Below are positions 1 to 64,000 of a stretch of 64,000 bases of DNA, piece after piece; the first letter of the stretch is position 1, and every line of letters starts with the position of its first letter. Where the stretch lies: assembly GCF_003730135.1 (NCBI RefSeq), contig NZ_RJVO01000001.1, positions 644,001 to 708,000 on the forward strand. Reading direction: 5' to 3'. The notes below the pieces were generated by a model. It was not told the origin of the DNA. It made no database searches and saw only the letters and a program-made list of their open reading frames with translations. This DNA is from Stagnimonas aquatica. Its GTDB lineage: Bacteria > Pseudomonadota > Gammaproteobacteria > Nevskiales > Nevskiaceae. The position numbers and the translations under genes are program-made.

Positions 1-837
1 GCCCGCGCCGCCGGCGAGCATGACGCTGAGGCCGTAGGCGAGGCCGAAGGCGCCGGGCGTCCAGCCGTGATTGCGGATGAAGTAGCTGGGCAGCCAGGCG
101 GCGCTGGCGTAGGCCGAGAGCGCGAACATGGCAAAGCCCAGGTTGTGCAGCAGCAGCAGACGCCGGTGCGCCCATAGCAGGCGCAGACCGGGCCGGCGGC
201 CGCCGGCCGGTGCCGGGCGGGGCGGTTCGCGCACGGTCAGCAGCAACAGGGCGAGTAGCGGGCCGGCCAGGGCCAGCAGCACCAGCACGTACTGCCGGGG
301 CCGCAACTCGCCGAGCAGCGGCAGCGTGGTCGCTCCGGGCTGGACGCTGACCTGGGTCAGCAGGCCGCCAATGGCGACGGCGGCGCCCACCCCCAGGCAG
401 ACGCCCAGGGCGTAGATGCTGTTGGCGCGGGCCACCTGGTGCGGCGGGAAGCTGCTGGCGATCAGCGAATAGGCGGCCGGGGCCAGGGCGGCCTCGCCGA
501 CCGCCACGGCGGCGCGGGCGATGAGCAGATCGCCATAGCCGCGCGCGTAGGCCAGCGCCGCCACCGCGCCGCTCCAGAACAGCAGCCCGGCGATGATCAG
601 ATTGCGCCGGTTGCCACGGTCGGCGAGCGCGCCCAGGGGCAGACCCGCCACCGAGTAGGCCACCGCGAAGCAGAGGCCGAGCAGCAGGCCGACCTGGCTG
701 TCGTTGATGCCGAAGTCGGCACGCAGCGAGCCGACCAGCAGGTTGAGAATCTGGCGGTCGAGCAGCGACAGCGTCGAGGCGAGCATCAAAACGCCAACGA
801 CGTACCAGGGGTAGTAGCGAGAAAGGGGCTGGGGCAT
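1..837 (-). CDS. MFS transporter, spinster-like, partial (C-terminus outside window)
   Basis: The minus-strand frame opens with ATG at 837 and stays open to base 1, giving 279 residues of an unfinished protein. It starts MPQPLSRYYPWYVV and continues through alternating hydrophobic segments. The stretch LLDRQILNLLVGSLRADFGI in helix 1 and GALADRGNRR in the loop between helices 2 and 3 are typical of major facilitator carriers of the spinster-like (Spns) group. It should be an inner-membrane, proton-linked exporter or importer. The substrate cannot be read from sequence. The gene is divergent from the DUF1566 lipoprotein at 1083. The family call is firm and the function is open. Confidence 0.85.
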   Translation of the reverse strand, partial: MPQPLSRYYPWYVVGVLMLASTLSLLDRQILNLLVGSLRADFGINDSQVGLLLGLCFAVAYSVAGLPLGALADRGNRRNLIIAGLLFWSGAVAALAYARGYGDLLIARAAVAVGEAALAPAAYSLIASSFPPHQVARANSIYALGVCLGVGAAVAIGGLLTQVSVQPGATTLPLLGELRPRQYVLVLLALAGPLLALLLLTVREPPRPAPAGGRRPGLRLLWAHRRLLLLHNLGFAMFALSAYASAAWLPSYFIRNHGWTPGAFGLAYGLSVMLAGGAG

Positions 838-1082
838 ATCCCGCCAGCTTAGCGGTGCAGCTCCGCCTTTGGCGGCTGGCTTAAAGAGACGCGACCGGCG
901 ACGGCCGCCCCGGCGTCGTGCTGGAACTGGGCGATGCAGGGCGGTCCGGAAACCCCGAGAACACCTCAAGGCGCGCAATCCCCTCCCCAAATGGGGACTG
1001 CCCGGCGTCGCCCCCGCGCACCACCATCGCTCCCGACCTGTCACAGCCCCCCGTGGCAGGCGCTCACCGCCTCGGGAACCAC

Positions 1083-2738
1083 ATGGACGACCTCATTCAC
1101 ACCGCTGCGGCCCACCGGCCGCACCAGCCCGGGCGCCGTCACTGGCTGAGCCTGGCCCTGCTGCTCAGCGCCGGCCTCGCCGCCTGTGGCAGTGACCAAG
1201 CCAGCGTCGATCTCACGCCGCCGGTGACACCCACCACCTTTACCGCCAGCGCCAGCGCCGGCAGCGGCGGCCGCATCAGCCCGGCGAGCCAGACGGTGAA
1301 CGCCGGCAGCACCGCCAGCTTCACGGTGAGTGCCGACAGCGGCTTTCACCTGCTCGGCGTCAGCGGCTGCGGCGGCAGCCTGAGCGGCAGCAGCTACACC
1401 ACGGCGCCGATGAACGCCAACTGCGCGATCAGCGCCAGCTTCGAGGCGGACGTGGTCACGCCCAGCCGCTACACCATCAGCACCAGCGCCGGCGCTGGCG
1501 GCAGCATCAGCCCGACCAGCCAGGTCGTGGATGCCGGCGCGGTGGCGAGCTTCACCATCACTCCCGACAGCGGCTTCGTCGTGCAGGATGCCAGCGGCTG
1601 CGGCGGCGCCCGTGACACCAGCAACGTCTACACCACCGCCGCGATCAATGCCGACTGCACCATCACCGCGAGCTTCGTCGCCGAACCGCCGGCGCCGCTG
1701 GTGACGGTCACCGCCAGCGCCGGCGCGGGCGGGCAGATCAGCCCCGCCAGCCAGCAGGTCCGGCGCGGCGGAACCACCGTCTTCACCGTCACCGCCGATA
1801 GCGGCTTTCGCATCCGCGCGGTCAGCGGCTGCGGCGGCAGCCTCGCCGGCAACAGCTACACCACCGGCGCGATCATCGACGCCTGCGAGGTGAGCGCCAG
1901 CTTCGAGGCCGAGGCGCCGACGGCGGCGGCGCGCAAGCTCAACGACACCGGCGTGGTCTACTGCGCCCGCGAGGTCGGTCGCAACGACGGCGACAATCGC
2001 GTCGAATGCGGCGATGCCAGCGTCACCAACGCCGCCCAGCAGGATGTCAGCCAGGGCCGCGACGCGCAGGCGCTGGCCGGCACGCTCACCAAGGTCGGCG
2101 CCAGCACGCCCAACGCCGGCACCAAGGCCAACGGCTTCGACTTCACCAAGCTCGACAAGGACGGCAATGCCCTGGCAGCCGACGCCGCCTTCTGGCGCTG
2201 CACCCGGGACAACGTCACCGGCCTGATCTGGGAAAACAAGACCGACCAGGACGACCCCAGCAATCCCAGCGACGGCAGCCTGACCACGGCCGACCTGGAG
2301 CTGCACGACAAGGACAATACCTATAGCTGGTTCAACAGCGACGCCAACAGCAACGGCGGCAACTCCGGCACCGCCACCAACGGCGTCTGCGCTCCGTCCA
2401 CCCGCTGCGACACCGAGAAGTTCGTCGCCGACGTGAACGCGATGGGCCTCTGCGGCGCCAGCGACTGGCGGCTGCCGACCGTCGATGAATTGCAGAACAT
2501 CGCTGACCGTGGCCGCCAGTTCGGCACCCGGCCGGAGACCAGCATGGCCATCGACCCCGGCTACTTCCGCTTCACGGAGTACTTCCAGCCGCAGGTGTAC
2601 TGGTCGAGCAGCCCGGCGGTGCTAGCCGAAGAGGTGTGGGTAGTGAGCTTCAAGGACGGCATCCGCGGCGACGATTTGAAGCGCCGGAACTACTCGATCC
2701 GCCTGGTTCGCGATCCAGCGGCGGCCGTGCCGCGCTGA
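1083..2738 (+). CDS. DUF1566 lipoprotein with three bacterial-repeat domains
   Basis: 551-residue predicted lipoprotein. I chose ATG 1083 over an in-frame start at 918 because it directly precedes a signal peptide ending in a lipobox (LAAC, Cys35). Three tandem copies of a roughly 70-residue module follow (about 52-122, 130-199, 207-275). Each runs SAGxGGxISPxSQ, then DSGF, then SGCGG, then CxxxASF, as in the InlB-B-like bacterial repeat family, with two conserved cysteines per copy that may form a disulfide. Residues 285-551 are a DUF1566/Lcl C-terminal domain, with a DWRLPTVDEL segment and YWSSSP near the end. Likely surface or periplasmic, possibly binding. It is followed after 47 nt by a second, shorter DUF1566 protein. 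The biological role is unknown. Confidence 0.85.
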   Translation: MDDLIHTAAAHRPHQPGRRHWLSLALLLSAGLAACGSDQASVDLTPPVTPTTFTASASAGSGGRISPASQTVNAGSTASFTVSADSGFHLLGVSGCGGSLSGSSYTTAPMNANCAISASFEADVVTPSRYTISTSAGAGGSISPTSQVVDAGAVASFTITPDSGFVVQDASGCGGARDTSNVYTTAAINADCTITASFVAEPPAPLVTVTASAGAGGQISPASQQVRRGGTTVFTVTADSGFRIRAVSGCGGSLAGNSYTTGAIIDACEVSASFEAEAPTAAARKLNDTGVVYCAREVGRNDGDNRVECGDASVTNAAQQDVSQGRDAQALAGTLTKVGASTPNAGTKANGFDFTKLDKDGNALAADAAFWRCTRDNVTGLIWENKTDQDDPSNPSDGSLTTADLELHDKDNTYSWFNSDANSNGGNSGTATNGVCAPSTRCDTEKFVADVNAMGLCGASDWRLPTVDELQNIADRGRQFGTRPETSMAIDPGYFRFTEYFQPQVYWSSSPAVLAEEVWVVSFKDGIRGDDLKRRNYSIRLVRDPAAAVPR

Positions 2739-2785
2739 ACCCGGCCATGCACTCCCTCACTTACGTCCACCACAGGAGCACGGCC

Positions 2786-3331
2786 ATGCCGGTTTCCAAA
2801 TTCCACCGCACCCTCCTCACGGCGCTGCTGCTGGGCCTCGGCCTGAGCGCCGGCGCCCAGGCGCAGCAGGTCTGCAATGCCAGCCTCGCCGCCACCCGGC
2901 CTGACAGCCAGTACCGCATCAGCGCCGACGGCAGCGAGGTCACCGACCTGACCACCGGCCTGATCTGGAAGCGCTGCGTCGAGGGCCAGAACTGGGACGC
3001 CGACAACCAGCAGTGCAGCGGCACGCCGACCGCGATGGCCTGGCCGGCGGCGCTGGTGCACGTCAGCGCCCAGACCGGCGGCTGGCGGCTGCCCAACCTC
3101 AACGAGGCGCTCAGCCTGCTGGAGGCGGGCTGCAAGACCCCGGCGCACAACGTCTCGGTATTTCCCTCACCGACCACCGCCAGCCAGCTCTACCACCTGA
3201 GCACCAGCACGCCGCACGCGGACAGCGACGGCGACCGCTGGGTGATCGACTTCCAGGCCGGCGTGGATCGCCAGAGCACCAAGCGGGTCGCCACCTCGCT
3301 GCTGCGCCTGGTGCGCGAGCCGCAGCCTTGA
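2786..3331 (+). CDS. Secreted DUF1566 domain protein
   Basis: 181-residue protein. ATG 2786 is preceded by an AGGAG ribosome site (about 2774-2778) and starts a clear signal peptide (MPVSKFHRTLLTALLL, cleavage near AQA-QQ). The mature part is one DUF1566/Lcl C-terminal module: DLTTGLIWKRC near the start, GGWRLPNLNEAL in the middle, and a WVIDFQAG...RLVRE ending. It has the same C-terminal domain as the upstream lipoprotein and shares its strand, so the two probably form one transcript or came from duplication. No catalytic motif is visible. DUF1566 proteins have no agreed biochemical function. Confidence 0.8.
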   Translation: MPVSKFHRTLLTALLLGLGLSAGAQAQQVCNASLAATRPDSQYRISADGSEVTDLTTGLIWKRCVEGQNWDADNQQCSGTPTAMAWPAALVHVSAQTGGWRLPNLNEALSLLEAGCKTPAHNVSVFPSPTTASQLYHLSTSTPHADSDGDRWVIDFQAGVDRQSTKRVATSLLRLVREPQP

Positions 3332-3336
3332 GCCGG

Positions 3337-3366
3337 CCCGGCGCCGGCGTGGAAGCCGGCGCCGGG
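3337..3366 (+). terminator. GC-rich hairpin after the DUF1566 pair
   Basis: A perfect 12-bp stem (CCCGGCGCCGGC at 3337-3348, complement at 3355-3366) with loop gtggaa lies 5 nt after the stop codon. There is no T run, so it is either a Rho-type 3' end structure or an mRNA stabiliser. Confidence 0.5.
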
Positions 3367-3510
3367 GGCAACTGACGGCCGAGTCCTCGTCAATTCGGAG
3401 GAGTGAGCCGGGCCTGCGGGCCACTACATTGCCAGGGAGGTTCCGGTTCCGCTCCGGAGCCACGGCAGGGCCCACGGAATAGGCGCCCGCACACATGGCA
3501 TGGAGGCGAC

Positions 3511-5385
3511 ATGGCAGCTGGCAACGGCGCCCGGGCGGGTTTGGCCCTGGGTCTGATGGGTGGTATCGCGACGGGCACGGCACAGGCCGCTTCCTATGAC
3601 TTCTTCGGCCTCGATGCCGAAACCCAGTTCCAGGCCGGCTACGCCCTGGGCCTGCGTCTGGAAGACCCCGACAACCGCATCATCGCCACGCCGCCGAGCC
3701 CGAAGATTCCGATCCCCGACGCGCTGAAGCTGCCGGAGTCGAACAACTACGACGACGGCGACCGCAACTTCAAGAAGGGCGCGCTGATCAACAACCGCGT
3801 CACCGCGCTCGGCGAGATCATGCTCAAGAAGGACGAGTACGGCCTGCTGCTGCGTGGCGATGCCTTCTACGACGACGTCTATCGCCGGCTCGACAACGAC
3901 AACAACTCGCCCGACACCATCAACAAGACCGGCGGCCGGGTGAACGAATTCACCCATGCCGCGCGCTACTACGACGGCCAGCGCACCCGCCTGCTCGACG
4001 CCTATGTGTACGGCAGCTGGTACATCGGCGACAGCGCGGCGTTGAACCTGCGCATCGGCCAGCAGGTGGTGGCCTGGGGCGAGAGTCTGTTCTTTTCTGG
4101 CGTGGCGCTGGCGCAAGGCCCGGCCGACGCCACCAAGGCGACGGTGCCGGGCGCGGATGTGAAAAGCATCCTGCTGCCGGTCAACCAGGTGTCGCTGCAA
4201 CTGGCGCTCAACGAAGACCTCACTCTGCTCGGCCAGTACAAGCTGGAGTTCAAGGAGGTCGAGCTGAATCCGGTCGGCGAGTTCTATTCGGTGAGCGACG
4301 TGGTCGGCCCCGGCGCGGAATTCATCTACGGCATCAAGAACCCGGTGCACAAGGATGTGCTGGCCGACACCATCCTCAACGCGCCGGACCTGCTGGGCGC
4401 GCTCTACCCGGCGCTGCAACCGCTGTCGCCGCTGCTGAACCCGGTGCTCGGCTTGCCGCTGATCCCGGAAGTGGTGCGCGGCGTGGTCGGCCTGGTCGGC
4501 GCCACCGGCGTGCTCGACGGCGCGCCGAAGAACATCAACGTGCAGCGCCGCGAAGACATCCGCCCCAGCGACTACGGCCAGTGGGGTCTGGGCCTGCGTT
4601 ACCGGCTGACGCCGGAAACCACCGTCGGCGCCTACCGCCTGCGCTACCACAACACCACCCCGGCGCCGGTGCAGAACTACGGCTACGCGGTTCTGCTGCC
4701 GGGCGCCGGCGGCCTGCCCGACATCACCACCCAGTTGCTCGGCGTGCAGGTGCCGGTGACCTACAACATCCGCTACTTCGACGGCATCGACCTGTCGGCG
4801 CTGAGCTTCTCCACCAGCCTGTTCGGCGCCAACGTCGCCGGCGAGGTGATCTACCGCGAGGGCGTGGACGTGCTGGTGGATGTCGATGGCGGCCTGCTCG
4901 GACCGGTGCCGACGCCGACCCGCGGCAAGGTCGGGCAGGCGCTGCTGTCGGCGATCTACACCATCGGTCCGCGCGCCTTCTGGGACTCCTTCACCCTGGT
5001 CAGCGAACTGGGCTATGTCCACGTCGAGGATGTCGATGCCGCCTGTGGCCCGACCAGCTGCTCGGAGCAGCTCACCTACACCCGCGACGCCTCCGGCTAT
5101 TCGATACTCGGCATCCTCGAACGCAAGGCGGTGTTCGATGGCTGGGACCTGCAGATTCCGGTGACCTTTGCCGGCGTGATCGGCGGTCATTCCTCGCTGC
5201 TCTCGGGCCTGGGCTCGCTGATGGGCGAGGGCGACTACCGCGCCAGCCTGGGCGTCAACTTCACCCGCCTGCAGACCTTCACCGTCGGGCTCAACTACAG
5301 CGCCTTCCTGGGCGAGCCGGACTTCAAGGAGCGGCCCTACGCCGACCGCGACAACGTCTCGCTGAGCCTCACCTACCGCTTCTAA
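3511..5385 (+). CDS. DUF1302 family outer-membrane protein
   Basis: 624 residues. ATG 3511 is chosen because GGAGG sits just upstream (3502-3506) and the N-terminus is a signal peptide ending GTAQA-AS. Longer in-frame starts would give a non-hydrophobic leader. The mature part opens YDFFGLDAETQFQAGYALG, alternates in beta-barrel fashion (for example IGQQVVAWGESLFF and LRYRLTPETTVGAYRLRYH), and ends in an aromatic residue (LTYRF), the usual outer-membrane assembly signal. DUF1302 proteins often sit with DUF1329 proteins and RND exporters in degraders of hydrophobic compounds, but neither partner is present here. The next gene is a secreted lipase, so a role in handling lipids or hydrophobic substrates is plausible but inferred. 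Confidence 0.85.
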   Translation: MAAGNGARAGLALGLMGGIATGTAQAASYDFFGLDAETQFQAGYALGLRLEDPDNRIIATPPSPKIPIPDALKLPESNNYDDGDRNFKKGALINNRVTALGEIMLKKDEYGLLLRGDAFYDDVYRRLDNDNNSPDTINKTGGRVNEFTHAARYYDGQRTRLLDAYVYGSWYIGDSAALNLRIGQQVVAWGESLFFSGVALAQGPADATKATVPGADVKSILLPVNQVSLQLALNEDLTLLGQYKLEFKEVELNPVGEFYSVSDVVGPGAEFIYGIKNPVHKDVLADTILNAPDLLGALYPALQPLSPLLNPVLGLPLIPEVVRGVVGLVGATGVLDGAPKNINVQRREDIRPSDYGQWGLGLRYRLTPETTVGAYRLRYHNTTPAPVQNYGYAVLLPGAGGLPDITTQLLGVQVPVTYNIRYFDGIDLSALSFSTSLFGANVAGEVIYREGVDVLVDVDGGLLGPVPTPTRGKVGQALLSAIYTIGPRAFWDSFTLVSELGYVHVEDVDAACGPTSCSEQLTYTRDASGYSILGILERKAVFDGWDLQIPVTFAGVIGGHSSLLSGLGSLMGEGDYRASLGVNFTRLQTFTVGLNYSAFLGEPDFKERPYADRDNVSLSLTYRF

Positions 5386-5453
5386 GCCGAGTGGCCGAGG
5401 CGGGTAGCGGCGCTGGCGCGATACTGCGCGCCAACGCCAGCGGGAGGAGAACC

Positions 5454-6539
5454 ATGGCCAGGAACCAGCGCGGACGCCGTATCCGCGTCGCTACAGGCTT
5501 CAGCGCCTTCGGTCTGGCGCTGCTGCTGGCCGCCTGCGGCAGCGAGGCCGAGCCAGCCAGCGCCGCCAACGGCTGGGCCGGCGAGCCCAAGCTGGAGACG
5601 CCGGTCGAACAGCTCGACGCGGCGCTGCACTGCACGCCCTTCGAGCACCCGGACAAGCCGCCGGTGCTGCTGGTGCACGGCACCTTCACCACCGGTGCCG
5701 AGCAGTACGAGTGGACCTACATCCCGCTGCTCAGCGAGCGCGGCTACGACGTCTGCGCGGTGACCTACCCCGACCGTGGTCTGGGCGACATGCAGGTCTC
5801 GGCGGAGTACGTGGTGCATGCGCTACGGCGCATCCACGCCGAGACCGGCCGCCAGGTAGCGATGATCGGCCACAGCCAGGGGGCCGGCATGCCGCGCTGG
5901 GCGCTGAAGTGGTGGCCTTCGGCACGCGCGGCGGTCGCCGACTTCGTGTTGCAGGCGGGGCCCAACCACGGCACCGCCATCTCCGATCCGGCCAGCCTGC
6001 TGGCCGGGCTCGGGCTGCCCTTGCCGCTGCCCAGCACCGGTGGCCTGCCGGTGCCGCTGCCGGCGGCGGTGCGGCAGTTCGCGCCGGCCTCGCTGTTCAC
6101 GAGCGCCGTCAATCGCGGCGACGAAACCCCCGGCGACATCGACTACACCAGCCTCTACACCCAGTTCGACGAGCTGGTGCAGCCGGTGAGCCCGGTGCCG
6201 ACCGCCGCCCTGGACTGGCAGCAGAACAATCCCAAGGTCAGCAATCTGCTGTTGCAGGATCTCTGCCCCGGCCGCTTCGTCGATCACGTCAGCATCGGCC
6301 TCACCGACCGCCTGGCCTTCGAGCTGACGCTGGACGCGATCAGCCAGCCCGGCCCGGCGAATCCCCAGCGTGCTGGCGGCGCCGCGCTCTGCGGGCTGGC
6401 GGCGATCATCCCCGACCAGATCATCAGCACCAATGCCGCCAGCGGCCTGGTCAACATCCTGCGCGCCGAGCTGAGCGGCGGCGCGCCGGCCCTGCACCTG
6501 GTCAGCGAGGAACCAGCGCTGAAGGACTACGCGCGTTGA
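5454..6539 (+). CDS. CALB-like lipase lipoprotein
   Basis: 361-residue alpha/beta hydrolase. ATG 5454 follows a GGGAGGAG ribosome site and begins a lipoprotein signal (LALLLAAC, Cys28). The order of motifs matches the Candida antarctica lipase B family: LLVHGTFTTG for the oxyanion strand, GYDVC, then QVSAEYVVHAL. GHSQGAG carries the nucleophile Ser141, AGPNHGT follows it, YTSLYTQFDELVQP carries the likely acid Asp239, and VDHVS carries the likely base His278. It probably hydrolyses esters or triglycerides at the cell surface. It lies 68 nt after the DUF1302 porin-like gene on the same strand. The fold and triad are well supported. The match to the fungal lipase is from memory of its sequence. 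Confidence 0.82.
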   Translation: MARNQRGRRIRVATGFSAFGLALLLAACGSEAEPASAANGWAGEPKLETPVEQLDAALHCTPFEHPDKPPVLLVHGTFTTGAEQYEWTYIPLLSERGYDVCAVTYPDRGLGDMQVSAEYVVHALRRIHAETGRQVAMIGHSQGAGMPRWALKWWPSARAAVADFVLQAGPNHGTAISDPASLLAGLGLPLPLPSTGGLPVPLPAAVRQFAPASLFTSAVNRGDETPGDIDYTSLYTQFDELVQPVSPVPTAALDWQQNNPKVSNLLLQDLCPGRFVDHVSIGLTDRLAFELTLDAISQPGPANPQRAGGAALCGLAAIIPDQIISTNAASGLVNILRAELSGGAPALHLVSEEPALKDYAR

Positions 6540-6663
6540 GCCGGCACCGGCGCCGGTACTGCAAACGGGCGAAGACGCCGGCGGCCGGCTTGCCGACCAT
6601 CGGCGCGCCATAATTGCGCTCCCCGCGCAGCCTGCGCTCCACACCGAATGGGCCTTACGCCGC

Positions 6664-7929
6664 ATGAGCGACACCGATAGCAGCAGCACCGCCGGCAGCA
6701 CGCCGGAATCCGTTTTCGTGATCGTCGGCGCCGGCCAGGCCGGCGGCGAGGTTTCCGGCGAACTGCGCAAGCAGGGCTACACCGGCCGCGTGCTGCTGAT
6801 CGGCGAGGAGGAGCAGATCCCCTACAAGCGGCCGCCGCTGTCCAAGGGCTTTCTCGCCGGCAGCGTCACCGAGGAGTCGCTCTACGTCAGCCCGCGCGCC
6901 AAGCTGGAGCAGCTCAACATCGAGTTTCTCGGTGCGACCCGGGTGAGCCGCATCGACCGCGCGCGCCGGGTGGTGGTGCTCGCCGACGGTCGCGAGCAGC
7001 GCTACGACAAGCTGGCCCTGACCACCGGCGGCCGCGCCCGCCTGCTGTCGCTGACCGGCGCCGACAAGCCCAACGTGCTGCCGCTGCGCAGCATCGCCGA
7101 CGTCAAGAAGCTGCAACCGCTGTGCGTCGCCGGCAAGCGCGCGGTGGTGATCGGCGGCGGCTTCATCGGCCTGGAAACGGCGGCGGTGATGCTCAAGCTG
7201 GGCCTGCACGTCACCGTGCTGGAAGGCCTGCCGCGCGTGCTGGCCCGCGTCACCGCGCCGGAGGTGTCGAGCTTCTTCGAGCGCATGCACCGCGAAGCCG
7301 GCGTCGATCTGCGCACCGGCGTGCAGATCAGCCATCTGGAAGGCGAGGCGCAGGTCGAGACGGTGGTGCTCACCGACGGCAGCCGCATCGCGGCGGACTT
7401 CATCATCGTCGGCATCGGCGTGGTGCCCAACACCGAGCTGGCCGCCGAAGCCGGACTGGAACTGGACAACGGCATCGTCGTTGACCAACACGCCCGCACC
7501 AGCGACCCGGACATCGTCGCCGCCGGCGATTGCAGCAATCACCCGAGCAACTTCGCCGGCCGCCGCATCCGCCTGGAGTCGGTGCAGAACGCCATGGAGC
7601 AGGGCCGCATCGCCGCGCGCTCGATGCTCGGCAAGGACGAGGCCTACCAGAACGTGCCCTGGTTCTGGTCCGACCAGTACGACCTCAAGTTGCAGATGGT
7701 CGGCCTCTCGCAGGGCTACGACCAACTGGTGCTGCGCGGCGACCCGGCCACGCAGCGCAACTTCGCCGCCTTCTACCTCAAGGCCGGCAAGCTGATCGCC
7801 GCCGATACCGTCAGCCGCCCCGGCGAGTTCATGCTCGCGAAGAAGTGGGTGGCCGAGGGCGCGGTGCTGCCGCCAGCGGCCCTCGCCGACGACAGCCAGC
7901 CGCTGAAGAACCTGCAAACGGCGGCCTGA
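6664..7929 (+). CDS. FAD-dependent ferredoxin reductase-type oxidoreductase
   Basis: 421 residues. It has an N-terminal FAD-binding dinucleotide fold (VIVGAGQAG, Gly22-Gly27), a central NAD(P) fold (VVIGGGFIGLETA, Gly164-Gly169) and the second FAD motif VAAGDCS. PYKRPPLSK near residue 50 and FWSDQYDLKLQMVG in the C-terminal domain are characteristic of putidaredoxin/rhodocoxin reductase-like enzymes, which pass electrons from NAD(P)H to a ferredoxin feeding a P450 or dioxygenase. Neither a ferredoxin nor an oxygenase is in the window, so the partner is unknown. It is followed 59 nt later by a beta-lactamase-fold esterase on the same strand. Confidence 0.9.
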   Translation: MSDTDSSSTAGSTPESVFVIVGAGQAGGEVSGELRKQGYTGRVLLIGEEEQIPYKRPPLSKGFLAGSVTEESLYVSPRAKLEQLNIEFLGATRVSRIDRARRVVVLADGREQRYDKLALTTGGRARLLSLTGADKPNVLPLRSIADVKKLQPLCVAGKRAVVIGGGFIGLETAAVMLKLGLHVTVLEGLPRVLARVTAPEVSSFFERMHREAGVDLRTGVQISHLEGEAQVETVVLTDGSRIAADFIIVGIGVVPNTELAAEAGLELDNGIVVDQHARTSDPDIVAAGDCSNHPSNFAGRRIRLESVQNAMEQGRIAARSMLGKDEAYQNVPWFWSDQYDLKLQMVGLSQGYDQLVLRGDPATQRNFAAFYLKAGKLIAADTVSRPGEFMLAKKWVAEGAVLPPAALADDSQPLKNLQTAA

Positions 7930-7988
7930 AGCGCTGACGGACTGAACCTCAGACGCCACACGAACAAGAACGGCACCGGATCAATCGG

Positions 7989-9224
7989 ATGAGCAAGAGC
8001 CGCTGGGTGCAGGTGCCGAAGGATCTCGGGCCGCTGAGTCAGATCGACCACGCCGCCGAGCGCAGCGCGCAGGACACCGGCGTCAGCGACGCCGACCGCG
8101 AGCGCATCTGGGCGGCGATGCAGGGCCTCTACCGCGCCGGCGTCCACCCCGCCATCACCCTGGTGATGCGCCGCCAGGGGCAGATCGTGCTGAAGCGCTC
8201 CATCGGCCGGGTGTCGGGCAATGCGCCGGGCGAGATCGGGCCGGAAGTGCCGCTGCACCCGGACTCGCCGGTCTGCCTGTTCTCGGCCTCCAAGGCGATC
8301 ACCGCGCTGCTGGTGCACAAGCTCGCCGAGCAGGGCCGCCTGCGGCTGGATGATCGCGTCGCCGACTACATCCCGGAGTTCGCCGCGCGCGGCAAGGGCG
8401 CGGTGACCATCCGCCAGTTGCTGGCGCACCGCGCCGGCATCCCGACCCTGCCGGTGAAGCACCCCGACCCCTCGCTGCTGCAGCACTGGGACGCGCTGGT
8501 GCACCTGCTGTGCCTGGCGCCGCCGTTCGACCCGCGCTTCGAGAAACAGGCCTACCACGCGCTCACCGTCGGCTTCATCGTCGGCGAGCTGATCCGCCGG
8601 GTCAGCGGCCGCGAACTGCGTGACTACCTGCATGAAGTGCTGACCGGGCCGCTGAAGCTGGACAGCATGAGCTTTGGTCTGGCCCCCGAACGCCGGGCAC
8701 TGGCGCCGAAGAGCCATGGCACCGGGCCCAAGCCGTTCTGGCCGGTGACGCAGTACGCGCAGCGCATCATCGGCGTCAGCTTCGAGCGCGCCGCCGAGGC
8801 CGCCAACGAAGACGGCTTCCTGTCTTCGGTGGTGCCATCCGGCAACATCTTCGCCAACGCCGACGACGCCTGTAAGGTGTTCCAGATGCTGCTCAACGGC
8901 GGCGAGCTGGACGGCGTGCGTATCCTCAAGCCGGAAACCGTCGCCGAGGCGGTGCGGCCGGTCGGCAATATCCAGTACGACGGCATGCTGATGGTGCCGC
9001 TGCGCTTCTCCGCCGGCTTCATGCTCGGCGAATCGCCGTTCGGCCTGTTCGGCCCGAAGAGCCACGAGGCCTTCGGTCACCTCGGCTTTGTCAGCGTGCT
9101 GTGCTGGGCCGACCCACGCCGCGACATCTCGGTGGCGCTGCTCAACACCGGCAAGTCGATGGCGCCGACGGCCTTGCTGCAACTGGCGCGGCTGTTGGGC
9201 GCCATTGGTCGCGCTGGGCGCTGA
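7989..9224 (+). CDS. Serine hydrolase, beta-lactamase fold (family VIII esterase type)
   Basis: 411 residues. The catalytic pattern of class C beta-lactamase-like esterases is present: SASK (Ser99 nucleophile, Lys102 base), Tyr189 in the YHA position of the YxN motif, and GHLG near the C-terminus in place of the KTG box. It has no signal peptide, so it is cytoplasmic, which fits an esterase or lactonase better than antibiotic resistance. The ATG start follows 59 nt after the ferredoxin reductase, suggesting one operon. The stop codon lies inside the first unit of an 8-bp tandem repeat. The substrate is unknown. Confidence 0.85.
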   Translation: MSKSRWVQVPKDLGPLSQIDHAAERSAQDTGVSDADRERIWAAMQGLYRAGVHPAITLVMRRQGQIVLKRSIGRVSGNAPGEIGPEVPLHPDSPVCLFSASKAITALLVHKLAEQGRLRLDDRVADYIPEFAARGKGAVTIRQLLAHRAGIPTLPVKHPDPSLLQHWDALVHLLCLAPPFDPRFEKQAYHALTVGFIVGELIRRVSGRELRDYLHEVLTGPLKLDSMSFGLAPERRALAPKSHGTGPKPFWPVTQYAQRIIGVSFERAAEAANEDGFLSSVVPSGNIFANADDACKVFQMLLNGGELDGVRILKPETVAEAVRPVGNIQYDGMLMVPLRFSAGFMLGESPFGLFGPKSHEAFGHLGFVSVLCWADPRRDISVALLNTGKSMAPTALLQLARLLGAIGRAGR

Positions 9225-9292
9225 GCCGCTGAATCGCTGAATCGCTGAATCGCTGAGTCGCTGAGTCGCTGAGTCGCTGAGTCGCTGAGTCG
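9221..9292. repeat. Nine-copy 8-bp tandem repeat (CTGARTCG)
   Basis: Nine head-to-tail 8-mers: one ctgagccg, three ctgaatcg and five ctgagtcg. The first unit contains the TGA stop of the esterase gene, so the array begins exactly at the gene end and runs into the spacer. Confidence 0.9.
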
Positions 9293-9311
9293 GTCGAAGC
9301 TACGCACTACT

Positions 9312-9414
9312 CCTCTCTCCCCTCGTGGGAGAGAGGCTGGGAGAGAGGGGGGCTTTACCGTGCGCTCCGAACCCGCCCCCTCTCCCCTACCCCTCTCCCA
9401 CCAGGGGAGAGGGG
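9312..9414. repeat. Pair of CCTCTCCC hairpin elements
   Basis: There are two perfect 10-bp hairpins: 9312-9321 with 9327-9336, and 9390-9399 with 9405-9414. Both have C/T-rich left arms and G/A-rich right arms and are separated by about 50 nt. Relatives occur at 20882-20905 and 37193-37217. They resemble dispersed intergenic palindromes of gammaproteobacteria and may act as mRNA 3' ends. Confidence 0.65.
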
Positions 9415-9483
9415 AACCCATCCGTTTGTTTGTGGCGGCGCTTGCGGTCTAGGCTGGCGTTGGTTCTGCTCACAAAAGCCGCC

Positions 9484-10029
9484 ATGCCTCATCCACTGTC
9501 CTCACTCCTGCTGGCCCTGCTGCTGAGCCTCGCCGGCCCCGCCGCACAGGCCGCGCCCAGCCTGGTGCTGCTGGTGCGCCATGCCGAGAAAGCCAGCACT
9601 CCCGGCCACGACCCCGGCCTTTCCGCCGCCGGCGAAGCGCGCGCGCAGGCGCTGGCGGCGGCGCTGGCCGAGGCGCGGGTCGGCGCCATCCTCACCAGCC
9701 CGCTGCGGCGCACCCGCGACACCGCCGCGCCGACCGCTGCCGCGAATGGGCTGAAACCGCAGGTCGTCGGCTTCGAGGGCGGCACCGCCGCCCATGTCGC
9801 GGCGGTAGCGGCCGCCGTGCGCGCGCAGGACGCCGCCACCGTGCTGGTGGTCGGCCACGGCAACACCGTGCCGGCGATCCTGGCGGCGCTGGGCGGGCCG
9901 GTGCTGCCCGACTTCTGCGAGAGCTCCTACGGCCACCTGCTGGTGCTGAGCCTGGATGCGAGCCCGCCGCGCCTGCTGCGCGCCCGCTACGGCGCCGCCG
10001 ATCCGGCGCCGGCGAGCGGCTGCCAGTAA
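9484..10029 (+). CDS. Secreted histidine phosphatase family protein
   Basis: 181 residues. ATG 9484 starts a signal peptide (LLLALLLSLAGPAAQA). The mature protein has the phosphohistidine loop LLVRHAEK, SPLRRTRDTA as the second arginine region, and VVGHGNTVP, where the second catalytic histidine lies. This is the short SixA/phosphoglycerate-mutase-like branch. With an export signal it is more likely a periplasmic phosphatase than a mutase. The next gene, a MATE exporter, starts 75 nt downstream. The fold call is strong and the substrate unknown. Confidence 0.85.
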   Translation: MPHPLSSLLLALLLSLAGPAAQAAPSLVLLVRHAEKASTPGHDPGLSAAGEARAQALAAALAEARVGAILTSPLRRTRDTAAPTAAANGLKPQVVGFEGGTAAHVAAVAAAVRAQDAATVLVVGHGNTVPAILAALGGPVLPDFCESSYGHLLVLSLDASPPRLLRARYGAADPAPASGCQ

Positions 10030-10104
10030 GGCGCGCGAGGCGCGCAGGCGCCAGAATGCGCGGCGGCCAACCGGCCGCCGCCCGCCACCGGAACCTCCCG
10101 CCCC

Positions 10105-11436
10105 TTGCCGACCACCCCCGCCAGCCGCCGTCGCGAGATCTGGGCGCTGTCGCTGCCGATCATCGGCGGCATGACCTCGCAGAACGTCCTCAACCTGGTG
10201 GACATGGCGATGGTCGGCCAGCTCGGCTCCTCGGCCCTGGCCGGCGTCGGCCTCGCCAGCTTCATCAACTTCATGGCGATGGCGCTGGTCACCGGGCTCT
10301 CGGCCAGCGTGCAGGCGATCGCCGCGCGGCGCATCGGCGAAGGCCGGCCCGAGCAGGCCGCCGCGCCGCTCAACGGCGGGCTGATCCTGGCGGTGCTGAT
10401 CGGCCTGCCGATCTCGCTGCTGCTGATCGCGCTGGCGCCCTGGCTGTTCTCGGTGCTCAACCCCGACCCAGCGGTGGCCGCGCAAGGCGTGCCCTACTTG
10501 CAGATGCGCCTGCTGTCGGTGGTGGCGCTGGGCATGAACTTCTGCTTTCGCGGCTACTGGAGCGCGGTGAAGCTGACCCGGCTGTACATGCGCAATCTGA
10601 TCTGGATGCACAGCCTCAACATCGCGCTCAACTACTGTCTGATCTTCGGCAAGCTCGGCCTGCCGGCGCTAGGCACCACCGGCGCCGGCCTGGGCACCAG
10701 CATCAGCCTGGTGATCGGCACCGCCACCTACTTCTGGCTGGCGCGCCGGCACGCGGCGGGCAGCGGCTTTCTGCAACGCCGGCCCAGCCGCGAGGAATGC
10801 CTCAGCCTGGTGCGCCTGGGCCTGCCCAATGCCGTGCAGCAACTGCTGTTCGCCACCGGCTTCGTGGTGCTGTTCTGGATCGTCGGCCGCATCGGCACCG
10901 CCGAGCTGGCGGTGGCCAATGTGCTGGTCAACATCACCCTGGTGACGGTGCTGCCGGGCATGGGCTTCGGCATTGCCGCCGCCACCCTCTGCGGCCAGGC
11001 CCTGGGGCGCGGCGCCATCGACGACGCGCAGCGCTGGGCCTGGGAAGTGTTCCGCCAAGCCGTGTGGCTGCTGGCGCCGCTGGCCGCCGCGATGCTGCTG
11101 CTGCCGGGCCTGATCCTGTCCGCCTTTGTCACCGATCCCGCCCTGGTGGCGCTGGGCCGCGTGCCGCTGCAACTGGTCGGTGCGACGGTGCTGGTCGATG
11201 CCCTGGGACTGATCCTGATGAATGCCCTGCTCGGCGTCGGCGCCGCCAAGCTGGTGATGCTGGTCGCCGTGGGCCTGCAATGGGGCCTGTTCCTGCCGCT
11301 GGCCTGGCTGCTCGGGCCAGAGCTGGGTCTGGGCCTGAACGCGGTCTGGCTGGCGATGCTGGCCTATCGCGGCGTGCAAACCGGGCTGTTCACGCGCGCC
11401 TGGCGGCGGCGCGGTTGGGCGGGGATTCGGGTCTAG
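10105..11436 (+). CDS. MATE family multidrug/solute antiporter (TTG start)
   Basis: 443 residues with about twelve hydrophobic segments. The N-terminal IWALSLPIIGGMTSQNVLNL and VDMAMVGQLG are typical of MATE (DinF/NorM-like) cation antiporters, and two homologous halves are visible. No ATG precedes helix 1: the first in-frame ATG lies inside it, so TTG at 10105 is the best start. It should expel drugs or metabolites across the inner membrane using Na+ or H+. Its stop codon overlaps that of the convergent TetR gene by 4 nt, so the TetR protein may or may not control it. Confidence 0.88.
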   Translation: MPTTPASRRREIWALSLPIIGGMTSQNVLNLVDMAMVGQLGSSALAGVGLASFINFMAMALVTGLSASVQAIAARRIGEGRPEQAAAPLNGGLILAVLIGLPISLLLIALAPWLFSVLNPDPAVAAQGVPYLQMRLLSVVALGMNFCFRGYWSAVKLTRLYMRNLIWMHSLNIALNYCLIFGKLGLPALGTTGAGLGTSISLVIGTATYFWLARRHAAGSGFLQRRPSREECLSLVRLGLPNAVQQLLFATGFVVLFWIVGRIGTAELAVANVLVNITLVTVLPGMGFGIAAATLCGQALGRGAIDDAQRWAWEVFRQAVWLLAPLAAAMLLLPGLILSAFVTDPALVALGRVPLQLVGATVLVDALGLILMNALLGVGAAKLVMLVAVGLQWGLFLPLAWLLGPELGLGLNAVWLAMLAYRGVQTGLFTRAWRRRGWAGIRV

Positions 11437-12050
11437 CGGCCTGGCGCCGTCGCTTGCGCTTGCGCGCCGACGACCAGCAATTCGATCTGGCGCCGGGCCG
11501 CCGCCGTATCGGCTTCCACGCCCAGCAGAATCTGGCGGTCCAGATCGTTGAGCACCGCGAGCTGGCCGCCGACCAGCGCCTCAAGCAATTCGGGGCGCGC
11601 GATCACCGCTTTACCCTCCGGCAACAGGGCAACAGCCCGCGCGAGAAAGGAGCGCCAGGCTTGGAGGCTGGAAAGGAACTGCGCGCGAATCTTGGCGTCC
11701 TGCCTTGCCAGGCCCATCAACTCCATCGTCAGCACGCCCAGAGCCAGGCCCTTGGCGGCGCGGTAACGCGCCAGGCAGTGGTCGATGATTTCCCAGAAGT
11801 CGGTGCTGCTGGCGAAGCGCTCGAAGAAGAAGCCCGAGTCGAAGCGCAGGGTGTTGCGTTCGATCAGCGCCAGCAGCATCTGGTCCTTGCTGCGGAAATG
11901 GCTGTAGACCGCTCCAGTGCTCATGCCCGACTCGCGCACCACATCGGTCATCGCGGTGTCGGTGATGCCTTTCTTGCGGATGCAGCGGGCCAGAGCGTCG
12001 AGCACTTCCTCGCGCCGCTGCAGCATGTAGCTTTCACTTCTCTTCGGCAT
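11433..12050 (-). CDS. TetR family transcriptional regulator
   Basis: 205 residues. The N-terminal helix-turn-helix is clear: IRKKGITDTAMTDVVRESGM, then STGAVYSHFRSKDQML. The C-terminal ligand domain is variable, as usual. It lies 93 nt downstream of the TonB receptor on the same strand and tail to tail with the MATE gene. The best regulatory target is the divergent region 14544-14875 between the receptor and the MFS_2/S9/hydrolase genes, which carries a small palindrome. The target is inferred from position only. Confidence 0.9.
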   Translation of the reverse strand: MPKRSESYMLQRREEVLDALARCIRKKGITDTAMTDVVRESGMSTGAVYSHFRSKDQMLLALIERNTLRFDSGFFFERFASSTDFWEIIDHCLARYRAAKGLALGVLTMELMGLARQDAKIRAQFLSSLQAWRSFLARAVALLPEGKAVIARPELLEALVGGQLAVLNDLDRQILLGVEADTAAARRQIELLVVGAQAQATAPGR

Positions 12051-12143
12051 GTTGGGGCGGTATCCGCCGCGACTGAAGGTTGACCCGGCCCGGCTGGTTG
12101 TCGGGGCCGGATTGTAGCTTCGAGACCTCGGCGCGGCGCCGGC

Positions 12144-14543
12144 TTAGAACTCCAATGCCAGACGCAGACTCAGGGTGCGCGGCCGGTTGTAGGTGGTCGA
12201 GAGATGATCCTCCTCCGGTGAGCCGCCAGCGATACTGACGATGGCGCGGGCATCGGTCAGATTGGTGAGGGCCAGGCTGAGGGTAGGCCGCAGCGCCCAA
12301 CGGGTGGCGGTCGCGCCCAGATTGAGGTTGTAGGTGCTGAAGCCAAAGACCGGATAGTCGTGCTGGATGTCGTTCCAGGCGTGGCCCTGGTAGCTGTGGA
12401 ACAGCGCACCGCTGAGCTGCCAGGCATCGAACTCGCGTTTGTAGGCCAGCGTGGTGGCGCTCTGGATCTTCGGCGACAGCGGCATCTCCGAGCCCACCGG
12501 CACCTCGGTGCCGTCCTCGCTGGTGAACACCTCGGTGGTCCGTGCCTGGATGTAGGCGCCGGCGTAGGACAGCGACAGGCCACGGATCGGCAGCAGCAGG
12601 CGCAGCGTGCCCTCCACACCTTGGCTGCGCGCACCGCCGACGTTGTCGACATAGGACGACAGTCCGCTCGGCGCCACCTGGAAGACCTGCGGATTCTTCC
12701 AATCCAGCAGGAAGGCGGTGACATCCAGGCGCAGGCGCCGCTGGAACCAGTCGGTGCGGACGCCGATCTCGTGATTCCAGAGCGTGCTGGAGTCGAAGGT
12801 CGGATGCGATTCGTCGGAGCCCGGAACTGCAGTGGGTTGCAGGTTAACGCCGCCGAACTGGAACCCGCGCGAGACGTTGGCGTAGAGCAGGACGTTGCGG
12901 CTGAGCTTGAGCGTCGCCGCCAGCTTGGGGCTGAAGCCCTTGCTCTCCACCCCGATGTTGCGCGGCGCGGTATCGCCACCACGGGCAAGGGTGGTCACCA
13001 GCCCCTTGGACTCGGCGTCGCCGGACACTTCCGAACGGTACAGGCGTGCGCCGGCGGTCAGTTCCAGGCGGTCCCAGAACTCGGCCGACAGCTCGCCGAA
13101 CACCGCGCGCTCGCGGGCCACCAGCGGATGGAAGCTGCTGTTGGCCAGGCTCAGGCCCTGTTCGGTGGTCGCGCCTTCCACCAGCCCCGGCAGCAAGGGG
13201 CCGAGCAACTGCAGAAAATCGGTCAGGTACTGGGTGTTGGGAACGTAGACATTGGTCAGCGTGTCGGCGCTGTATTCGCTCAGGTAGACGCCGCCGAGCC
13301 AGTTCCATTGACGCTGACCGGCAAGCGATTGCAGGCGCAGCTCCTGCATGTAACCGCGCGCGTCGGAAAGCTCGGACCCGCCGATGCTGGCGATACCGGC
13401 GGTGGCCAGTTCCGGCGCCACGGTATAGCTGGCATCGAGGTCGTAGTCGGTGAACTTGGTCTGGTAGGCGCTGACCGACACCAGTTGCGCCCAGTCAAAG
13501 CGGTAGCGGGCCTCCAGACTGGCCAGCTCGAACACGTATTTGGTGGGGCTAGAGCGCGGTGCGTCGTCGCGCTCCAGGCGGCCGTCCTGGTTGGTGGCGA
13601 AGCCCTGTTCGTCGCTGCTGCGCGACTGCCGCATGTAGGCGGCGTTCAGACTCAAGCGCTCGCCGGGCTCCCAACGCCCCATCACCCGTCCACTCCATTT
13701 GCGGGCAGCGTCGGCGTCCTCGCGTTGCTCCTGGGCCGTTCCAACGTCATACACCCCAGGAATCCGCTGCCAGACGCCGGCGGCGCGCAAGGCGGCCGAG
13801 CTGCCCATCGGCACATTGATGGCGGCACCATAGGTCGGTCCGTACCCGCCCTGCTCGATGCGCGTGCCTTCGGCAAAGGCCTTGCCCTCCCAGCGGCCGA
13901 GTTCCGGCGCGTTGGGGACATAGCGGATGACTCCGTTCAGCGCCGAGGCGCCGAACAAGGTGCCCTGCGGCCCCTTCAGCACTTCCACCGTGCGCAGATC
14001 GAAGGGGTCAGGGTCGACCACGAAGAAGCTGCCGTAGGGGTCGGTCAGCGAGACATCGCCGATCAGGCTGCCGGTGGTCTGGTTGGCCCCGTCGCTCGGC
14101 CCCACGCCCCGGATGGACAGCTTGCGCGCCTTGTCGGCGCTGGCGTCCTGCATGCTCAGGCCGGGCACCTGATCAATGAAATCCTTCAGCTCACGGGCAC
14201 CGATGCTTTCCAGCTCGGCGCCACTGAGCGCGCTGATGCTCGCCGGAATCTTGCGCACCGAGCGCTCGCGTTTGGTCGCCGTGACCACCACTTCCTCAAG
14301 CTGGGTCGCCGAGGTTGGCGGCTGCTTTTCGGCGGTCGGCGCCGGCTCGGTGGCGGACAGCTCGGTGGCGGACAGCTCGGTGGCGGACAGCTCGGTGGCG
14401 GACAGCTCGGTGACCGGCAGGGTCGCCAGCGCTGGCGATTCCACCGGCTCCGGAGCCGGCTGCGCAAGGGCGACCTGCCCGGTCACGACCAGAGCAGCCA
14501 GCAACGCGGCCGAGGACAGCGCCAGGGCGCGGGACGAGCACAT
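12144..14543 (-). CDS. TonB-dependent receptor with repeat-expanded N-terminal linker
   Basis: 799 residues. A signal peptide (ending VALAQ) is followed by a linker with the pentapeptide ELSAT repeated four times (about 46-65). Then comes a TonB-box-like stretch (LEEVVVTATKRE), the plug (IPASISALSGAEL, VLKGPQGTLFGASALNGVIRY) and a long beta-barrel ending in LALEF. It imports an unidentified large or scarce substrate through the outer membrane. It is divergent from a coupled MFS_2/S9 peptidase/hydrolase operon and followed by tetR on its own strand, which hints at a peptide-like ligand. Receptors of this type also take up siderophores and terpenoid-like compounds, so the ligand is open. Confidence 0.9.
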   Translation of the reverse strand: MCSSRALALSSAALLAALVVTGQVALAQPAPEPVESPALATLPVTELSATELSATELSATELSATEPAPTAEKQPPTSATQLEEVVVTATKRERSVRKIPASISALSGAELESIGARELKDFIDQVPGLSMQDASADKARKLSIRGVGPSDGANQTTGSLIGDVSLTDPYGSFFVVDPDPFDLRTVEVLKGPQGTLFGASALNGVIRYVPNAPELGRWEGKAFAEGTRIEQGGYGPTYGAAINVPMGSSAALRAAGVWQRIPGVYDVGTAQEQREDADAARKWSGRVMGRWEPGERLSLNAAYMRQSRSSDEQGFATNQDGRLERDDAPRSSPTKYVFELASLEARYRFDWAQLVSVSAYQTKFTDYDLDASYTVAPELATAGIASIGGSELSDARGYMQELRLQSLAGQRQWNWLGGVYLSEYSADTLTNVYVPNTQYLTDFLQLLGPLLPGLVEGATTEQGLSLANSSFHPLVARERAVFGELSAEFWDRLELTAGARLYRSEVSGDAESKGLVTTLARGGDTAPRNIGVESKGFSPKLAATLKLSRNVLLYANVSRGFQFGGVNLQPTAVPGSDESHPTFDSSTLWNHEIGVRTDWFQRRLRLDVTAFLLDWKNPQVFQVAPSGLSSYVDNVGGARSQGVEGTLRLLLPIRGLSLSYAGAYIQARTTEVFTSEDGTEVPVGSEMPLSPKIQSATTLAYKREFDAWQLSGALFHSYQGHAWNDIQHDYPVFGFSTYNLNLGATATRWALRPTLSLALTNLTDARAIVSIAGGSPEEDHLSTTYNRPRTLSLRLALEF
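14346..14420 (-). repeat. 15-bp in-frame tandem repeat inside the TonB receptor gene
   Basis: Four identical units of ctcggtggcggacag (14346-14405) and one degenerate copy (14406-14420) encode the ELSAT repeats. The period is five codons, so copy-number change would alter linker length without breaking the frame. Confidence 0.92.
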
Positions 14544-14875
14544 GATGAATCCCCTATAAAAGAACGACTCGTCGTTATATTTTCACGATTTCACGAACTT
14601 GTCACCTCCGCCCATTCGCCGCTGCGAGACAAGGCGGAATATCGCCATTATTATATTGTTTTTTCTGATTATTTTAACAATAAAGCACTCCTTAAAATGT
14701 CATCACAGAGGCCTACAATTTCTCATAAATCGACATCTTGTTCGTTTTTAAATAGACTACGTCCTGCCTCGAAACCGGCCATCGCCGTGCAGCGCACCAC
14801 GCCCCCGATCCCCACCCCAGCAGCCACCACCGGCAGGTCAGACCCGGCAGACCCAGCCCCTCGGAAGCAGCGGTC
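14544..14875. promoter_or_regulatory. AT-rich divergent control region
   Basis: 332 bp between the receptor and the MFS_2 gene. From about 14555 to 14760 the base composition drops sharply below the surrounding GC, with runs such as ttattatattgttttttc. It has room for two divergent promoters. A short inverted repeat (AACGA-ctcg-TCGTT, 14563-14576) lies 20 nt upstream of the receptor start and is a candidate TetR operator. No coding sequence is evident. Confidence 0.6.
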
Positions 14876-16222
14876 ATGACCCGCGACTGGCGGCAATCGC
14901 TGGCCTTTGGCCTGGGCGCCGCGGCAGCGTCCTGGCCGCACACCCTGATCGCGGTGTACCTGTTGTTCTTTCTTACCGAATACGCGGGGATCAACCCGGC
15001 GCTGGCCGGCCTGGTGCTGGCGGCCCCGCGCATCTGGGACATGGCGATGGACATCCCAGTCGGCCGGCTTTCCGACCGCTGCGCCCACGGCCCCGGTGGC
15101 CGGAGGCGCCTGGTGCTGTGGAGCGCCATCGCCCTCAGCAGCCTGCTACCGCTGACCTTCTACCTCCCGCCCACCGACAACGTCTGGCTGCGCGCCGCCT
15201 TCTTCACCGTGGTCGGCATGGCACACGCCTCGGCGTTCTCGGCGTTCAGCGTCAGCTACATGGTGCTCGCCGACGAGAACGCGGGGGGCCACACTCGACG
15301 CAACGTGCTGATCGCCGCCGCCGCGATCTGCACCGTGGCTTTCAACGTCGCGCTGACCGCGCTGGCGCCGAAGCTGATCGCGCTCGGCGGCGATGGCCCC
15401 GACGGCTATCTGTTCATGAGTCTGGCCTTGCTGCCACCGGCAGTCCTGTTCTTCGGGTTTGGCTATCGGGCCGTGGGCCAAGAAGCCGGCAACGCGCCTG
15501 CGGCATGGCCACCGCGACACGAGCGCCTGCTACCGCAATTGCGCAGCACCTTCGGCAACCGGGCGTTCTGGATGCTGATCGGCATCCTGCTCTGCCACAC
15601 CCTGGGCATGGGCTGCCTCAACGCACTCGGCATCTACGCCAACAAGTACCTGCTGGAACGCCAGGCCGAAGACCTGGTGGCGCTGCTCTCGCCCATCGCC
15701 GTTGCCGCCCTGGTCGGCATGCCGCTGGCGGTGCCACTGGCCAATCGCCTGGGCATAGCCACGGCCATCAAGCTGGGCCTGGGTGTGCAGGCCCTGGGGC
15801 TGTTCCTGCTCTGGCTGGCGATGGTGCAACTGCCGGCGCTGCTCATCCCCGCCGGGGCACTGGCAGGCTTGAGCACCGGCGCGCTGACGCTGTGGCTGAT
15901 GGGCGCAGTGCTGGACCTCTGCAAGAGCGAGGGCGATCCGGTGCCCAAGGGCGTCTATCTGGGCATCTACTACGCCGTGCAGAAACTCGGGCAGTCGGCC
16001 GGCGGCCTGCTAGCCAGCGGCGGCCTGGCGCTGATCGGCATCGGCTCGGGCACCCCCTCGACGCCGGAACTGCGTCTGGACCTCGCGGTGCTGACGCTGA
16101 TTGGCCCCTTCGCCCCTCTGTTGCTGGGCTTCTGGCTGGCGCTGCGCATGCCCTGGCCCCAGCACCCACCCCCCTCACCCGACTCCGCGACGCCCGCCGT
16201 CGGCGCGCCGCCACCTCCATGA
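14876..16222 (+). CDS. MFS_2 (GPH-type) sugar/solute symporter
   Basis: 448 residues with about twelve membrane segments. IYLLFFLTEY-like helix 1 (here VYLLFFLTEYAGINP) and DMAMDIPVGRLSDRC in the first loop match the glycoside-pentoside-hexuronide cation symporter family (MFS_2), where this aspartate-rich loop is conserved. It is the first gene of a three-gene operon: its TGA overlaps the ATG of the S9 peptidase. It probably moves the product of TonB-dependent uptake across the inner membrane. Related carriers occur in sphingomonad and xanthomonad polymer-use loci. The substrate is not evident. Confidence 0.85.
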   Translation: MTRDWRQSLAFGLGAAAASWPHTLIAVYLLFFLTEYAGINPALAGLVLAAPRIWDMAMDIPVGRLSDRCAHGPGGRRRLVLWSAIALSSLLPLTFYLPPTDNVWLRAAFFTVVGMAHASAFSAFSVSYMVLADENAGGHTRRNVLIAAAAICTVAFNVALTALAPKLIALGGDGPDGYLFMSLALLPPAVLFFGFGYRAVGQEAGNAPAAWPPRHERLLPQLRSTFGNRAFWMLIGILLCHTLGMGCLNALGIYANKYLLERQAEDLVALLSPIAVAALVGMPLAVPLANRLGIATAIKLGLGVQALGLFLLWLAMVQLPALLIPAGALAGLSTGALTLWLMGAVLDLCKSEGDPVPKGVYLGIYYAVQKLGQSAGGLLASGGLALIGIGSGTPSTPELRLDLAVLTLIGPFAPLLLGFWLALRMPWPQHPPPSPDSATPAVGAPPPP

Positions 16223-18174
16223 CGCTCTCCGCCCCCCTCATCCCGCGACGCCTGCTGCAGGGCAACCCCAGCCGTCTGCAAGCCCAGATCAGCCCCGACG
16301 GCAGCCGCCTCAGCTTTCTGGCGCCGGTCGATGGCGTGCTCAACCTCTGGCTGGCGCCGGTGGCGACGCCGGAACAGGCACTGGCCCTGACCCGCGACCG
16401 CCAGCGCGGCATCCGGCAGTACGGCTGGACCCCGTCCGGCCGCCAGCTCTGGTATCTGCAGGACCAGGGCGGCAACGAGGACTTCCAGCTCCATGTGGTG
16501 GATCTGGACGAGGGTCAGGTCCGCAACCTGACGCCGTTCCCCGGCACCCAGGTCCGCCTGATCGGGCTCAGTCGCCGCTATCCAGAGCAGGCGCTGGTCG
16601 CCATCAATCGCCGCGACCGGCGCTGGCACGATGTCTTCCGCCTCGACCTGCGTAGCGGCGAGCTGGCGCTGGTGCTGGAGAACAACAGCTACGCGCTGTT
16701 CCTCGCCGACGACGAACTGCGCCTGCGCCTGGCGGCCAAGGCCACCGCCGACGGCGGCATGGAAGTCCATGTGCCGGAAGACGGGGAGCGCTGGCGTGCG
16801 CTGTTCCGGGTCGGCGCCGAAGACGTGGTCACCACCAAGCCGCTCGCGATGGGCCCCGCCGCCGAATCCACGGCCTACTTTCTCGACAGCCGTGGCCGCG
16901 ACACCGCGGCGGCGGTCGCCATCGACCTGATCAGCGGCGAGCGCAGCCTGCTGGGCGAGCACCCTGCGGCCGACGTCCTGGAGTTGCTCGTCAACCCGAT
17001 CAGCCTGCGTCCCGAAGCCTGCCGCAGCGACCATCTCGCGCCGGAATGGCTGGTGATCGGTGCCTCGCTGAACGAGGATCTGGCGCGTCTCGCCGCCCAT
17101 GCCACCGGCGGCGATTTCCAGATTCTCAGCCGCAGCGCCGACGACGGCCGCTGGATCGTCGCCTTCAGCAGCGATACCCAGCCAGGCCAGTACGCGCTCT
17201 ATGAACGCGACAGCGGCAACATCCGTCCGCTGTTCGTCGCGCGCCCGGAGCTGGAAGGCTGGCCGCTGGCGCCGATGCGTTCCCTCACCCTGCGCGCCCG
17301 CGACGGCCTGCCGCTGGTGTCCTACCTGACGTTGCCGGCCGACACCGCCCTCGACGCCGCCGGCCGTCCCCGGAACCCCTTGCCGATGGTGCTGCTGGTG
17401 CACGGCGGCCCCTGGGCGCGCTACCACTATGGCTACAACGCCGAACACCAGTTCTACGCCAGCCGTGGTTACGCGGTGCTCGCGGTCAACTTCCGCGGCT
17501 CCACCGGCTTCGGCAAGGCCTTCGTCAACGCCGGCAACCACGAATGGGGCGGCAAGATGCACGACGATCTCGTTGATGCCGCGCACTGGGCCGTGGGCGC
17601 CGGCATCGCCCAGCGCGAGCGGATCGCCATCATGGGCGGCAGCTACGGCGGCTACGCGGCGCTGGTGGGCTTGAGCTTCACCCCCGATCTGTTCGCCTGC
17701 GGCATCGACATCGTCGGCCCCTCCAACCTGGAGACCCTGCTGGGCTGCTTTCCGCCGTACTGGGGGGCGATCTTCGAGCAGTTCGCCCTGCGCACCGGCG
17801 ACCCGCGCACCGAGGACGGCCGACAACTGCTGCGCGAGCGCTCGCCGCTGCACCGCGCCGAGGCCATCCGTAAACCCTTGCTGATCGCACAGGGCGCCAA
17901 CGATGTGCGGGTAACTCGCCAGGAATCCGACCAGATCGTCGCCGCCATGAAGGGCAACGACCAGCCGGTGACCTACGTGCTCTATCCCGACGAGGGGCAT
18001 GGGTTCGGCCGCGCCGAGAATCGGCTGTCGTTCATGGCGCTGACCGAAGCCTTCCTGGCCCGCTTCATGGGTGGCGCCTGCGAGCCGCTGGGCGATGCGC
18101 TGGACGGCAGCAGCCTGCAAGTCCTGGAAGGCGCCGAATGGATTCCCGGCCTTGGCGGTCCCCGCCAAGCATGA
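16219..18174 (+). CDS. S9 family prolyl oligopeptidase-type peptidase
   Basis: 651 residues. ATG 16219 overlaps the upstream stop as ATGA. An N-terminal beta-propeller region (about 1-370, with SPDGSRLSFLAP and WTPSGRQLWYL blades) precedes an alpha/beta hydrolase domain. LLVHGGPWARY forms the oxyanion loop, GGSYGGYAA carries Ser475, GANDVRV carries Asp562, and DEGHGF carries His594. It lacks an export signal, so it acts in the cytoplasm. The family includes acylaminoacyl peptidases and the isopeptidases that open lasso peptides, and no lasso-peptide biosynthesis genes are nearby. In context it would cleave an imported short or modified peptide. Confidence 0.92.
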   Translation: MTLSAPLIPRRLLQGNPSRLQAQISPDGSRLSFLAPVDGVLNLWLAPVATPEQALALTRDRQRGIRQYGWTPSGRQLWYLQDQGGNEDFQLHVVDLDEGQVRNLTPFPGTQVRLIGLSRRYPEQALVAINRRDRRWHDVFRLDLRSGELALVLENNSYALFLADDELRLRLAAKATADGGMEVHVPEDGERWRALFRVGAEDVVTTKPLAMGPAAESTAYFLDSRGRDTAAAVAIDLISGERSLLGEHPAADVLELLVNPISLRPEACRSDHLAPEWLVIGASLNEDLARLAAHATGGDFQILSRSADDGRWIVAFSSDTQPGQYALYERDSGNIRPLFVARPELEGWPLAPMRSLTLRARDGLPLVSYLTLPADTALDAAGRPRNPLPMVLLVHGGPWARYHYGYNAEHQFYASRGYAVLAVNFRGSTGFGKAFVNAGNHEWGGKMHDDLVDAAHWAVGAGIAQRERIAIMGGSYGGYAALVGLSFTPDLFACGIDIVGPSNLETLLGCFPPYWGAIFEQFALRTGDPRTEDGRQLLRERSPLHRAEAIRKPLLIAQGANDVRVTRQESDQIVAAMKGNDQPVTYVLYPDEGHGFGRAENRLSFMALTEAFLARFMGGACEPLGDALDGSSLQVLEGAEWIPGLGGPRQA

Positions 18175-19067
18175 CCCGCCCCATCGCAGCAAGCAGCGGC
18201 GGGCTGGACTTGCTCTGCCCGGTCGGCGACGGCCTGCAACTGGCTTGCACCGTGCGCGGCGCGGCCGACGAGTCGCCCTGTTTTGTCCTTGAGTCCGGCG
18301 CTGGCGGGATCGCCGCCGCCTGGGATCACATCGCCAACGCGCTGGCCGGGACCGCCAAGGTCATCAGCTACGACCGCGCCGGGCTGGGCGACAGTCTGGG
18401 CTTGCCAGTGCGGCAGGACGCCGAGGCCGGCGCCCAGCGCCTGGATGCCCTGCTCGCCAGCCTGCGACAGACCCGACCCTGCATTCTCGTCGGCCATTCC
18501 CTGGGAGGCCTGCTCGCCCAGTACTACGCGGCCACCCGGTCCGGGCGCGTCGCCGGGCTGGCTCTGATTGATCCGACCCCGGCCGCGCCCTCGCTGCTGG
18601 CCGGCCGTCGCCTGCTGGGCACCTACCGACTGCTGCTACGAGGCCTAGCGGTACTGACACGCCTGGGGCTGCGGGCCGCGCTGCCGAAATCCGCCACCGG
18701 TCGGACGCCGCCGCCCGCCCTGGTCCAGGCGGCGCGGCGCGCGGCCGGCAACCCGCAGCACCTGCGTGCATTCGCCGGCGAACTGGCGGCGCTGGATGCG
18801 ACGCAAGGCCAGGTCCGCGCGCATCCACTGCCGGCCTCCATGCCGATCCTGATCCTGTGCGCCGACCACCGGCTGGACCCGGACGGCGGCGACTCGGAGC
18901 TGTGGCGGCACCGGCTCGCCCTCGCCGACGACCAGGGCGGACAGTGCCTAAGCATCGCCGGCGCCAGCCATCTTTCGCTGTTGCTGGAGCCGGAGCACGC
19001 GCATCAGGTGAGCCAGCATCTGCGCACATTCGCTACCCTGCTGGCCGGGGCGGCCCGGTCCGGCTGA
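18171..19067 (+). CDS. Alpha/beta hydrolase
   Basis: 298 residues. ATG 18171 overlaps the S9 stop as ATGA, which decides the start over an in-frame ATG 33 nt upstream. GHSLGG holds the nucleophilic serine, YDRAGLGDS is the usual loop after the second strand, LILCADHRLD carries the acid region and GASHLSLL the base histidine. It is cytoplasmic. Translational coupling to the peptidase and the carrier says the three act on one substrate, for example an ester- or amide-capped peptide. The reaction is not identifiable from sequence. Confidence 0.9.
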   Translation: MTRPIAASSGGLDLLCPVGDGLQLACTVRGAADESPCFVLESGAGGIAAAWDHIANALAGTAKVISYDRAGLGDSLGLPVRQDAEAGAQRLDALLASLRQTRPCILVGHSLGGLLAQYYAATRSGRVAGLALIDPTPAAPSLLAGRRLLGTYRLLLRGLAVLTRLGLRAALPKSATGRTPPPALVQAARRAAGNPQHLRAFAGELAALDATQGQVRAHPLPASMPILILCADHRLDPDGGDSELWRHRLALADDQGGQCLSIAGASHLSLLLEPEHAHQVSQHLRTFATLLAGAARSG

Positions 19068-19157
19068 GCAGAGGACGCCGCCCGCCGGTTGTCACTGATC
19101 GTTCACCATCGGTCGCTAGGCTCGCGCGCCTTCCGCCCGAGCCCACGAGCCTCGACC

Positions 19158-20705
19158 ATGCCATTGCTCCGCTACATCGCCCTCGGCCTGCTGGGACTGC
19201 TGGCCGCCTGTTCCACGAATGAGGACCCGGCAACCGCCACAGTTCCAGCGCCACCCAGCCAGTACCAGCTCAACCTCAGCAAGATCGGCGCGGGCCGGGT
19301 GCTGTCCACCCCTACCGGCATCGACTGCGGCGAAACCTGCACCAGCGGCTTCGCCGCAGGCAGCACCGTGAGCCTGCGCGCCGAGGCGGCAACGGCACAG
19401 CGTTTCGTCGAATGGCGCGGCGCCTGCACCGGCAGCGGCGAATGCCGGGTGACCATGGACAACCACCATCTGGTGACGGCGGTGTTCGAGCCGGAGCTGA
19501 TCGTCGATCCGCCGCCCACCGCCCAGACCTGCGATCCCTACACCGGCCCGGCGCTGAGCAGCCTGCACGCCTACGAGGGCTCGCTGCACGAGCACTCCAG
19601 TTATTCCGACGGCGACATCCACAGCACGCCCGGCGACTACTTCCGTCTGATCCGCGACCAGGGCTATGCCTACACCGGCTCCTCCGAGCATTCCGACACG
19701 CTCGATGCCGGGGTGTTCATCTCGCTGGGCAGCGACTGCTTCAGCACGCCCGACGGCCTGCTCACCTGCCTGACGCCCAGCGTCGATGAACTGGCGAAGT
19801 GGAACAGCGTCGCCAGCCAGGTGGCGGAGGTCAGCGATGGCCACAGCTTTCTGGGCATCCGCGGCTTCGAGTGGACCTCGGACCGCTTCGGCCACATCAA
19901 CGTCTACTTCTCGAAGAACTTCAGCAATGCCAAGACCGACGGCGGCTACCTGCTGACCATGGAGAGCTTCTGGAGCTGGTTCACCCGCGACCCCGGCATG
20001 CCCGGGCTGGGCGGCTCGCTGACCGCGCCGGTGCCGTTCGGCGGCGGCAACGACGGGCTGGCGCACTTCAACCACCCCAACGACAAATGCCTGTCGGACA
20101 GCGATGCCGGTTGCGACTGGAACGGCTTTGAACTGATCCCCGACGCGGTGGAGCGGATGTTCGGCATGGAGGTCTACAACGACGGCAATGGCGACGACCG
20201 CTACCTGCCCTACTACCTCACCGCGCTGGACAAGGGCTGGCGGCTGGCGCCGATCGGCTCCGAGGACGAGCACGAGCTGCACTACGGCAGCGAGGATCGG
20301 CCGAAGACCGTGACGCTGGCGGAGTCGCTGGACGAGACCGGCTTCCGCGCCGCCTGGCTGGCACGCCGCACCTACGCGCTCTCGCCAGGCTGGCATCTGC
20401 GCGCGGAGCTGAGCGCCGACGGCGGCCATCCGATGGGCTCGCAGCTGAGCTGCGCGGCCGGCAAGACCGTGCCGCTGGAGGTGAAACTGCGCCAGAAGGA
20501 CGGCAGCGCCTTCAGCGGCGAATACCGGCTGTACGCCAGCGGCGGCAGCGAGCCGCTAGCCGTGCAGCAGGGCGACTCGGCGCGCTTCGAGCTGCCGGTG
20601 CCAACGGTCAGCGGCGAGACCCGCTGGTACTTCGTGCGCGTGCACGGCGGCGCCGACAACAAGTCGGTGGCCTATCTCGCACCGGTGTGGGTGAGCGCGA
20701 AATAG
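19158..20705 (+). CDS. CehA/McbA-type PHP metallohydrolase lipoprotein with bacterial-repeat domain
   Basis: 515 residues. ATG 19158 starts a lipoprotein signal (GLLGLLAAC, Cys18). Residues about 35-113 are one copy of an InlB-B-like bacterial repeat with paired cysteines (IDCGETC, GACTGSGEC). The rest is a PHP-type metallohydrolase: LHEHSSYSDGD (His144, His146), GSSEHSD (His178), FEWTS, and HFNHPND and GSEDEH further on. These are the metal-binding positions of the CehA/McbA family. Known members hydrolyse carbamate and phosphate esters, but most are uncharacterised. It is probably anchored in the envelope. It is the second protein in this window that joins this repeat type to a lipobox. Confidence 0.82.
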   Translation: MPLLRYIALGLLGLLAACSTNEDPATATVPAPPSQYQLNLSKIGAGRVLSTPTGIDCGETCTSGFAAGSTVSLRAEAATAQRFVEWRGACTGSGECRVTMDNHHLVTAVFEPELIVDPPPTAQTCDPYTGPALSSLHAYEGSLHEHSSYSDGDIHSTPGDYFRLIRDQGYAYTGSSEHSDTLDAGVFISLGSDCFSTPDGLLTCLTPSVDELAKWNSVASQVAEVSDGHSFLGIRGFEWTSDRFGHINVYFSKNFSNAKTDGGYLLTMESFWSWFTRDPGMPGLGGSLTAPVPFGGGNDGLAHFNHPNDKCLSDSDAGCDWNGFELIPDAVERMFGMEVYNDGNGDDRYLPYYLTALDKGWRLAPIGSEDEHELHYGSEDRPKTVTLAESLDETGFRAAWLARRTYALSPGWHLRAELSADGGHPMGSQLSCAAGKTVPLEVKLRQKDGSAFSGEYRLYASGGSEPLAVQQGDSARFELPVPTVSGETRWYFVRVHGGADNKSVAYLAPVWVSAK

Positions 20706-20905
20706 GCGATTGCCTTGAATGGCAATCGCCCGCGCGAACGCCAGGCCATGGATGGCCTGGCCGGGGGTTGGCGAATCCGCAGGGTCGCGCCAGGGACGGC
20801 AAGCTAAGGCCCCCACAAGAACCCAGAACCGGCTTGCGCACGGCCAGCCGTATCCGGGGCCGGCCAACGCCCCCACCCCAACCCTCCCCCGCGAGCGGGG
20901 GAGGG
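20705..20905. repeat. Cluster of three palindromic elements in the 20706-21020 spacer
   Basis: The 315-bp spacer has no gene. It holds a perfect 10-bp hairpin right at the PHP gene stop (20705-20714 with 20721-20730, loop ttgaat) and a perfect 9-bp hairpin (20741-20760, core CCATGGATGG). This core is the reverse complement of the CCATCCATGG core of the 114-bp repeats at 21897. A third 10-bp hairpin (20882-20891 with 20896-20905) belongs to the CCCTCCCC class. These probably serve as 3' ends or dispersed repeats. Confidence 0.65.
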
Positions 20906-20973
20906 AGCTGGTCGGGAGGGAACTCTCGGGCAGGTACTACCGACTGCAAGCGCCGCTGCTGCAAGCCGCCCAC

Positions 20974-21002
20974 AAAAAACGGGGCCTATCCAGGCCCCGT
21001 TT
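20974..21002 (-). terminator. Rho-independent terminator of the glycine-zipper gene
   Basis: Read on the minus strand, an 11-bp stem (20992-21002 with 20977-20987, 4-nt loop) is followed by a run of six T (20974-20979). It lies 19 nt after the stop of the gene at 21021. Confidence 0.9.
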
Positions 21003-21020
21003 CGGTCTGCCGCGCCGTGC

Positions 21021-21713
21021 TCAGATGCGGATCAGATTGCTGCCTTCGACGCGGACCCGCTCGCCGGAGCTGATGCCGGAGGGATCGGCCACCCGCACGG
21101 TGCGGGTGCTGCCGTTGTCCATCTGCACGGTCACGTCGTAGACGGTGCTGCTGCGCATGCGCTTCTCGATCTCGTTGCCGGCGTAGCCGCCGCCCGCCGC
21201 GCCCACCACCTTGGCGGCGGTGTTGCCCTGGCCGCGACCGAACTGGTGACCGATCACCGCACCGGCGATGGCGCCGGCCACCGCACCCATACCGCTGCCT
21301 TCGCCCTGCACCTGCACGGCGCTGACGCCGGCGACGGTGCCGCAATCCTGGCAGACCGGCTTGGGCTCGGGCTTGCTGACCGCCACCGGGGTGGGGGCGG
21401 CAGCCGCAGCCTGCTTCTTCTTGCTCGCCTTCTCGGCGGCGGCGGCGCGCGCCTTGGCGTCCTCGGCTTCCTTGCGGGCGGCTTCAGCCTCGGCCTGGGC
21501 GGCCTCCAGTTGCTTTTGTGCTTCCTCCGCCTTCGCGGCGGCTTCCTGCTCGCGCAGTGCCGCCAGCTCCTGCTCGGCCTTCTCGGCCTGCGCCTTGGCC
21601 TCGGCGAGCTGCTGCTCGACCTGGGCAGCGGTGCTGTCGGACTTGTTGCAGGCAACCACGCCGAACGCCAACGGCGCGGCCAGCAAAACCAGAATCAGTG
21701 ACTTCTTCTTCAT
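21021..21713 (-). CDS. Glycine-zipper lipoprotein with long coiled coil
   Basis: 230 residues. A signal peptide ends with a lipobox (VVAC, Cys22). An alanine/glutamate/lysine-rich coiled coil (about 30-105, repeats of EAAAKAEEAQ type) is followed by a linker with CQDCG. A glycine-zipper 2TM domain comes next (GMGAVAGAIAGAVIGHQFG, then KVVGAAGGGYAGN), and a C-terminal beta segment ends VRVEGSNLIRI. This is the SlyB/Rickettsia 17-kDa antigen-like architecture of envelope proteins. It has its own terminator and probably stands alone. The role in envelope integrity is known for relatives and inferred here. Confidence 0.85.
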   Translation of the reverse strand: MKKKSLILVLLAAPLAFGVVACNKSDSTAAQVEQQLAEAKAQAEKAEQELAALREQEAAAKAEEAQKQLEAAQAEAEAARKEAEDAKARAAAAEKASKKKQAAAAAPTPVAVSKPEPKPVCQDCGTVAGVSAVQVQGEGSGMGAVAGAIAGAVIGHQFGRGQGNTAAKVVGAAGGGYAGNEIEKRMRSSTVYDVTVQMDNGSTRTVRVADPSGISSGERVRVEGSNLIRI

Positions 21714-21896
21714 GACACCCTCCTGTGGGTGATTATTGAGTCGCGCTCAGCCTGCGGTAGACGAATGAATCGAGGCTGAACCCTAAACGCCCTCCTCGCC
21801 CGGATGTCGCGGCGGCCAAAACCGTCGCGGAGCGCGGCGCGATTGGACACTGCGGTGGGGGGATTTGTCGATGCTTGGGGGCATAGCCCGGGGCGG
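21714..21896. other. Upstream spacer of the glycine-zipper gene
   Basis: 183 bp between the glycine-zipper gene start and the tandem repeat array. It should hold the minus-strand promoter. No clear -10/-35 pair was recognised, and no gene is supported. Confidence 0.4.
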
Positions 21897-22143
21897 ACAG
21901 CCACTGGCTGGCACTTCGACTCAAACAGCGTCGCTGCCATCCATGGCGGGGCTACTCACCCCGATCTACCCCCTGGGCGACCATCCATGGTCGCCCGTCG
22001 CAGGGGCGGGACAGCCACTGGCTGGCACTTCGGTGCAGGCTGGATCGCTGCCATCCATGGCGGGACCACTCACTCCGATCTACCCCCTGGGTGGCCATCC
22101 ATGGCCACCCGTCGCACGGGGCGGACAGCCACTGGCTGTCCGC
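21897..22143. repeat. 114-bp tandem repeat array with three hairpins per unit
   Basis: Two full 114-bp units (21897-22010, 22011-22124) and the start of a third (22125-22143) abut the prfC stop. Each unit contains CAGCC-act-GGCTG, GCCAT-cc-ATGGC, and a perfect 10-bp inverted repeat around a central cc (21975-21996 and 22089-22110). Two stem positions of the last hairpin differ between units and both changes are compensated on the opposite arm. The partial third unit forms a 10-bp hairpin (22121-22143). The frames across it do not look like protein. Confidence 0.85.
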
Positions 22144-22144
22144 C

Positions 22145-23761
<1,617 letters not shown>

Positions 23762-23878
23762 GAGACGCGGGAGGCAATTCAGGGCCGCGCATTGTAGGGC
23801 CTGCGCCGGCCGGCCGGGCCGAGCCCCGGGCCGGCGCCAGGGCCTGACGCGTCTGCGCGGCTCCGGAGCCTGCCCGCC

Positions 23879-26044
23879 ATGAACCAGATTCCACGCGGCC
23901 TGCGCCTGGCCGGATCCGGTCGCGGCACCGGCGTGCGGCTGCGGCTGCGGCTGTTGCTGGCCGGCCTCGCCACCCTGCTCGCCTGCGCGCTCTACCTGGG
24001 CTGGGCCGGCGTCACCGACAGCCGCGCGGATCGTGCCCTGTCGGCGAGGGTCGAGCACACCCTCGATGGCTTGGAGAGCATCCTCGAAGCCCAGAGCGCA
24101 CTGACCAAGCTGCGCCGCATCCTGTTCGTCAGCGCCGACCTGGGCGCGGCCCAGGGCCAAGCCGGTGCCGAACTGGGTCCGGCGGCACTCTCGGCGCTGG
24201 GCGAGTACCAGAGCGTGGTGAGCGCGCTGGAGCCGCTGGACGCCAGCGTGCACCAACTGCTCCAGAGAACCGGCGAGGAGCTGGTCGCCACCGCGCTGAG
24301 AGCCGCCACGCCGGAAAACGGCGATGTCCTGAGCGCCAGACGCCGGTTGGTGGTCGATTTCCCGAGGATCAGCGGCCCGGCCGAGCTGGCGCTGAGCCAG
24401 CTCGCCACCGGCTTCCAGCGCGATTTCAACGCCGCCCAGACCCAGGCCCGGACCCAGGAGTCACGCGCCGAGACGATCAGCGTGCTCGCCATGGTGGTGC
24501 TCGGCGCGGTGATCTTCGGCCTGGCCTACCTGGTGTCCGGCTCCATCCTGGCTCCGCTCAACCGCATCCACGCCTCGCTGCTGCGCCTCAACGCCGGCGA
24601 GCGCCTGGAGGCCTCGCCGGTGGCCGGCAACGACGAGTTCGGTCAGATCGGCCAGGCCTTGCACGAACTGTCGCGCTTCACGGGTCACTTGCAGGAAGTC
24701 GCCTTCGTCGATGGCCTCACCCGGCTGCCCAACCGGCCCCGCTTCGAGACCGATCTGCAGGACTGGATCAGCCGCCAGCGCTCGTTCGCCCTGGTGTTCG
24801 CCGATCTCGACCAGTTCCGCACCATCAACGACGGCTACGGCCACCGTTTCGGCGACAGCGTGCTGTGCAGCGCCGCCGAGCGCCTGCGCACCCTCACCAA
24901 CCAGGGGCAGGTCTACCGCTACAGCGGCGATCTGTTCGTGATGCTGCTGCCCTATGCCGGCGAGGACTACCGCAGCCAGATCACCAGCCAGGTCGAGTTG
25001 CTGCGCCAGGGCATGGCCGAACTGGGCCTGGTGCAGGACCGCCGGCTGCCGTTCTGCGCCAGCTTCGGCGTGGCGGTGTACCCGGACGACGGCAGCGCGC
25101 CGGAAACCCTGGTGTGCGCGGCCGACGCGGCGATGTTCCACGCCAAGCGCCAGGGCCGGAACACCGTGCAGTTCGCCCGCCACAACTACGCGCTGCAGGC
25201 GCGGCAGCGGCTGGATCTGGCCGACGAGATGCGGGTGGCGCTGCGCGAGGGACAGATCACGCCCTACTTCCAGCCGATCATCGACCTCGGAGTCGGCGAA
25301 GTGGTCTGCGCCGAGGCGCTGGCGCGCTGGCGGCACCCGGTGCGCGGTTTCGTGCCGCCCGACGAGTTCATCGGCATCGCCGAAGATTCCGGTCAGCTCG
25401 ATGCCCTCACCGACCAGTTGCTGCGCAGCGCCTGCGCCGCCGCCGCGCAGTGGCATGCCGCCGGGCTGAATCGCCGGCTGGCCTTCAACCTGTCGGCGCG
25501 GCAGGTGCGGCCCGGCGTGGTGGAGATGATCTCGGGCGTGCTGCGCGAAACCGGCCTGCCAGCCCAGCGCCTGGAGGTGGAGATCACCGAAAGCGCCTTC
25601 ATCGAGCGGCCGGAGCTGGCGGAACGGCTGCTGCGCGAGCTGCGCGGCCTGGGGGTCGGCGTGGCGCTGGACGACTTCGGCACCGGCTACTCCTCGCTCA
25701 GCTACCTGCTGCGCTTCCCCATCGACAAGATCAAGGTCGACAAGAGCTTCGTCAGCCAGCTCGAAGGCCAGCGGCAAGCGGCGAAGATCGTCGCCGCCAC
25801 CATCGCGCTGGCCTCCAGCCTGGAGATCACCCTGGTGGCGGAGGGCGTCGAGCGACTGGGCCAGATGCTGACGCTCTACGAACTGGGCTGCCGACAGCAG
25901 CAGGGCTGGCTGTTCGCCAAGGCGATGCCCGCCGCCGAGTTCGAGCAATGGGTGCGCAGCGCGCCGCTGCGGCTGGACGGCGTGGTGCGCAAGCAGATGG
26001 ACGCCAGCAACGAACCTCTGGGCGAGGCCGGGCGCCGCGCCTGA
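23879..26044 (+). CDS. Membrane GGDEF/EAL protein, probable c-di-GMP phosphodiesterase
   Basis: 721 residues. Two membrane helices (about 22-42 and 200-222) flank a helical periplasmic sensor, followed by a HAMP-like stretch ([15 protein letters not shown]). The GGDEF domain keeps [12 protein letters not shown], but the signature is SGDLF (349-353) instead of GGDEF, so cyclase activity is unlikely. The EAL domain looks complete: AEALARW (Glu479-Leu481), [21 protein letters not shown] and KVDKSF. It probably degrades c-di-GMP, with the degenerate GGDEF as a regulatory module. It stands alone, divergent from prfC. Confidence 0.92.
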
Positions 26045-26076
26045 AGCCGCGAGGCCAGGGTTCACCAGGGAGCGGC

Positions 26077-28632
26077 TCAGCGCAGCTCCAGTCGCGCGCT
26101 GAGGCCATACGTGCGCTGGTCGCCGACCACCGCACCGTAATCGCCAACGCCGTAGATCGGATTGATGGCGGCGATGTAGTCCTCGTTGAACAGGTTGCGC
26201 ACCCAGACGGAAACCTCGACACCGCGCGCGTGTTTCAGCCCGAGGCGCAGATTGCTGAGGCTGTAGGCGGCGATCTCCGAGCCACGGCCGCGCTCCACCG
26301 TGCCGTAGTAGTCGCTGCGGTAACTGGTGTCGAAGGCGCCATAGGCCTCGACGTTGTCGGCCAGGGCGCGAGTCACCTCGATGCCACCGGTGGCGGTGAT
26401 GATGGGCGCGTTGTACAGGCGCTTGCCGGAGAGATCCTTGGTGCTGGTGCGGGCGTCTTCGTCCGGCGCGTTCTTGAAGTCGACGGTGACCGCCCGCCCG
26501 TAGCTACCGCCGGCGCGCAGGCTCAGCCAGGACCAGGGCCGCGCGCGGCCCTCCAGCTCCAGGCCTTGCAGGCGCACCTTGCCGACGTTGAGCAGGTTCA
26601 CCTGCGCCGGATTGGGGAACAGCGTCGGCTCGTTGTCGAAGGTCAGCGCCTGGTAGTTGCGGACGATGCTGTGGTAGGCGGCGAGATTGAGGCCCAGGCG
26701 ACGGCGGAAGAACTGGCTCTTCAGGCCCAGCTCGAAGCTGGTGGCGGTCTCCGGCTCGAAGGTCTCCTTCACCGACGCGCCGGTGACGCCGAGGTTGATG
26801 CCGCCGGCCTTGTAGCCGTGGCCGATGCTCAGATAGCTGCGCACCGCCGGGGTCCACTGATAGCCCAGCGCGAACTGCCCGGAGAACTGGCCCTCGTCAT
26901 AGCTGGTGGCGCGGCTGTAGGGCGCGCCGATCACCTGGTCGAGAATCAGCCCGAGCGTGTAGTTGCGCGGGTCCGGGAGGCCGAGCGCCGCGAACAGCGC
27001 GCCCGGCAGTTGCGGCAGGCTGGCGGGATCGTTCGGGTCCACCGTGCCGCCGGTGTTGGAGGCGGTACGGGTACGCACCACGCTGCCCTTCTTCAGCTCG
27101 CGGGTATAGCGCAGGCCGAAGGTGGCGTCGAAGCGCGGCGTGAGGTGCCAGTCCAGCGAGCCAAACAGGGCGCCGCTGCGGCTGGTCTGCTCGCCGCGGG
27201 TGAGGTTGGCGGTGCCGGCGGCGTTCTCGCCGGGTGCGATGAGGTCGAACAACAAGCCGGAATTCGACTGCGTCAGCGGCAGGCCGGTGACATCGCGCAG
27301 GATGCCGCCGAAGGCCCAGGGGATCAGATCCTTGCCGACCACGAAGCGGTCCAGGGCTACCAGCCGCTGCTCGATCAGGAACAGGCCGCCGACCAGATCG
27401 ACATCGCCCTGCTGGCGGGCCAGGCGCAGCTCCTGCGACCACTGTTGGTGATTGTTGATGGAGCCGGACAGCGGCACCAGCTCGCGGCTGGTGGCGTCGT
27501 CGTTGTAAGGCACGAAGCGCCAGTCGCGCCAGGCGCTGATGCTGGTCAGCGTGGTCGCGCCGCCGTCGCCAAAGCTCCAGTTGATCTCGTTGCTGACCGC
27601 CTTCTGGTGCATCTCGATGCTGACCTGGCTGTCGTACTGCACCTGCCGGGCGTAGGGGTTCACCGGCTCGCGCTGGTACTCGATGTAGGCATCGCGCTGC
27701 TGGATCGCCTCCCGGTAGCTGGTGAGCAGAAACACACAGCAGTCCTCGTGGGCGTCGGCGTACTCGTAGATCAGCCGCGAGCTGAAGCTCTCGCTCGGCG
27801 CCCACAGCAACTGGCCACGCAGGCCGCCCTTGTTCTGGTTCTGGAACGTCCGGTCGTCATGGAGGTTCTCGATGCTGCCGTCGCGGCGGGTCAGGTAGCC
27901 GGTGAGCCGGCCGGAGAGCGTCTCGCCGATCAGCCCGCCGTTGATGCTGCCGCGCCACTGCCGGTAGCCGAGGTTGCCGACGCTGCCCTCGGCTCTGGCC
28001 TCGAATTCCGGGGTCGGCGCCTTGGTGACGATGTTGAAGGCACCGGCGGTGGTGTTCTTGCCGAACAGCGTGCCCTGCGGACCGCGCAACACCTCCACCC
28101 GCTCCAGATCGACCAGATCGAATACCGACAGCCCCTGGCGGCCGAGGTACACGCCATCGAGGAACAGGCCGACGCTGCTCTCCAGACCGTCGTTGGCCGA
28201 CGACGAACCGAGGCCACGGATGGTGTAGCTGGTCAGGCGCGGATTCGGCACCGAAACCACCAGGCCGGGCACGCGTTCCTGAATGTCCTGCGGACGGTAC
28301 AAGCCGGCAGCGGCGAGTTGATCGCCGTCGAGCACGGTCATCGAGATCGGCACCACCTCGACCTTTTCCTTCTTGCGACGGGCGGTGACCACCACGGTAT
28401 CCAGCGCTGCGGGACTCTGTACCGTCTCGGCCGCCACCGGCGGCGTCGGCGCCGCCGCCGCCGGCAAGGTCTGCACCGGCAGACTCTCCAGCGTCGGATT
28501 GGCGCCGGTGGGCTCCGGTTCGGCGCGCGCGAGCTGGCTGGTCAGCAGCAGGAGCAGCAGGAGCAAGCCCCGGGAAGCCATCGGGAGCAGGGGCTTTTCG
28601 GCCAAGGCGCTGGCCAGCAATTTCGGACGCAT
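26077..28632 (-). CDS. TonB-dependent receptor (second)
   Basis: 851 residues. ATG 28632 is the longest start. An alternative ATG 51 nt downstream (MASRGLLLLLLLLTSQLARA) would give a more compact signal peptide, and neither has a strong ribosome site. VVVTARRKKEKVEVVPISM is the TonB box/plug entry, followed by PGLVVSVPNPRLTSYTIRGL, VEVLRGPQGTLFGKNTTAGA and FNIVTKAP. A beta-barrel ends in RLELR. The plug style is common in the iron- and carbohydrate-uptake-like receptors of sphingomonads. It lies downstream of algZ-algR on the same strand with a 197-bp spacer. The ligand is unknown. Confidence 0.9.
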   Translation of the reverse strand: MRPKLLASALAEKPLLPMASRGLLLLLLLLTSQLARAEPEPTGANPTLESLPVQTLPAAAAPTPPVAAETVQSPAALDTVVVTARRKKEKVEVVPISMTVLDGDQLAAAGLYRPQDIQERVPGLVVSVPNPRLTSYTIRGLGSSSANDGLESSVGLFLDGVYLGRQGLSVFDLVDLERVEVLRGPQGTLFGKNTTAGAFNIVTKAPTPEFEARAEGSVGNLGYRQWRGSINGGLIGETLSGRLTGYLTRRDGSIENLHDDRTFQNQNKGGLRGQLLWAPSESFSSRLIYEYADAHEDCCVFLLTSYREAIQQRDAYIEYQREPVNPYARQVQYDSQVSIEMHQKAVSNEINWSFGDGGATTLTSISAWRDWRFVPYNDDATSRELVPLSGSINNHQQWSQELRLARQQGDVDLVGGLFLIEQRLVALDRFVVGKDLIPWAFGGILRDVTGLPLTQSNSGLLFDLIAPGENAAGTANLTRGEQTSRSGALFGSLDWHLTPRFDATFGLRYTRELKKGSVVRTRTASNTGGTVDPNDPASLPQLPGALFAALGLPDPRNYTLGLILDQVIGAPYSRATSYDEGQFSGQFALGYQWTPAVRSYLSIGHGYKAGGINLGVTGASVKETFEPETATSFELGLKSQFFRRRLGLNLAAYHSIVRNYQALTFDNEPTLFPNPAQVNLLNVGKVRLQGLELEGRARPWSWLSLRAGGSYGRAVTVDFKNAPDEDARTSTKDLSGKRLYNAPIITATGGIEVTRALADNVEAYGAFDTSYRSDYYGTVERGRGSEIAAYSLSNLRLGLKHARGVEVSVWVRNLFNEDYIAAINPIYGVGDYGAVVGDQRTYGLSARLELR

Positions 28633-28694
28633 GGGAACCGGGACCGCAAGGAAATTGCGGCCTATTCAACCCACTGCGCGGGCACCAAAGAAAT

Positions 28695-28709
28695 ATCGAT
28701 TGCTTCTAT
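28695..28709. promoter_or_regulatory. Candidate OxyR/LysR-type half site upstream of the TonB receptor
   Basis: ATCG-N7-CTAT, one mismatch from the ATAG-N7-CTAT unit of OxyR sites, lies 63 nt upstream of the receptor start in a locally AT-richer stretch. Only one unit is seen, and no oxyR is in the window. Confidence 0.3.
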
Positions 28710-28829
28710 CGACATTCGCGAACGCCGGCGTGGCCGGCCCATGCGGGGCTTCAGCGCGGGGCGACCGGCTGGCTGCCCGGCACCTCAGGAGCGGCCCGCA
28801 ACCTGGTCAGGCGCGCCCCGGGCGCGGTC

Positions 28830-29594
28830 TCAGGCTTCGCCCTCGTGCGTCAGGAAGCGCCGGACCTCCGACAAGCGCCGGCGTGACACCGGCAGCAGGG
28901 CGGTGGAATGCCGCACCCGCAGGCCGTGGGCGGAGTCGTCGTCTTCCTCGGCGCCACGGCGGCGCTCCAGGCTGGCGATGTACTTGGTGGCGACCAGGGC
29001 CTTGCGGTGGATGCGCAGGAACAACGGCGCCAGGTCCTCTTCCAGCGTCTTCAGCGACTCTTCGATCAGCACCTCGCCGTGCAGATGGCAGACGGTGGTG
29101 TATTTCTGGTCGGCCAGGAAATACAGCACGTCGTCCACCGGCACCCGCACCAGGCCCTCGCGGGTGGTGGCGAGGATGAACTCGCGCGCCGGCTTGGCAT
29201 TGGGGTCGTGGGCCGGCGGCGCTGGCTTCTGGGCGCGCGACAGCTTGCGCACCTTGAGCAGCGCGTCGCGCAGCTTTTCCTTGCGGATCGGCTTGAGCAG
29301 GTAGGCGTCGGCCTGGGCATCGAAGGCCGACAGCGCGTGTTCGGCGTAGGCGGTGGTGAAGATCACCGCAGGCGGGGTGTCGAGCTGGGCCAGCTGGCGG
29401 GCGACGGTGATGCCATCGACGCCGCCCATGCGCACGTCGAGCAGCACCAGATCGGGCTCTTCGTCCTCGATCAGGTCGAGCGCGGTTTCACCGTCACCGG
29501 CTTCGCCGATCACTTCGTAGCCGGGAAACTCCGCCATCAGCCGCCGCAGGCGCTCGCGCGCCAGCGGTTCGTCGTCCACGATCACCACCCGCAT
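28830..29594 (-). CDS. algR: LytTR response regulator, AlgR-like
   Basis: 254 residues. ATG 29594 is preferred over a TTG two codons upstream, which falls inside the algZ stop. The receiver domain (MRVVIVDDEPLARERLRRLM) has Asp53 in LLDVRM and TTAYAEHA and KPI for switch and lysine. A C-terminal LytTR DNA-binding domain (about 140-250) contains DVLYFLADQKYTTV and FLRIHRKALV. It starts 2 nt after algZ, so the two are cotranscribed. AlgR controls alginate, twitching and virulence genes in Pseudomonas. The targets here are unknown. In pseudomonads hemC follows, whereas here a TonB receptor does. Confidence 0.92.
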   Translation of the reverse strand: MRVVIVDDEPLARERLRRLMAEFPGYEVIGEAGDGETALDLIEDEEPDLVLLDVRMGGVDGITVARQLAQLDTPPAVIFTTAYAEHALSAFDAQADAYLLKPIRKEKLRDALLKVRKLSRAQKPAPPAHDPNAKPAREFILATTREGLVRVPVDDVLYFLADQKYTTVCHLHGEVLIEESLKTLEEDLAPLFLRIHRKALVATKYIASLERRRGAEEDDDSAHGLRVRHSTALLPVSRRRLSEVRRFLTHEGEA

Positions 29595-29596
29595 CG

Positions 29597-30712
29597 TCAA
29601 TCCCCCTCGTCACTGGCCCCTGGCGTTCCGCTCTGTAGGCCCTGAGTGTCTTCCGTCGTATAGGGAACCTGGATCCGCGCCCGGTAGACCGGCCCGGTCT
29701 CGGTGCGCTCTGGTCCCTGCTCAAGTGTTGCGGTGTCACCGTAAATCAGCTTGAGCCGCTGGGCAATGTTTTCCAGGGCCACACCGGTAGATTCGCGCTT
29801 TGGGGCGTCTTCGGGTGGGATCGGGTTCTCAACATCAATCACCAGGCGGCTGCCCTCGCGATGGATCGCGACGGTGATCCCGCCCCGGGCGCGCAGGCGC
29901 GACACCCCGTGATGGACGGCGTTCTCCACCAGGGGTTGCAGGATCAGCAGCGGCACCCGGGCGGAGTGCGCCTCCGGCGCGATCTCCCAGTTGATCCACA
30001 GCTTGTCGCCCAGGCGCACCCGCTCGATGCGCAGATAGGTCTTGACGAACTCCACCTCCTCGGCGACCCGCACCAGGCGGTTGCGCTTTTCCAGGCTGGC
30101 GCGGAACAAGTCGGCGAGGTCGATCACCATCTCCTCGGCCTGCTCCGGATTGGTGGAGATCAGCGAAGCGATGGAATTGAGCGAGTTGAACAGGAAGTGC
30201 GGGCGGATGCGCGCCTGCAAGGCCAGGTAGCGCACTTCCGAATCGGCCCGCACCTGCGCCTGCAACTGCGCCCGCCCCCAGAAGTAGCGCAGCAGCAGCA
30301 GCGACAGGATGGCGCTGATGGCGACGTTGCGGACGATGAACTCCTCGCGGGTCTCGCTCACCGGCTGTGCCCAGGCCACGTACTTGAGCAGCCACCAGCT
30401 GGCGTCGGAGATCACCAGGGTCACCAGCACCAGCAGCCCCCAGCAGACGAAGAACACCACCCCGACCCGCGCCAGCCGCAGCCAGCGGCGTGCGAGGCAC
30501 AGCACCACCGCGCTCGACAAGCCCAGCCACTGCAGATAGAGCGACAGCAGCATCAACTGCTGCAGGGCCTCGCCGCCACGTTCGGCGCCGACCAGGGTGA
30601 GGATCACCGCCACCATCTCCATCACCAGGATCAGCAGCCACACCGCCTCGCCCCGGCAGAAATTGGGGATCAGGTTGTGCTGGCTTTCCGGTTGGACGAC
30701 CGCTTTGTTCAT
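29597..30712 (-). CDS. algZ: LytS/AlgZ-type sensor histidine kinase
   Basis: 371 residues starting at ATG 30712 (MNKAVVQPESQHNLIPNFC). Four to five hydrophobic segments occupy about 25-155. The HisKA_7/His_kinase domain carries IRPHFLFNSLNSIASLI with the phosphorylatable-type histidine, and the ATPase region has LQPLVENAVHHG as the N box. This is the AlgZ/FimS class. It is divergent from argH across 83 bp and coupled to algR downstream. The arrangement argH-algZ-algR is conserved in pseudomonads and relatives. Confidence 0.92.
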   Translation of the reverse strand: MNKAVVQPESQHNLIPNFCRGEAVWLLILVMEMVAVILTLVGAERGGEALQQLMLLSLYLQWLGLSSAVVLCLARRWLRLARVGVVFFVCWGLLVLVTLVISDASWWLLKYVAWAQPVSETREEFIVRNVAISAILSLLLLRYFWGRAQLQAQVRADSEVRYLALQARIRPHFLFNSLNSIASLISTNPEQAEEMVIDLADLFRASLEKRNRLVRVAEEVEFVKTYLRIERVRLGDKLWINWEIAPEAHSARVPLLILQPLVENAVHHGVSRLRARGGITVAIHREGSRLVIDVENPIPPEDAPKRESTGVALENIAQRLKLIYGDTATLEQGPERTETGPVYRARIQVPYTTEDTQGLQSGTPGASDEGD

Positions 30713-30740
30713 GAGGGGTCTGGCAGAGGGACGGCGCACC

Positions 30741-30746
30741 TATAAT
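30741..30746 (+). promoter_or_regulatory. Consensus -10 box of argH
   Basis: TATAAT matches the sigma-70 -10 consensus exactly and lies 49 nt upstream of the argH ATG. No good -35 was found at 17 nt spacing. Confidence 0.5.
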
Positions 30747-30795
30747 GCCGCGCCCGCCGCCACTGCGGCGCCCACCGAACGCCGTAGCCGACCCC

Positions 30796-32208
<1,413 letters not shown>

Positions 32209-32210
32209 CA

Positions 32211-32581
32211 GTGGACACGCTGTCTTCAGGCGAGCGCTGCCGCCGCATGGGGATGGTCAGAGGGCGGGACACCAAGCCGGAGCCCTTCGTCCGTGGATAC
32301 GCTCACAGGCTTGGTTACCGCTACCGTCTCGCTGTCGCCGATCTGCCGGGACCAGCGGATTTGGTTTTTCCGCGTTATCGCAAGGTGATTTTCGTGCACG
32401 GCTGTTTCTGGCACCGGCACGCAGCCCAAACCTGCGCATTGAGCAGGTCGCCAAAATCACCCGTGACCGTCGTAACATCTCCGCACTACGGCGACAGCAC
32501 TGGGGCGCGTTGGTGATTTGGGAGTGTCAGTTGCGGAACCCTAATCGCATTGAAAGCCGTATCGGGAGATTCCTGGGATGA
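32211..32581 (+). pseudogene. Vsr-type mismatch endonuclease, frameshifted with internal deletion
   Basis: A GTG start at 32211 opens a frame matching the Vsr N-terminal half: RGRDTKPE, GYRYRLAVADLPGPADLVF and VIFVHGCFWHRH. That frame ends at TGA 32514-32516 with unrelated residues. The C-terminal half continues in another frame (TRDRRNISALRRQHW, LVIWECQLRN, IESRIGRFLG) and ends at 32579-32581, where its stop overlaps the methyltransferase ATG. The central FWxxK-type segment is missing, so a short deletion near 32450-32465 probably removed about 10-15 codons and shifted the frame. Vsr nicks T:G mismatches arising from 5-methylcytosine. This copy should be dead unless the break is a sequencing error. 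Confidence 0.8.
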
Positions 32582-33780
32582 GCATCCGAGCACTTGAACT
32601 ATTCGCTGGCGCGGGCGGATTGGGCATGGGGATGAGCCTATCCGGCGTTAGTCCGGTCGCGGTGGTCGAATGGGATTCCTGGGCATGCGACACCATCCGA
32701 GAGAACCAGCGCCGGGGGCATCCCGTTGTTGGCGACTGGCCGGTCGTTGAAGGCGATGTTCGCGATATCGACCTTTCGTCGCTACCAGCCGACTTGGACT
32801 TGGTTACCGGTGGCCCACCTTGCCAACCATTCTCCATGGGCGGCAAGCACCTAGCCCATGACGACAGCCGCGACATGTTCCCGGCGGCGATCAACATCAT
32901 CGCCAGGCTTAGACCTCGTGCATTCCTCATCGAGAACGTGAAGGGACTGACCCGGTCTAGCTTCGCCAATTACTACCAGTACATCCTGTTGCGGCTGGAA
33001 TATCCGGAAGCCACGCCACGCCCCGGAGAGGACTGGATGGAGCATTTGCGCCGCCTGCAACAGGCACGCAGCAGCGGTGGCTTGCGTCAGTCCTTGGCCT
33101 ACAACGTGACTCCGACGCTGGTGAACGCCGCCGATTACGGTGTGCCGCAGCGACGCGAGCGAGTATTCATCGTCGGGTTCCGGCGCGACCTCGGAGTCGA
33201 GTGGCACTTCCCGCGTGAAACACATTCCCTCGACGCGCTGCTGCACTCTCAGTGGGTTACCGGAGACTACTGGCGTCGCCACGGCATGGAAGCTCCAGCA
33301 ATGCCTGTCGGGCTGGCGGCCCGAGTGCGCCGCTTGCGCGAGAGTCTTCTTCCTCCAGAGCACCAACCCTGGCTGACCACGCGCGACGCATTAGTGGGAC
33401 TACCCGAGCCAGGGACGAGCGACCTCTTTCCGAATCATCGTCAGCAGCCAGGTGCGCGGGCTTATCCAGGCCATACCGGCTCCCCCCTGGACCTGCCAGC
33501 GAAGACGCTCAAGGCGGGCGACCATGGTGTACCAGGCGGAGAAAACATGCTGGCCTATCCCGATGGCCGGGTGCGCTACTTCAGCCTGCGCGAAGCAGCC
33601 CGCATTCAGACCTTCCCGGATGGCTACGTCCTCCATGGCTCTTGGAGCGAGGCGATGCGGCAGTTAGGCAACGCGGTGCCAGTGCGACTCGCTCAGGTCG
33701 TCGCTTCCAGCCTGGTGGAGAAGCTCGCGCTATCGCGAATGGCGGAGGCCAAGTCTCGGGCCGGACGGCGGGCAGCATGA
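32578..33780 (+). CDS. DNA (cytosine-5) methyltransferase of the restriction-modification cassette
   Basis: 400 residues. Motif I is LFAGAGGLGMGM, motif IV is GGPPCQPFS with catalytic Cys82, motif VI is ENVKG (Glu119), and motif VIII is QRRERVF. Motifs IX-X lie near the C-terminus (SLREAARIQTFPDGY, QLGNAVPVRLA). The target-recognition region lies between about 215 and 320. Its ATG overlaps the vsr remnant stop, and its TGA overlaps the endonuclease ATG (both ATGA). By its partner it should protect CCGCGG, the site known for Eco29kI. Base composition is lower in GC than neighbouring genes, a sign of transfer. Confidence 0.93.
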   Translation: MSIRALELFAGAGGLGMGMSLSGVSPVAVVEWDSWACDTIRENQRRGHPVVGDWPVVEGDVRDIDLSSLPADLDLVTGGPPCQPFSMGGKHLAHDDSRDMFPAAINIIARLRPRAFLIENVKGLTRSSFANYYQYILLRLEYPEATPRPGEDWMEHLRRLQQARSSGGLRQSLAYNVTPTLVNAADYGVPQRRERVFIVGFRRDLGVEWHFPRETHSLDALLHSQWVTGDYWRRHGMEAPAMPVGLAARVRRLRESLLPPEHQPWLTTRDALVGLPEPGTSDLFPNHRQQPGARAYPGHTGSPLDLPAKTLKAGDHGVPGGENMLAYPDGRVRYFSLREAARIQTFPDGYVLHGSWSEAMRQLGNAVPVRLAQVVASSLVEKLALSRMAEAKSRAGRRAA

Positions 33781-34382
33781 GCAACGGGAAAGTCGTCACG
33801 TTCAATCCACTGGACCGACTGAACCTCGGGGCAAGCGTCACCAGCGCGCTACTCCAGTCGGAGGCGGTTCCGTTAGCGGGCCTTCCTCGTTTTGTCGGCG
33901 CTGGAATCTACGCCCTCTACTACCGCGGCTCATTCGACGCCTACCGATCCCTCGCCTCCCAGAACCGAGAAGCTTGGAGTCAGCCAATCTACGTCGGCAA
34001 GGCCGTTCCGGCGGGTGCGCGCCAAGGTGGCATGGGGCTAGGAGACAATCCCGGCGTGGTCCTGCATACGCGACTGCGCGAACATGCTGAAAGCATTCGG
34101 CAAGCCGAAAACCTATCGGAGGCCGACTTCGCATGCCGCTACCTGGTCGTGGAAGACATCTGGATTCCGCTCGCCGAGTCCCTGCTGATCGCTCGCTTCG
34201 CTCCCCTCTGGAACAAGGTCTTGGATGGCTTCGGCAATCACGACCCGGGCAAGGGCCGGCACCAAGGCCTACGTCCTCGCTGGGACTGCTTGCATCCGGG
34301 ACGGCCATGGGCCGCTCGACTGCGAGAGCGCCCGGAGCCGGCCTCTCTCATTGAGTCCGAAGTTCGCCAGTACTTGGGTTAA
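33777..34382 (+). CDS. Eco29kI-family GIY-YIG type II restriction endonuclease
   Basis: 201 residues, close to Eco29kI length. ATG 33777 overlaps the methyltransferase stop. GIYALYY (Gly43-Tyr45) and IYVGKAVPAGAR (Tyr72) form the GIY-YIG core, followed by LHTRLREHAESI (Arg99, His103), IPLAESLLI (Glu134), PLWNKVLDGFGNHDPG (Asn146) and DCLHPGRPWA. These give the Tyr, Tyr, Arg, His, Glu, Asn set expected in this family. Eco29kI cuts CCGC^GG, so the same or a related specificity is likely. All key residues are present, so the enzyme should be active. Confidence 0.9.
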   Translation: MSNGKVVTFNPLDRLNLGASVTSALLQSEAVPLAGLPRFVGAGIYALYYRGSFDAYRSLASQNREAWSQPIYVGKAVPAGARQGGMGLGDNPGVVLHTRLREHAESIRQAENLSEADFACRYLVVEDIWIPLAESLLIARFAPLWNKVLDGFGNHDPGKGRHQGLRPRWDCLHPGRPWAARLRERPEPASLIESEVRQYLG

Positions 34383-34512
34383 CTCAATCAGTTCGCGGCA
34401 CCGTCGGAATCGCCAACCCGAACCGCACCGGTTGCACCCACCCAAGCCGACACAGGTGACGGCACCGCCGCCCTTGCGCAAACTGACGGCCTTTCGCCGG
34501 CCGACCTTAGCA

Positions 34513-35277
34513 ATGAAACCGCAAACCGTCCTCGTCACCGGCGCCAGCGCCGGGTTTGGTGCCGCCATCGCCCGCCGCTTTGCCGCCGATGGCGCCCGGC
34601 TGATCCTCGCCGGCCGCCGTGGTGAGCGTCTGCAGGCGCTCGCCGCAGAACTATCAGTGCCCTGTCTGGCGTTGCCGCTGGACGTGCGCGAGCGCGCGGC
34701 GGTGGAGGCGGCGGTCGCGGCGCTGCCGGCGGAGTTCGCCGGCATCGATCTGCTGGTCAACAACGCCGGCCTGGCCCTGGGCATGGAGCCGGCGCAGCGC
34801 GCCAGTCTCGACGACTGGGAGCAGATGGTCGATACCAACATCAAGGGCCTGCTGTACCTGACCCGCGCGCTGCTGCCGGGCATGGTCGCGCGCGGTCGCG
34901 GCCACATCGTCAATCTCGGCTCCATCGCCGGCGAATGGCCCTATGCCGGCGGCAATGTCTATGGCGGCACCAAGGCCTTCGTCCGTCAGTTTTCGCTCAA
35001 CCTGCGCGCCGACCTGCTCGGCACGCCGGTGCGGGTCAGCAATGTCGAGCCCGGCCTGTGCGGCGGCACCGAGTTCTCCAATGTGCGCTTCCACGGCGAC
35101 GATGCCCGCGCAGCCAAGGTCTACGAAGACACCCAGCCGCTGAGCGCCGAGGACATCGCCGACACCGTGCACTGGATCGCCACCCGGCCCGCGCACATCA
35201 ACATCAACACCATCTCGCTGATGCCGACCTGCCAGGCCTTCGCCGGCCTGGCCGTGCATCGCGGCCCCTTGGGCTAG
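34513..35277 (+). CDS. ydfG: NADP-dependent 3-hydroxy acid dehydrogenase, YdfG-type SDR
   Basis: 254 residues. ATG 34513 precedes VLVTGASAGFGAAIA, the SDR cofactor motif. VNNAG, a catalytic serine in LGSIAG and YGGTK follow. The C-terminal third matches E. coli YdfG closely in order and spacing: VEPGLCGGTEFSNVRF, GDDARAAKVYEDT, ININTISLMP and QAFAGLAVHRG. YdfG oxidises serine, threonine and 3-hydroxy acids and reduces malonic semialdehyde. It is the first native gene after the restriction-modification insert, with 130 bp between them, and is followed 4 nt later by a PQQ-type sugar dehydrogenase. Confidence 0.92.
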   Translation: MKPQTVLVTGASAGFGAAIARRFAADGARLILAGRRGERLQALAAELSVPCLALPLDVRERAAVEAAVAALPAEFAGIDLLVNNAGLALGMEPAQRASLDDWEQMVDTNIKGLLYLTRALLPGMVARGRGHIVNLGSIAGEWPYAGGNVYGGTKAFVRQFSLNLRADLLGTPVRVSNVEPGLCGGTEFSNVRFHGDDARAAKVYEDTQPLSAEDIADTVHWIATRPAHININTISLMPTCQAFAGLAVHRGPLG

Positions 35278-35281
35278 CGCG

Positions 35282-36475
35282 ATGCGACTCGCGCGCCCCG
35301 GGCGGCGCAGCCTGTTGCTCGTCGGCGCGCTGGCGGCGCTGTCGCTGCTGGCCTACCGGCAGGGCGATCTGCGCGCCACCGCAGCGGCGGTCGGACTGCC
35401 GCTGCAATTCCCCTCGCAGGCCGGCACCCTGGTGGTCAGCGAGCTGGCGCGCGGCCTCGAACAACCCTGGTCGCTGGCCTTCCTGCCCGACGGCAGCCTG
35501 CTGGTCAGCGAGCGCCCAGGGCGACTGCGCCTGGTCAGCCGCGAGGGCCGGATCGGCGCGCCGATCAGTGGCGTGCCGGCGGTGCACGCGCGCGGCCAGG
35601 GCGGCCTGCTGGACGTGGCGCTGATGCCGGACTTCAGCGCCAGCGGCGGCGTTTGCTTCAGCTACGCCGAACCGCGCGGCGAGGACGCCAGCGCCACAGC
35701 GGTGGCCTGCGGCCGCCTCGACCGGGCCACGGCCAGCCTGCGCGAGCTGCGGGTGATCTACCGCCAGGAACCGGCCCTGGCCGACAGCGACAACCACTAC
35801 GGCTCGCGGCTGGCCTTCGCGCCGGACGGCACTCTGTTCGTCACCCTCGGCGAACGCTATTCCGGGCGAGAGCAGGCGCAGACGCTGGACAACGGCCTGG
35901 GCAAGGTGGTGCGCCTGCGCCCCGATGGCGGCATCCCTGCCGACAATCCTTTCGTGGGCCGTGCCGGCGTACGGCCGGAGATCTGGAGCTACGGCCACCG
36001 CAATCCGCAGGGCGCGGCGATCCACCCGCAGACCGGCGCACTGTGGATCACTGAGCATGGCCCGAAAGGCGGCGACGAGCTGAACCGGGTGCTCCCGGGC
36101 CGCAACTACGGCTGGCCGGTCATCACCTACGGCCGCGAGTACTCGGGCCTGAAGGTCGGCGACGGGCTCAGCCAGAAAGAAGGCATGGAGCAGCCGCAGC
36201 ACTACTGGGTGCCGTCAATCGCCACCAGCGGCCTGGCCTTCTACACCGCCGACCGCATCCCCGCCTGGAAGGGCAGCGCCTTTGTCGCCTCGCTGAAGTT
36301 CGGGCAACTGGCGCGGTTGAGCCTGGACGGCGACAAGGTAGTCGCCGAGGAGCGGCTGCTGGAAGGCCTCAACCGCCGTCTGCGCGACGTGCGCCAGGGG
36401 CCGGACGGCGCGCTCTATCTGCTGACCGACGAAACCAATGGCGCGATCCTGCGCCTCGATCTGCTGAAACCCTGA
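35282..36475 (+). CDS. PQQ-dependent aldose sugar dehydrogenase, YliI-like
   Basis: 397 residues. An N-terminal hydrophobic segment (LLLVGALAALSLLAY) directs it to the periplasm. A six-bladed propeller follows: GLEQPWSLAFLPDGSLLVSE at the start, GQGGLLDVALMPDF, NHYGSRLAFAPDGTLFVTLG with the likely catalytic histidine, YGHRNPQGAAIHP, TEHGPKGGDELN and NYGWPVITYG. These are the conserved blocks of the soluble glucose/sorbosone dehydrogenase family, which oxidises aldoses with PQQ and calcium. It is 4 nt after ydfG and 7 nt before a methyltransferase gene, so the three are probably cotranscribed. Confidence 0.92.
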   Translation: MRLARPGRRSLLLVGALAALSLLAYRQGDLRATAAAVGLPLQFPSQAGTLVVSELARGLEQPWSLAFLPDGSLLVSERPGRLRLVSREGRIGAPISGVPAVHARGQGGLLDVALMPDFSASGGVCFSYAEPRGEDASATAVACGRLDRATASLRELRVIYRQEPALADSDNHYGSRLAFAPDGTLFVTLGERYSGREQAQTLDNGLGKVVRLRPDGGIPADNPFVGRAGVRPEIWSYGHRNPQGAAIHPQTGALWITEHGPKGGDELNRVLPGRNYGWPVITYGREYSGLKVGDGLSQKEGMEQPQHYWVPSIATSGLAFYTADRIPAWKGSAFVASLKFGQLARLSLDGDKVVAEERLLEGLNRRLRDVRQGPDGALYLLTDETNGAILRLDLLKP

Positions 36476-36482
36476 CGCCGCC

Positions 36483-37100
36483 ATGGGCCTCTACGACCGC
36501 TACCTGCTGCCGCACCTGATCGACTGCGCCTGCGGCAACCGCCATGTGCGCGGCGAGCGCGCCCGCATCGTGCCGCTGGCGCAGGGACGGGTGCTGGAGA
36601 TCGGCATCGGCACCGGCCTCAATCTCGAGCACTACGACCCGGCGCGGGTGAGCAGCATCTTTGGCGTTGATCCCGCCGCCGAGATGCAGGCGCTGGCGCG
36701 CCAGCGTGCCGCGCGCATCGGCATTCCGGTGCAGACCGTGCCCCTGGTGGTGGAGCAGATCGGCGCCGAGGACGCCAGCTTCGACAGCGTGGTCTGCACC
36801 TTCACGCTCTGCACCATTCCCGACGGCATCTCGGCGCTGCGCGAAATGCGCCGCGTGCTCAAGCCGGGCGGCGAGCTGCTGTTCTGCGAACACGGCCTGG
36901 CGCCGGACGCCGGCGTGCGCGCCTGGCAACACCGGCTCAATCCCTGGTGGAAACCGCTGGCCGGCGGCTGCCATCTCACCCGCGATGTGCCGCGACTGCT
37001 CGAAGACGGCGGCTTCCGGACCACCGCGCTGGAGCGCAAGTACCTGCCCGGCCCACGGCCGATGACCTACGTCTATAGCGGCCGCGCGGTCGCTGCCTGA
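36483..37100 (+). CDS. Class I SAM-dependent methyltransferase
   Basis: 205 residues. Motif I is VLEIGIGTGLNL, the acidic residue is GVDPAAEM, and motifs II-III are FDSVVCTFTLCTIPD and VLKPGGELLFCEHG. This pattern is shared by UbiE-like and METTL7-like small-molecule methyltransferases. The C-terminus keeps a hydrophobic-substrate style (WWKPLAGGCHLTRD). It follows the sugar dehydrogenase by 7 nt and ends before a convergent phosphoesterase gene. The substrate is unknown and may be a lipid or thiol. Confidence 0.88.
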   Translation: MGLYDRYLLPHLIDCACGNRHVRGERARIVPLAQGRVLEIGIGTGLNLEHYDPARVSSIFGVDPAAEMQALARQRAARIGIPVQTVPLVVEQIGAEDASFDSVVCTFTLCTIPDGISALREMRRVLKPGGELLFCEHGLAPDAGVRAWQHRLNPWWKPLAGGCHLTRDVPRLLEDGGFRTTALERKYLPGPRPMTYVYSGRAVAA

Positions 37101-37192
37101 CGAAGTTTTCTCAGAGCGCGCGGTCGGCTTTCGCCGAGGGCGATCAGCGCCGCCGGTTGGTCCCTCCGCCGCTCTCGCTCGCCCCCTCCCGA

Positions 37193-37217
37193 CCTTTCCC
37201 CGCAAGCAGGGGGAAGG
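37193..37217. terminator. Hairpin between convergent genes
   Basis: CCTTTCCCC (37193-37201) pairs with GGGGGAAGG (37209-37217) with one wobble, between the methyltransferase and the convergent phosphoesterase. It is of the same C/T-rich class as 9312-9414 and could end transcripts from both sides. Confidence 0.45.
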
Positions 37218-37262
37218 AGACCGGCCGGCAGACGGACATGGCGCCAGAGCGACGCGGGCGCA

Positions 37263-38693
37263 CTACCAGCGGAAGCCGGCGCGACGGGCCTTTTCCTGCA
37301 GGGCCTCGATCTCGTCGGCGTGCGCGCGCATCGAGCCGGTCATGCCGGCCGCGCCCGGCGCCGGCAGGCCGATGCCGCCCAGGGCGCAGATCTGGCTGTA
37401 GGGATTCAGCGGCACGCTGAAGGCCGGCGCCTCCGTGCGCGGCGCGCTGTTGAAGTCCAGCGCGTAGGCGAGGTTGTTGGTCGCCGCCGCGCGCACCCCG
37501 AGCGGCTCCAGGCCCCAGCGCCATTCCATGAACTTGAGGATGGAGTTGGGCTCCAGCAGCATTTTTTCGACATGACCGCGCCTGGCGCGCGGGCCGATCA
37601 GCACACAGGGCACGCGGAAGCCCAGGCGGCCGTCGTTGCCGACCTCGTCGCGCTCGGCATCCGACACCGGCATGTACGGCGGCTCGACGTGGTCGAAGAA
37701 GCCGCCCCACTCGTCGTAGCAGATCACCATCAGGGTCTTGTCCCAGGTCGGCGACCGGCGCAGGGCGTCGTAGATGCCGTTGAGGAAGGACTGGCCGTTG
37801 CGGACGTCGGCGTGCGGGTGGTCGTCGTTGCAGAGGTGATCGAGGCCGTCGTTGTAGAAGAACGGATCGACGTAGCTGATCGCCGGCAGCAGGCCGGCAG
37901 CGGCCTCCAGCGCGAAGCTGGCGTAGGGCCGCGAGATGCCCAGGTACTTGCCGCCCCAGATCGCGGTGTAGGGCAGATTGTTGAAGTAGTAGCCGGTGCT
38001 CACGCCAGCCTCGGCGGCGGCGTCCCAGACGGTGCGCAGGGTGGAGGTCTTGGGCAGCACGTCGAACAGGCCGCCGCTGTTGTTGTTGCGGTCGCTCTGG
38101 CCGCAATGGATGTACATGCGGTTGGACTGCGTGGAGGCGAGCATGCCGCTGTGGTAGCGGTCGCAGATGGTCCATTCCTGCGCGCAGCCGGCGTAGAAGG
38201 GCAGCTCTTCGGCCGTGTAGTAGCCGATCGGGAACAGATCGCCCACCGGCGTATCGCGCAGGAAGCCGTCCATGCGACCGCCGTTGATGATCGCGTGGCC
38301 ATGGTCGTAGCCGTGCGGCGGGTCTTCCAGTCCGCAGCCCTGATAGTCGGTGGACAGCCGGTGCGTCGCCTGCAGCTTGCCCTCGGCATCCGGGTACAGC
38401 AGCCCGGCCTGACGGCCGTTGGCGCCCGGCACCCAGCCCAGCATGTGGTCGAAGGAGCGGTTCTCCATCATCACCACCACGAGGTGCTCGATGCCCGACT
38501 CCTTGGGGTCCGGCAAGGGCCCACTCGCCGAGGGCGCGGTGATCCACTGGCCCGCAGCGGCGCTGTCGCCGCCCGGCGCCGAGGAGCTGCCACCGACGCC
38601 GCAGGCGGCGAGTCCGCCGGCCGAGACGGCAGCGCCGACCAGGCCGGCCTGCTTGAGGAATTCGCGACGGTCCAACGGTGGCGGCGGTGGCAT
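37263..38693 (-). CDS. Tat-exported phosphoesterase (phospholipase C / acid phosphatase family)
   Basis: 476 residues. ATG 38693 is chosen because it precedes a twin-arginine signal (LDRREFLKQAGLVGAA) that also ends in a lipobox (LAAC, Cys31), so it may be a Tat-exported lipoprotein. The phosphoesterase domain (Pfam PF04185 type) shows VVVMMENRSFDHMLGW, where Glu and Asn bind metal, and later ICYDEWGGFFDHVEPP for the second metal site. SILKFMEWRWGL is also typical. Family members hydrolyse phospholipids or phosphomonoesters. It is convergent with the methyltransferase and divergent from a hydrolase at 38838. Confidence 0.88.
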   Translation of the reverse strand: MPPPPPLDRREFLKQAGLVGAAVSAGGLAACGVGGSSSAPGGDSAAAGQWITAPSASGPLPDPKESGIEHLVVVMMENRSFDHMLGWVPGANGRQAGLLYPDAEGKLQATHRLSTDYQGCGLEDPPHGYDHGHAIINGGRMDGFLRDTPVGDLFPIGYYTAEELPFYAGCAQEWTICDRYHSGMLASTQSNRMYIHCGQSDRNNNSGGLFDVLPKTSTLRTVWDAAAEAGVSTGYYFNNLPYTAIWGGKYLGISRPYASFALEAAAGLLPAISYVDPFFYNDGLDHLCNDDHPHADVRNGQSFLNGIYDALRRSPTWDKTLMVICYDEWGGFFDHVEPPYMPVSDAERDEVGNDGRLGFRVPCVLIGPRARRGHVEKMLLEPNSILKFMEWRWGLEPLGVRAAATNNLAYALDFNSAPRTEAPAFSVPLNPYSQICALGGIGLPAPGAAGMTGSMRAHADEIEALQEKARRAGFRW

Positions 38694-38837
38694 GAGGGCT
38701 TCCCGGAAAATGCTGTCCGGCAGGGTAGAACAGGCTTGATGACCAACCGTGCAGCAACGGCCGGTTGGGGCTGATTTACTACCGCCGGCCGGCCCGGGCG
38801 CTTTCAACAATGGCGATTGTCGGTAGCGTCGGCGGCC

Positions 38838-39767
38838 ATGTCACACGCCCCCATGCGCGACGGCGCACGCCTGCACCATCACAGCCTCGGACGCGGGCCC
38901 ACGGTCGTCCTGCTGCACGGCTTCGCGATGCCGGCCGCGCTCTGGCTGCCCTTCATCGCACCGCTGGCGGCGCGCTACCGCTTCGTGCTGCCGGACCTGC
39001 GCGGCTTCGGCGGCTCGCACCAACTGGCGCTGGCGCAGCCGCGACTGCTCGACCAGCACGCCGACGATCTCGCCGACCTGCTGGCGCATCTGGGCGAGAG
39101 CGAGGTGATTCTCGGCGGCCTGTCGATGGGCGCCTGCACCAGCCTGCAATACCAGCGCCGCTACGGCATGGCCGGCGTGCGCGCCTATCTGCACATGGAC
39201 CAGGCACCCTGCGTGCTCAACGGCCCGGACTGGCGCGACGGCCTGCTCGGCAGCCGGCAGGCGATCAAGCTCGGCCAGTGGAGCGGCCTGATGCGCGATC
39301 TCGAACACTGGCGCGGCCAGCGCTTCGAGCAGATTCCGGCGGCGCTGCGCCAGCGGCTCTGGCAGACCCTCGCCGAGTTCTTCAGCCACGCCTTCGCCGG
39401 CCGCGCCTGGCAAGGCATCAGCGGCCTGGCGCGCCACGAGACACTGATCCGCCGGGTCGCCCCGACCAGCAACTGGCCGGTCTACATGGACGCCCTGCGC
39501 AGCTATCTGCGCGACGACTACGACTGGCGTCCGAGCCTGCCGGCAATGCCGGTGCCGATGCGCGCCTTCGTCGGCATGGACTCCACCATGTACCCGGCGC
39601 GCGGCCAGTTGCGCCTGCCGGAATGGGTGCCGCACTGCGAGCTGGTGCGCTTCCAGCGCTGCGGCCACGCGGTGCCGTTCGAGAGTCCGCGCCAATTCGT
39701 CTGGGAACTCGGCAAGTTCCTGGCGGCGCACCGTCGCGAGTTGCGGCCTGTGACCGTCACCGCCTGA
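38838..39767 (+). CDS. Alpha/beta hydrolase
   Basis: 309 residues from ATG 38838. An in-frame TTG 21 nt upstream is less likely. HHHSLGRGPTVVLLHGFAMP opens the fold, PDLRGFGGS follows, and GGLSMGACTS has the nucleophilic serine. GMDSTMYPARGQ carries the likely acid region and RCGHAVPFESP the base histidine. No signal peptide is present. Similar proteins include proline iminopeptidase-like and haloalkane dehalogenase-like enzymes, but no specific substrate signature is visible. It is divergent from the Tat phosphoesterase. Confidence 0.88.
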   Translation: MSHAPMRDGARLHHHSLGRGPTVVLLHGFAMPAALWLPFIAPLAARYRFVLPDLRGFGGSHQLALAQPRLLDQHADDLADLLAHLGESEVILGGLSMGACTSLQYQRRYGMAGVRAYLHMDQAPCVLNGPDWRDGLLGSRQAIKLGQWSGLMRDLEHWRGQRFEQIPAALRQRLWQTLAEFFSHAFAGRAWQGISGLARHETLIRRVAPTSNWPVYMDALRSYLRDDYDWRPSLPAMPVPMRAFVGMDSTMYPARGQLRLPEWVPHCELVRFQRCGHAVPFESPRQFVWELGKFLAAHRRELRPVTVTA

Positions 39768-39810
39768 GAGCAAGCCGCAGATCGGCGGCGCGCTCGGGCC
39801 GCCGCTCCGC

Positions 39811-40464
39811 TCAGTGGTTGCGGCAGTTCAGATCCCACATCCGGGCGTTGATCCGGCGCAGCTCCTCCCGATAGCGCTCCGCCTGCCAGCCGCTGTGCGC
39901 CTGTCGGGTCGCCGCATTGATCTGCTGCTTCAGGTCCTCCAAGCGTTCGCATTCGAGAGGCGGTCTCGGCACCAGTGTCGGCGCCCGCTGCGCTGTCCAC
40001 GCCGTCGCCGGCTTGGACGATCCGGGCACCATCTCCAGCACCTCCGGCAGGGCCACGGCGCCAAACCCATGCAGCTGCGCATAGCGCGCGTAATCGCCAC
40101 AGGCCGAACGTTGTAGCGAGGGATACTCGCCGCCGGCATTCATCCGCGTCATCCGCTGGCAGTAATCCCGCAGCGACTCCAGGCGACTCCACTCGGAGGC
40201 GCTGGGGCCGCTGGGCACCGACGGCGGCGGCACGGGCTGCGCTGGCGAGTTCACCACCGACGGTGCTACCGGCGAGGTCGGCGCCGGCTCTGCAGCAGGC
40301 GGCAGCGATGGCGACGTGGGCGGCGGCTTGCCGTACTGGTAGGCGAACATCAGCCCGACCAGCAACACCAGAGCGACGATCACCACTTTCAAGCGCTCGC
40401 CCGATTCGTCCCTGGGCGGCCCACGCCGATAGGCCGGTCGCACCGGCGGCCTTAAGTCTTTCAT
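39811..40464 (-). CDS. Hypothetical single-pass envelope protein
   Basis: 217 residues, not recognised. One membrane helix (VVIVALVLLVGLMFAYQYG, about 27-45) follows a short basic cytoplasmic tail. Then come a proline/serine-rich spacer (about 46-90) and a helical C-terminal part with four cysteines, two of them in CQRM and CGDY and the others in CERLEDLKQQI and LNCRNH. The cysteine spacing suggests two helix-pair disulfides in the periplasm. The neighbours (hydrolase convergent, M36 protease divergent) give no functional clue. The ordered composition supports it being real. Confidence 0.65.
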   Translation of the reverse strand: MKDLRPPVRPAYRRGPPRDESGERLKVVIVALVLLVGLMFAYQYGKPPPTSPSLPPAAEPAPTSPVAPSVVNSPAQPVPPPSVPSGPSASEWSRLESLRDYCQRMTRMNAGGEYPSLQRSACGDYARYAQLHGFGAVALPEVLEMVPGSSKPATAWTAQRAPTLVPRPPLECERLEDLKQQINAATRQAHSGWQAERYREELRRINARMWDLNCRNH

Positions 40465-40834
40465 CCCTAATTCCCCGAGTCCCTGGTTTCTAGGTTACGG
40501 GTCTCCGCAGTCCCTCGCGGCGCCCATCGCAATCCTGCCCGGCACCGGCGCAAGCTGCCAGCTCCATCCCGGAATCCCAACCTGAGACTGGTGTCGGCAC
40601 GACTTGTGCTGCATATTCGCCGCCCGCCGGAACTCGCGAAATTCGAGAAAGCCGGCAACAAACGACGCAGGAAGCGCAGAGAAAGTTTGGAATTTGTCGA
40701 GCTTTTGTCAATTCGACCGATTCCATCCCCAGTCTTCAAAGTCAGCCGCCCAAGGAAGGCTGACGGCAGGGACTGGATCTGGGTCTTCCGCCGGGTTTGA
40801 TCCCTCAACCTTTGCCTTTGACCTTCGAGTTTCG
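40465..40834. other. 370-bp spacer upstream of the M36 protease
   Basis: No gene is supported, although frames are open in places. The segment 40640-40740 is less GC-rich and includes TTGTCGAGCTTTTGTCAATTC, so it is the likely promoter zone for the protease. No confident -35/-10 pair was identified. Confidence 0.35.
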
Positions 40835-43800
40835 ATGAAACTGCAAACCTTCTGCCTTTCCTCCACCTTGGGCCTGGCCCTGGGTGCGAGTGTCGCGCCT
40901 CTTTACGCCGCCACGGGCGGCACACCCGCCGTCGTCGCCCACAGCGTCGCCGCCTCGAAGGCCTCGACCACCAGGGTCGGCGAGCGCGTCAACGGCCTGC
41001 CCAACGTGGATCGCTTCGGCCTTGATCTGCGCAACGCCAAGGCGCTGGCCCCGATTCCGCAGGCCGGCTTCGAGGGTCGCCCACAGTCGGCGCTGTTTGA
41101 TCGGCAACTGGGTCTGCCGACCTTTCTCTGGGCCCGCACCGACGCCCAGCCGGTGGCGGTGGGCGCGCTGACCACGCGCGAGCAGCTCATCGCTCGCGCC
41201 CGTGCGCAACTGCGCGCCGAAGCCTCGCTGCTGAAGCTCAGCGAGGAGATGATCGCCAACGCCAAAGTCACCGACGCCCAGTACAACGGCAACGGCGCGG
41301 CGGTGGTGCGTTTCAAGCAGCAGATCAACGGCCTTGAGGTGTTCAGCCGCAGCCTGAACGTCATGCTGGACCGCACCGGCAAGCCGGTTGCTGTTTCCGG
41401 CTACTTCGCCAGCGGGCTGGATGCCGCCTCCCTGGCCGGCCCGGCGTTTTCGCGCAGCCCGGCGCAGGCCATCGCCGCTGCGGCCAGCAGCCTGGGCCTC
41501 GGCAAGGCGCTGAGCACCTCCCTGATCCAGCCGATGGCGAAGGCGCTCAGCCCGCAGTCCGGCAGCTTCCAGTGGTTCAAGGCGCCGGCGCTGACCGGCG
41601 GCAACCAGATCTGGGAGCGCATGCCGCGTTCCAAGGCGATCTACTACCCGCGTGGCAACAACACGGTCGAGCCGGCCTACTACGTCGAGCTGTTCAGCCT
41701 GAACAAGAACGACGGCGCCCGGAGCGGCTATGGCCTGGTGGTCTCGGCCGCCAACGGCCAGATCCTGCACCGTCGCAACCTGGTTTCGGATGCGGTGCCC
41801 TTCAACTACACGGTGTTTGCCGACGGGTCCGACAACAACTTCCACCCCTGGGATTCGCCGCTGGGCAACGGCTACGCGCCGTTCCCGGCCGACGCCGACC
41901 CCAAGGTGAAGCTGCCGCGCATCTCGACCGTGGAAACCGCGCCCAAGGTCACGCTGGTGGCGACCAGCGGCCTTGAGGAAAGCCACCCCTGGCTGGCCGA
42001 CGATGCGACCACCACCAAGGGCAACAACGCCGAGGCCTGCCTCGACCTGTTCGACCCCTCCGTGGTGGCCGGCCTGATCCAGATTCCGCTGCTCAACCGC
42101 TGCGACGCGGCGTTCGGCGACCTGTACCCCACGACCACCAGCGCCAACACCTTCGACTACGCGATCGCGCCGAACGAGGACCCCAGCCACGAGAACGCGC
42201 AGAGCGCGGCGGTGGTGAACCTGTTCTACATGGGCAACTGGCTGCACGATCTCTGGTACGTGCACGGCTTCAACGAAGAGGCGGGCAATGCCCAGGCCGA
42301 CAACTACGGCCTGGGTGGCCAAGACGGCGACCCGCTGTTCCTGCAGGGCCAGGACGGCTCGGGCCGCAACAACGCCAACATGTCGACCCCGGCCGACGGC
42401 TCCTCGCCGTCGATGCAGCAGTACCTGTTCGATGGCCCTCCGAACGGCTTCGTGAAGCAGGCCTCGCCGACCGAGCTGGACTACGTGTTCTCGGTGGGCA
42501 CGTTCACGCCGCAGAACTACGACGTGTCGGCCACCGATGTGGTGCTGGCCGACGATGGCATCGGTGAGGCAACCGACGGCTGCGGCATTGCCAACCCGAT
42601 CCCCGACCCGACCGGCCTCGGCCTGCTGCCGAGCAACCTGCCGCCGCCGCCGGACTTGAGCCTGTACGGCAAGATCGTGCTGGTCGACCGTGGAACCTGC
42701 GCGTTCACCACCAAGGCGCGCTGGGCGCAGATCTCCGGTGCCGCCGGCATCGTCATCGTCAACAACACCGGTGGCGAGCCGATCCCGATGGCGAACTCCG
42801 ACCTGCCGATCGATCTGCCGCTGCCGCAGTTGCCGGAGCCGCTACCGCAGTTGCCGACCAACACCGACTTCACCTACACCATCCCCACGGTGATGATCCG
42901 GATGGCCGACGGCGCGGCGATCAAGGAGCAACTCGCGGCCGGCACCACGGTGCAACTGGCCTTGCACCGCGAGCCGAGCATCGACATCGACGGCACGATG
43001 GACAACCAGATCATCGCCCACGAGTTCTTCCACTACGTTCACCATCGTCTGACCAACTCCAGCAACCAGCAGTCGGGAGCGATGAGCGAGGGCTGGGGTG
43101 ACACCGATGCGCTGATGGTGTCGGTGCGCCCGGATGACCAGCTTCTGGCCGGCAACGACCACTGGCAGGGCGCCTATGGTCTGGCGGGTTACGTGATCGA
43201 CAACTTCTACGCCGGCATCCGCCGCGTGCCATACACCACCGACATGGAGAAGAACGGCTTCACCCTGAAGCACATCTCCGACGGTGAACCGACCCCGGAC
43301 GGCGGCGCTGGCGCCAGCAACTCGGAAGTGCACAACGCCGGCGAGATCTGGGCCAACCAGATGTGGGAATGCTACGCCGCGATCCTCAACCGGCATCCCT
43401 TCCCCGAAGCGCAGACCCGCATGAAGGACATCATCATCGCGGGCCTCAAGGGCACGCCGGACGACGCCACCTTCACGGAAGCGCGCGACGCCATCCTGGC
43501 GGCGGCCAAGGTCGTTGATGACTGCGACTACCGCGCCTGCGCCAATGCCTTCGCGAAGCGCGGTTCCGGCCCGAACGCGGTTTCGCCGGCCCGCGACAGC
43601 TCCGACCTGACCGGCGTCGAGGAAGACTTCACGGCCTACGCGGAAGCCTGCCCGGTCAGCGGCTCGTCGTCGGGTGGCAGCAGCTCCGGCGGCTCCTCCG
43701 GAACCTCCTCGGGTGGTAGCAGCGGCACCAGCTCCGGTGGCAGCTCCGGCACCTCCGGCAGCGGCTCGGGCTCGGGCGGCTCTTCCGGCACCTCCTCGGG

Positions 43801-43933
43801 CAGCAGCAGCGGCGGCACTTCCTCGTCCTCGGGCGGCAACACCGGCAGCTTCGGCGGTGGCGCGCTGGGTCTGCCCATGCTGCTGAGCCTGCTCGGCATG
43901 GGCCTGCTGGGACGCCGTCGGCGCCAGGCCTAA
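40835..43933 (+). CDS. M36 (fungalysin) metalloprotease with PA domain and C-terminal sorting-type tail
   Basis: 1032 residues from ATG 40835. In order: a signal peptide (ending LYAAT), an FTP-type propeptide (about 130-195, VVRFKQQINGLEVFSRSLNV), the first part of the peptidase unit, and a protease-associated domain (about 609-690, KIVLVDRGTCAFTTKA). The zinc motif HEFFHYVHHR follows (His729, Glu730, His733), then SEGWGD with the third ligand Glu752. A Ser/Gly/Thr linker (about 942-1000) precedes a last segment GGGALGLPMLLSLLGMGL followed by LGRRRRQA, which resembles GlyGly-CTERM rhombosortase tails. It is probably exported and surface-retained before release. It has its own terminator. Confidence 0.92.
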   Translation: MKLQTFCLSSTLGLALGASVAPLYAATGGTPAVVAHSVAASKASTTRVGERVNGLPNVDRFGLDLRNAKALAPIPQAGFEGRPQSALFDRQLGLPTFLWARTDAQPVAVGALTTREQLIARARAQLRAEASLLKLSEEMIANAKVTDAQYNGNGAAVVRFKQQINGLEVFSRSLNVMLDRTGKPVAVSGYFASGLDAASLAGPAFSRSPAQAIAAAASSLGLGKALSTSLIQPMAKALSPQSGSFQWFKAPALTGGNQIWERMPRSKAIYYPRGNNTVEPAYYVELFSLNKNDGARSGYGLVVSAANGQILHRRNLVSDAVPFNYTVFADGSDNNFHPWDSPLGNGYAPFPADADPKVKLPRISTVETAPKVTLVATSGLEESHPWLADDATTTKGNNAEACLDLFDPSVVAGLIQIPLLNRCDAAFGDLYPTTTSANTFDYAIAPNEDPSHENAQSAAVVNLFYMGNWLHDLWYVHGFNEEAGNAQADNYGLGGQDGDPLFLQGQDGSGRNNANMSTPADGSSPSMQQYLFDGPPNGFVKQASPTELDYVFSVGTFTPQNYDVSATDVVLADDGIGEATDGCGIANPIPDPTGLGLLPSNLPPPPDLSLYGKIVLVDRGTCAFTTKARWAQISGAAGIVIVNNTGGEPIPMANSDLPIDLPLPQLPEPLPQLPTNTDFTYTIPTVMIRMADGAAIKEQLAAGTTVQLALHREPSIDIDGTMDNQIIAHEFFHYVHHRLTNSSNQQSGAMSEGWGDTDALMVSVRPDDQLLAGNDHWQGAYGLAGYVIDNFYAGIRRVPYTTDMEKNGFTLKHISDGEPTPDGGAGASNSEVHNAGEIWANQMWECYAAILNRHPFPEAQTRMKDIIIAGLKGTPDDATFTEARDAILAAAKVVDDCDYRACANAFAKRGSGPNAVSPARDSSDLTGVEEDFTAYAEACPVSGSSSGGSSSGGSSGTSSGGSSGTSSGGSSGTSGSGSGSGGSSGTSSGSSSGGTSSSSGGNTGSFGGGALGLPMLLSLLGMGLLGRRRRQA

Positions 43934-43950
43934 GCCGAACGCGCGGTAAC

Positions 43951-43990
43951 AAAAAACCCCGGCACCGTTTTGGTGCCGGGGTTTTCTTTT
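43951..43990 (+). terminator. Rho-independent terminator of the M36 protease
   Basis: A 12-bp stem (43955-43966 with 43972-43983, loop gtttt) runs into a T-rich tract (43982-43990), about 20 nt after the stop. Confidence 0.93.
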
Positions 43991-44141
43991 GCCTACGGCC
44001 CAGACCGCCCGGCCCGACTGTGAACTGGCGCAAGCACTCACCCGATCCGGGGACGCCCGGCAGCCCGCGCTTGGCACGGTCGATGAATGAATCCTGGCAA
44101 GTCTTCCGGGATTCCCGCTTTCCCTGCCAGGCCGTACTGCC

Positions 44142-44375
44142 ATGCTCCTGCCCTACTTCGACTACCAAAGCCCCCTGGGTGCACGCTACCGCTATGTGGT
44201 GACCGGCCAGATGCTGTCCAGCGGCTACGAATGGGTGGCCAAGCTCTGGCGCGACGGCGAGAAGCAGCCGGCCTTGCGCGGCCGCCTGCCGGAGGCGAGC
44301 AGCGCCATCGAGGAAGCCCGTCTGCGGGCGGCGGTGGAAGCGGCGATCCGCGCAACCGACGCGGTTGCCGCCTGA
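44142..44375 (+). CDS. Small hypothetical protein
   Basis: 77 residues (MLLPYFDYQSPLG...). It is not recognised, but it has protein-like composition: an aromatic-rich first half (YRYVVTG, GYEWVAKLW) and an amphipathic helical second half (SAIEEARLRAAVEAAIR). It has its own ATG after a real terminator and faces the convergent acyltransferase 12 nt beyond its stop. No ribosome site is obvious. It could be a small cytoplasmic protein, or a chance frame in GC-rich DNA. Confidence 0.5.
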   Translation: MLLPYFDYQSPLGARYRYVVTGQMLSSGYEWVAKLWRDGEKQPALRGRLPEASSAIEEARLRAAVEAAIRATDAVAA

Positions 44376-44387
44376 AGTCTGCCGGCG

Positions 44388-45254
44388 CTAGTGGCGGTAG
44401 AAGTCCGGCTCGCCGGGCGGACGCCGCCGGAAGCGCTTGTAGCCCCACCAGTACTGCTCCGGGCAGGCACGCACGCACCGCTCCAGACCGGCGTTCATCG
44501 CAGCGGTGGAGATCAGCACATCGGGGTCGTAGATGCCAGCCGGCGCTTCCAGGTAATGGCCGATGTAGCCGCGTGCGCCGGGCAGACGCTCGCCCCACAT
44601 GAACACCACCGGCGCGCCGGACTCGGCCACCAGCCGGGCGATCAGCGTCGGCGTGTGCGCCGGCACGCCGAGGAAGGGCACGAACACGCCACGGCCTTCC
44701 GGCGGATCGTGATCGGGCATGTAGTACACGCCCAGCCCCTCGGCCAGCAGCGGCAGCGCGGCACGGCGCACGCCGGCCTCGGCCTTGACCATACGGCCGC
44801 CGAAGCGGCAGCGGCCGCGCAGTGACAAGTCGTTGAGCGCGCCCTTCTGCGGCTTGTAGAGGCCGTAGAAGGGATAGCTGGCCGACATCGGGATTGCCAC
44901 CGCCTCGAAGGCGCCCTGGTGCAGGGTCAGCAGGATCACGCCCTTGCCCTGGGCGAAGGCGCGGTCCAGCACCTCGATGTTGCGCCACTCGCGCACGCCC
45001 TCGCGCACCGCGCGCGCCGGGCCGAGCCAGACCCGCGCGGTCTCGACATAGGTCATGAATTCCTGCGCCAGCGAGGCGCGGACGATACGCGCCTGCTCGG
45101 CGGCGCTCAGCTCCGGCAGGCAGTGGGCGATGTTGATCAGCCCCACGCGCTTGCGGCTGGAATTGCTGATCCACAGCAGCCAGCCGATGAAACGCCCCAG
45201 GCCTTGCAGGACAGGCAGCGGCAACCAGGCCAAAACGGTGAACAGGACGCGCAT
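44388..45254 (-). CDS. LpxL/HtrB-type lysophospholipid (lipid A) acyltransferase
   Basis: 288 residues from ATG 45254 (MRVLFTVLAWLPLPVLQ). One N-terminal membrane helix precedes the acyltransferase domain with the H-x4-E catalytic motif (LLTLHQGAFE, His112 and Glu117), DHDPPEGRGVFVPFLG and a late WWGYKRFRRRP. The DHD...GVFVPFLG and WxYKRF blocks are standard for LpxL/LpxM/HtrB enzymes, which add secondary acyl chains to lipid A or other glycolipids. It lies 92 nt after the thiolase on the same strand. The exact acceptor cannot be told. Confidence 0.88.
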   Translation of the reverse strand: MRVLFTVLAWLPLPVLQGLGRFIGWLLWISNSSRKRVGLINIAHCLPELSAAEQARIVRASLAQEFMTYVETARVWLGPARAVREGVREWRNIEVLDRAFAQGKGVILLTLHQGAFEAVAIPMSASYPFYGLYKPQKGALNDLSLRGRCRFGGRMVKAEAGVRRAALPLLAEGLGVYYMPDHDPPEGRGVFVPFLGVPAHTPTLIARLVAESGAPVVFMWGERLPGARGYIGHYLEAPAGIYDPDVLISTAAMNAGLERCVRACPEQYWWGYKRFRRRPPGEPDFYRH

Positions 45255-45346
45255 CGGCGGGGCTCGATGGGGCAGGAATGAGGGGCGGCAGCCTAGCAGC
45301 TTGCCGCCCCTTGTCACTCCGCCGATGGGAGGGCGTCCCGCGAATC

Positions 45347-46630
45347 TCAGGCCGCTTGCAGCAGCACCACGCTGCCCTGACCGCCGTCGGCGCAGATGCT
45401 GACGATGGCCAGCGTGCCGCTGGGCATCGCCGCGAGCTCCTTCACCGCCTGGCTGAGGATGCGCGCGCCGGTGGCGCCGAAGGGATGGCCGAGGGCGACG
45501 CTGCCGCCATTGGGATTGACCCGCTCGCGCGGGAAGCCGCCCAGCTCGGCCGTGACGCCGGCGCGGTCCCTGAGAAAGGCCTTGTCCTCCAGCGCCTTGA
45601 TGTGGAACAGCACCTGCGCCGAGAAGGCCTCGTGGATCTCCCACAAGCCGACATCGCTGTACTTCAGCCCGCGCCGCGCCAGCAGCCGCGGGATGGCGAA
45701 GGCCGGCGCCATCAGCAGGCCCTCGTGGCGGAAGTCGATGGCGGCGATCTCCCAGTCCACCAGCTTCACCTTGGGCGTGTTCGCCGGCAGCTTGCCCAGG
45801 CCGGCCTCGGTGCCGACCCAGATCGCGGCGGCGCCATCGGTGAGCGGCGAGGAATTGCCGGCGCTGAGCGTGCCCTGGCCGCTGGTACGGTCGAAGGCCG
45901 GCGGCAGCTTGCCGAGTTTTTCCAGCGTGGTGTCCTTGCGCGGAATGCCGTCGCGTTTGGTTTCACCGACCGGGATCACCAGATCGTCGAAGAAGCCGCG
46001 CTCCCAGGCCGCCACCGCGTTGCGGTGGCTGTCGTAAGCCGACTGATCCTGCTCGGTGCGGCCGATCCGCCATTCCTTGGCGGTGATCTCGGTGTGCTCA
46101 CCCATGCTCTTGCCGGTGGTGCGGTTGGTCACCGCCGGGATGTAGAGGCCGACATCGGCGAGCTTGAGGCTGGCGAGGTGGCCCAGCTTGTCGCCGATGG
46201 TCTTGGTCTTCTGGAACTTGCGCAGCCAGTCCGACAGCGTCTGGCCGAGGCCGATCTGCACGCGGCTCATGCTCTCCACGCCACCGACCAGCGCGAGCTG
46301 GCGGCTGCTGTCGTTGAGCATGCCGGCCGCCTCGATGGCGCCGATCATGCTGGTCGAGCAGGCCATGATGGTGGAGAAGGCGGTGATGGTCGGCGGCGCG
46401 CCGGCCTCCATCAGCACCTCGCGGGCGAGGTTGCTCCAGGTGAGATTGGGGACGACGCTGCCCCAGACCGCGAAGTCGGGCTGCGCGCCATCGAGGCGCG
46501 CCAGCATCGCCTGCACCACCGGCACCGACAGGGCAATGGCGTCCTGCGCGGCCAGCGCGCCGTCGACCTTGGCGAAGGGCGTGCGGACGCCGGCGGCGAT
46601 CCAGGCCTGGGGGGTTTTGAGGCTGCTCAT
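45347..46630 (-). CDS. Thiolase (acetyl-CoA C-acyltransferase)
   Basis: 427 residues. ATG 46630 has a good AGGAG site upstream. Catalytic residues are in place: the acylated Cys91 in IMACSTSMIG, HEAFSAQ with the histidine, GGSVALGHPFGATGAR, and ICADGGQGS with the second cysteine. The 427-residue length and sequence style fit the FadI-like branch for beta-oxidation or a short-chain degradative thiolase. It is the third gene of a minus-strand run: SDR, four-helix membrane protein, thiolase. That suggests one pathway for fatty or hydroxy acids. Confidence 0.93.
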   Translation of the reverse strand: MSSLKTPQAWIAAGVRTPFAKVDGALAAQDAIALSVPVVQAMLARLDGAQPDFAVWGSVVPNLTWSNLAREVLMEAGAPPTITAFSTIMACSTSMIGAIEAAGMLNDSSRQLALVGGVESMSRVQIGLGQTLSDWLRKFQKTKTIGDKLGHLASLKLADVGLYIPAVTNRTTGKSMGEHTEITAKEWRIGRTEQDQSAYDSHRNAVAAWERGFFDDLVIPVGETKRDGIPRKDTTLEKLGKLPPAFDRTSGQGTLSAGNSSPLTDGAAAIWVGTEAGLGKLPANTPKVKLVDWEIAAIDFRHEGLLMAPAFAIPRLLARRGLKYSDVGLWEIHEAFSAQVLFHIKALEDKAFLRDRAGVTAELGGFPRERVNPNGGSVALGHPFGATGARILSQAVKELAAMPSGTLAIVSICADGGQGSVVLLQAA

Positions 46631-46658
46631 GAGGGAACTCCTGTTGGAAGACGAGGGG

Positions 46659-47138
46659 TCAGGCGGCACGGCGCAAGCCACGCACGGCGGCAATGCCAAG
46701 AGCCAGGAAGACGATCAGCAGCAAGCCCTGGCCGAGCGCGAAGCCGGGCGACTGGTCGCTGGGCACCAGCGCATGCAGCGCGGGAATCTTCAGAAAAGCC
46801 TGCACCAGCGTGACAAAGGCATCGAGGTAGATCGCGACCGCCAGCGTCGCGCCGTAAGCCGTGCGCCAAGCACCGGCGAGCTGCCGACTCCAGCGTGCGT
46901 AGATGGTCACCGCCAGCAGGCCCAGCGACAGGATGCCGAAGGCATGCGAGGGCAGGAACTTGATGAACGGAAAGCCAAAGCCGGTGGCGCTGGTCAGCAG
47001 CAGCAGCACGAGGGTCACAGTTGCCAGGCCCGGCAGCGCCTTGCCGGCCTTCCAGCCGAACAGCAGGGGCAGACCGGTGAACAGCGCGGCGAGGCTGATC
47101 AGCACATGGATCAGCGTGTAGGTTTGCAGGTCGAACAT
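46659..47138 (-). CDS. Four-helix integral membrane protein
   Basis: 159 residues with four or five hydrophobic segments (LIHVLISLAALFTGLPLLFG, LATVTLVLLLLTSATGFGF, LSLGLLAVTIYARW, LLLIVFLALGIAAVRG). The histidine in segment 1 and another in PSHAFG could be metal or heme ligands, as in DUF2306-like membrane proteins, but the family is not certain. It lies 50 nt downstream of the SDR gene and 28 nt upstream of the thiolase, so it is cotranscribed with both. Its role in that unit is not known. Confidence 0.75.
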   Translation of the reverse strand: MFDLQTYTLIHVLISLAALFTGLPLLFGWKAGKALPGLATVTLVLLLLTSATGFGFPFIKFLPSHAFGILSLGLLAVTIYARWSRQLAGAWRTAYGATLAVAIYLDAFVTLVQAFLKIPALHALVPSDQSPGFALGQGLLLIVFLALGIAAVRGLRRAA

Positions 47139-47188
47139 GGCGGACTCCTTTCTCTATTCGTAAGAAAACGAGGGATGCTGGAACGGGT

Positions 47189-47980
47189 TCACTGCTTGTA
47201 GCGCGGTGCCGCCCGGTTGAGTGACAGCCTTGGCGCCATCTGCAGGCGCGCTGCGGTGTAGGCCTGCCAATCGGCGGGATCGGGCAGCGAGGGAATGCTG
47301 ATCAGCTCGCCCTGATCGAGTCCGGCGAGCGCGGCGTCGACCATCTCGTCCACCTCCATCAGCATCTCCTTGGGCAAGTGATCGACCGCCGCACCCCAGA
47401 TGGCGGTGCGGGTCGCACCCGGCAGCACCGCCTGCACGCGCACGCCGTGCGGCCGGAGTTCTTCCTGCAAGGCCTGGCTGAAGTTGATGAGGTAGGCCTT
47501 GCTGCCACTGTAGACGCCATTGAAGCGCTCCGGCAGCAGGGCGGTGACCGAGGCGATGTTGATGATGGCTCCGGACTGCTGGGCGATGAAGCCCTCGGCG
47601 GCGGCCAGCGCCAGGCGGGTGGGCACGATGCTGTTGAGCTGGAGCATCGCCTCCAGCCGGTCGGGATCGGCGGCGATCATCGCGCCGGTCACCGCCACCC
47701 CGGCGTTGTTGACCAGGATGCCGATGCGCTCGTCGCCGCGCAGCTGGGTTTCCACGGCGGCGAGATCGGCGCGCTGGCCGAGGTCGGCGATCACGGTTTC
47801 GACGCGAACGCCGGTCTGCTCGCGCAGGGTCTGCGCGACCGCCTCCAGACGGCTGCGGTCGCGGGCGACCAGGATCAGATCGTGGCCGCGGCGGGCCAGG
47901 CGGTCGGCGTAGACGGCGCCGATGCCGGAAGAGGCGCCGGTGACGAGGGCGGTGCCGGGCTGGGTAGTGATGCTGTTCAT
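47189..47980 (-). CDS. SDR family short-chain dehydrogenase
   Basis: 263 residues. TALVTGASSGIGAVYA is the cofactor motif, followed by ADLGQ, LVNNAGVAVTG, a catalytic serine in NIASVTALLP, and YSGSKAY with Tyr and Lys. The rest resembles DltE-like oxidoreductases, including LINFSQALQEELRPHGVRV and VLPGATRT. It is the first gene of the SDR/membrane protein/thiolase unit and is divergent from a lysR gene. It probably oxidises or reduces a hydroxyacyl or alcohol substrate. The actual substrate is unknown. Confidence 0.9.
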   Translation of the reverse strand: MNSITTQPGTALVTGASSGIGAVYADRLARRGHDLILVARDRSRLEAVAQTLREQTGVRVETVIADLGQRADLAAVETQLRGDERIGILVNNAGVAVTGAMIAADPDRLEAMLQLNSIVPTRLALAAAEGFIAQQSGAIINIASVTALLPERFNGVYSGSKAYLINFSQALQEELRPHGVRVQAVLPGATRTAIWGAAVDHLPKEMLMEVDEMVDAALAGLDQGELISIPSLPDPADWQAYTAARLQMAPRLSLNRAAPRYKQ

Positions 47981-48079
47981 GTGGCGATCTCCGAAGCGGG
48001 GTGCCTGGCGCGGCCGCCGGGCTTGGAGACAGCTTGCGCGGCAAAGGCGCGGCGCGGAATCAGGGCCCGCGCAAGCTCA

Positions 48080-48097
48080 CTTTGCAGATTTGCAAAG
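48080..48097. promoter_or_regulatory. LysR-type operator in the divergent SDR/lysR region
   Basis: CTTTGCA-gatt-TGCAAAG is a perfect 7-bp dyad, and the interval T48083 to A48095 meets the T-N11-A rule for LysR boxes. It lies between divergent starts at 47980 and 48202. Confidence 0.65.
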
Positions 48098-48201
48098 ACC
48101 CTCCCGGCGTCGGCGAGCGATGGCGACGGGCTGCGGCGGCGGCCACGAACTGGCAAGCTGATTGCGCGGAGCCGCCAGCCATTCCGCCAGGACCCTGCCG
48201 C

Positions 48202-49089
48202 ATGAGCGCTTCCGACCTCGACTGGAACGACATCCCGCTGCTGCTGGCCTTGGCCAAGGCCCGCAGCATGAGCGCGGCGGCGCGCGAGCTGGGTCTGGAT
48301 GTCTCCACCATCAGCCGACGGGTGGCGGCGGTGGAGACGAGCATGGGCACGCGGCTGTTCATCCGCAGCAACCGAGGCTACGAGCCCACCGATGCCGGCG
48401 CGGTGTTCGTCGCCCACGCCGAGCGGGTGCTGGGCGAGGTGCAGGCGCTGCGGCTTGAAACCCGGGCCGAGGCCGAGGGCGTGCAAGGTCCGGTGCGGCT
48501 GACCTCGGTGGATGCGCTGTTCGACCACTGGCTGATCGCGCGACTGCCGGAACTGCTGCAGGCCCACCCGGGCTTGCAGGTACACCTGCTCGCCGACAAC
48601 CACAATCTCTCCTTCACCCGCCGCGAAGCGGACTTCGCCTTGCGTCTGGGACAGCCCACCGAGGATGCGGCGCTGCGCATGCGCAAGGTCGGCACGCCAG
48701 GGTTTGCGGTCTATGGCACGGCACGCTACGCCGGCCTGCCGCGCGAACGCTGGGGCGAGCAGCCCTGGCTGGGCTACGGCGAGGAGCTGGCCGGCACCCT
48801 GGAAATGCAATGGTTGCGGAGCCTGCGACCGGAGCCGCGCCAGGTTCTGCAGGTCAGCAGCTTGAGCAGCCTGATCCGCGCCTGCGAAGCCGGACTGGGC
48901 CTGGCGCTGCTGCCCTGCCTGCTCGGTGAACCGTCGGAACTGTGCCGCCTGAGCGCCGGCGTGGAGCTGCGCCGCGAACTCTGGCTGCTCTCGCACCGCG
49001 ACGCCGCCGGCATCCGCCGCTTCCGGGTGGTAGCCGACTGGTTGCAGCAGCGCCTACAGGCCGATGCCCAGCTGCTCGCCGGCGACTAG
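48202..49089 (+). CDS. LysR family transcriptional regulator
   Basis: 295 residues from ATG 48202. The winged helix-turn-helix occupies about 8-65 (PLLLALAKARSMSAAARELG, then DVSTISRRVAAVET and LFIRSNRGYEPTDAG), followed by the periplasmic-binding-protein-like effector domain. It is divergent from the SDR/membrane protein/thiolase operon with a 221-bp spacer holding a clear T-N11-A dyad, the classic layout for a LysR regulator of its neighbour. The effector is unknown. A bidirectional hairpin terminator follows. Confidence 0.92.
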   Translation: MSASDLDWNDIPLLLALAKARSMSAAARELGLDVSTISRRVAAVETSMGTRLFIRSNRGYEPTDAGAVFVAHAERVLGEVQALRLETRAEAEGVQGPVRLTSVDALFDHWLIARLPELLQAHPGLQVHLLADNHNLSFTRREADFALRLGQPTEDAALRMRKVGTPGFAVYGTARYAGLPRERWGEQPWLGYGEELAGTLEMQWLRSLRPEPRQVLQVSSLSSLIRACEAGLGLALLPCLLGEPSELCRLSAGVELRRELWLLSHRDAAGIRRFRVVADWLQQRLQADAQLLAGD

Positions 49090-49116
49090 CTCGCGCCTGC
49101 CCGCCTGGCGGCGGGC

Positions 49117-49150
49117 AAAAAAAACCGCGCCCGGAGGCGCGGTTTCTTGT
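49117..49150. terminator. Bidirectional terminator between lysR and the cold shock gene
   Basis: A 10-bp stem (49122-49131 with 49136-49145, loop cgga) is flanked by eight A on the left and a T-rich stretch on the right. It serves the plus-strand lysR and, with its T8 on the minus strand, the convergent cold shock gene. Confidence 0.92.
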
Positions 49151-49163
49151 TGCAGCGTCTGAT

Positions 49164-49376
49164 TTAGACGGCGCGGATGCGCGTGGCCTGCATGCCCTTC
49201 ATGCCACGGGCGGCCACGTATTCAACCTTCTGGCCTTCGGTGAGGGTCTTGAAGCCCTCGCCCTGGATTTCCTTGAAATGCGCGAAGAGATCTTCGCCGC
49301 CAGCCGAGGGGGTGATGAAGCCGAAACCCTTGCTGTCGTTAAACCACTTCACGGTACCGATGGAGACGTCGCTCAT
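49164..49376 (-). CDS. Cold shock protein, CspA family
   Basis: 70 residues from ATG 49376 ([16 protein letters not shown]). RNP-1 is KGFGFI and RNP-2 is DLFAHF, the two nucleic-acid-binding strands of the cold shock domain, and it ends [11 protein letters not shown] ribosome site (AGGAAG) lies upstream and a long, less GC-rich leader follows, as is usual for csp genes. A short stem (49399-49414) sits in the leader. It acts as an RNA chaperone. Cold induction cannot be told from sequence. An in-frame extension further upstream is leader, not protein. Confidence 0.95.
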
Positions 49377-49703
49377 GTTGTTTCTTCCTAACTTGATACG
49401 GGCAAAACCGCCCGCTGGGCTTGTGCACTCAAGAAAGAAAGCTCGTGAAGTAAAGACAACCGTGAAGACGGAAGTGTTAACGCAGGACTCTAATGCTTGA
49501 CGTACAGCGACGCGGATCATGCGCGCTCGGGGAGCCCTTGTCGAATCGGTGCGGCTGAAAACCGGACGATTGGTGACCGATTCAGCGGCCGTTGGTCAGG
49601 CCGGGTCCGCTCGTTTGTCTTCTGGTGGCAGCCGGATCAACTCATCGGTCTTCCGGCGGCAGCCGGATCAGTTCACTTGTCTTCCGGCGGTAGCCGGGTC
49701 AGC
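49377..49703. promoter_or_regulatory. Cold shock leader and repeat-bearing spacer
   Basis: 49377-49520 is the AT-richer 5' leader of the cold shock gene, with a 5-bp hairpin (49399-49414) about 22 nt upstream of the start. No confident promoter boxes were seen. 49618-49703 is filled by 31-bp tandem repeats derived from the end of the TRIC-family gene. No additional gene is supported. Confidence 0.45.
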
Positions 49704-49733
49704 TCATCTGTCTTCCGGCGGTAGCCGGAAGAC
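49618..49733. repeat. 31-bp tandem repeat, about 3.5 copies, overlapping the TRIC gene end
   Basis: Units start at 49618, 49649, 49680 and 49711 (the last partial). The 49710-49733 copy forms a perfect 10-bp hairpin (loop ggta) and codes for the last residues RLPPEDR of the TRIC-family gene. The other units lie downstream of its stop and repeat the same tail sequence. Confidence 0.88.
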
Positions 49734-50327
49734 CGGCAAGCGCAGATTCCAGACGATGGCGGCGATGCGCAGGCCGAGGATCGCCAGCATGCCGGCGCCG
49801 GCGGCGAGGTTGGTCTCCAGGCCCTGGCCGATCAGCAGCACGTACAGCGAGCAGCCGAGGATGATGGCGGTGGCGTAGAACTGGCCCTGGCGGAAGATCA
49901 TCGGGATGTCGTTGCAGAGCACGTCGCGCAGCAGGCCGCCGAAGCTGCCGGTGATGACGCCCATCACCACCGCGATCACACCATCGTGACCGAGGCCGAC
50001 GGCGATGCGCGCGCCGGCGATGCCGAACAGCGCCAGGCCGAGCGCGTCGGTGGTTTCCAGCACCCGCTCGGGGATGCGCCGGCGGCGCGCGTAGAGCAGG
50101 GTGAAGGCGGTGGCGGCCAGCGCCGCCTGCAGATACGAGGGGTTGGCGATCCAGAACACCGGGCGGTCGAGCAGCAGATCGCGCACGGTGCCGCCGCCGA
50201 TGGCGGTGACGCCGGCGATCACCGCCACGCCCAGCCAGTCGAACTGCCGGCGGCCGGCCACCAGGGCGCCGGCCACCGCGCTGGCGGCGACGCCAATGAG
50301 GTCCAGCCATTGCCCCAGCGTGCTCAT
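49704..50327 (-). CDS. TRIC (UPF0126/YicG) family channel-like membrane protein
   Basis: 207 residues with about seven membrane segments arranged as two similar halves: IGVAASAVAGALVAGRRQFDW with GGGTVRDLLL in the first half, and TTDALGLALFGIAGARIA with GGLLRDVLCNDIPMIFR in the second. The GGGxxRD loops are the signature of UPF0126/trimeric intracellular cation channel proteins, potassium-permeable in characterised members. The physiological solute in this organism is not known. ATG at 50327 overlaps the stop of the upstream hydrolase gene as ATGA. Its last codons lie in a 31-bp repeat. Confidence 0.9.
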   Translation of the reverse strand: MSTLGQWLDLIGVAASAVAGALVAGRRQFDWLGVAVIAGVTAIGGGTVRDLLLDRPVFWIANPSYLQAALAATAFTLLYARRRRIPERVLETTDALGLALFGIAGARIAVGLGHDGVIAVVMGVITGSFGGLLRDVLCNDIPMIFRQGQFYATAIILGCSLYVLLIGQGLETNLAAGAGMLAILGLRIAAIVWNLRLPVFRLPPEDR

Positions 50328-51499
50328 GCCGAGCGCGTGCGCAGCCAGTCGGCGGCCAGCGCCCAGGTGGTGGCGGGCGCCTTGCTGCCGGCGAACACGC
50401 CAGCGTGCCCCCCCGGCGCCAGGGCGAAGCGCTTGTCGGCGCTGGCGACGATGTCCATCACCTTGCGCGCCGCCTCGACGGTGACGATCTTGTCGCTGGT
50501 GCCGGCAATCGCCAGCAGGGAGGCGTCGATGCGGTCGAGCAGGGCTTCCTGGTCCTTGCCCAGCGGCACCCGGCCTTTCGACAGCGCGTTGTCCATGCCC
50601 ACCCGCACCACGAAGTCCTGGACGATGCCGCCGGGGTAGGCGTGCATGTCATTGAACCAGGCGGCCATGGTCTGGTGCTGCACCACGTAGTCGCGGTCCC
50701 AGAGATTCATCAGCAGATCGACATAGCTGGTGAGCGTGCCCAGCGGATTGGTGAGCTTGAAGGCCAGCGAGGACACCCAGCCGGGCACATTGAGCCGCGC
50801 CGGGTCGAGTTTGTGGATGCGGAATCCGGTGTAGCGACGCACCAGCTTGATCGGCCCGCGCATGGCCGCCAGCAACTGGCCGGCGACCCCGGCCTGGTGG
50901 GCGTCGATGGGGCTGGCGATGGTGACGATGTTCTTGATCTGGCGGTCGTGCGACCAGCCGGCATAGATCAGGCAGAACAGCCCGCCCATGCAGTAACCGA
51001 GCAGCGACAGGCTCTTCAAGCGCGCGTGGCGGCGCACCGCCGTCAGCGCCTCGGGCAGCAACTGCGTGGTGTAGTGGGAGAGGCCATAGGCGGAGTGGTC
51101 GCGCTCCGGGCTGCCGAAGTCCACCAGATACACCTTGTAGCCCTGGGCGAGCAGGTAGCGCACCAGGCTGCGCTGCGGCAGCAAATCGAAGTTGAGCGGG
51201 TCGGCCGCCAGCGGCGGCACCAGCACCACCGGCACCCGGTGGGGCTTGCGCCGCACCGGCACACGCTCGCCGCCGATCTCGATCTCGTCCTCGCTCAGCG
51301 GCAGATAGCGGCGCACCGACAGCAGGCCGCTCTGGTGGATCAGCTCGTAGGGCGTCTGGTCGGCGGCGACGAAGCGGTCGGCGTCGCTCAAACGCTCGAC
51401 GGCGTGCGTGAGCCAGAGCGTGGCGCGCTCGGCCTGCTGACTCAGGCGGTCGGGGATGCGGTCGGTGAGGGGCATGAAGACTCGGAGTAAGGGCCTCAT
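50324..51499 (-). CDS. PHA synthase-like alpha/beta hydrolase
   Basis: 391 residues from ATG 51499. A GTG 33 nt upstream and an ATG 24 nt downstream are alternatives, and none has a good ribosome site. VVLVPPLAADPLNFDLLPQ and LLGYCMGG match the PhaC lipase box, with Cys170 as nucleophile instead of serine. AGTSDKIV carries the likely Asp and PGGHAGVFAGS the base His. PhaC enzymes polymerise hydroxyacyl-CoA. It lacks phaE/phaR or phasin neighbours, so it may be a class III-like synthase or a related acyltransferase. Its stop overlaps the TRIC gene start, and it is divergent from an acetyl-CoA transferase. Confidence 0.82.
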   Translation of the reverse strand: MRPLLRVFMPLTDRIPDRLSQQAERATLWLTHAVERLSDADRFVAADQTPYELIHQSGLLSVRRYLPLSEDEIEIGGERVPVRRKPHRVPVVLVPPLAADPLNFDLLPQRSLVRYLLAQGYKVYLVDFGSPERDHSAYGLSHYTTQLLPEALTAVRRHARLKSLSLLGYCMGGLFCLIYAGWSHDRQIKNIVTIASPIDAHQAGVAGQLLAAMRGPIKLVRRYTGFRIHKLDPARLNVPGWVSSLAFKLTNPLGTLTSYVDLLMNLWDRDYVVQHQTMAAWFNDMHAYPGGIVQDFVVRVGMDNALSKGRVPLGKDQEALLDRIDASLLAIAGTSDKIVTVEAARKVMDIVASADKRFALAPGGHAGVFAGSKAPATTWALAADWLRTRSA

Positions 51500-51564
51500 C
51501 CGGAAAGGGGCGGAGGACCGGGTGCGTGCCACAATTCTACCGAGACCCCGCTTGCCGCCCTGCC

Positions 51565-53745
51565 ATGACCCTCGCCGCTGCCACTCCCGTCGTGCTCGAC
51601 TCCGTCGAAGCTGCCGTCGATGCCCTGATCGCCCGCGTCGGCAAGGATCTCCGCATCGGCCTGCCGCTGGGCCTGGGCAAGCCGATTGAGCTGGTCAACG
51701 CGCTCTACGCCCGCGCCAAGGCCGATCCGACGCTGTCGCTGACCATCCTCACCGCGCTGTCGCTGGAAAAGCCGGTGCCCGGCTCGGAGCTGGAGGCGCG
51801 CTTCCTGCAACCCTTCATCGACCGCGTGTTCGGCGACTGCCCGGACCTCGCCTACATGCTCGACCTGCGCGCCAACCGGCTGCCGGCCAACGTCCAGATC
51901 AAGGAGTTCTTCTTCAAGCCCGGCAGCAATCTCGGCAACGCCCACGCCCAGCAGCACTACATCAGCACCAACTACAGCTTCGCCGCGCGCGATGTCTTCA
52001 ACCAGGGCTGCAATGTGGCGGCGCAGATCGTCTGCAAGCGCGAGACGGCGGAAGGCAGCCGCTACTCGCTGTCCTGCAATCCCGACACCGGCCCGGAACT
52101 GATCGGGCTGCTGCGCGAGAGCGGGCGGCCGCACGCGGTGATCGGCCTGGTCAACCAGAACCTGCCGTTCATGGCGCACGACGCCGAGGTGGGGCCGGAG
52201 TTGTTCCACTTCCTGGTCGATCACCCGCGCTACAGCACCACCCTGTTCTCGACCCCGAAGATGGCGGTGACCACGCCCGACTACGCCATCGGCCTGTACG
52301 CCGCCAGCCTGGTGCGTGACGGTGGCACCTTGCAGATCGGCATCGGCGCGCTGGGCGACGCCATCGTGCACGTCTTGCAGGCCCGCCACGCCAGCAACGC
52401 GCTGTTCCGCGAGGCCGCGCGCAGCCTGGGCGCCAGCGAGGAATACGGCGCGCTGATCGAGCGCTGCGGCGGTCTGGCGCCTTTCGAGCAGGGCCTCTAC
52501 GGCGCCACCGAGATGTTCGTCGATGGCTTCTGGCAGTTGCTCAAGAGCGGCATCCTCAAGCGCAAGGTCTACGACCACTGGGCGCTACAGCAACTGGTCA
52601 ACGACGGCCGTTGCCGCCCGGAGCGGCTGGAACCCGAGCTGCTCGACCAGCTCGTCACGCTCGGCGTGGCGCGGCTCGATGCCCGCGAGTTCGGCCTGCT
52701 GCGGAAGCACGGGGTGTTCAGCGATGCGCTGCGCTGGCAGGACGGCGAGCTGCTGTTGCCGGACGGCAGTCGCGTGGCCGCCGATCTCGGCGATGCCGGC
52801 GTGCGTCGACGGCTGGCGCAGCAGGGGCTGGGCAGCGCCCTGCGCGAGGGCGTGCTGCTGCACGGCGGCTTCTTCCTCGGCCCGCGCGACTTCTACCAGG
52901 GCCTGCACGAGATGAGCGAGGCGCAGCGCCGCGAGATCTGCATGACCGGTGTCAACAAGGTCAACCAGCTCGACCTCGATCCGCGCCTGTACCGGCTGCA
53001 ACGCCAGCACGCGCGCTTCATCAACACCGGCCTGATGGCGACCCTCTCCGGCGCGGTGGTCAGCGACGGCCTCGCCAACGGCCAGGTGATTTCCGGCGTC
53101 GGCGGCCAGTACAACTTCGTGGCGATGGCGCACCAGCTGGACTCGCCGAGCGTCGGCGGCCGCTCGATCCTGCTGGTGCGGGCAGTGCGCGACAAGGAGG
53201 GCAAGACTTCGGAGCCGTCCTCCAACGTCGTCTTCAACTACGGTCACTGCACCATCCCGCGCCACCTGCGCGACATCCTGATCACCGAGTACGGCATCGC
53301 CGACCTGCGCAGCAAGACCGACAGCGAGGTGGCGAAGGCGACGCTCAACCTCGCCGACTCGCGCTTCCAGCCCGCGCTGCTGGCCGAGGCGCAGCGCGCC
53401 GGCAAGATCGAGGCCGGCTACCGGATTCCGGAGCGCTTCCGCAGCAACACGCCCGCCGCCCTGGAGCAGAAGCTCGACCGCTTCCGGCGCCAGGGACTGT
53501 TCCCGGCCTTCCCGTTCGGCACCGACCTGACCGAGGAGGAGATCCGCCTCGGCAAGGCGCTGAAGGCGGTGAAGAAGGCGGCCTCGGCCAGCCCGAAGTG
53601 GCTGCTGGCGCTGCAGGCGCTGCGGCCGCAGGCCGTGCCCGCCGAGTTACGGCCCTACCTGGAACGCATGCAGCTGAGCAATCCGCGCAGCGTGCAGGAC
53701 AAGGTGGTCCGCATGCTGCTGTTGCAGGCGCTGCGCCGCGGCTGA
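51565..53745 (+). CDS. Acetyl-CoA hydrolase/transferase family protein
   Basis: 726 residues from ATG 51565. CoA-transferase-type segments are visible: VNQNLPFMAHDAEV in the N-terminal half, GGTLQIGIGALGDAIVH, then in the C-terminal catalytic part VISGVGGQYNFVAMA and ITEYGIADLRSKT. The Glu in TEYG or nearby forms the CoA thioester in this family. The extra C-terminal helical region makes it longer than the usual 500-residue acetate CoA-transferases, like the long Acetyl-CoA hydrolase-C proteins of pseudomonads. It would move CoA between acyl groups. It is divergent from the PhaC-like gene. Confidence 0.88.
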   Translation: MTLAAATPVVLDSVEAAVDALIARVGKDLRIGLPLGLGKPIELVNALYARAKADPTLSLTILTALSLEKPVPGSELEARFLQPFIDRVFGDCPDLAYMLDLRANRLPANVQIKEFFFKPGSNLGNAHAQQHYISTNYSFAARDVFNQGCNVAAQIVCKRETAEGSRYSLSCNPDTGPELIGLLRESGRPHAVIGLVNQNLPFMAHDAEVGPELFHFLVDHPRYSTTLFSTPKMAVTTPDYAIGLYAASLVRDGGTLQIGIGALGDAIVHVLQARHASNALFREAARSLGASEEYGALIERCGGLAPFEQGLYGATEMFVDGFWQLLKSGILKRKVYDHWALQQLVNDGRCRPERLEPELLDQLVTLGVARLDAREFGLLRKHGVFSDALRWQDGELLLPDGSRVAADLGDAGVRRRLAQQGLGSALREGVLLHGGFFLGPRDFYQGLHEMSEAQRREICMTGVNKVNQLDLDPRLYRLQRQHARFINTGLMATLSGAVVSDGLANGQVISGVGGQYNFVAMAHQLDSPSVGGRSILLVRAVRDKEGKTSEPSSNVVFNYGHCTIPRHLRDILITEYGIADLRSKTDSEVAKATLNLADSRFQPALLAEAQRAGKIEAGYRIPERFRSNTPAALEQKLDRFRRQGLFPAFPFGTDLTEEEIRLGKALKAVKKAASASPKWLLALQALRPQAVPAELRPYLERMQLSNPRSVQDKVVRMLLLQALRRG

Positions 53746-53750
53746 GCCCC

Positions 53751-53779
53751 AAAAAAAAGCCCCGGCAGGACCGGGGCTT
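53751..53779 (-). terminator. Terminator of the subtilase gene
   Basis: On the minus strand an 8-bp GC stem (53771-53778 with 53758-53765, 5-nt loop) is followed by eight T (53751-53758), 20 nt after the protease stop. It also lies just past the convergent CoA-transferase stop and may serve both. Confidence 0.92.
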
Positions 53780-53799
53780 CGACCGCGCCGCGAGCGCCT

Positions 53800-56394
53800 T
53801 CAGTTGGGAAAGGGCACGCTGGCGTAGGTGCGCGCCGCGAAGGCGGCGTACTCGGCACGGCTGAGGCCGGCCTTGGGCTTGATGCGCGCCTGCTTGGCCC
53901 CCGCCACCTCGCTGATCTCGGCATCGAGGATGCCCAGCTGCAGCGCCACCGCCAGATGCCCGTACAGCGCCGGGTCGATCTCGGCGGCGTCGACCACCGG
54001 CACCGCCTTGCCATCGGCATCGCTGACGCTCAGCGCGGTGTTGGCGGCGATGGCCTTGGCGGCGGCTTCGTGACCGGTGGCCTGCACCAGGGCGTAGGCG
54101 ACCTGCTCACGGCTGGCGGCGGCCTGGGCCTCGAAGCGGCTGCCGGAGAGCAGCATCAGCGGCGCCGACTCGACGCTGCGATCCATGATCAGCTGGCCCT
54201 TGCGGGTGACCGCCTCCGAGGCCAGTGACAGCAGCGCGTTGTCAGCGACGTCGGCGAACTTGGCGCTGCCGGCGATGGCGCGGGTCTGGCGCAGGCCCCA
54301 TTGCATCAGGTACTCGGCGAGCAGGCCGCGGGTGAGCACGGCATCCGGCTCGAACCTGGTACCGGCGCCGTCGACCAGCCGCCGCGACACCGCGAACAGC
54401 ACCTGCTGCTCCAGCGGGTGGCCGACCACATCATCGAGGCCCACCGGCGTGCCGGCCAGGAACTGCTCGACGCTAACATCGGCGGTGGCCGGCGGCGCGA
54501 TGCCATTGCTCATGCCGGTCGGGTCCAGCGGCACGCCGGACACCGAGCCGATGCCACGCATCTGCACCGTCCAGGTGCCGGCCATGCCGGGCGCGGTGGC
54601 GGCGACGTTGGCGCCCAGCACCGGCAGCGCGATGCTGGAGCCGTAGCGATTGCCCGCCGGGTCGATCAGCAGCACCGCGCAGGTGCAGACCGGGGCGTCG
54701 GGCATGGAGTACTTGGCGACCACCAGCGCGGTATCGGCGCCCACCTCGAACTCCTGCACGGTGCTGAGCGCGCCGGTGGGCTCGAAGATCAGCGAGTAGG
54801 TTTCGCTCTGGCTGCCCGCGAAGCCGGTGCTGGCAAAGGCGCCGCGCAGCAGCTTGTTGGCGGCGCCGTAGTCCTTGCGCAGGTTCAGCGCCATCGCCAG
54901 GGCGGCTTCGACATTGGCGAAGCCGGCGCCGGCCTCCCAGGCGGCGTAGCCGGGCATGTTGGTGGCGGTGGCCTTGAAGATCGGCTTGATCTCGCGCCAG
55001 GTCAGCGCCGGATTGGCTTCCAGCAGCAGCGCGGTGAGGCCGGCGAGGTGCGGCGCCGCCATGCTGGTGCCGGTCTTGTGGGTGTAGTACGGAATCTGCG
55101 CCAGCGGGATGTCGCCGGCGGCGATGTCGGCCTCGGTATCCAGCGGCGCGAAGGGATCGGCGGCGATGGCGCGGCTGGAGATGATGTCGGTGCCGGGGGT
55201 GACCACGGTCGGACGGTCCTCGACAATCATCGTCTCGCCGTCCACCACCACCTCGTAGACGCCGCCGCTAGGGCGGCCGCGCGAGCTGCTGGGCGCGAGC
55301 AGGCCGGTCTTCTCGCCGTTGCCGGCGGTGAGCACCCAGGGCGCCTTCTTGAAGTTGCCGGTGATGGTGCCGTGGCCGGAGCCGGAGTTGCCGGCCGAGA
55401 ACACCACGATCACGCCACGGTCGGCGAGCGCCTTGGTGGCGATATTGGTCGGGTCTTCAGGATCGAAGCAGGTGTCGATGTCGCCGGTGTTGCCGAAGCT
55501 GTTGGTGACGATGCGGAGGTTGTATTCCGGGTGCTCGTCCAGCGTCTGCATGGCGTAGTCGAAGCCGCCGATGGTATCGAGCACCAGCAGCACCGCGCCG
55601 GAGCCATAGCCGATCAGGCTGGCGCCCTTGGCAGCGCCGGCGAACTTGCCGTCCGAGGCGCTGCCATCACCGGCGGCGATGCCGGCGACGTGGGTGCCGT
55701 GCGAGCCGCCGAGGTCGGTGTTGGGCACGCCCTCGGTGGGCGTGAACGGGAACATCTTGCGGTCCACCAGACCGAGGTCGAGCAGGCCCTGGAGGTTGGT
55801 GTGGCCCTGCACGTTCTCGATCACCTTGCTGCCGAAGGCGAGGTCGGGATGCAGACCATCGACGCCGGAGTCGTTGACCAGGATGGTCACGCCCTTGCCG
55901 GTGATCGCTTCGCCGGCGGCGTTCTTCAGCTCCGGCGCGGTCTGGGCCTGATCGACCGAGGTCAGGTAGCGGGCCACGTCGTCGTCGTAGCTGAGCCGGT
56001 CGTTGAAGCGCACCGAGCGCACGCCCGGCAGCTTCTGCAGGGCCTGGATCTGCGCCTTGGTGGCGATCAGGCCGGCGATCGGCAGCTTCTGCATGAACAC
56101 GCCGCCGAGACCCAGGCCTTCCAGCAGCTTGAGTTGCGACAGGCCCAGCGGGCCCTTGCCTTCGAAGCTGACGATCACCGAGGCGGTTTCGGCCGGGCCG
56201 AGCAGTGCCAGGCGCTGTTCGGTGACGGTATTGGCGTCGATGCATTCCTTGCTGACGATTTCCAGCGGCGGCGGGGTCAGCGGCTCCGGCGTGACCACGG
56301 AGGCCGGGCCTTCGCTGCTGCTACCGCAGGCCGCGAGCAGGGGCAGAAGCGCGAACGCGGCAAGCGCCGTGCGCGGGCGGGACATCAGAAGCAT
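53800..56394 (-). CDS. S8 subtilisin-like protease lipoprotein with SLH-like repeats
   Basis: 864 residues. ATG 56394 has GGAGAG upstream. A lipobox ends the signal (LLPLLAAC, Cys23). An inhibitor-like segment (about 70-135, VIVSFEGKGP to VRSVRFNDR) precedes the peptidase domain with Asp175 (VNDSGVDG), His232 (GSHGTHVAG), oxyanion Asn336 (SAGNSG) and Ser444 (GTSMAAPH). A beta-rich region follows, then two C-terminal modules (about 690-730 and 790-860) with FEPDAVLTRGLLAEYL, KFADVADN and LSRAEYAAFAARTYASV, resembling SLH domains. It is an envelope-anchored protease, and SLH anchoring is unusual in Gram-negative lipoproteins. It has a strong terminator. Confidence 0.9.
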   Translation of the reverse strand: MLLMSRPRTALAAFALLPLLAACGSSSEGPASVVTPEPLTPPPLEIVSKECIDANTVTEQRLALLGPAETASVIVSFEGKGPLGLSQLKLLEGLGLGGVFMQKLPIAGLIATKAQIQALQKLPGVRSVRFNDRLSYDDDVARYLTSVDQAQTAPELKNAAGEAITGKGVTILVNDSGVDGLHPDLAFGSKVIENVQGHTNLQGLLDLGLVDRKMFPFTPTEGVPNTDLGGSHGTHVAGIAAGDGSASDGKFAGAAKGASLIGYGSGAVLLVLDTIGGFDYAMQTLDEHPEYNLRIVTNSFGNTGDIDTCFDPEDPTNIATKALADRGVIVVFSAGNSGSGHGTITGNFKKAPWVLTAGNGEKTGLLAPSSSRGRPSGGVYEVVVDGETMIVEDRPTVVTPGTDIISSRAIAADPFAPLDTEADIAAGDIPLAQIPYYTHKTGTSMAAPHLAGLTALLLEANPALTWREIKPIFKATATNMPGYAAWEAGAGFANVEAALAMALNLRKDYGAANKLLRGAFASTGFAGSQSETYSLIFEPTGALSTVQEFEVGADTALVVAKYSMPDAPVCTCAVLLIDPAGNRYGSSIALPVLGANVAATAPGMAGTWTVQMRGIGSVSGVPLDPTGMSNGIAPPATADVSVEQFLAGTPVGLDDVVGHPLEQQVLFAVSRRLVDGAGTRFEPDAVLTRGLLAEYLMQWGLRQTRAIAGSAKFADVADNALLSLASEAVTRKGQLIMDRSVESAPLMLLSGSRFEAQAAASREQVAYALVQATGHEAAAKAIAANTALSVSDADGKAVPVVDAAEIDPALYGHLAVALQLGILDAEISEVAGAKQARIKPKAGLSRAEYAAFAARTYASVPFPN

Positions 56395-56478
56395 GGGACT
56401 CTCCGGAAAGGGAACGGAGAGTTAACGGCGCAATGACAACCTGGTTTACTCGTCAGATGACGGAAGCCGGCGGAATTT

Positions 56479-57261
56479 TCAGACCCGGCCGGCCGGCGGC
56501 CCCTGCGCCACCACCGATTCGTGGATGTAGGCGGACTTGCCGCTGGCGAGGTCGAGCACCTCGTACCAGCCCAGGTGCTTCGGCACCAGCCGCCCCAGAC
56601 GCACCTGCCCGGCCGGCACCATGGCACTGGGCGCGGCCTTGAACGAGGGTGCATCGCGCAGCACCGCGCGCTTGAGCACGGTGAGCTGATAGCTGGCCTG
56701 CGCGAGCGGCGTGGCGGCGATGCCGGCAGTGGCCAGCCGCACCGTCTCCGAGGGCTTGGTCACCACCGGCTTGGCCGCCGACGGCGGCGGGGCCGGGGCC
56801 CGGCTCACCGCCGGCTGCGCGAGGGCGGCGGCGGTTGCCGGCACCAGCACTGCGACGGTCGGCCGCGCCGCCGCGCGCACCTGCGCCTCGATGGCGGCGG
56901 CCTCGCGCTCGGCCTGCTGGGTGACCAGCGCAGCCAGGCGGGCGCAGGCGCCTTCCTGCACCGAGCGGCGCTTGAGGCCGGTGATCAGCACGCCACGCTG
57001 TTCGTAGGGACGGTCGTAGACCAGCTCGATGACGCTACGGCAACGGGCATCGCCCAGCGCCTGGACCTCGGCGGAGCCGTTGACTTCCTCTTCCGGCGTC
57101 AGCGCCACCCGCAAGGCGCGGGCGCTGCCGAACAGGCCGCGCACCGCGTCGGCCTGCAAGCTGGCCGCGACACTGGTCAAGGCGTCATTCGCCAGCGCCA
57201 GGCCGGAGGGAGCCGCCAGGCACAGGGCGAGAGCCACGGAGAGGAGAGAACGGCAGGCCAT
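56479..57261 (-). CDS. Secreted hypothetical protein with SH3-like C-terminus
   Basis: 260 residues. A signal peptide (ALALCLAAPSGLALA-ND) is followed by a helical middle region with two cysteines and a run of alanine-rich helix (QQAEREAAAIEAQVRAAARP). After a proline-rich linker, the last 65 residues look like a bacterial SH3 domain (LKRAVLRDAPSF, GRLVPKHLGWYEVLDL, KSAYIHESVV). Such domains bind peptidoglycan or other cell wall components. It lies between speA and the subtilase on the minus strand, 84 nt before the latter. The function is not known. Confidence 0.78.
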   Translation of the reverse strand: MACRSLLSVALALCLAAPSGLALANDALTSVAASLQADAVRGLFGSARALRVALTPEEEVNGSAEVQALGDARCRSVIELVYDRPYEQRGVLITGLKRRSVQEGACARLAALVTQQAEREAAAIEAQVRAAARPTVAVLVPATAAALAQPAVSRAPAPPPSAAKPVVTKPSETVRLATAGIAATPLAQASYQLTVLKRAVLRDAPSFKAAPSAMVPAGQVRLGRLVPKHLGWYEVLDLASGKSAYIHESVVAQGPPAGRV

Positions 57262-57355
57262 GTCTGGGTACCTGACGAGAGATTCTGGTTGAGTATGCCG
57301 CCGCTCGTCCGACTACACCACGCCGCCCGTCGATTACGCCATGGGTAAAACTTGC

Positions 57356-59233
57356 TTATCCCAGGTAGGTGTAGCCGCTCAACCCCGCTTCCAGCTCGGC
57401 CAGCAGCGTCGCCTGCTCCCCGGCCGGCAGGCGGCTGGCGGCGAGCTTGCGACGGTAGCTCTGGGCCAGCTCTTCCGGCGCCAGATGCACGTAGCGCAGC
57501 AGCTCGTCGGTGCGGTCGCCCTGCTCGGGGTCGTCCAGGCGCCAGCCCTCGGGCGCCGCCGGGTCCAGCACCACGTTGACGGCATTGGTATCGCCGAACA
57601 GGTTGTGCATGTCGCCGAGAATCTCCTGGTAGGCCCCGACCATGAAGAAGCCCAGCAGATAGGGTTCGCCAGGGCGCAGCGGGTGCAGCGCCAGCGTCGG
57701 CGTCAGGCCTTCTCGGTCGACGTAGCTGTCGAGCCGGCCGTCGGAGTCGCAGGTGAGGTCGCAGAGCCGCGCGCGCAGTTCTGGCGCCTCGTCGAGGCGG
57801 TGGATCGGCAGGATCGGGAACACCTGGTCGATGGCCCAGGCATCCGGCACCGACTGGAACACCGAGAAGTTGCAGAAGTACTTGGCGCTGAGCCGCTCGC
57901 GCAGCAGCTCCAGCGCCTCGCGATGGGCGCGCACGCCGGCGTCCAGCAGGGGGATCACCGCCCGCGCGGTGGCGTGGGTGGCCTGTTCGGCCCAGGCGCG
58001 GCCGGCGAGGCTGAGCTTGCCTTCGGCGTACTGGGCGTGGGCCTCGGCGAGCAGGGCGTCGGCCTCGTGCAGGCTTTCCAGCGGCCCGCGCTCGACGATC
58101 TCGTGCAGGCAGTCCCACAGTTCGTGCAGCACTGGCGCAGCCTCCTCGGCCGGCGCCTCCAGCGCGCTCTCCGGGATCACCTCGCTGTCAACGACGTTGG
58201 CGATCAGCACCGCGTGATGGGCGGTGAGCGCGCGCCCGGACTCGCTGATGAGATCGGGCACCGGCTCGCCGGACTCCGCGCAGACCTCCTGCAAGGTGCG
58301 GACGATGCTGCGCGCGTACTCGCGCAGGCCGTAGTTCATCGAGCAGTGCGAGCGCGAGCGGGTGCCCTCGTAGTCGACGCCCAGGCCGCCACCGACATCG
58401 ACCACCGTGATCGGCGCGCCGAGCCGGCGCAGCTCGACGTAGAAGCGCGCCGCCTCGCGCATGCCGCGCGCCACGTCCTGCACATTGGCGACCTGCGAGC
58501 CGAGATGGAAATGGATCATGCCCACCGCTGACATCAGCCCGGCCTGACGCATCATCTCCAACGCCTGCAGGATCTGCGGGGTGGTGAGTCCGAACTTGCT
58601 CTTCTCGCCACCGGTGTTCTGCTGGGTGGACTCGCTCATGTTGGCCAGGCGTACGCGCAGGCCGATCAGCGGCGCGACTTCGAGATGCTTCGACTCCTCG
58701 ATCACCAGCGGCAGCTCGCTGAGCTTCTCGACCACGATGTAGACCTTGTGGCCGAGCTTCTGGCCGATCAGCGCGCGACGGATGTAGGCGCGGTCCTTGT
58801 AGCCGTTGCAGACGATCACGCTGCCCGGCCGCGCCAGGCCGAGCACCGCCGCCAGCTCCGGCTTGCTGCCGGCCTCGATGCCGACCCGCTCGCCGCCGTG
58901 TTCGAGGATGGCCTCGACCACCGACTTCTGCTGGTTGACCTTGATCGGGTAGACCGCCGTGTAGCGACCGCCGTATTCGTATTCGCGGATCACCTCGGCG
59001 AAGGCCCCGGTGAGCGCATCGACGCGGTCGCGCAGGATGTCGGTGAAGCGCACCAGCACCGGCAGCTCCAGCCCCTCGCGCGGCAGGCGCGTCGCCAGCG
59101 CCGCCAGGTCCACCGCCGGCCCGGTCTTGAACGGCCGCACGGTCAGGTGTCCGGCGGGATTCACGTCCACATAGCCCTCGGACCACTGCGGGATGTTGTA
59201 GAGCGCGCGCGCTTGACTGGGCTGCCAACTCAT
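57356..59233 (-). CDS. speA: Biosynthetic arginine decarboxylase
   Basis: 625 residues, the usual size. ATG 59233 begins MSWQPSQARALYNIPQWSEGY. AVYPIKVNQQ carries the PLP lysine (Lys98), with NGYKDRAYIRRALIG, FHLGSQV, VDVGGGLGVDY, SESGRALTAHH and CDSDGRLDSYVD in the alanine-racemase-like and C-terminal domains. The enzyme converts arginine to agmatine for putrescine formation. It shares a 177-bp divergent spacer with an OafA-type acyltransferase, and speE follows that gene, so the polyamine genes are close but on opposite strands. Confidence 0.97.
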   Translation of the reverse strand: MSWQPSQARALYNIPQWSEGYVDVNPAGHLTVRPFKTGPAVDLAALATRLPREGLELPVLVRFTDILRDRVDALTGAFAEVIREYEYGGRYTAVYPIKVNQQKSVVEAILEHGGERVGIEAGSKPELAAVLGLARPGSVIVCNGYKDRAYIRRALIGQKLGHKVYIVVEKLSELPLVIEESKHLEVAPLIGLRVRLANMSESTQQNTGGEKSKFGLTTPQILQALEMMRQAGLMSAVGMIHFHLGSQVANVQDVARGMREAARFYVELRRLGAPITVVDVGGGLGVDYEGTRSRSHCSMNYGLREYARSIVRTLQEVCAESGEPVPDLISESGRALTAHHAVLIANVVDSEVIPESALEAPAEEAAPVLHELWDCLHEIVERGPLESLHEADALLAEAHAQYAEGKLSLAGRAWAEQATHATARAVIPLLDAGVRAHREALELLRERLSAKYFCNFSVFQSVPDAWAIDQVFPILPIHRLDEAPELRARLCDLTCDSDGRLDSYVDREGLTPTLALHPLRPGEPYLLGFFMVGAYQEILGDMHNLFGDTNAVNVVLDPAAPEGWRLDDPEQGDRTDELLRYVHLAPEELAQSYRRKLAASRLPAGEQATLLAELEAGLSGYTYLG

Positions 59234-59410
59234 GGGGGGGACCTGATAGCCTATTCGGCGGGGAAGTGGGAGCAGTTCAACGCTCTATGGCATCGCTGCG
59301 GCGTGCGTAGGGTAGCGGCTGGCGCCGCCACTGCAAGCACGCGTCAAGGAAGACGTTTCAGCGCCGCCCCGCGCAACGGTTCTTCCCACGAGTGACGCGG
59401 CCCCGAGGCA

Positions 59411-61288
59411 ATGATCCAACACCGTAACGACATTGATGGCCTGCGCGCCGTGGCCGTGGGACTGGTGGTGCTGTTCCACCTCGATTTTCCGGTCTCCGGT
59501 GGCTTCGTCGGCGTCGATGTGTTCTTCGTCATCTCCGGCTATCTGATCACCGCCATCCTGCGCGACGACCTGGCCTCCGGCCGCTATTCCCTGCTGGAGT
59601 TCTACCAGCGCCGCGCCCGGCGCATCCTGCCGGCACTGGCGGTGGTGCTGCTGGCAAGCACCCTCGCCGCCCTGGTGTTGCTGCTGCCGAGCGGGCTGCG
59701 CGGCTACGGTCTCAGCCTGGCCAGCACCGGCCTGTTTGCCTCCAACTTCTACTTCTGGTCCGACGCCGGCTATTTCGCCGGCGCCGCCGAGTCGCGCCCC
59801 CTGCTGCACACCTGGTCGCTGGCGGTGGAGGAGCAGTTCTACCTGCTGTTTCCCCTGCTGCTGGCCTTCTTCCACCGCCACGCCCGCAGCGGTTTGCGAC
59901 TCGCTCTGGCCGCCCTCGCGGTCGGCTCTCTGCTGTACAGCGAGTGGCAACTTCGTCGGGCGCCGGAAGGCGCCTTCTATCTGCTGCCCTCGCGGGCCTG
60001 GGAGTTGCTGCTGGGCTCGCTGCTGGCCATGGGCAGCGTCCCCCGCATCCGCAACGCAGCGCTTCGCCAGGGGCTGGGGTGGCTGGGTCTGGCGGCGATT
60101 GTCTACGCCGCCTGCACCTACACCGAAAAAACCCGCTTCCCTGGCCTGGCGGCGCTGGCGCCCTGCCTGGGCGCCGCGCTGCTCATCCACAGCGGTGGCG
60201 ATACCCAGGTCGCGCGCCTGCTGGCCCTGCGCCCGGTGCGTTTCGTCGGCCTGATCTCCTATTCGCTCTACCTCTGGCACTGGCCGCTGATCGTGTTCTA
60301 CCGCGAGGGCCTGCTCGGCGACTACGGCTTGCCACAGCGTCTGGGCCTGCTGGCGGCTTCGCTGGCGCTGGCGGTGCTGAGCTGGCGCTACGTGGAGACC
60401 CCGTTCCGCCAGCTGGACCGCCATCGCTGGCCCGCCGCCCGCTTGCTGCCCGCCGCCGTCGCAGCCCTGCTTGGCACCGTCGCCCTGGGCGCGCTGTTGC
60501 GGATCGACGGCCTGCCGCAACGCTTCAGCCCCGCCGAACGCGCCATGGCCGCCTGGCTCGACTACGACCGCGATGCGCAGTTCAGAGCCGGTCGCTGCTT
60601 CCTGAGCAGCGGCGGCGATTTCCGCCAGTACGACACCGGCCTCTGCCTCGCCGAATCCGAAGATCGCCCCGACGTGCTGCTGATCGGCGATAGCCACGCC
60701 GGCCACCTCTGGGAGGGGTTGGCGCGGCAGTTCCCGGAGATCAATCTGCAACAGGCCACCGCCTCCGGCTGCCTGCCGCTGCTCAAGGCCGAGGGCGCCG
60801 CACGCTGCACCAAGCTGATGCGATACATCTTCGAACAGCATCTGACCCGGCATCGGCCCGATGCCATTCTGCTGTCGGCGCTCTGGCCGGGCTGGAAGCT
60901 CGATGAGCTGGTGAGCACGGTGCACTACCTGCGGCAGTACAGCCCGAGGGTCGTCGTGCTTGGGCCGGTCACCGGCTACCGCATTGGCGAGCACTACCGG
61001 GTGCCGCTGCCGCAGCTGCTGGCCTTGAGCCAGCATCGGCAACAGCCCGAGCTGATCGGCCAATACCTTTCGCGCGAACGTCTGCAAACCGATCAGACCA
61101 TGCGCCAGCGCTTCGCCGCCGAAGGCCTGGAATACGTCTCGGCCATCGATCCGCTTTGCGCGAACGCCGCCTGCCGCACCCTGACCCCGGAAGGCGTGCC
61201 CATGCAGTTCGACCATGGCCACCTGACCCCGGATGGCGCCCGCTGGCTGGCCGGGCAATGGCGCGACAGCGGCGCACTGGATTTCTGA
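59411..61288 (+). CDS. OafA/YrhL-type acyltransferase with C-terminal SGNH domain
   Basis: 625 residues. The N-terminal acyltransferase-3 domain starts MIQHRNDIDGLRAVAVGLVV with the conserved RAxAVxxVVLFH block, then GFVGVDVFFVISGYLI and LHTWSLAVEEQFYLLFP, across about ten membrane helices to residue 370. The periplasmic C-terminal half carries IGDSHAGHLWEGLARQ (SGNH Ser) and DHGHLTPDGARWLAG (Asp-x-x-His). Such two-domain enzymes O-acetylate lipopolysaccharide O-antigen, peptidoglycan or exopolysaccharide. No polysaccharide locus lies in the window, so the acceptor is unknown. Confidence 0.92.
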   Translation: MIQHRNDIDGLRAVAVGLVVLFHLDFPVSGGFVGVDVFFVISGYLITAILRDDLASGRYSLLEFYQRRARRILPALAVVLLASTLAALVLLLPSGLRGYGLSLASTGLFASNFYFWSDAGYFAGAAESRPLLHTWSLAVEEQFYLLFPLLLAFFHRHARSGLRLALAALAVGSLLYSEWQLRRAPEGAFYLLPSRAWELLLGSLLAMGSVPRIRNAALRQGLGWLGLAAIVYAACTYTEKTRFPGLAALAPCLGAALLIHSGGDTQVARLLALRPVRFVGLISYSLYLWHWPLIVFYREGLLGDYGLPQRLGLLAASLALAVLSWRYVETPFRQLDRHRWPAARLLPAAVAALLGTVALGALLRIDGLPQRFSPAERAMAAWLDYDRDAQFRAGRCFLSSGGDFRQYDTGLCLAESEDRPDVLLIGDSHAGHLWEGLARQFPEINLQQATASGCLPLLKAEGAARCTKLMRYIFEQHLTRHRPDAILLSALWPGWKLDELVSTVHYLRQYSPRVVVLGPVTGYRIGEHYRVPLPQLLALSQHRQQPELIGQYLSRERLQTDQTMRQRFAAEGLEYVSAIDPLCANAACRTLTPEGVPMQFDHGHLTPDGARWLAGQWRDSGALDF

Positions 61289-61332
61289 AGCCCAGGCGAC
61301 CGGCTGTCATGGGCTTGTCGGGCGGTCGGCCC

Positions 61333-61338
61333 TATACT
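61333..61338 (+). promoter_or_regulatory. Candidate -10 box of speE
   Basis: TATACT lies 36 nt upstream of the speE ATG. No -35 at suitable spacing was found. Confidence 0.4.
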
Positions 61339-61374
61339 CGCGGCCCCGCAATTTCCGCTGCAAGGAACACCGCC

Positions 61375-62223
61375 ATGTCCCTCGACCAGACCTGGGTCAC
61401 CGAAGCCATCGACGCCACCGGCACCGCCTTCGCGCTCAAGGGCAAGAAGCTGCACGAGGAGCAGACGCCGTACCAGAAGATCGAGATCTTCGAGACCGAG
61501 ACCTTCGGTTATCTGATGACCATCGACGGCTGCACCATGGTCTCCACCCGCGACAACTTCCTCTACCACGAGATGATGTCGCACCCGGCGCTCAACTCGC
61601 ACCCGAACCCGGAGACGGTGGTGATCGTCGGCGGCGGCGATTGCGGCACGCTGCGCGAAGTGCTGAAGCACAGCGAGGTCAAGTCCGCCACGCAGGTGGA
61701 GATCGACGAGCGCGTGACCCGCCTGTCCGAGCAGTATTTCCCGGAGCTCTGCGACAAGAACGGCGATCCGCGCGCCACCCTGTTCTTCGGTGACGGCATC
61801 CAGTGGATGAAGGACGCCGCCCCCGGTTCCATCGACGTCATCATCATCGACTCCACCGACCCGGTCGGGCCGGCCGAGGGCCTGTTCGGCAAGAAGTTCT
61901 ACCTCGACTGCATCAAGGCCCTGAAGCCCAACGGCATGCTGGTGCAGCAGTCGGAGTCGCCGCTGCTGCACCTGGAGCTGATCAAGGAAATGCACGCGGC
62001 GATGAAGGAGGCCGGTTTCGTCGAAACCACCCTGCTGCACTTCCCGCAGGTGATTTATCCGAGCGGCTGGTGGAGCGGCTCGATCGCGCTCAAGCAGAAG
62101 GGCTCGCTGGTGTCGCGTCTGGACCAAGCCGACGCGCTCGACACCCAGTTCTACAACCGCGAGACCCACAGCGCCGCATTCGCGCTGCCGAGCTTCGTCA
62201 AGAAGGCACTGGCCTCGATCTGA
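61375..62223 (+). CDS. speE: Spermidine synthase
   Basis: 282 residues from ATG 61375, which has AAGGAA upstream. MSLDQTWVTEAI opens the N-terminal beta domain, YQKIEIFETETFG and LYHEMMSHPAL follow, and the aminopropyltransferase motif VVIVGGGDCGTLREVLKH binds decarboxylated SAM. VEIDERVT and IIDSTDPVGPAEGLF contain the catalytic aspartate, and IYPSGWWSG is near the end. It makes spermidine from putrescine. The partner speD is not in the window. speA lies 2.1 kb upstream on the other strand, and together they support polyamine synthesis. Confidence 0.97.
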   Translation: MSLDQTWVTEAIDATGTAFALKGKKLHEEQTPYQKIEIFETETFGYLMTIDGCTMVSTRDNFLYHEMMSHPALNSHPNPETVVIVGGGDCGTLREVLKHSEVKSATQVEIDERVTRLSEQYFPELCDKNGDPRATLFFGDGIQWMKDAAPGSIDVIIIDSTDPVGPAEGLFGKKFYLDCIKALKPNGMLVQQSESPLLHLELIKEMHAAMKEAGFVETTLLHFPQVIYPSGWWSGSIALKQKGSLVSRLDQADALDTQFYNRETHSAAFALPSFVKKALASI

Positions 62224-62245
62224 GGCGCGGCGGCGGCAGGCGGTC

Positions 62246-62698
62246 TCAGCGATCCGCCGCCGGCGCGCCAGCGTCGGCGCGCACGACCGCCAGCAGCTCC
62301 TGGTAGATCAGCCGCGCGGCATCGTCACGGCAGTAGTAGTCGCGCGCCTGATCGGCGTCGGCACGCTCCAGCGCCATCTGCCGTTCCGACAGGCGATAGA
62401 CGTTTCCGGCCGGGTCCCGGCCGTACAGCGTCGTCGATTGCGCCATGCTGGCGGCCCGCTCGCGCAGGTCGGCGCAGCGGCGTTGCACTTCCGTCACCAG
62501 TTCCGCCGGCGCCGTCGCGGTCGCCTCCCCGGCGATGAAGCGCCGGGCGATGCTCTGCCGGGTCAGCCGTTCCGCCAACCGGCTCTGGTCATCGAAATGC
62601 ACCACGCCCTGCGCGTCCACCCACTTGTAGACGCTGCCGGCGGCCCCTGCCGCCAGCGGCAGAGCCAGGGCCAGGCACAGGCCGGCGGCTCGGTGCAT
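62246..62698 (-). CDS. DUF4124 domain secreted protein (distal)
   Basis: 150 residues. A signal peptide (LCLALALPLAAGAAG) is followed by the short DUF4124 module VYKWVDAQGVVHFDD and a helical cysteine-containing tail (VQRRCADLRERA, YYCRDDAA). Its ATG at 62698 shares one base with the stop of the preceding DUF4124 gene, so they are cotranslated. DUF4124 proteins are common, small and periplasmic, with no established function. The two adjacent copies share architecture but are clearly diverged. Confidence 0.85.
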   Translation of the reverse strand: MHRAAGLCLALALPLAAGAAGSVYKWVDAQGVVHFDDQSRLAERLTRQSIARRFIAGEATATAPAELVTEVQRRCADLRERAASMAQSTTLYGRDPAGNVYRLSERQMALERADADQARDYYCRDDAARLIYQELLAVVRADAGAPAADR

Positions 62699-63078
62699 CA
62701 GCGGCTCTCACAGGCGGACTGCACCTGCTCCCGGGTCAGGTTGAGCAGCTTCTGCCGCTCGGCATCGGTGTAGGTGCGCTGCTTGCCGAGAGCATCGGTC
62801 TCGGTGATGGTGCTGGCGCTCTCGTAGGTGGTCAGCCGCTCGCGCAGGCGCGTGCATTCGGCCGCTTTCTCCTCGGCGTTTGGGTCGGGCCGGGCGACTC
62901 CCTGCACACCGCTGCCCGGCTTCACCAGCACCTGCTCGGATTTCGGTGCGGCCACGTCGCTGTAATGGACGCGGCCCTTGTCATCGACCCAGCGGTAGGT
63001 CTTGGCCTCGCCGGCTTGCAGGCCCGATAGCAGCGGCAATGCCAGCAGCAGGAAAAACACCGGAAGCTTGCGGACCAT
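62698..63078 (-). CDS. DUF4124 domain secreted protein (proximal)
   Basis: 126 residues from ATG 63078 (MVRKLPVFFLLLALPLLSG, a signal peptide). A DUF4124 module (TYRWVDDKGRVHYSD) is followed by a linker and a helical tail with CTRLRERLTTYESAS and a final CESR. The tail spacing parallels its partner at 62246. The stop overlaps the downstream ATG by 1 nt. It is divergent from the partial gene at 63155, with 76 bp between the two starts. Function unknown. Confidence 0.85.
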   Translation of the reverse strand: MVRKLPVFFLLLALPLLSGLQAGEAKTYRWVDDKGRVHYSDVAAPKSEQVLVKPGSGVQGVARPDPNAEEKAAECTRLRERLTTYESASTITETDALGKQRTYTDAERQKLLNLTREQVQSACESR

Positions 63079-63142
63079 GGGCAGTCTCGACGGGAGGCAG
63101 TGCGCCGAGTCTAGCGCAGGCATTCCGGGATCAGGCCCTGGG

Positions 63143-63148
63143 TAGAAT
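63143..63148 (+). promoter_or_regulatory. Candidate -10 box placed for a leaderless transcript
   Basis: TAGAAT ends 6 nt before the ATG at 63155, so transcription would start at or next to the start codon. No clear -35 and no ribosome site are visible. Confidence 0.4.
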
Positions 63149-63154
63149 CGGCGT

Positions 63155-64000
63155 ATGCGCTTGAGCACTTTCCTGCTGGGCATCCTGGCCGCCGCGATCC
63201 TGGGCGGGGGCGTCTGGGACTACCAGACCCGCGAACAGGCGCGTCTGCGGCTGCGCGTGCTCGCCGCACAGCTGGAACCGCTGGGACAGCTGCAATACCA
63301 GGAGCTGCGCGCCCATCCCTGGGGGCAGGGCAGCGTGGAGCAGCTGCGGTTTCTGCCCAGCCCCGACACCGCCCGCCGCCTGCGGCTGCCGGCGGGTGCC
63401 GAGCTGCGCGTCGACGCGCTGGAGGTCGACCGCTATCGCGAGTCCGGCGACGGGATTCCGGAAAAGTTCGAGGCCCGCCTGCGAGGACTGCATTGGCCGG
63501 CGTCGACGACGGTCACCAGCGGGCCGGAAGTCGGCGATCCGGCGGAGCAGCCGCTGCCCAGCCTGGGCGAACTCGGGTACCAGGAGCTGCGCTTCGACGG
63601 CCGTTTGCGGCTGCAATACCTGCGCGACGCCGGCGCCCTGCAACTGGCCTTCGCCCTGCGCGATCCGTCGGCGGCGAGGCTCGACGGCGAGCTGAGCCTG
63701 TTCGCAGAGCCAGCCGTGTTTCGCGGCGAATGGCAATCCCTGACACTGAGCCAGCTGCGCCTCGACTACCGCGATCTCGGCCTGCTGGCACGGCTCAAGC
63801 CCCTGTTGGCGCTGCGCGCGCGGGTCAGCAACGAAGGCCTGGATGCGGCCCTGGTGACCCGCCTGGAGCGGGAAACCCGGCAGCGCGGACTGCGCTGGCC
63901 GGCCGAGGACTACGCGGCGCTGGTCGGCTTTCTGCGTGAGGCTCGCGGCCTGCGTATCCGCATGGACCCGCCCGGCGAGCTGCGGCTGCGCGATCTCCCG
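63155..64000 (+). CDS. Hypothetical envelope protein, partial (C-terminus outside window)
   Basis: The frame opens at ATG 63155 and stays open to base 64000, giving 282 residues. An N-terminal membrane anchor (FLLGILAAAILGGGVW) precedes a soluble region of alternating strands and helices with many Leu-Arg-Leu and acidic patches, for example YQELRAHPWGQGSVEQLRF and ELRFDGRLRLQYLRDAG. The layout resembles AsmA- or DUF945-like periplasmic proteins, but no family can be fixed. No lipobox is seen. It is divergent from the DUF4124 pair. Confidence 0.7.
   Translation, partial: MRLSTFLLGILAAAILGGGVWDYQTREQARLRLRVLAAQLEPLGQLQYQELRAHPWGQGSVEQLRFLPSPDTARRLRLPAGAELRVDALEVDRYRESGDGIPEKFEARLRGLHWPASTTVTSGPEVGDPAEQPLPSLGELGYQELRFDGRLRLQYLRDAGALQLAFALRDPSAARLDGELSLFAEPAVFRGEWQSLTLSQLRLDYRDLGLLARLKPLLALRARVSNEGLDAALVTRLERETRQRGLRWPAEDYAALVGFLREARGLRIRMDPPGELRLRDLP

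Follow-up and report, generated by a model that had tools for sequence, protein, structure and literature searches.

A horizontally acquired Eco29kI-like restriction-modification cassette with a broken vsr gene in Stagnimonas aquatica, whose genome is strongly depleted in CCGCGG

Directly behind argH, the Stagnimonas aquatica chromosome carries a compact set of genes that a first-pass annotation read as an Eco29kI-like restriction-modification (R-M) cassette. The locus was analyzed in a window of 64,000 nt, which is the whole stretch of DNA examined here (G000:C1:644001-708000), from a genome of 3.8 Mb. The ORF coordinates place the cassette where it had been described, with the vsr frame opening 2 nt past the argH stop and ydfG starting 130 nt past the endonuclease (Table 1). 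An ATGA overlap had also been claimed for each junction. This holds for the methyltransferase and endonuclease genes, which are adjacent, separate and truly overlap by 4 nt, but vsr and the methyltransferase overlap in this way only when the broken vsr is read in its displaced frame. As for the claim that no integrase is near, the window has no phage-type (tyrosine) integrase, and over 50 kb separate the cassette from the nearest one of this contig. Within the window there are no tRNA genes, and no flanking direct or inverted repeats of a mobile element were found at the cassette beyond short chance matches.

Table 1. Features of the cassette and its neighbors, in window coordinates
Feature	Position	Strand	Evidence or remark
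argH	30745-32208		Neighbor 5' of the cassette
vsr pseudogene, N-terminal part, frame 1	32211-32459	+	GTG start to ...PKS; Pfam Vsr 8.6e-21, TIGR00632 4e-21; aligned with the intact Vsr proteins of phage Milagro and of a Paraburkholderia plasmid
vsr pseudogene, C-terminal part, other frame	32462-32581	+	RDRRNISALRR..WECQL..RFLG; stop overlaps methyltransferase ATG; PADLOC Vsr 9.9e-07 (displaced frame)
C5-cytosine DNA methyltransferase, 400 aa	32578-33780	+	PF00145 5.5e-58; PCQ and ENV motifs; Eco29kI-like variable block; alignment with M.Eco29kI
GIY-YIG endonuclease, Eco29kI family, 201 aa	33777-34382	+	PF09517 7.5e-67; PDB 3mx4/3nic/3mx1, E ~1e-41; alignment
ydfG-like dehydrogenase gene	from 34513		Neighbor 3' of the cassette
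Inserted DNA, approximate extent	32209-34433		Right edge known to ~50 nt; G004 homology ends at the argH end and returns at 34419-34434; direct argH-ydfG junction in G003

The endonuclease belongs to the Eco29kI family, as the annotation had proposed. Its residues 38-200 match positions 2-164 of the 164-position Pfam profile RE_Eco29kI, and the solved structures of R.Eco29kI match the protein as well. The catalytic set of R.Eco29kI is Y49, Y76, R104, H108, E142 and N154 (PMC1952068). In the alignment, these correspond to Y45, Y72, R99, H103, E134 and N146, so the full Tyr/Tyr/Arg/His/Glu/Asn set that had been noted is present. In the methyltransferase, the C5 motifs PCQ and ENV were seen, as expected of a Type IIP R-M system with an m5C enzyme, and the block GARAYPGHTGSPLDLPAKTLKAGDHGVPGGENM aligns with GARVYPGHTGSYIDLPSKTLKAGAHGVPGGENM of M.Eco29kI from plasmid pECO29. 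The two enzymes have GAR.YPGHTGS..DLP.KTLKAG.HGVPGGENM in common, located before the last catalytic motifs. Given the Pfam E-values for all three genes (Table 1), the identity of the cassette is not a matter of chance. The endonuclease reading frame is full length, and both enzyme genes look intact in sequence. The cassette holds the only Eco29kI-family gene and the only C5-methyltransferase (PF00145) gene in the assembly, which supports its assignment as the CCGCGG system. A search of the S. aquatica genome for N6_N4_Mtase (PF01555) genes gave none.

The description of the first gene as a vsr remnant was confirmed. Its open frame has 101 codons and stops at 32516, 61 nt ahead of the methyltransferase start. 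Homology continues through ...HGCFWHRHAAQTCALSRSPKS to 32459, and what follows up to the stop is junk. The rest of the gene, RDRRNISALRRQHWGALVIWECQLRNPNRIESRIGRFLG, resumes from 32462 in another frame. No complete single frame could be followed through the WEC region, as the two halves lie in different frames. Relative to intact homologues, a net ~34-40 nt is missing; this loss is not a multiple of three and thus shifts the frame. The WEC motif of E. coli Vsr has a cysteine that binds zinc, and the WEC part is absent from the open frame here. This vsr is a true pseudogene, and it is the sole Vsr match in the genome. An intact vsr would repair the T:G mismatches that arise from deamination of methylated cytosine; here the gene is dead. 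The broken gene offers a test case for the consequences of losing m5C repair.

The cassette is a horizontally acquired insertion. The empty site is provided by one congener (G003), in which argH runs straight into ydfG, its stop overlapping the ydfG start (L085). In the nearest congener (G004), with 88.8% identity over aligned DNA, the slot is occupied by an M48-peptidase/pilin-like gene on the opposite strand (L084, 1254-2489). Two other genomes, G002 and G001, have an OmpA-like pair of genes there (L086, 1301-2352, and L087, 1295-2300, respectively). Of 85 genomes that represent the order, a single one has the Eco29kI endonuclease family. The insertion suggested earlier was therefore substantiated by comparison of the interval, as was the lower GC content compared with both sides: 62-63% in the cassette versus 66-72% in seven neighboring genes. 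GC3 is 0.69-0.70 versus 0.87-0.93, and codon adaptation to the neighbors is 0.32-0.36 versus 0.60-0.76. These profiles are strongly foreign, and the relatives are without the cassette, which is the opposite of a shared gene set with native codon usage.

Across the genus, the content of the argH-ydfG interval varies and may be the R-M cassette, the M48-peptidase/pilin-like gene, the OmpA-like pair or, in one species, nothing. In a genome of another genus (G012), argH and ydfG are nearly adjacent. Homology to G004 starts again ~80-95 nt ahead of ydfG, and this stretch is absent from G003, which indicates that the opening of the slot probably dates back to the common ancestor with G004, before the two lineages split. 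When the S. aquatica genome was searched for a displaced copy of the G004 slot gene, the only matches were pilin-like paralogues that cover the C-terminal part of that gene.

The target CCGCGG had been assigned to the cassette by analogy, and the host genome backs it independently. CCGCGG was counted against the reversed control GGCGCC in 25 genomes. S. aquatica has 474 CCGCGG versus 7,940 GGCGCC, and this ratio of 0.060 is the lowest of the 25; the other 24 range from 0.178 to 0.924. A hexamer scan that was not tuned to CCGCGG set 1.04 Mb of S. aquatica against 0.89 Mb of G004 and took in every hexamer that was common enough, 1,869 in total. The most depleted hexamer was CCGCGG (134 versus 570, density ratio 0.20, z -18.5), and the second was GAGCTC (z -6.1). 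The host thus avoids CCGCGG, and the genome reveals, unprompted, the target of an uncharacterized R-M cassette, since the most depleted hexamer is the one predicted by homology. Comparing a genome with its nearest relative in this way could serve to infer the targets of other Type II systems. ATCGAT and CGATCG, like GAGCTC, are also depleted relative to G004 (z ~ -6), possibly owing to further R-M systems, present or past.

Of 112 CCGCGG sites of G004 that were compared at orthologous positions, S. aquatica keeps 10, compared with 57-66% for five control GC palindromes. In the reverse direction, 10 of 19 S. aquatica sites are present in G004, a normal level. The raw 9% of G004 sites kept overstates the loss because some sites seen only in G004 were gained there. 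Single-base changes were polarized with G003 as the outgroup, giving 11 CCGCGG losses in S. aquatica versus 1 in G004, while control words were close to 1:1. Gains numbered 6 in G004 versus 2 in S. aquatica. G003 and G004 have 11 CCGCGG sites in common; nine could be aligned in S. aquatica, and seven of these are lost. Control sites were lost at 75 of 328 (23%), in a three-way comparison that spanned 53 kb and one ancestral CCGCGG site. The polarized and common-site samples are small but agree with each other.

Site avoidance is caused by orthodox Type II systems, in which R and M are separate, rises with residence time and can outlast a lost system; it is common, not obligatory, for Type II R-M (PMC4687349). 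The strong purge, set against the genomes of the relatives, suggests that this cassette, or an earlier one like it, works. We are highly confident that the locus is a horizontally acquired Type II V-M-R cassette with a predicted CCGCGG methyltransferase, a GIY-YIG endonuclease predicted to cut CCGCGG and a dead vsr, probably read from the argH transcript. The methyltransferase would methylate a cytosine in CCGCGG, with the exact base a prediction, and the endonuclease would cut unmethylated CCGCGG on incoming DNA. A promoter search gave no match for the cassette, and its position behind argH makes transcription from argH probable.

The age of the cassette is harder to reconcile. Its foreign codon usage suggests a recent arrival, while the strong site loss suggests a long residence. 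Either selection has been strong since the arrival or an earlier CCGCGG system preceded the present cassette, and the depletion speaks for long residence or such an earlier system in the lineage, not only for a fresh arrival. The alternative that survives best is that the cassette is recent and possibly silent, with the depletion left behind by an older CCGCGG system that has since been lost. The little amelioration seen in GC3 (0.70 versus ~0.9) and codon adaptation would agree with this, and avoidance has been reported as a trace of lost systems (PMC4687349). G003, in which the Eco29kI family is absent, is moderately depleted (ratio 0.178), so avoidance does not require the S. aquatica cassette; in G003 it may stem from a CCGCGG system that was lost or is unrelated. 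However, the losses fall in the S. aquatica lineage after the split from G004, as seen in the 11:1 polarized changes and the seven of nine common sites. S. aquatica is also the only genome of the 85 with the Eco29kI family, and both of its enzyme genes still look intact. We consider this alternative, a recent cassette with an older system behind the depletion, unlikely. In our preferred reading, the S. aquatica cassette itself, rather than a predecessor, would have driven the loss of CCGCGG.

Methylated cytosines are prone to mutation, and the only Vsr match in the genome is broken, so CCGCGG could have been lost by deamination once vsr broke rather than by restriction pressure. The kinds of base change do not support deamination as the cause and make it very unlikely. 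Among 79 single changes from G004 CCGCGG sites, 40 are transversions (51%), compared with 47-64% in control words. No position of CCGCGG had a clear excess of C-to-T changes among the 79; C2>T (12) was not above C2>G (19). CTGCGG is enriched only 1.19-fold, equal to CCCCGG. Since there is no C-to-T signature and transversions are at the control level, selection against cutting fits better than deamination, and the site loss fits long selection by CCGCGG cutting. The orthologous sites were thus lost in the S. aquatica lineage by all kinds of base change, which is what separates the two causes. An orphan methylation system, in which the methyltransferase is active and the endonuclease inactive, is most improbable: vsr in the same cassette is already a pseudogene, but the endonuclease keeps its full-length frame and six catalytic residues, and avoidance typifies orthodox Type II systems, whose R and M are separate (PMC4687349).

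Restriction of CCGCGG might also bear on the decay of vsr. If most sites were purged by restriction, little methylated cytosine would be left to deaminate, and vsr would become dispensable and decay, which would give V-M-R cassettes a way to shed V. We offer this route tentatively and regard it as rather unlikely. Among 23 relatives with V-M-R on one strand, a frame check flagged two vsr genes as interrupted, one is short and begins beside a contig end, and the others are open.

Relatives of the endonuclease, with up to ~63% identity, are spread over many phyla. V-M-R on one strand was the commonest arrangement in the 68 loci examined (those 23), followed by M-R (19). Eco29kI itself (plasmid pECO29, NC_001537) has a GIY-YIG endonuclease that shares all six catalytic residues, a C5-methyltransferase with a near-identical variable-region block and the same target as predicted here, CCGCGG. 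It differs in having R followed by M, the two annotated genes, on a small mobilizable plasmid, whereas the S. aquatica cassette is V-M-R and chromosomal, and the endonucleases are ~41% identical (tblastn). Closer matches are found in Burkholderia phage Milagro (OM638609, a peduovirus) and a Paraburkholderia aromaticivorans plasmid (NZ_CP051517), whose endonucleases are 58.5-60% identical to that of S. aquatica. Both have the V-M-R genes in the same order and on the same strand, with a 4-nt M/R overlap (ATGA in Milagro). Unlike the S. aquatica cassette, both have an intact vsr and are on mobile elements, and the plasmid copy is beside a site-specific integrase. The phage and the plasmid show vehicles for such cassettes in general.

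A survey of REBASE reports 310 putative CCGCGG m5C systems, some with a Vsr-like V gene, so the V-M-R arrangement is already known (PMC10855626). The S. aquatica vsr differs from the V genes covered there in being frame-shifted, and no description of the S. aquatica locus was found in the text consulted. The survey also describes the DraI m4C R-M system of Deinococcus radiodurans, which has an Eco29kI-like GIY-YIG endonuclease that cuts CCGCGG; its methyltransferase is m4C and non-adjacent, in contrast to the C5 enzyme of S. aquatica. The cassette is an ordinary member of a known R-M type for which V genes have already been described. What is added here is evidence from the genome, independent of homology, that bears on its target and on CCGCGG restriction activity in the lineage.

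A few relatives seem to be degraded. Roseospirillum (L076, 5001-5571) has a split endonuclease match, and in Corynebacterium lowii (L081) and a Rhodospirillales MAG (L082) the endonuclease is partial and the methyltransferase matches are fragmented.
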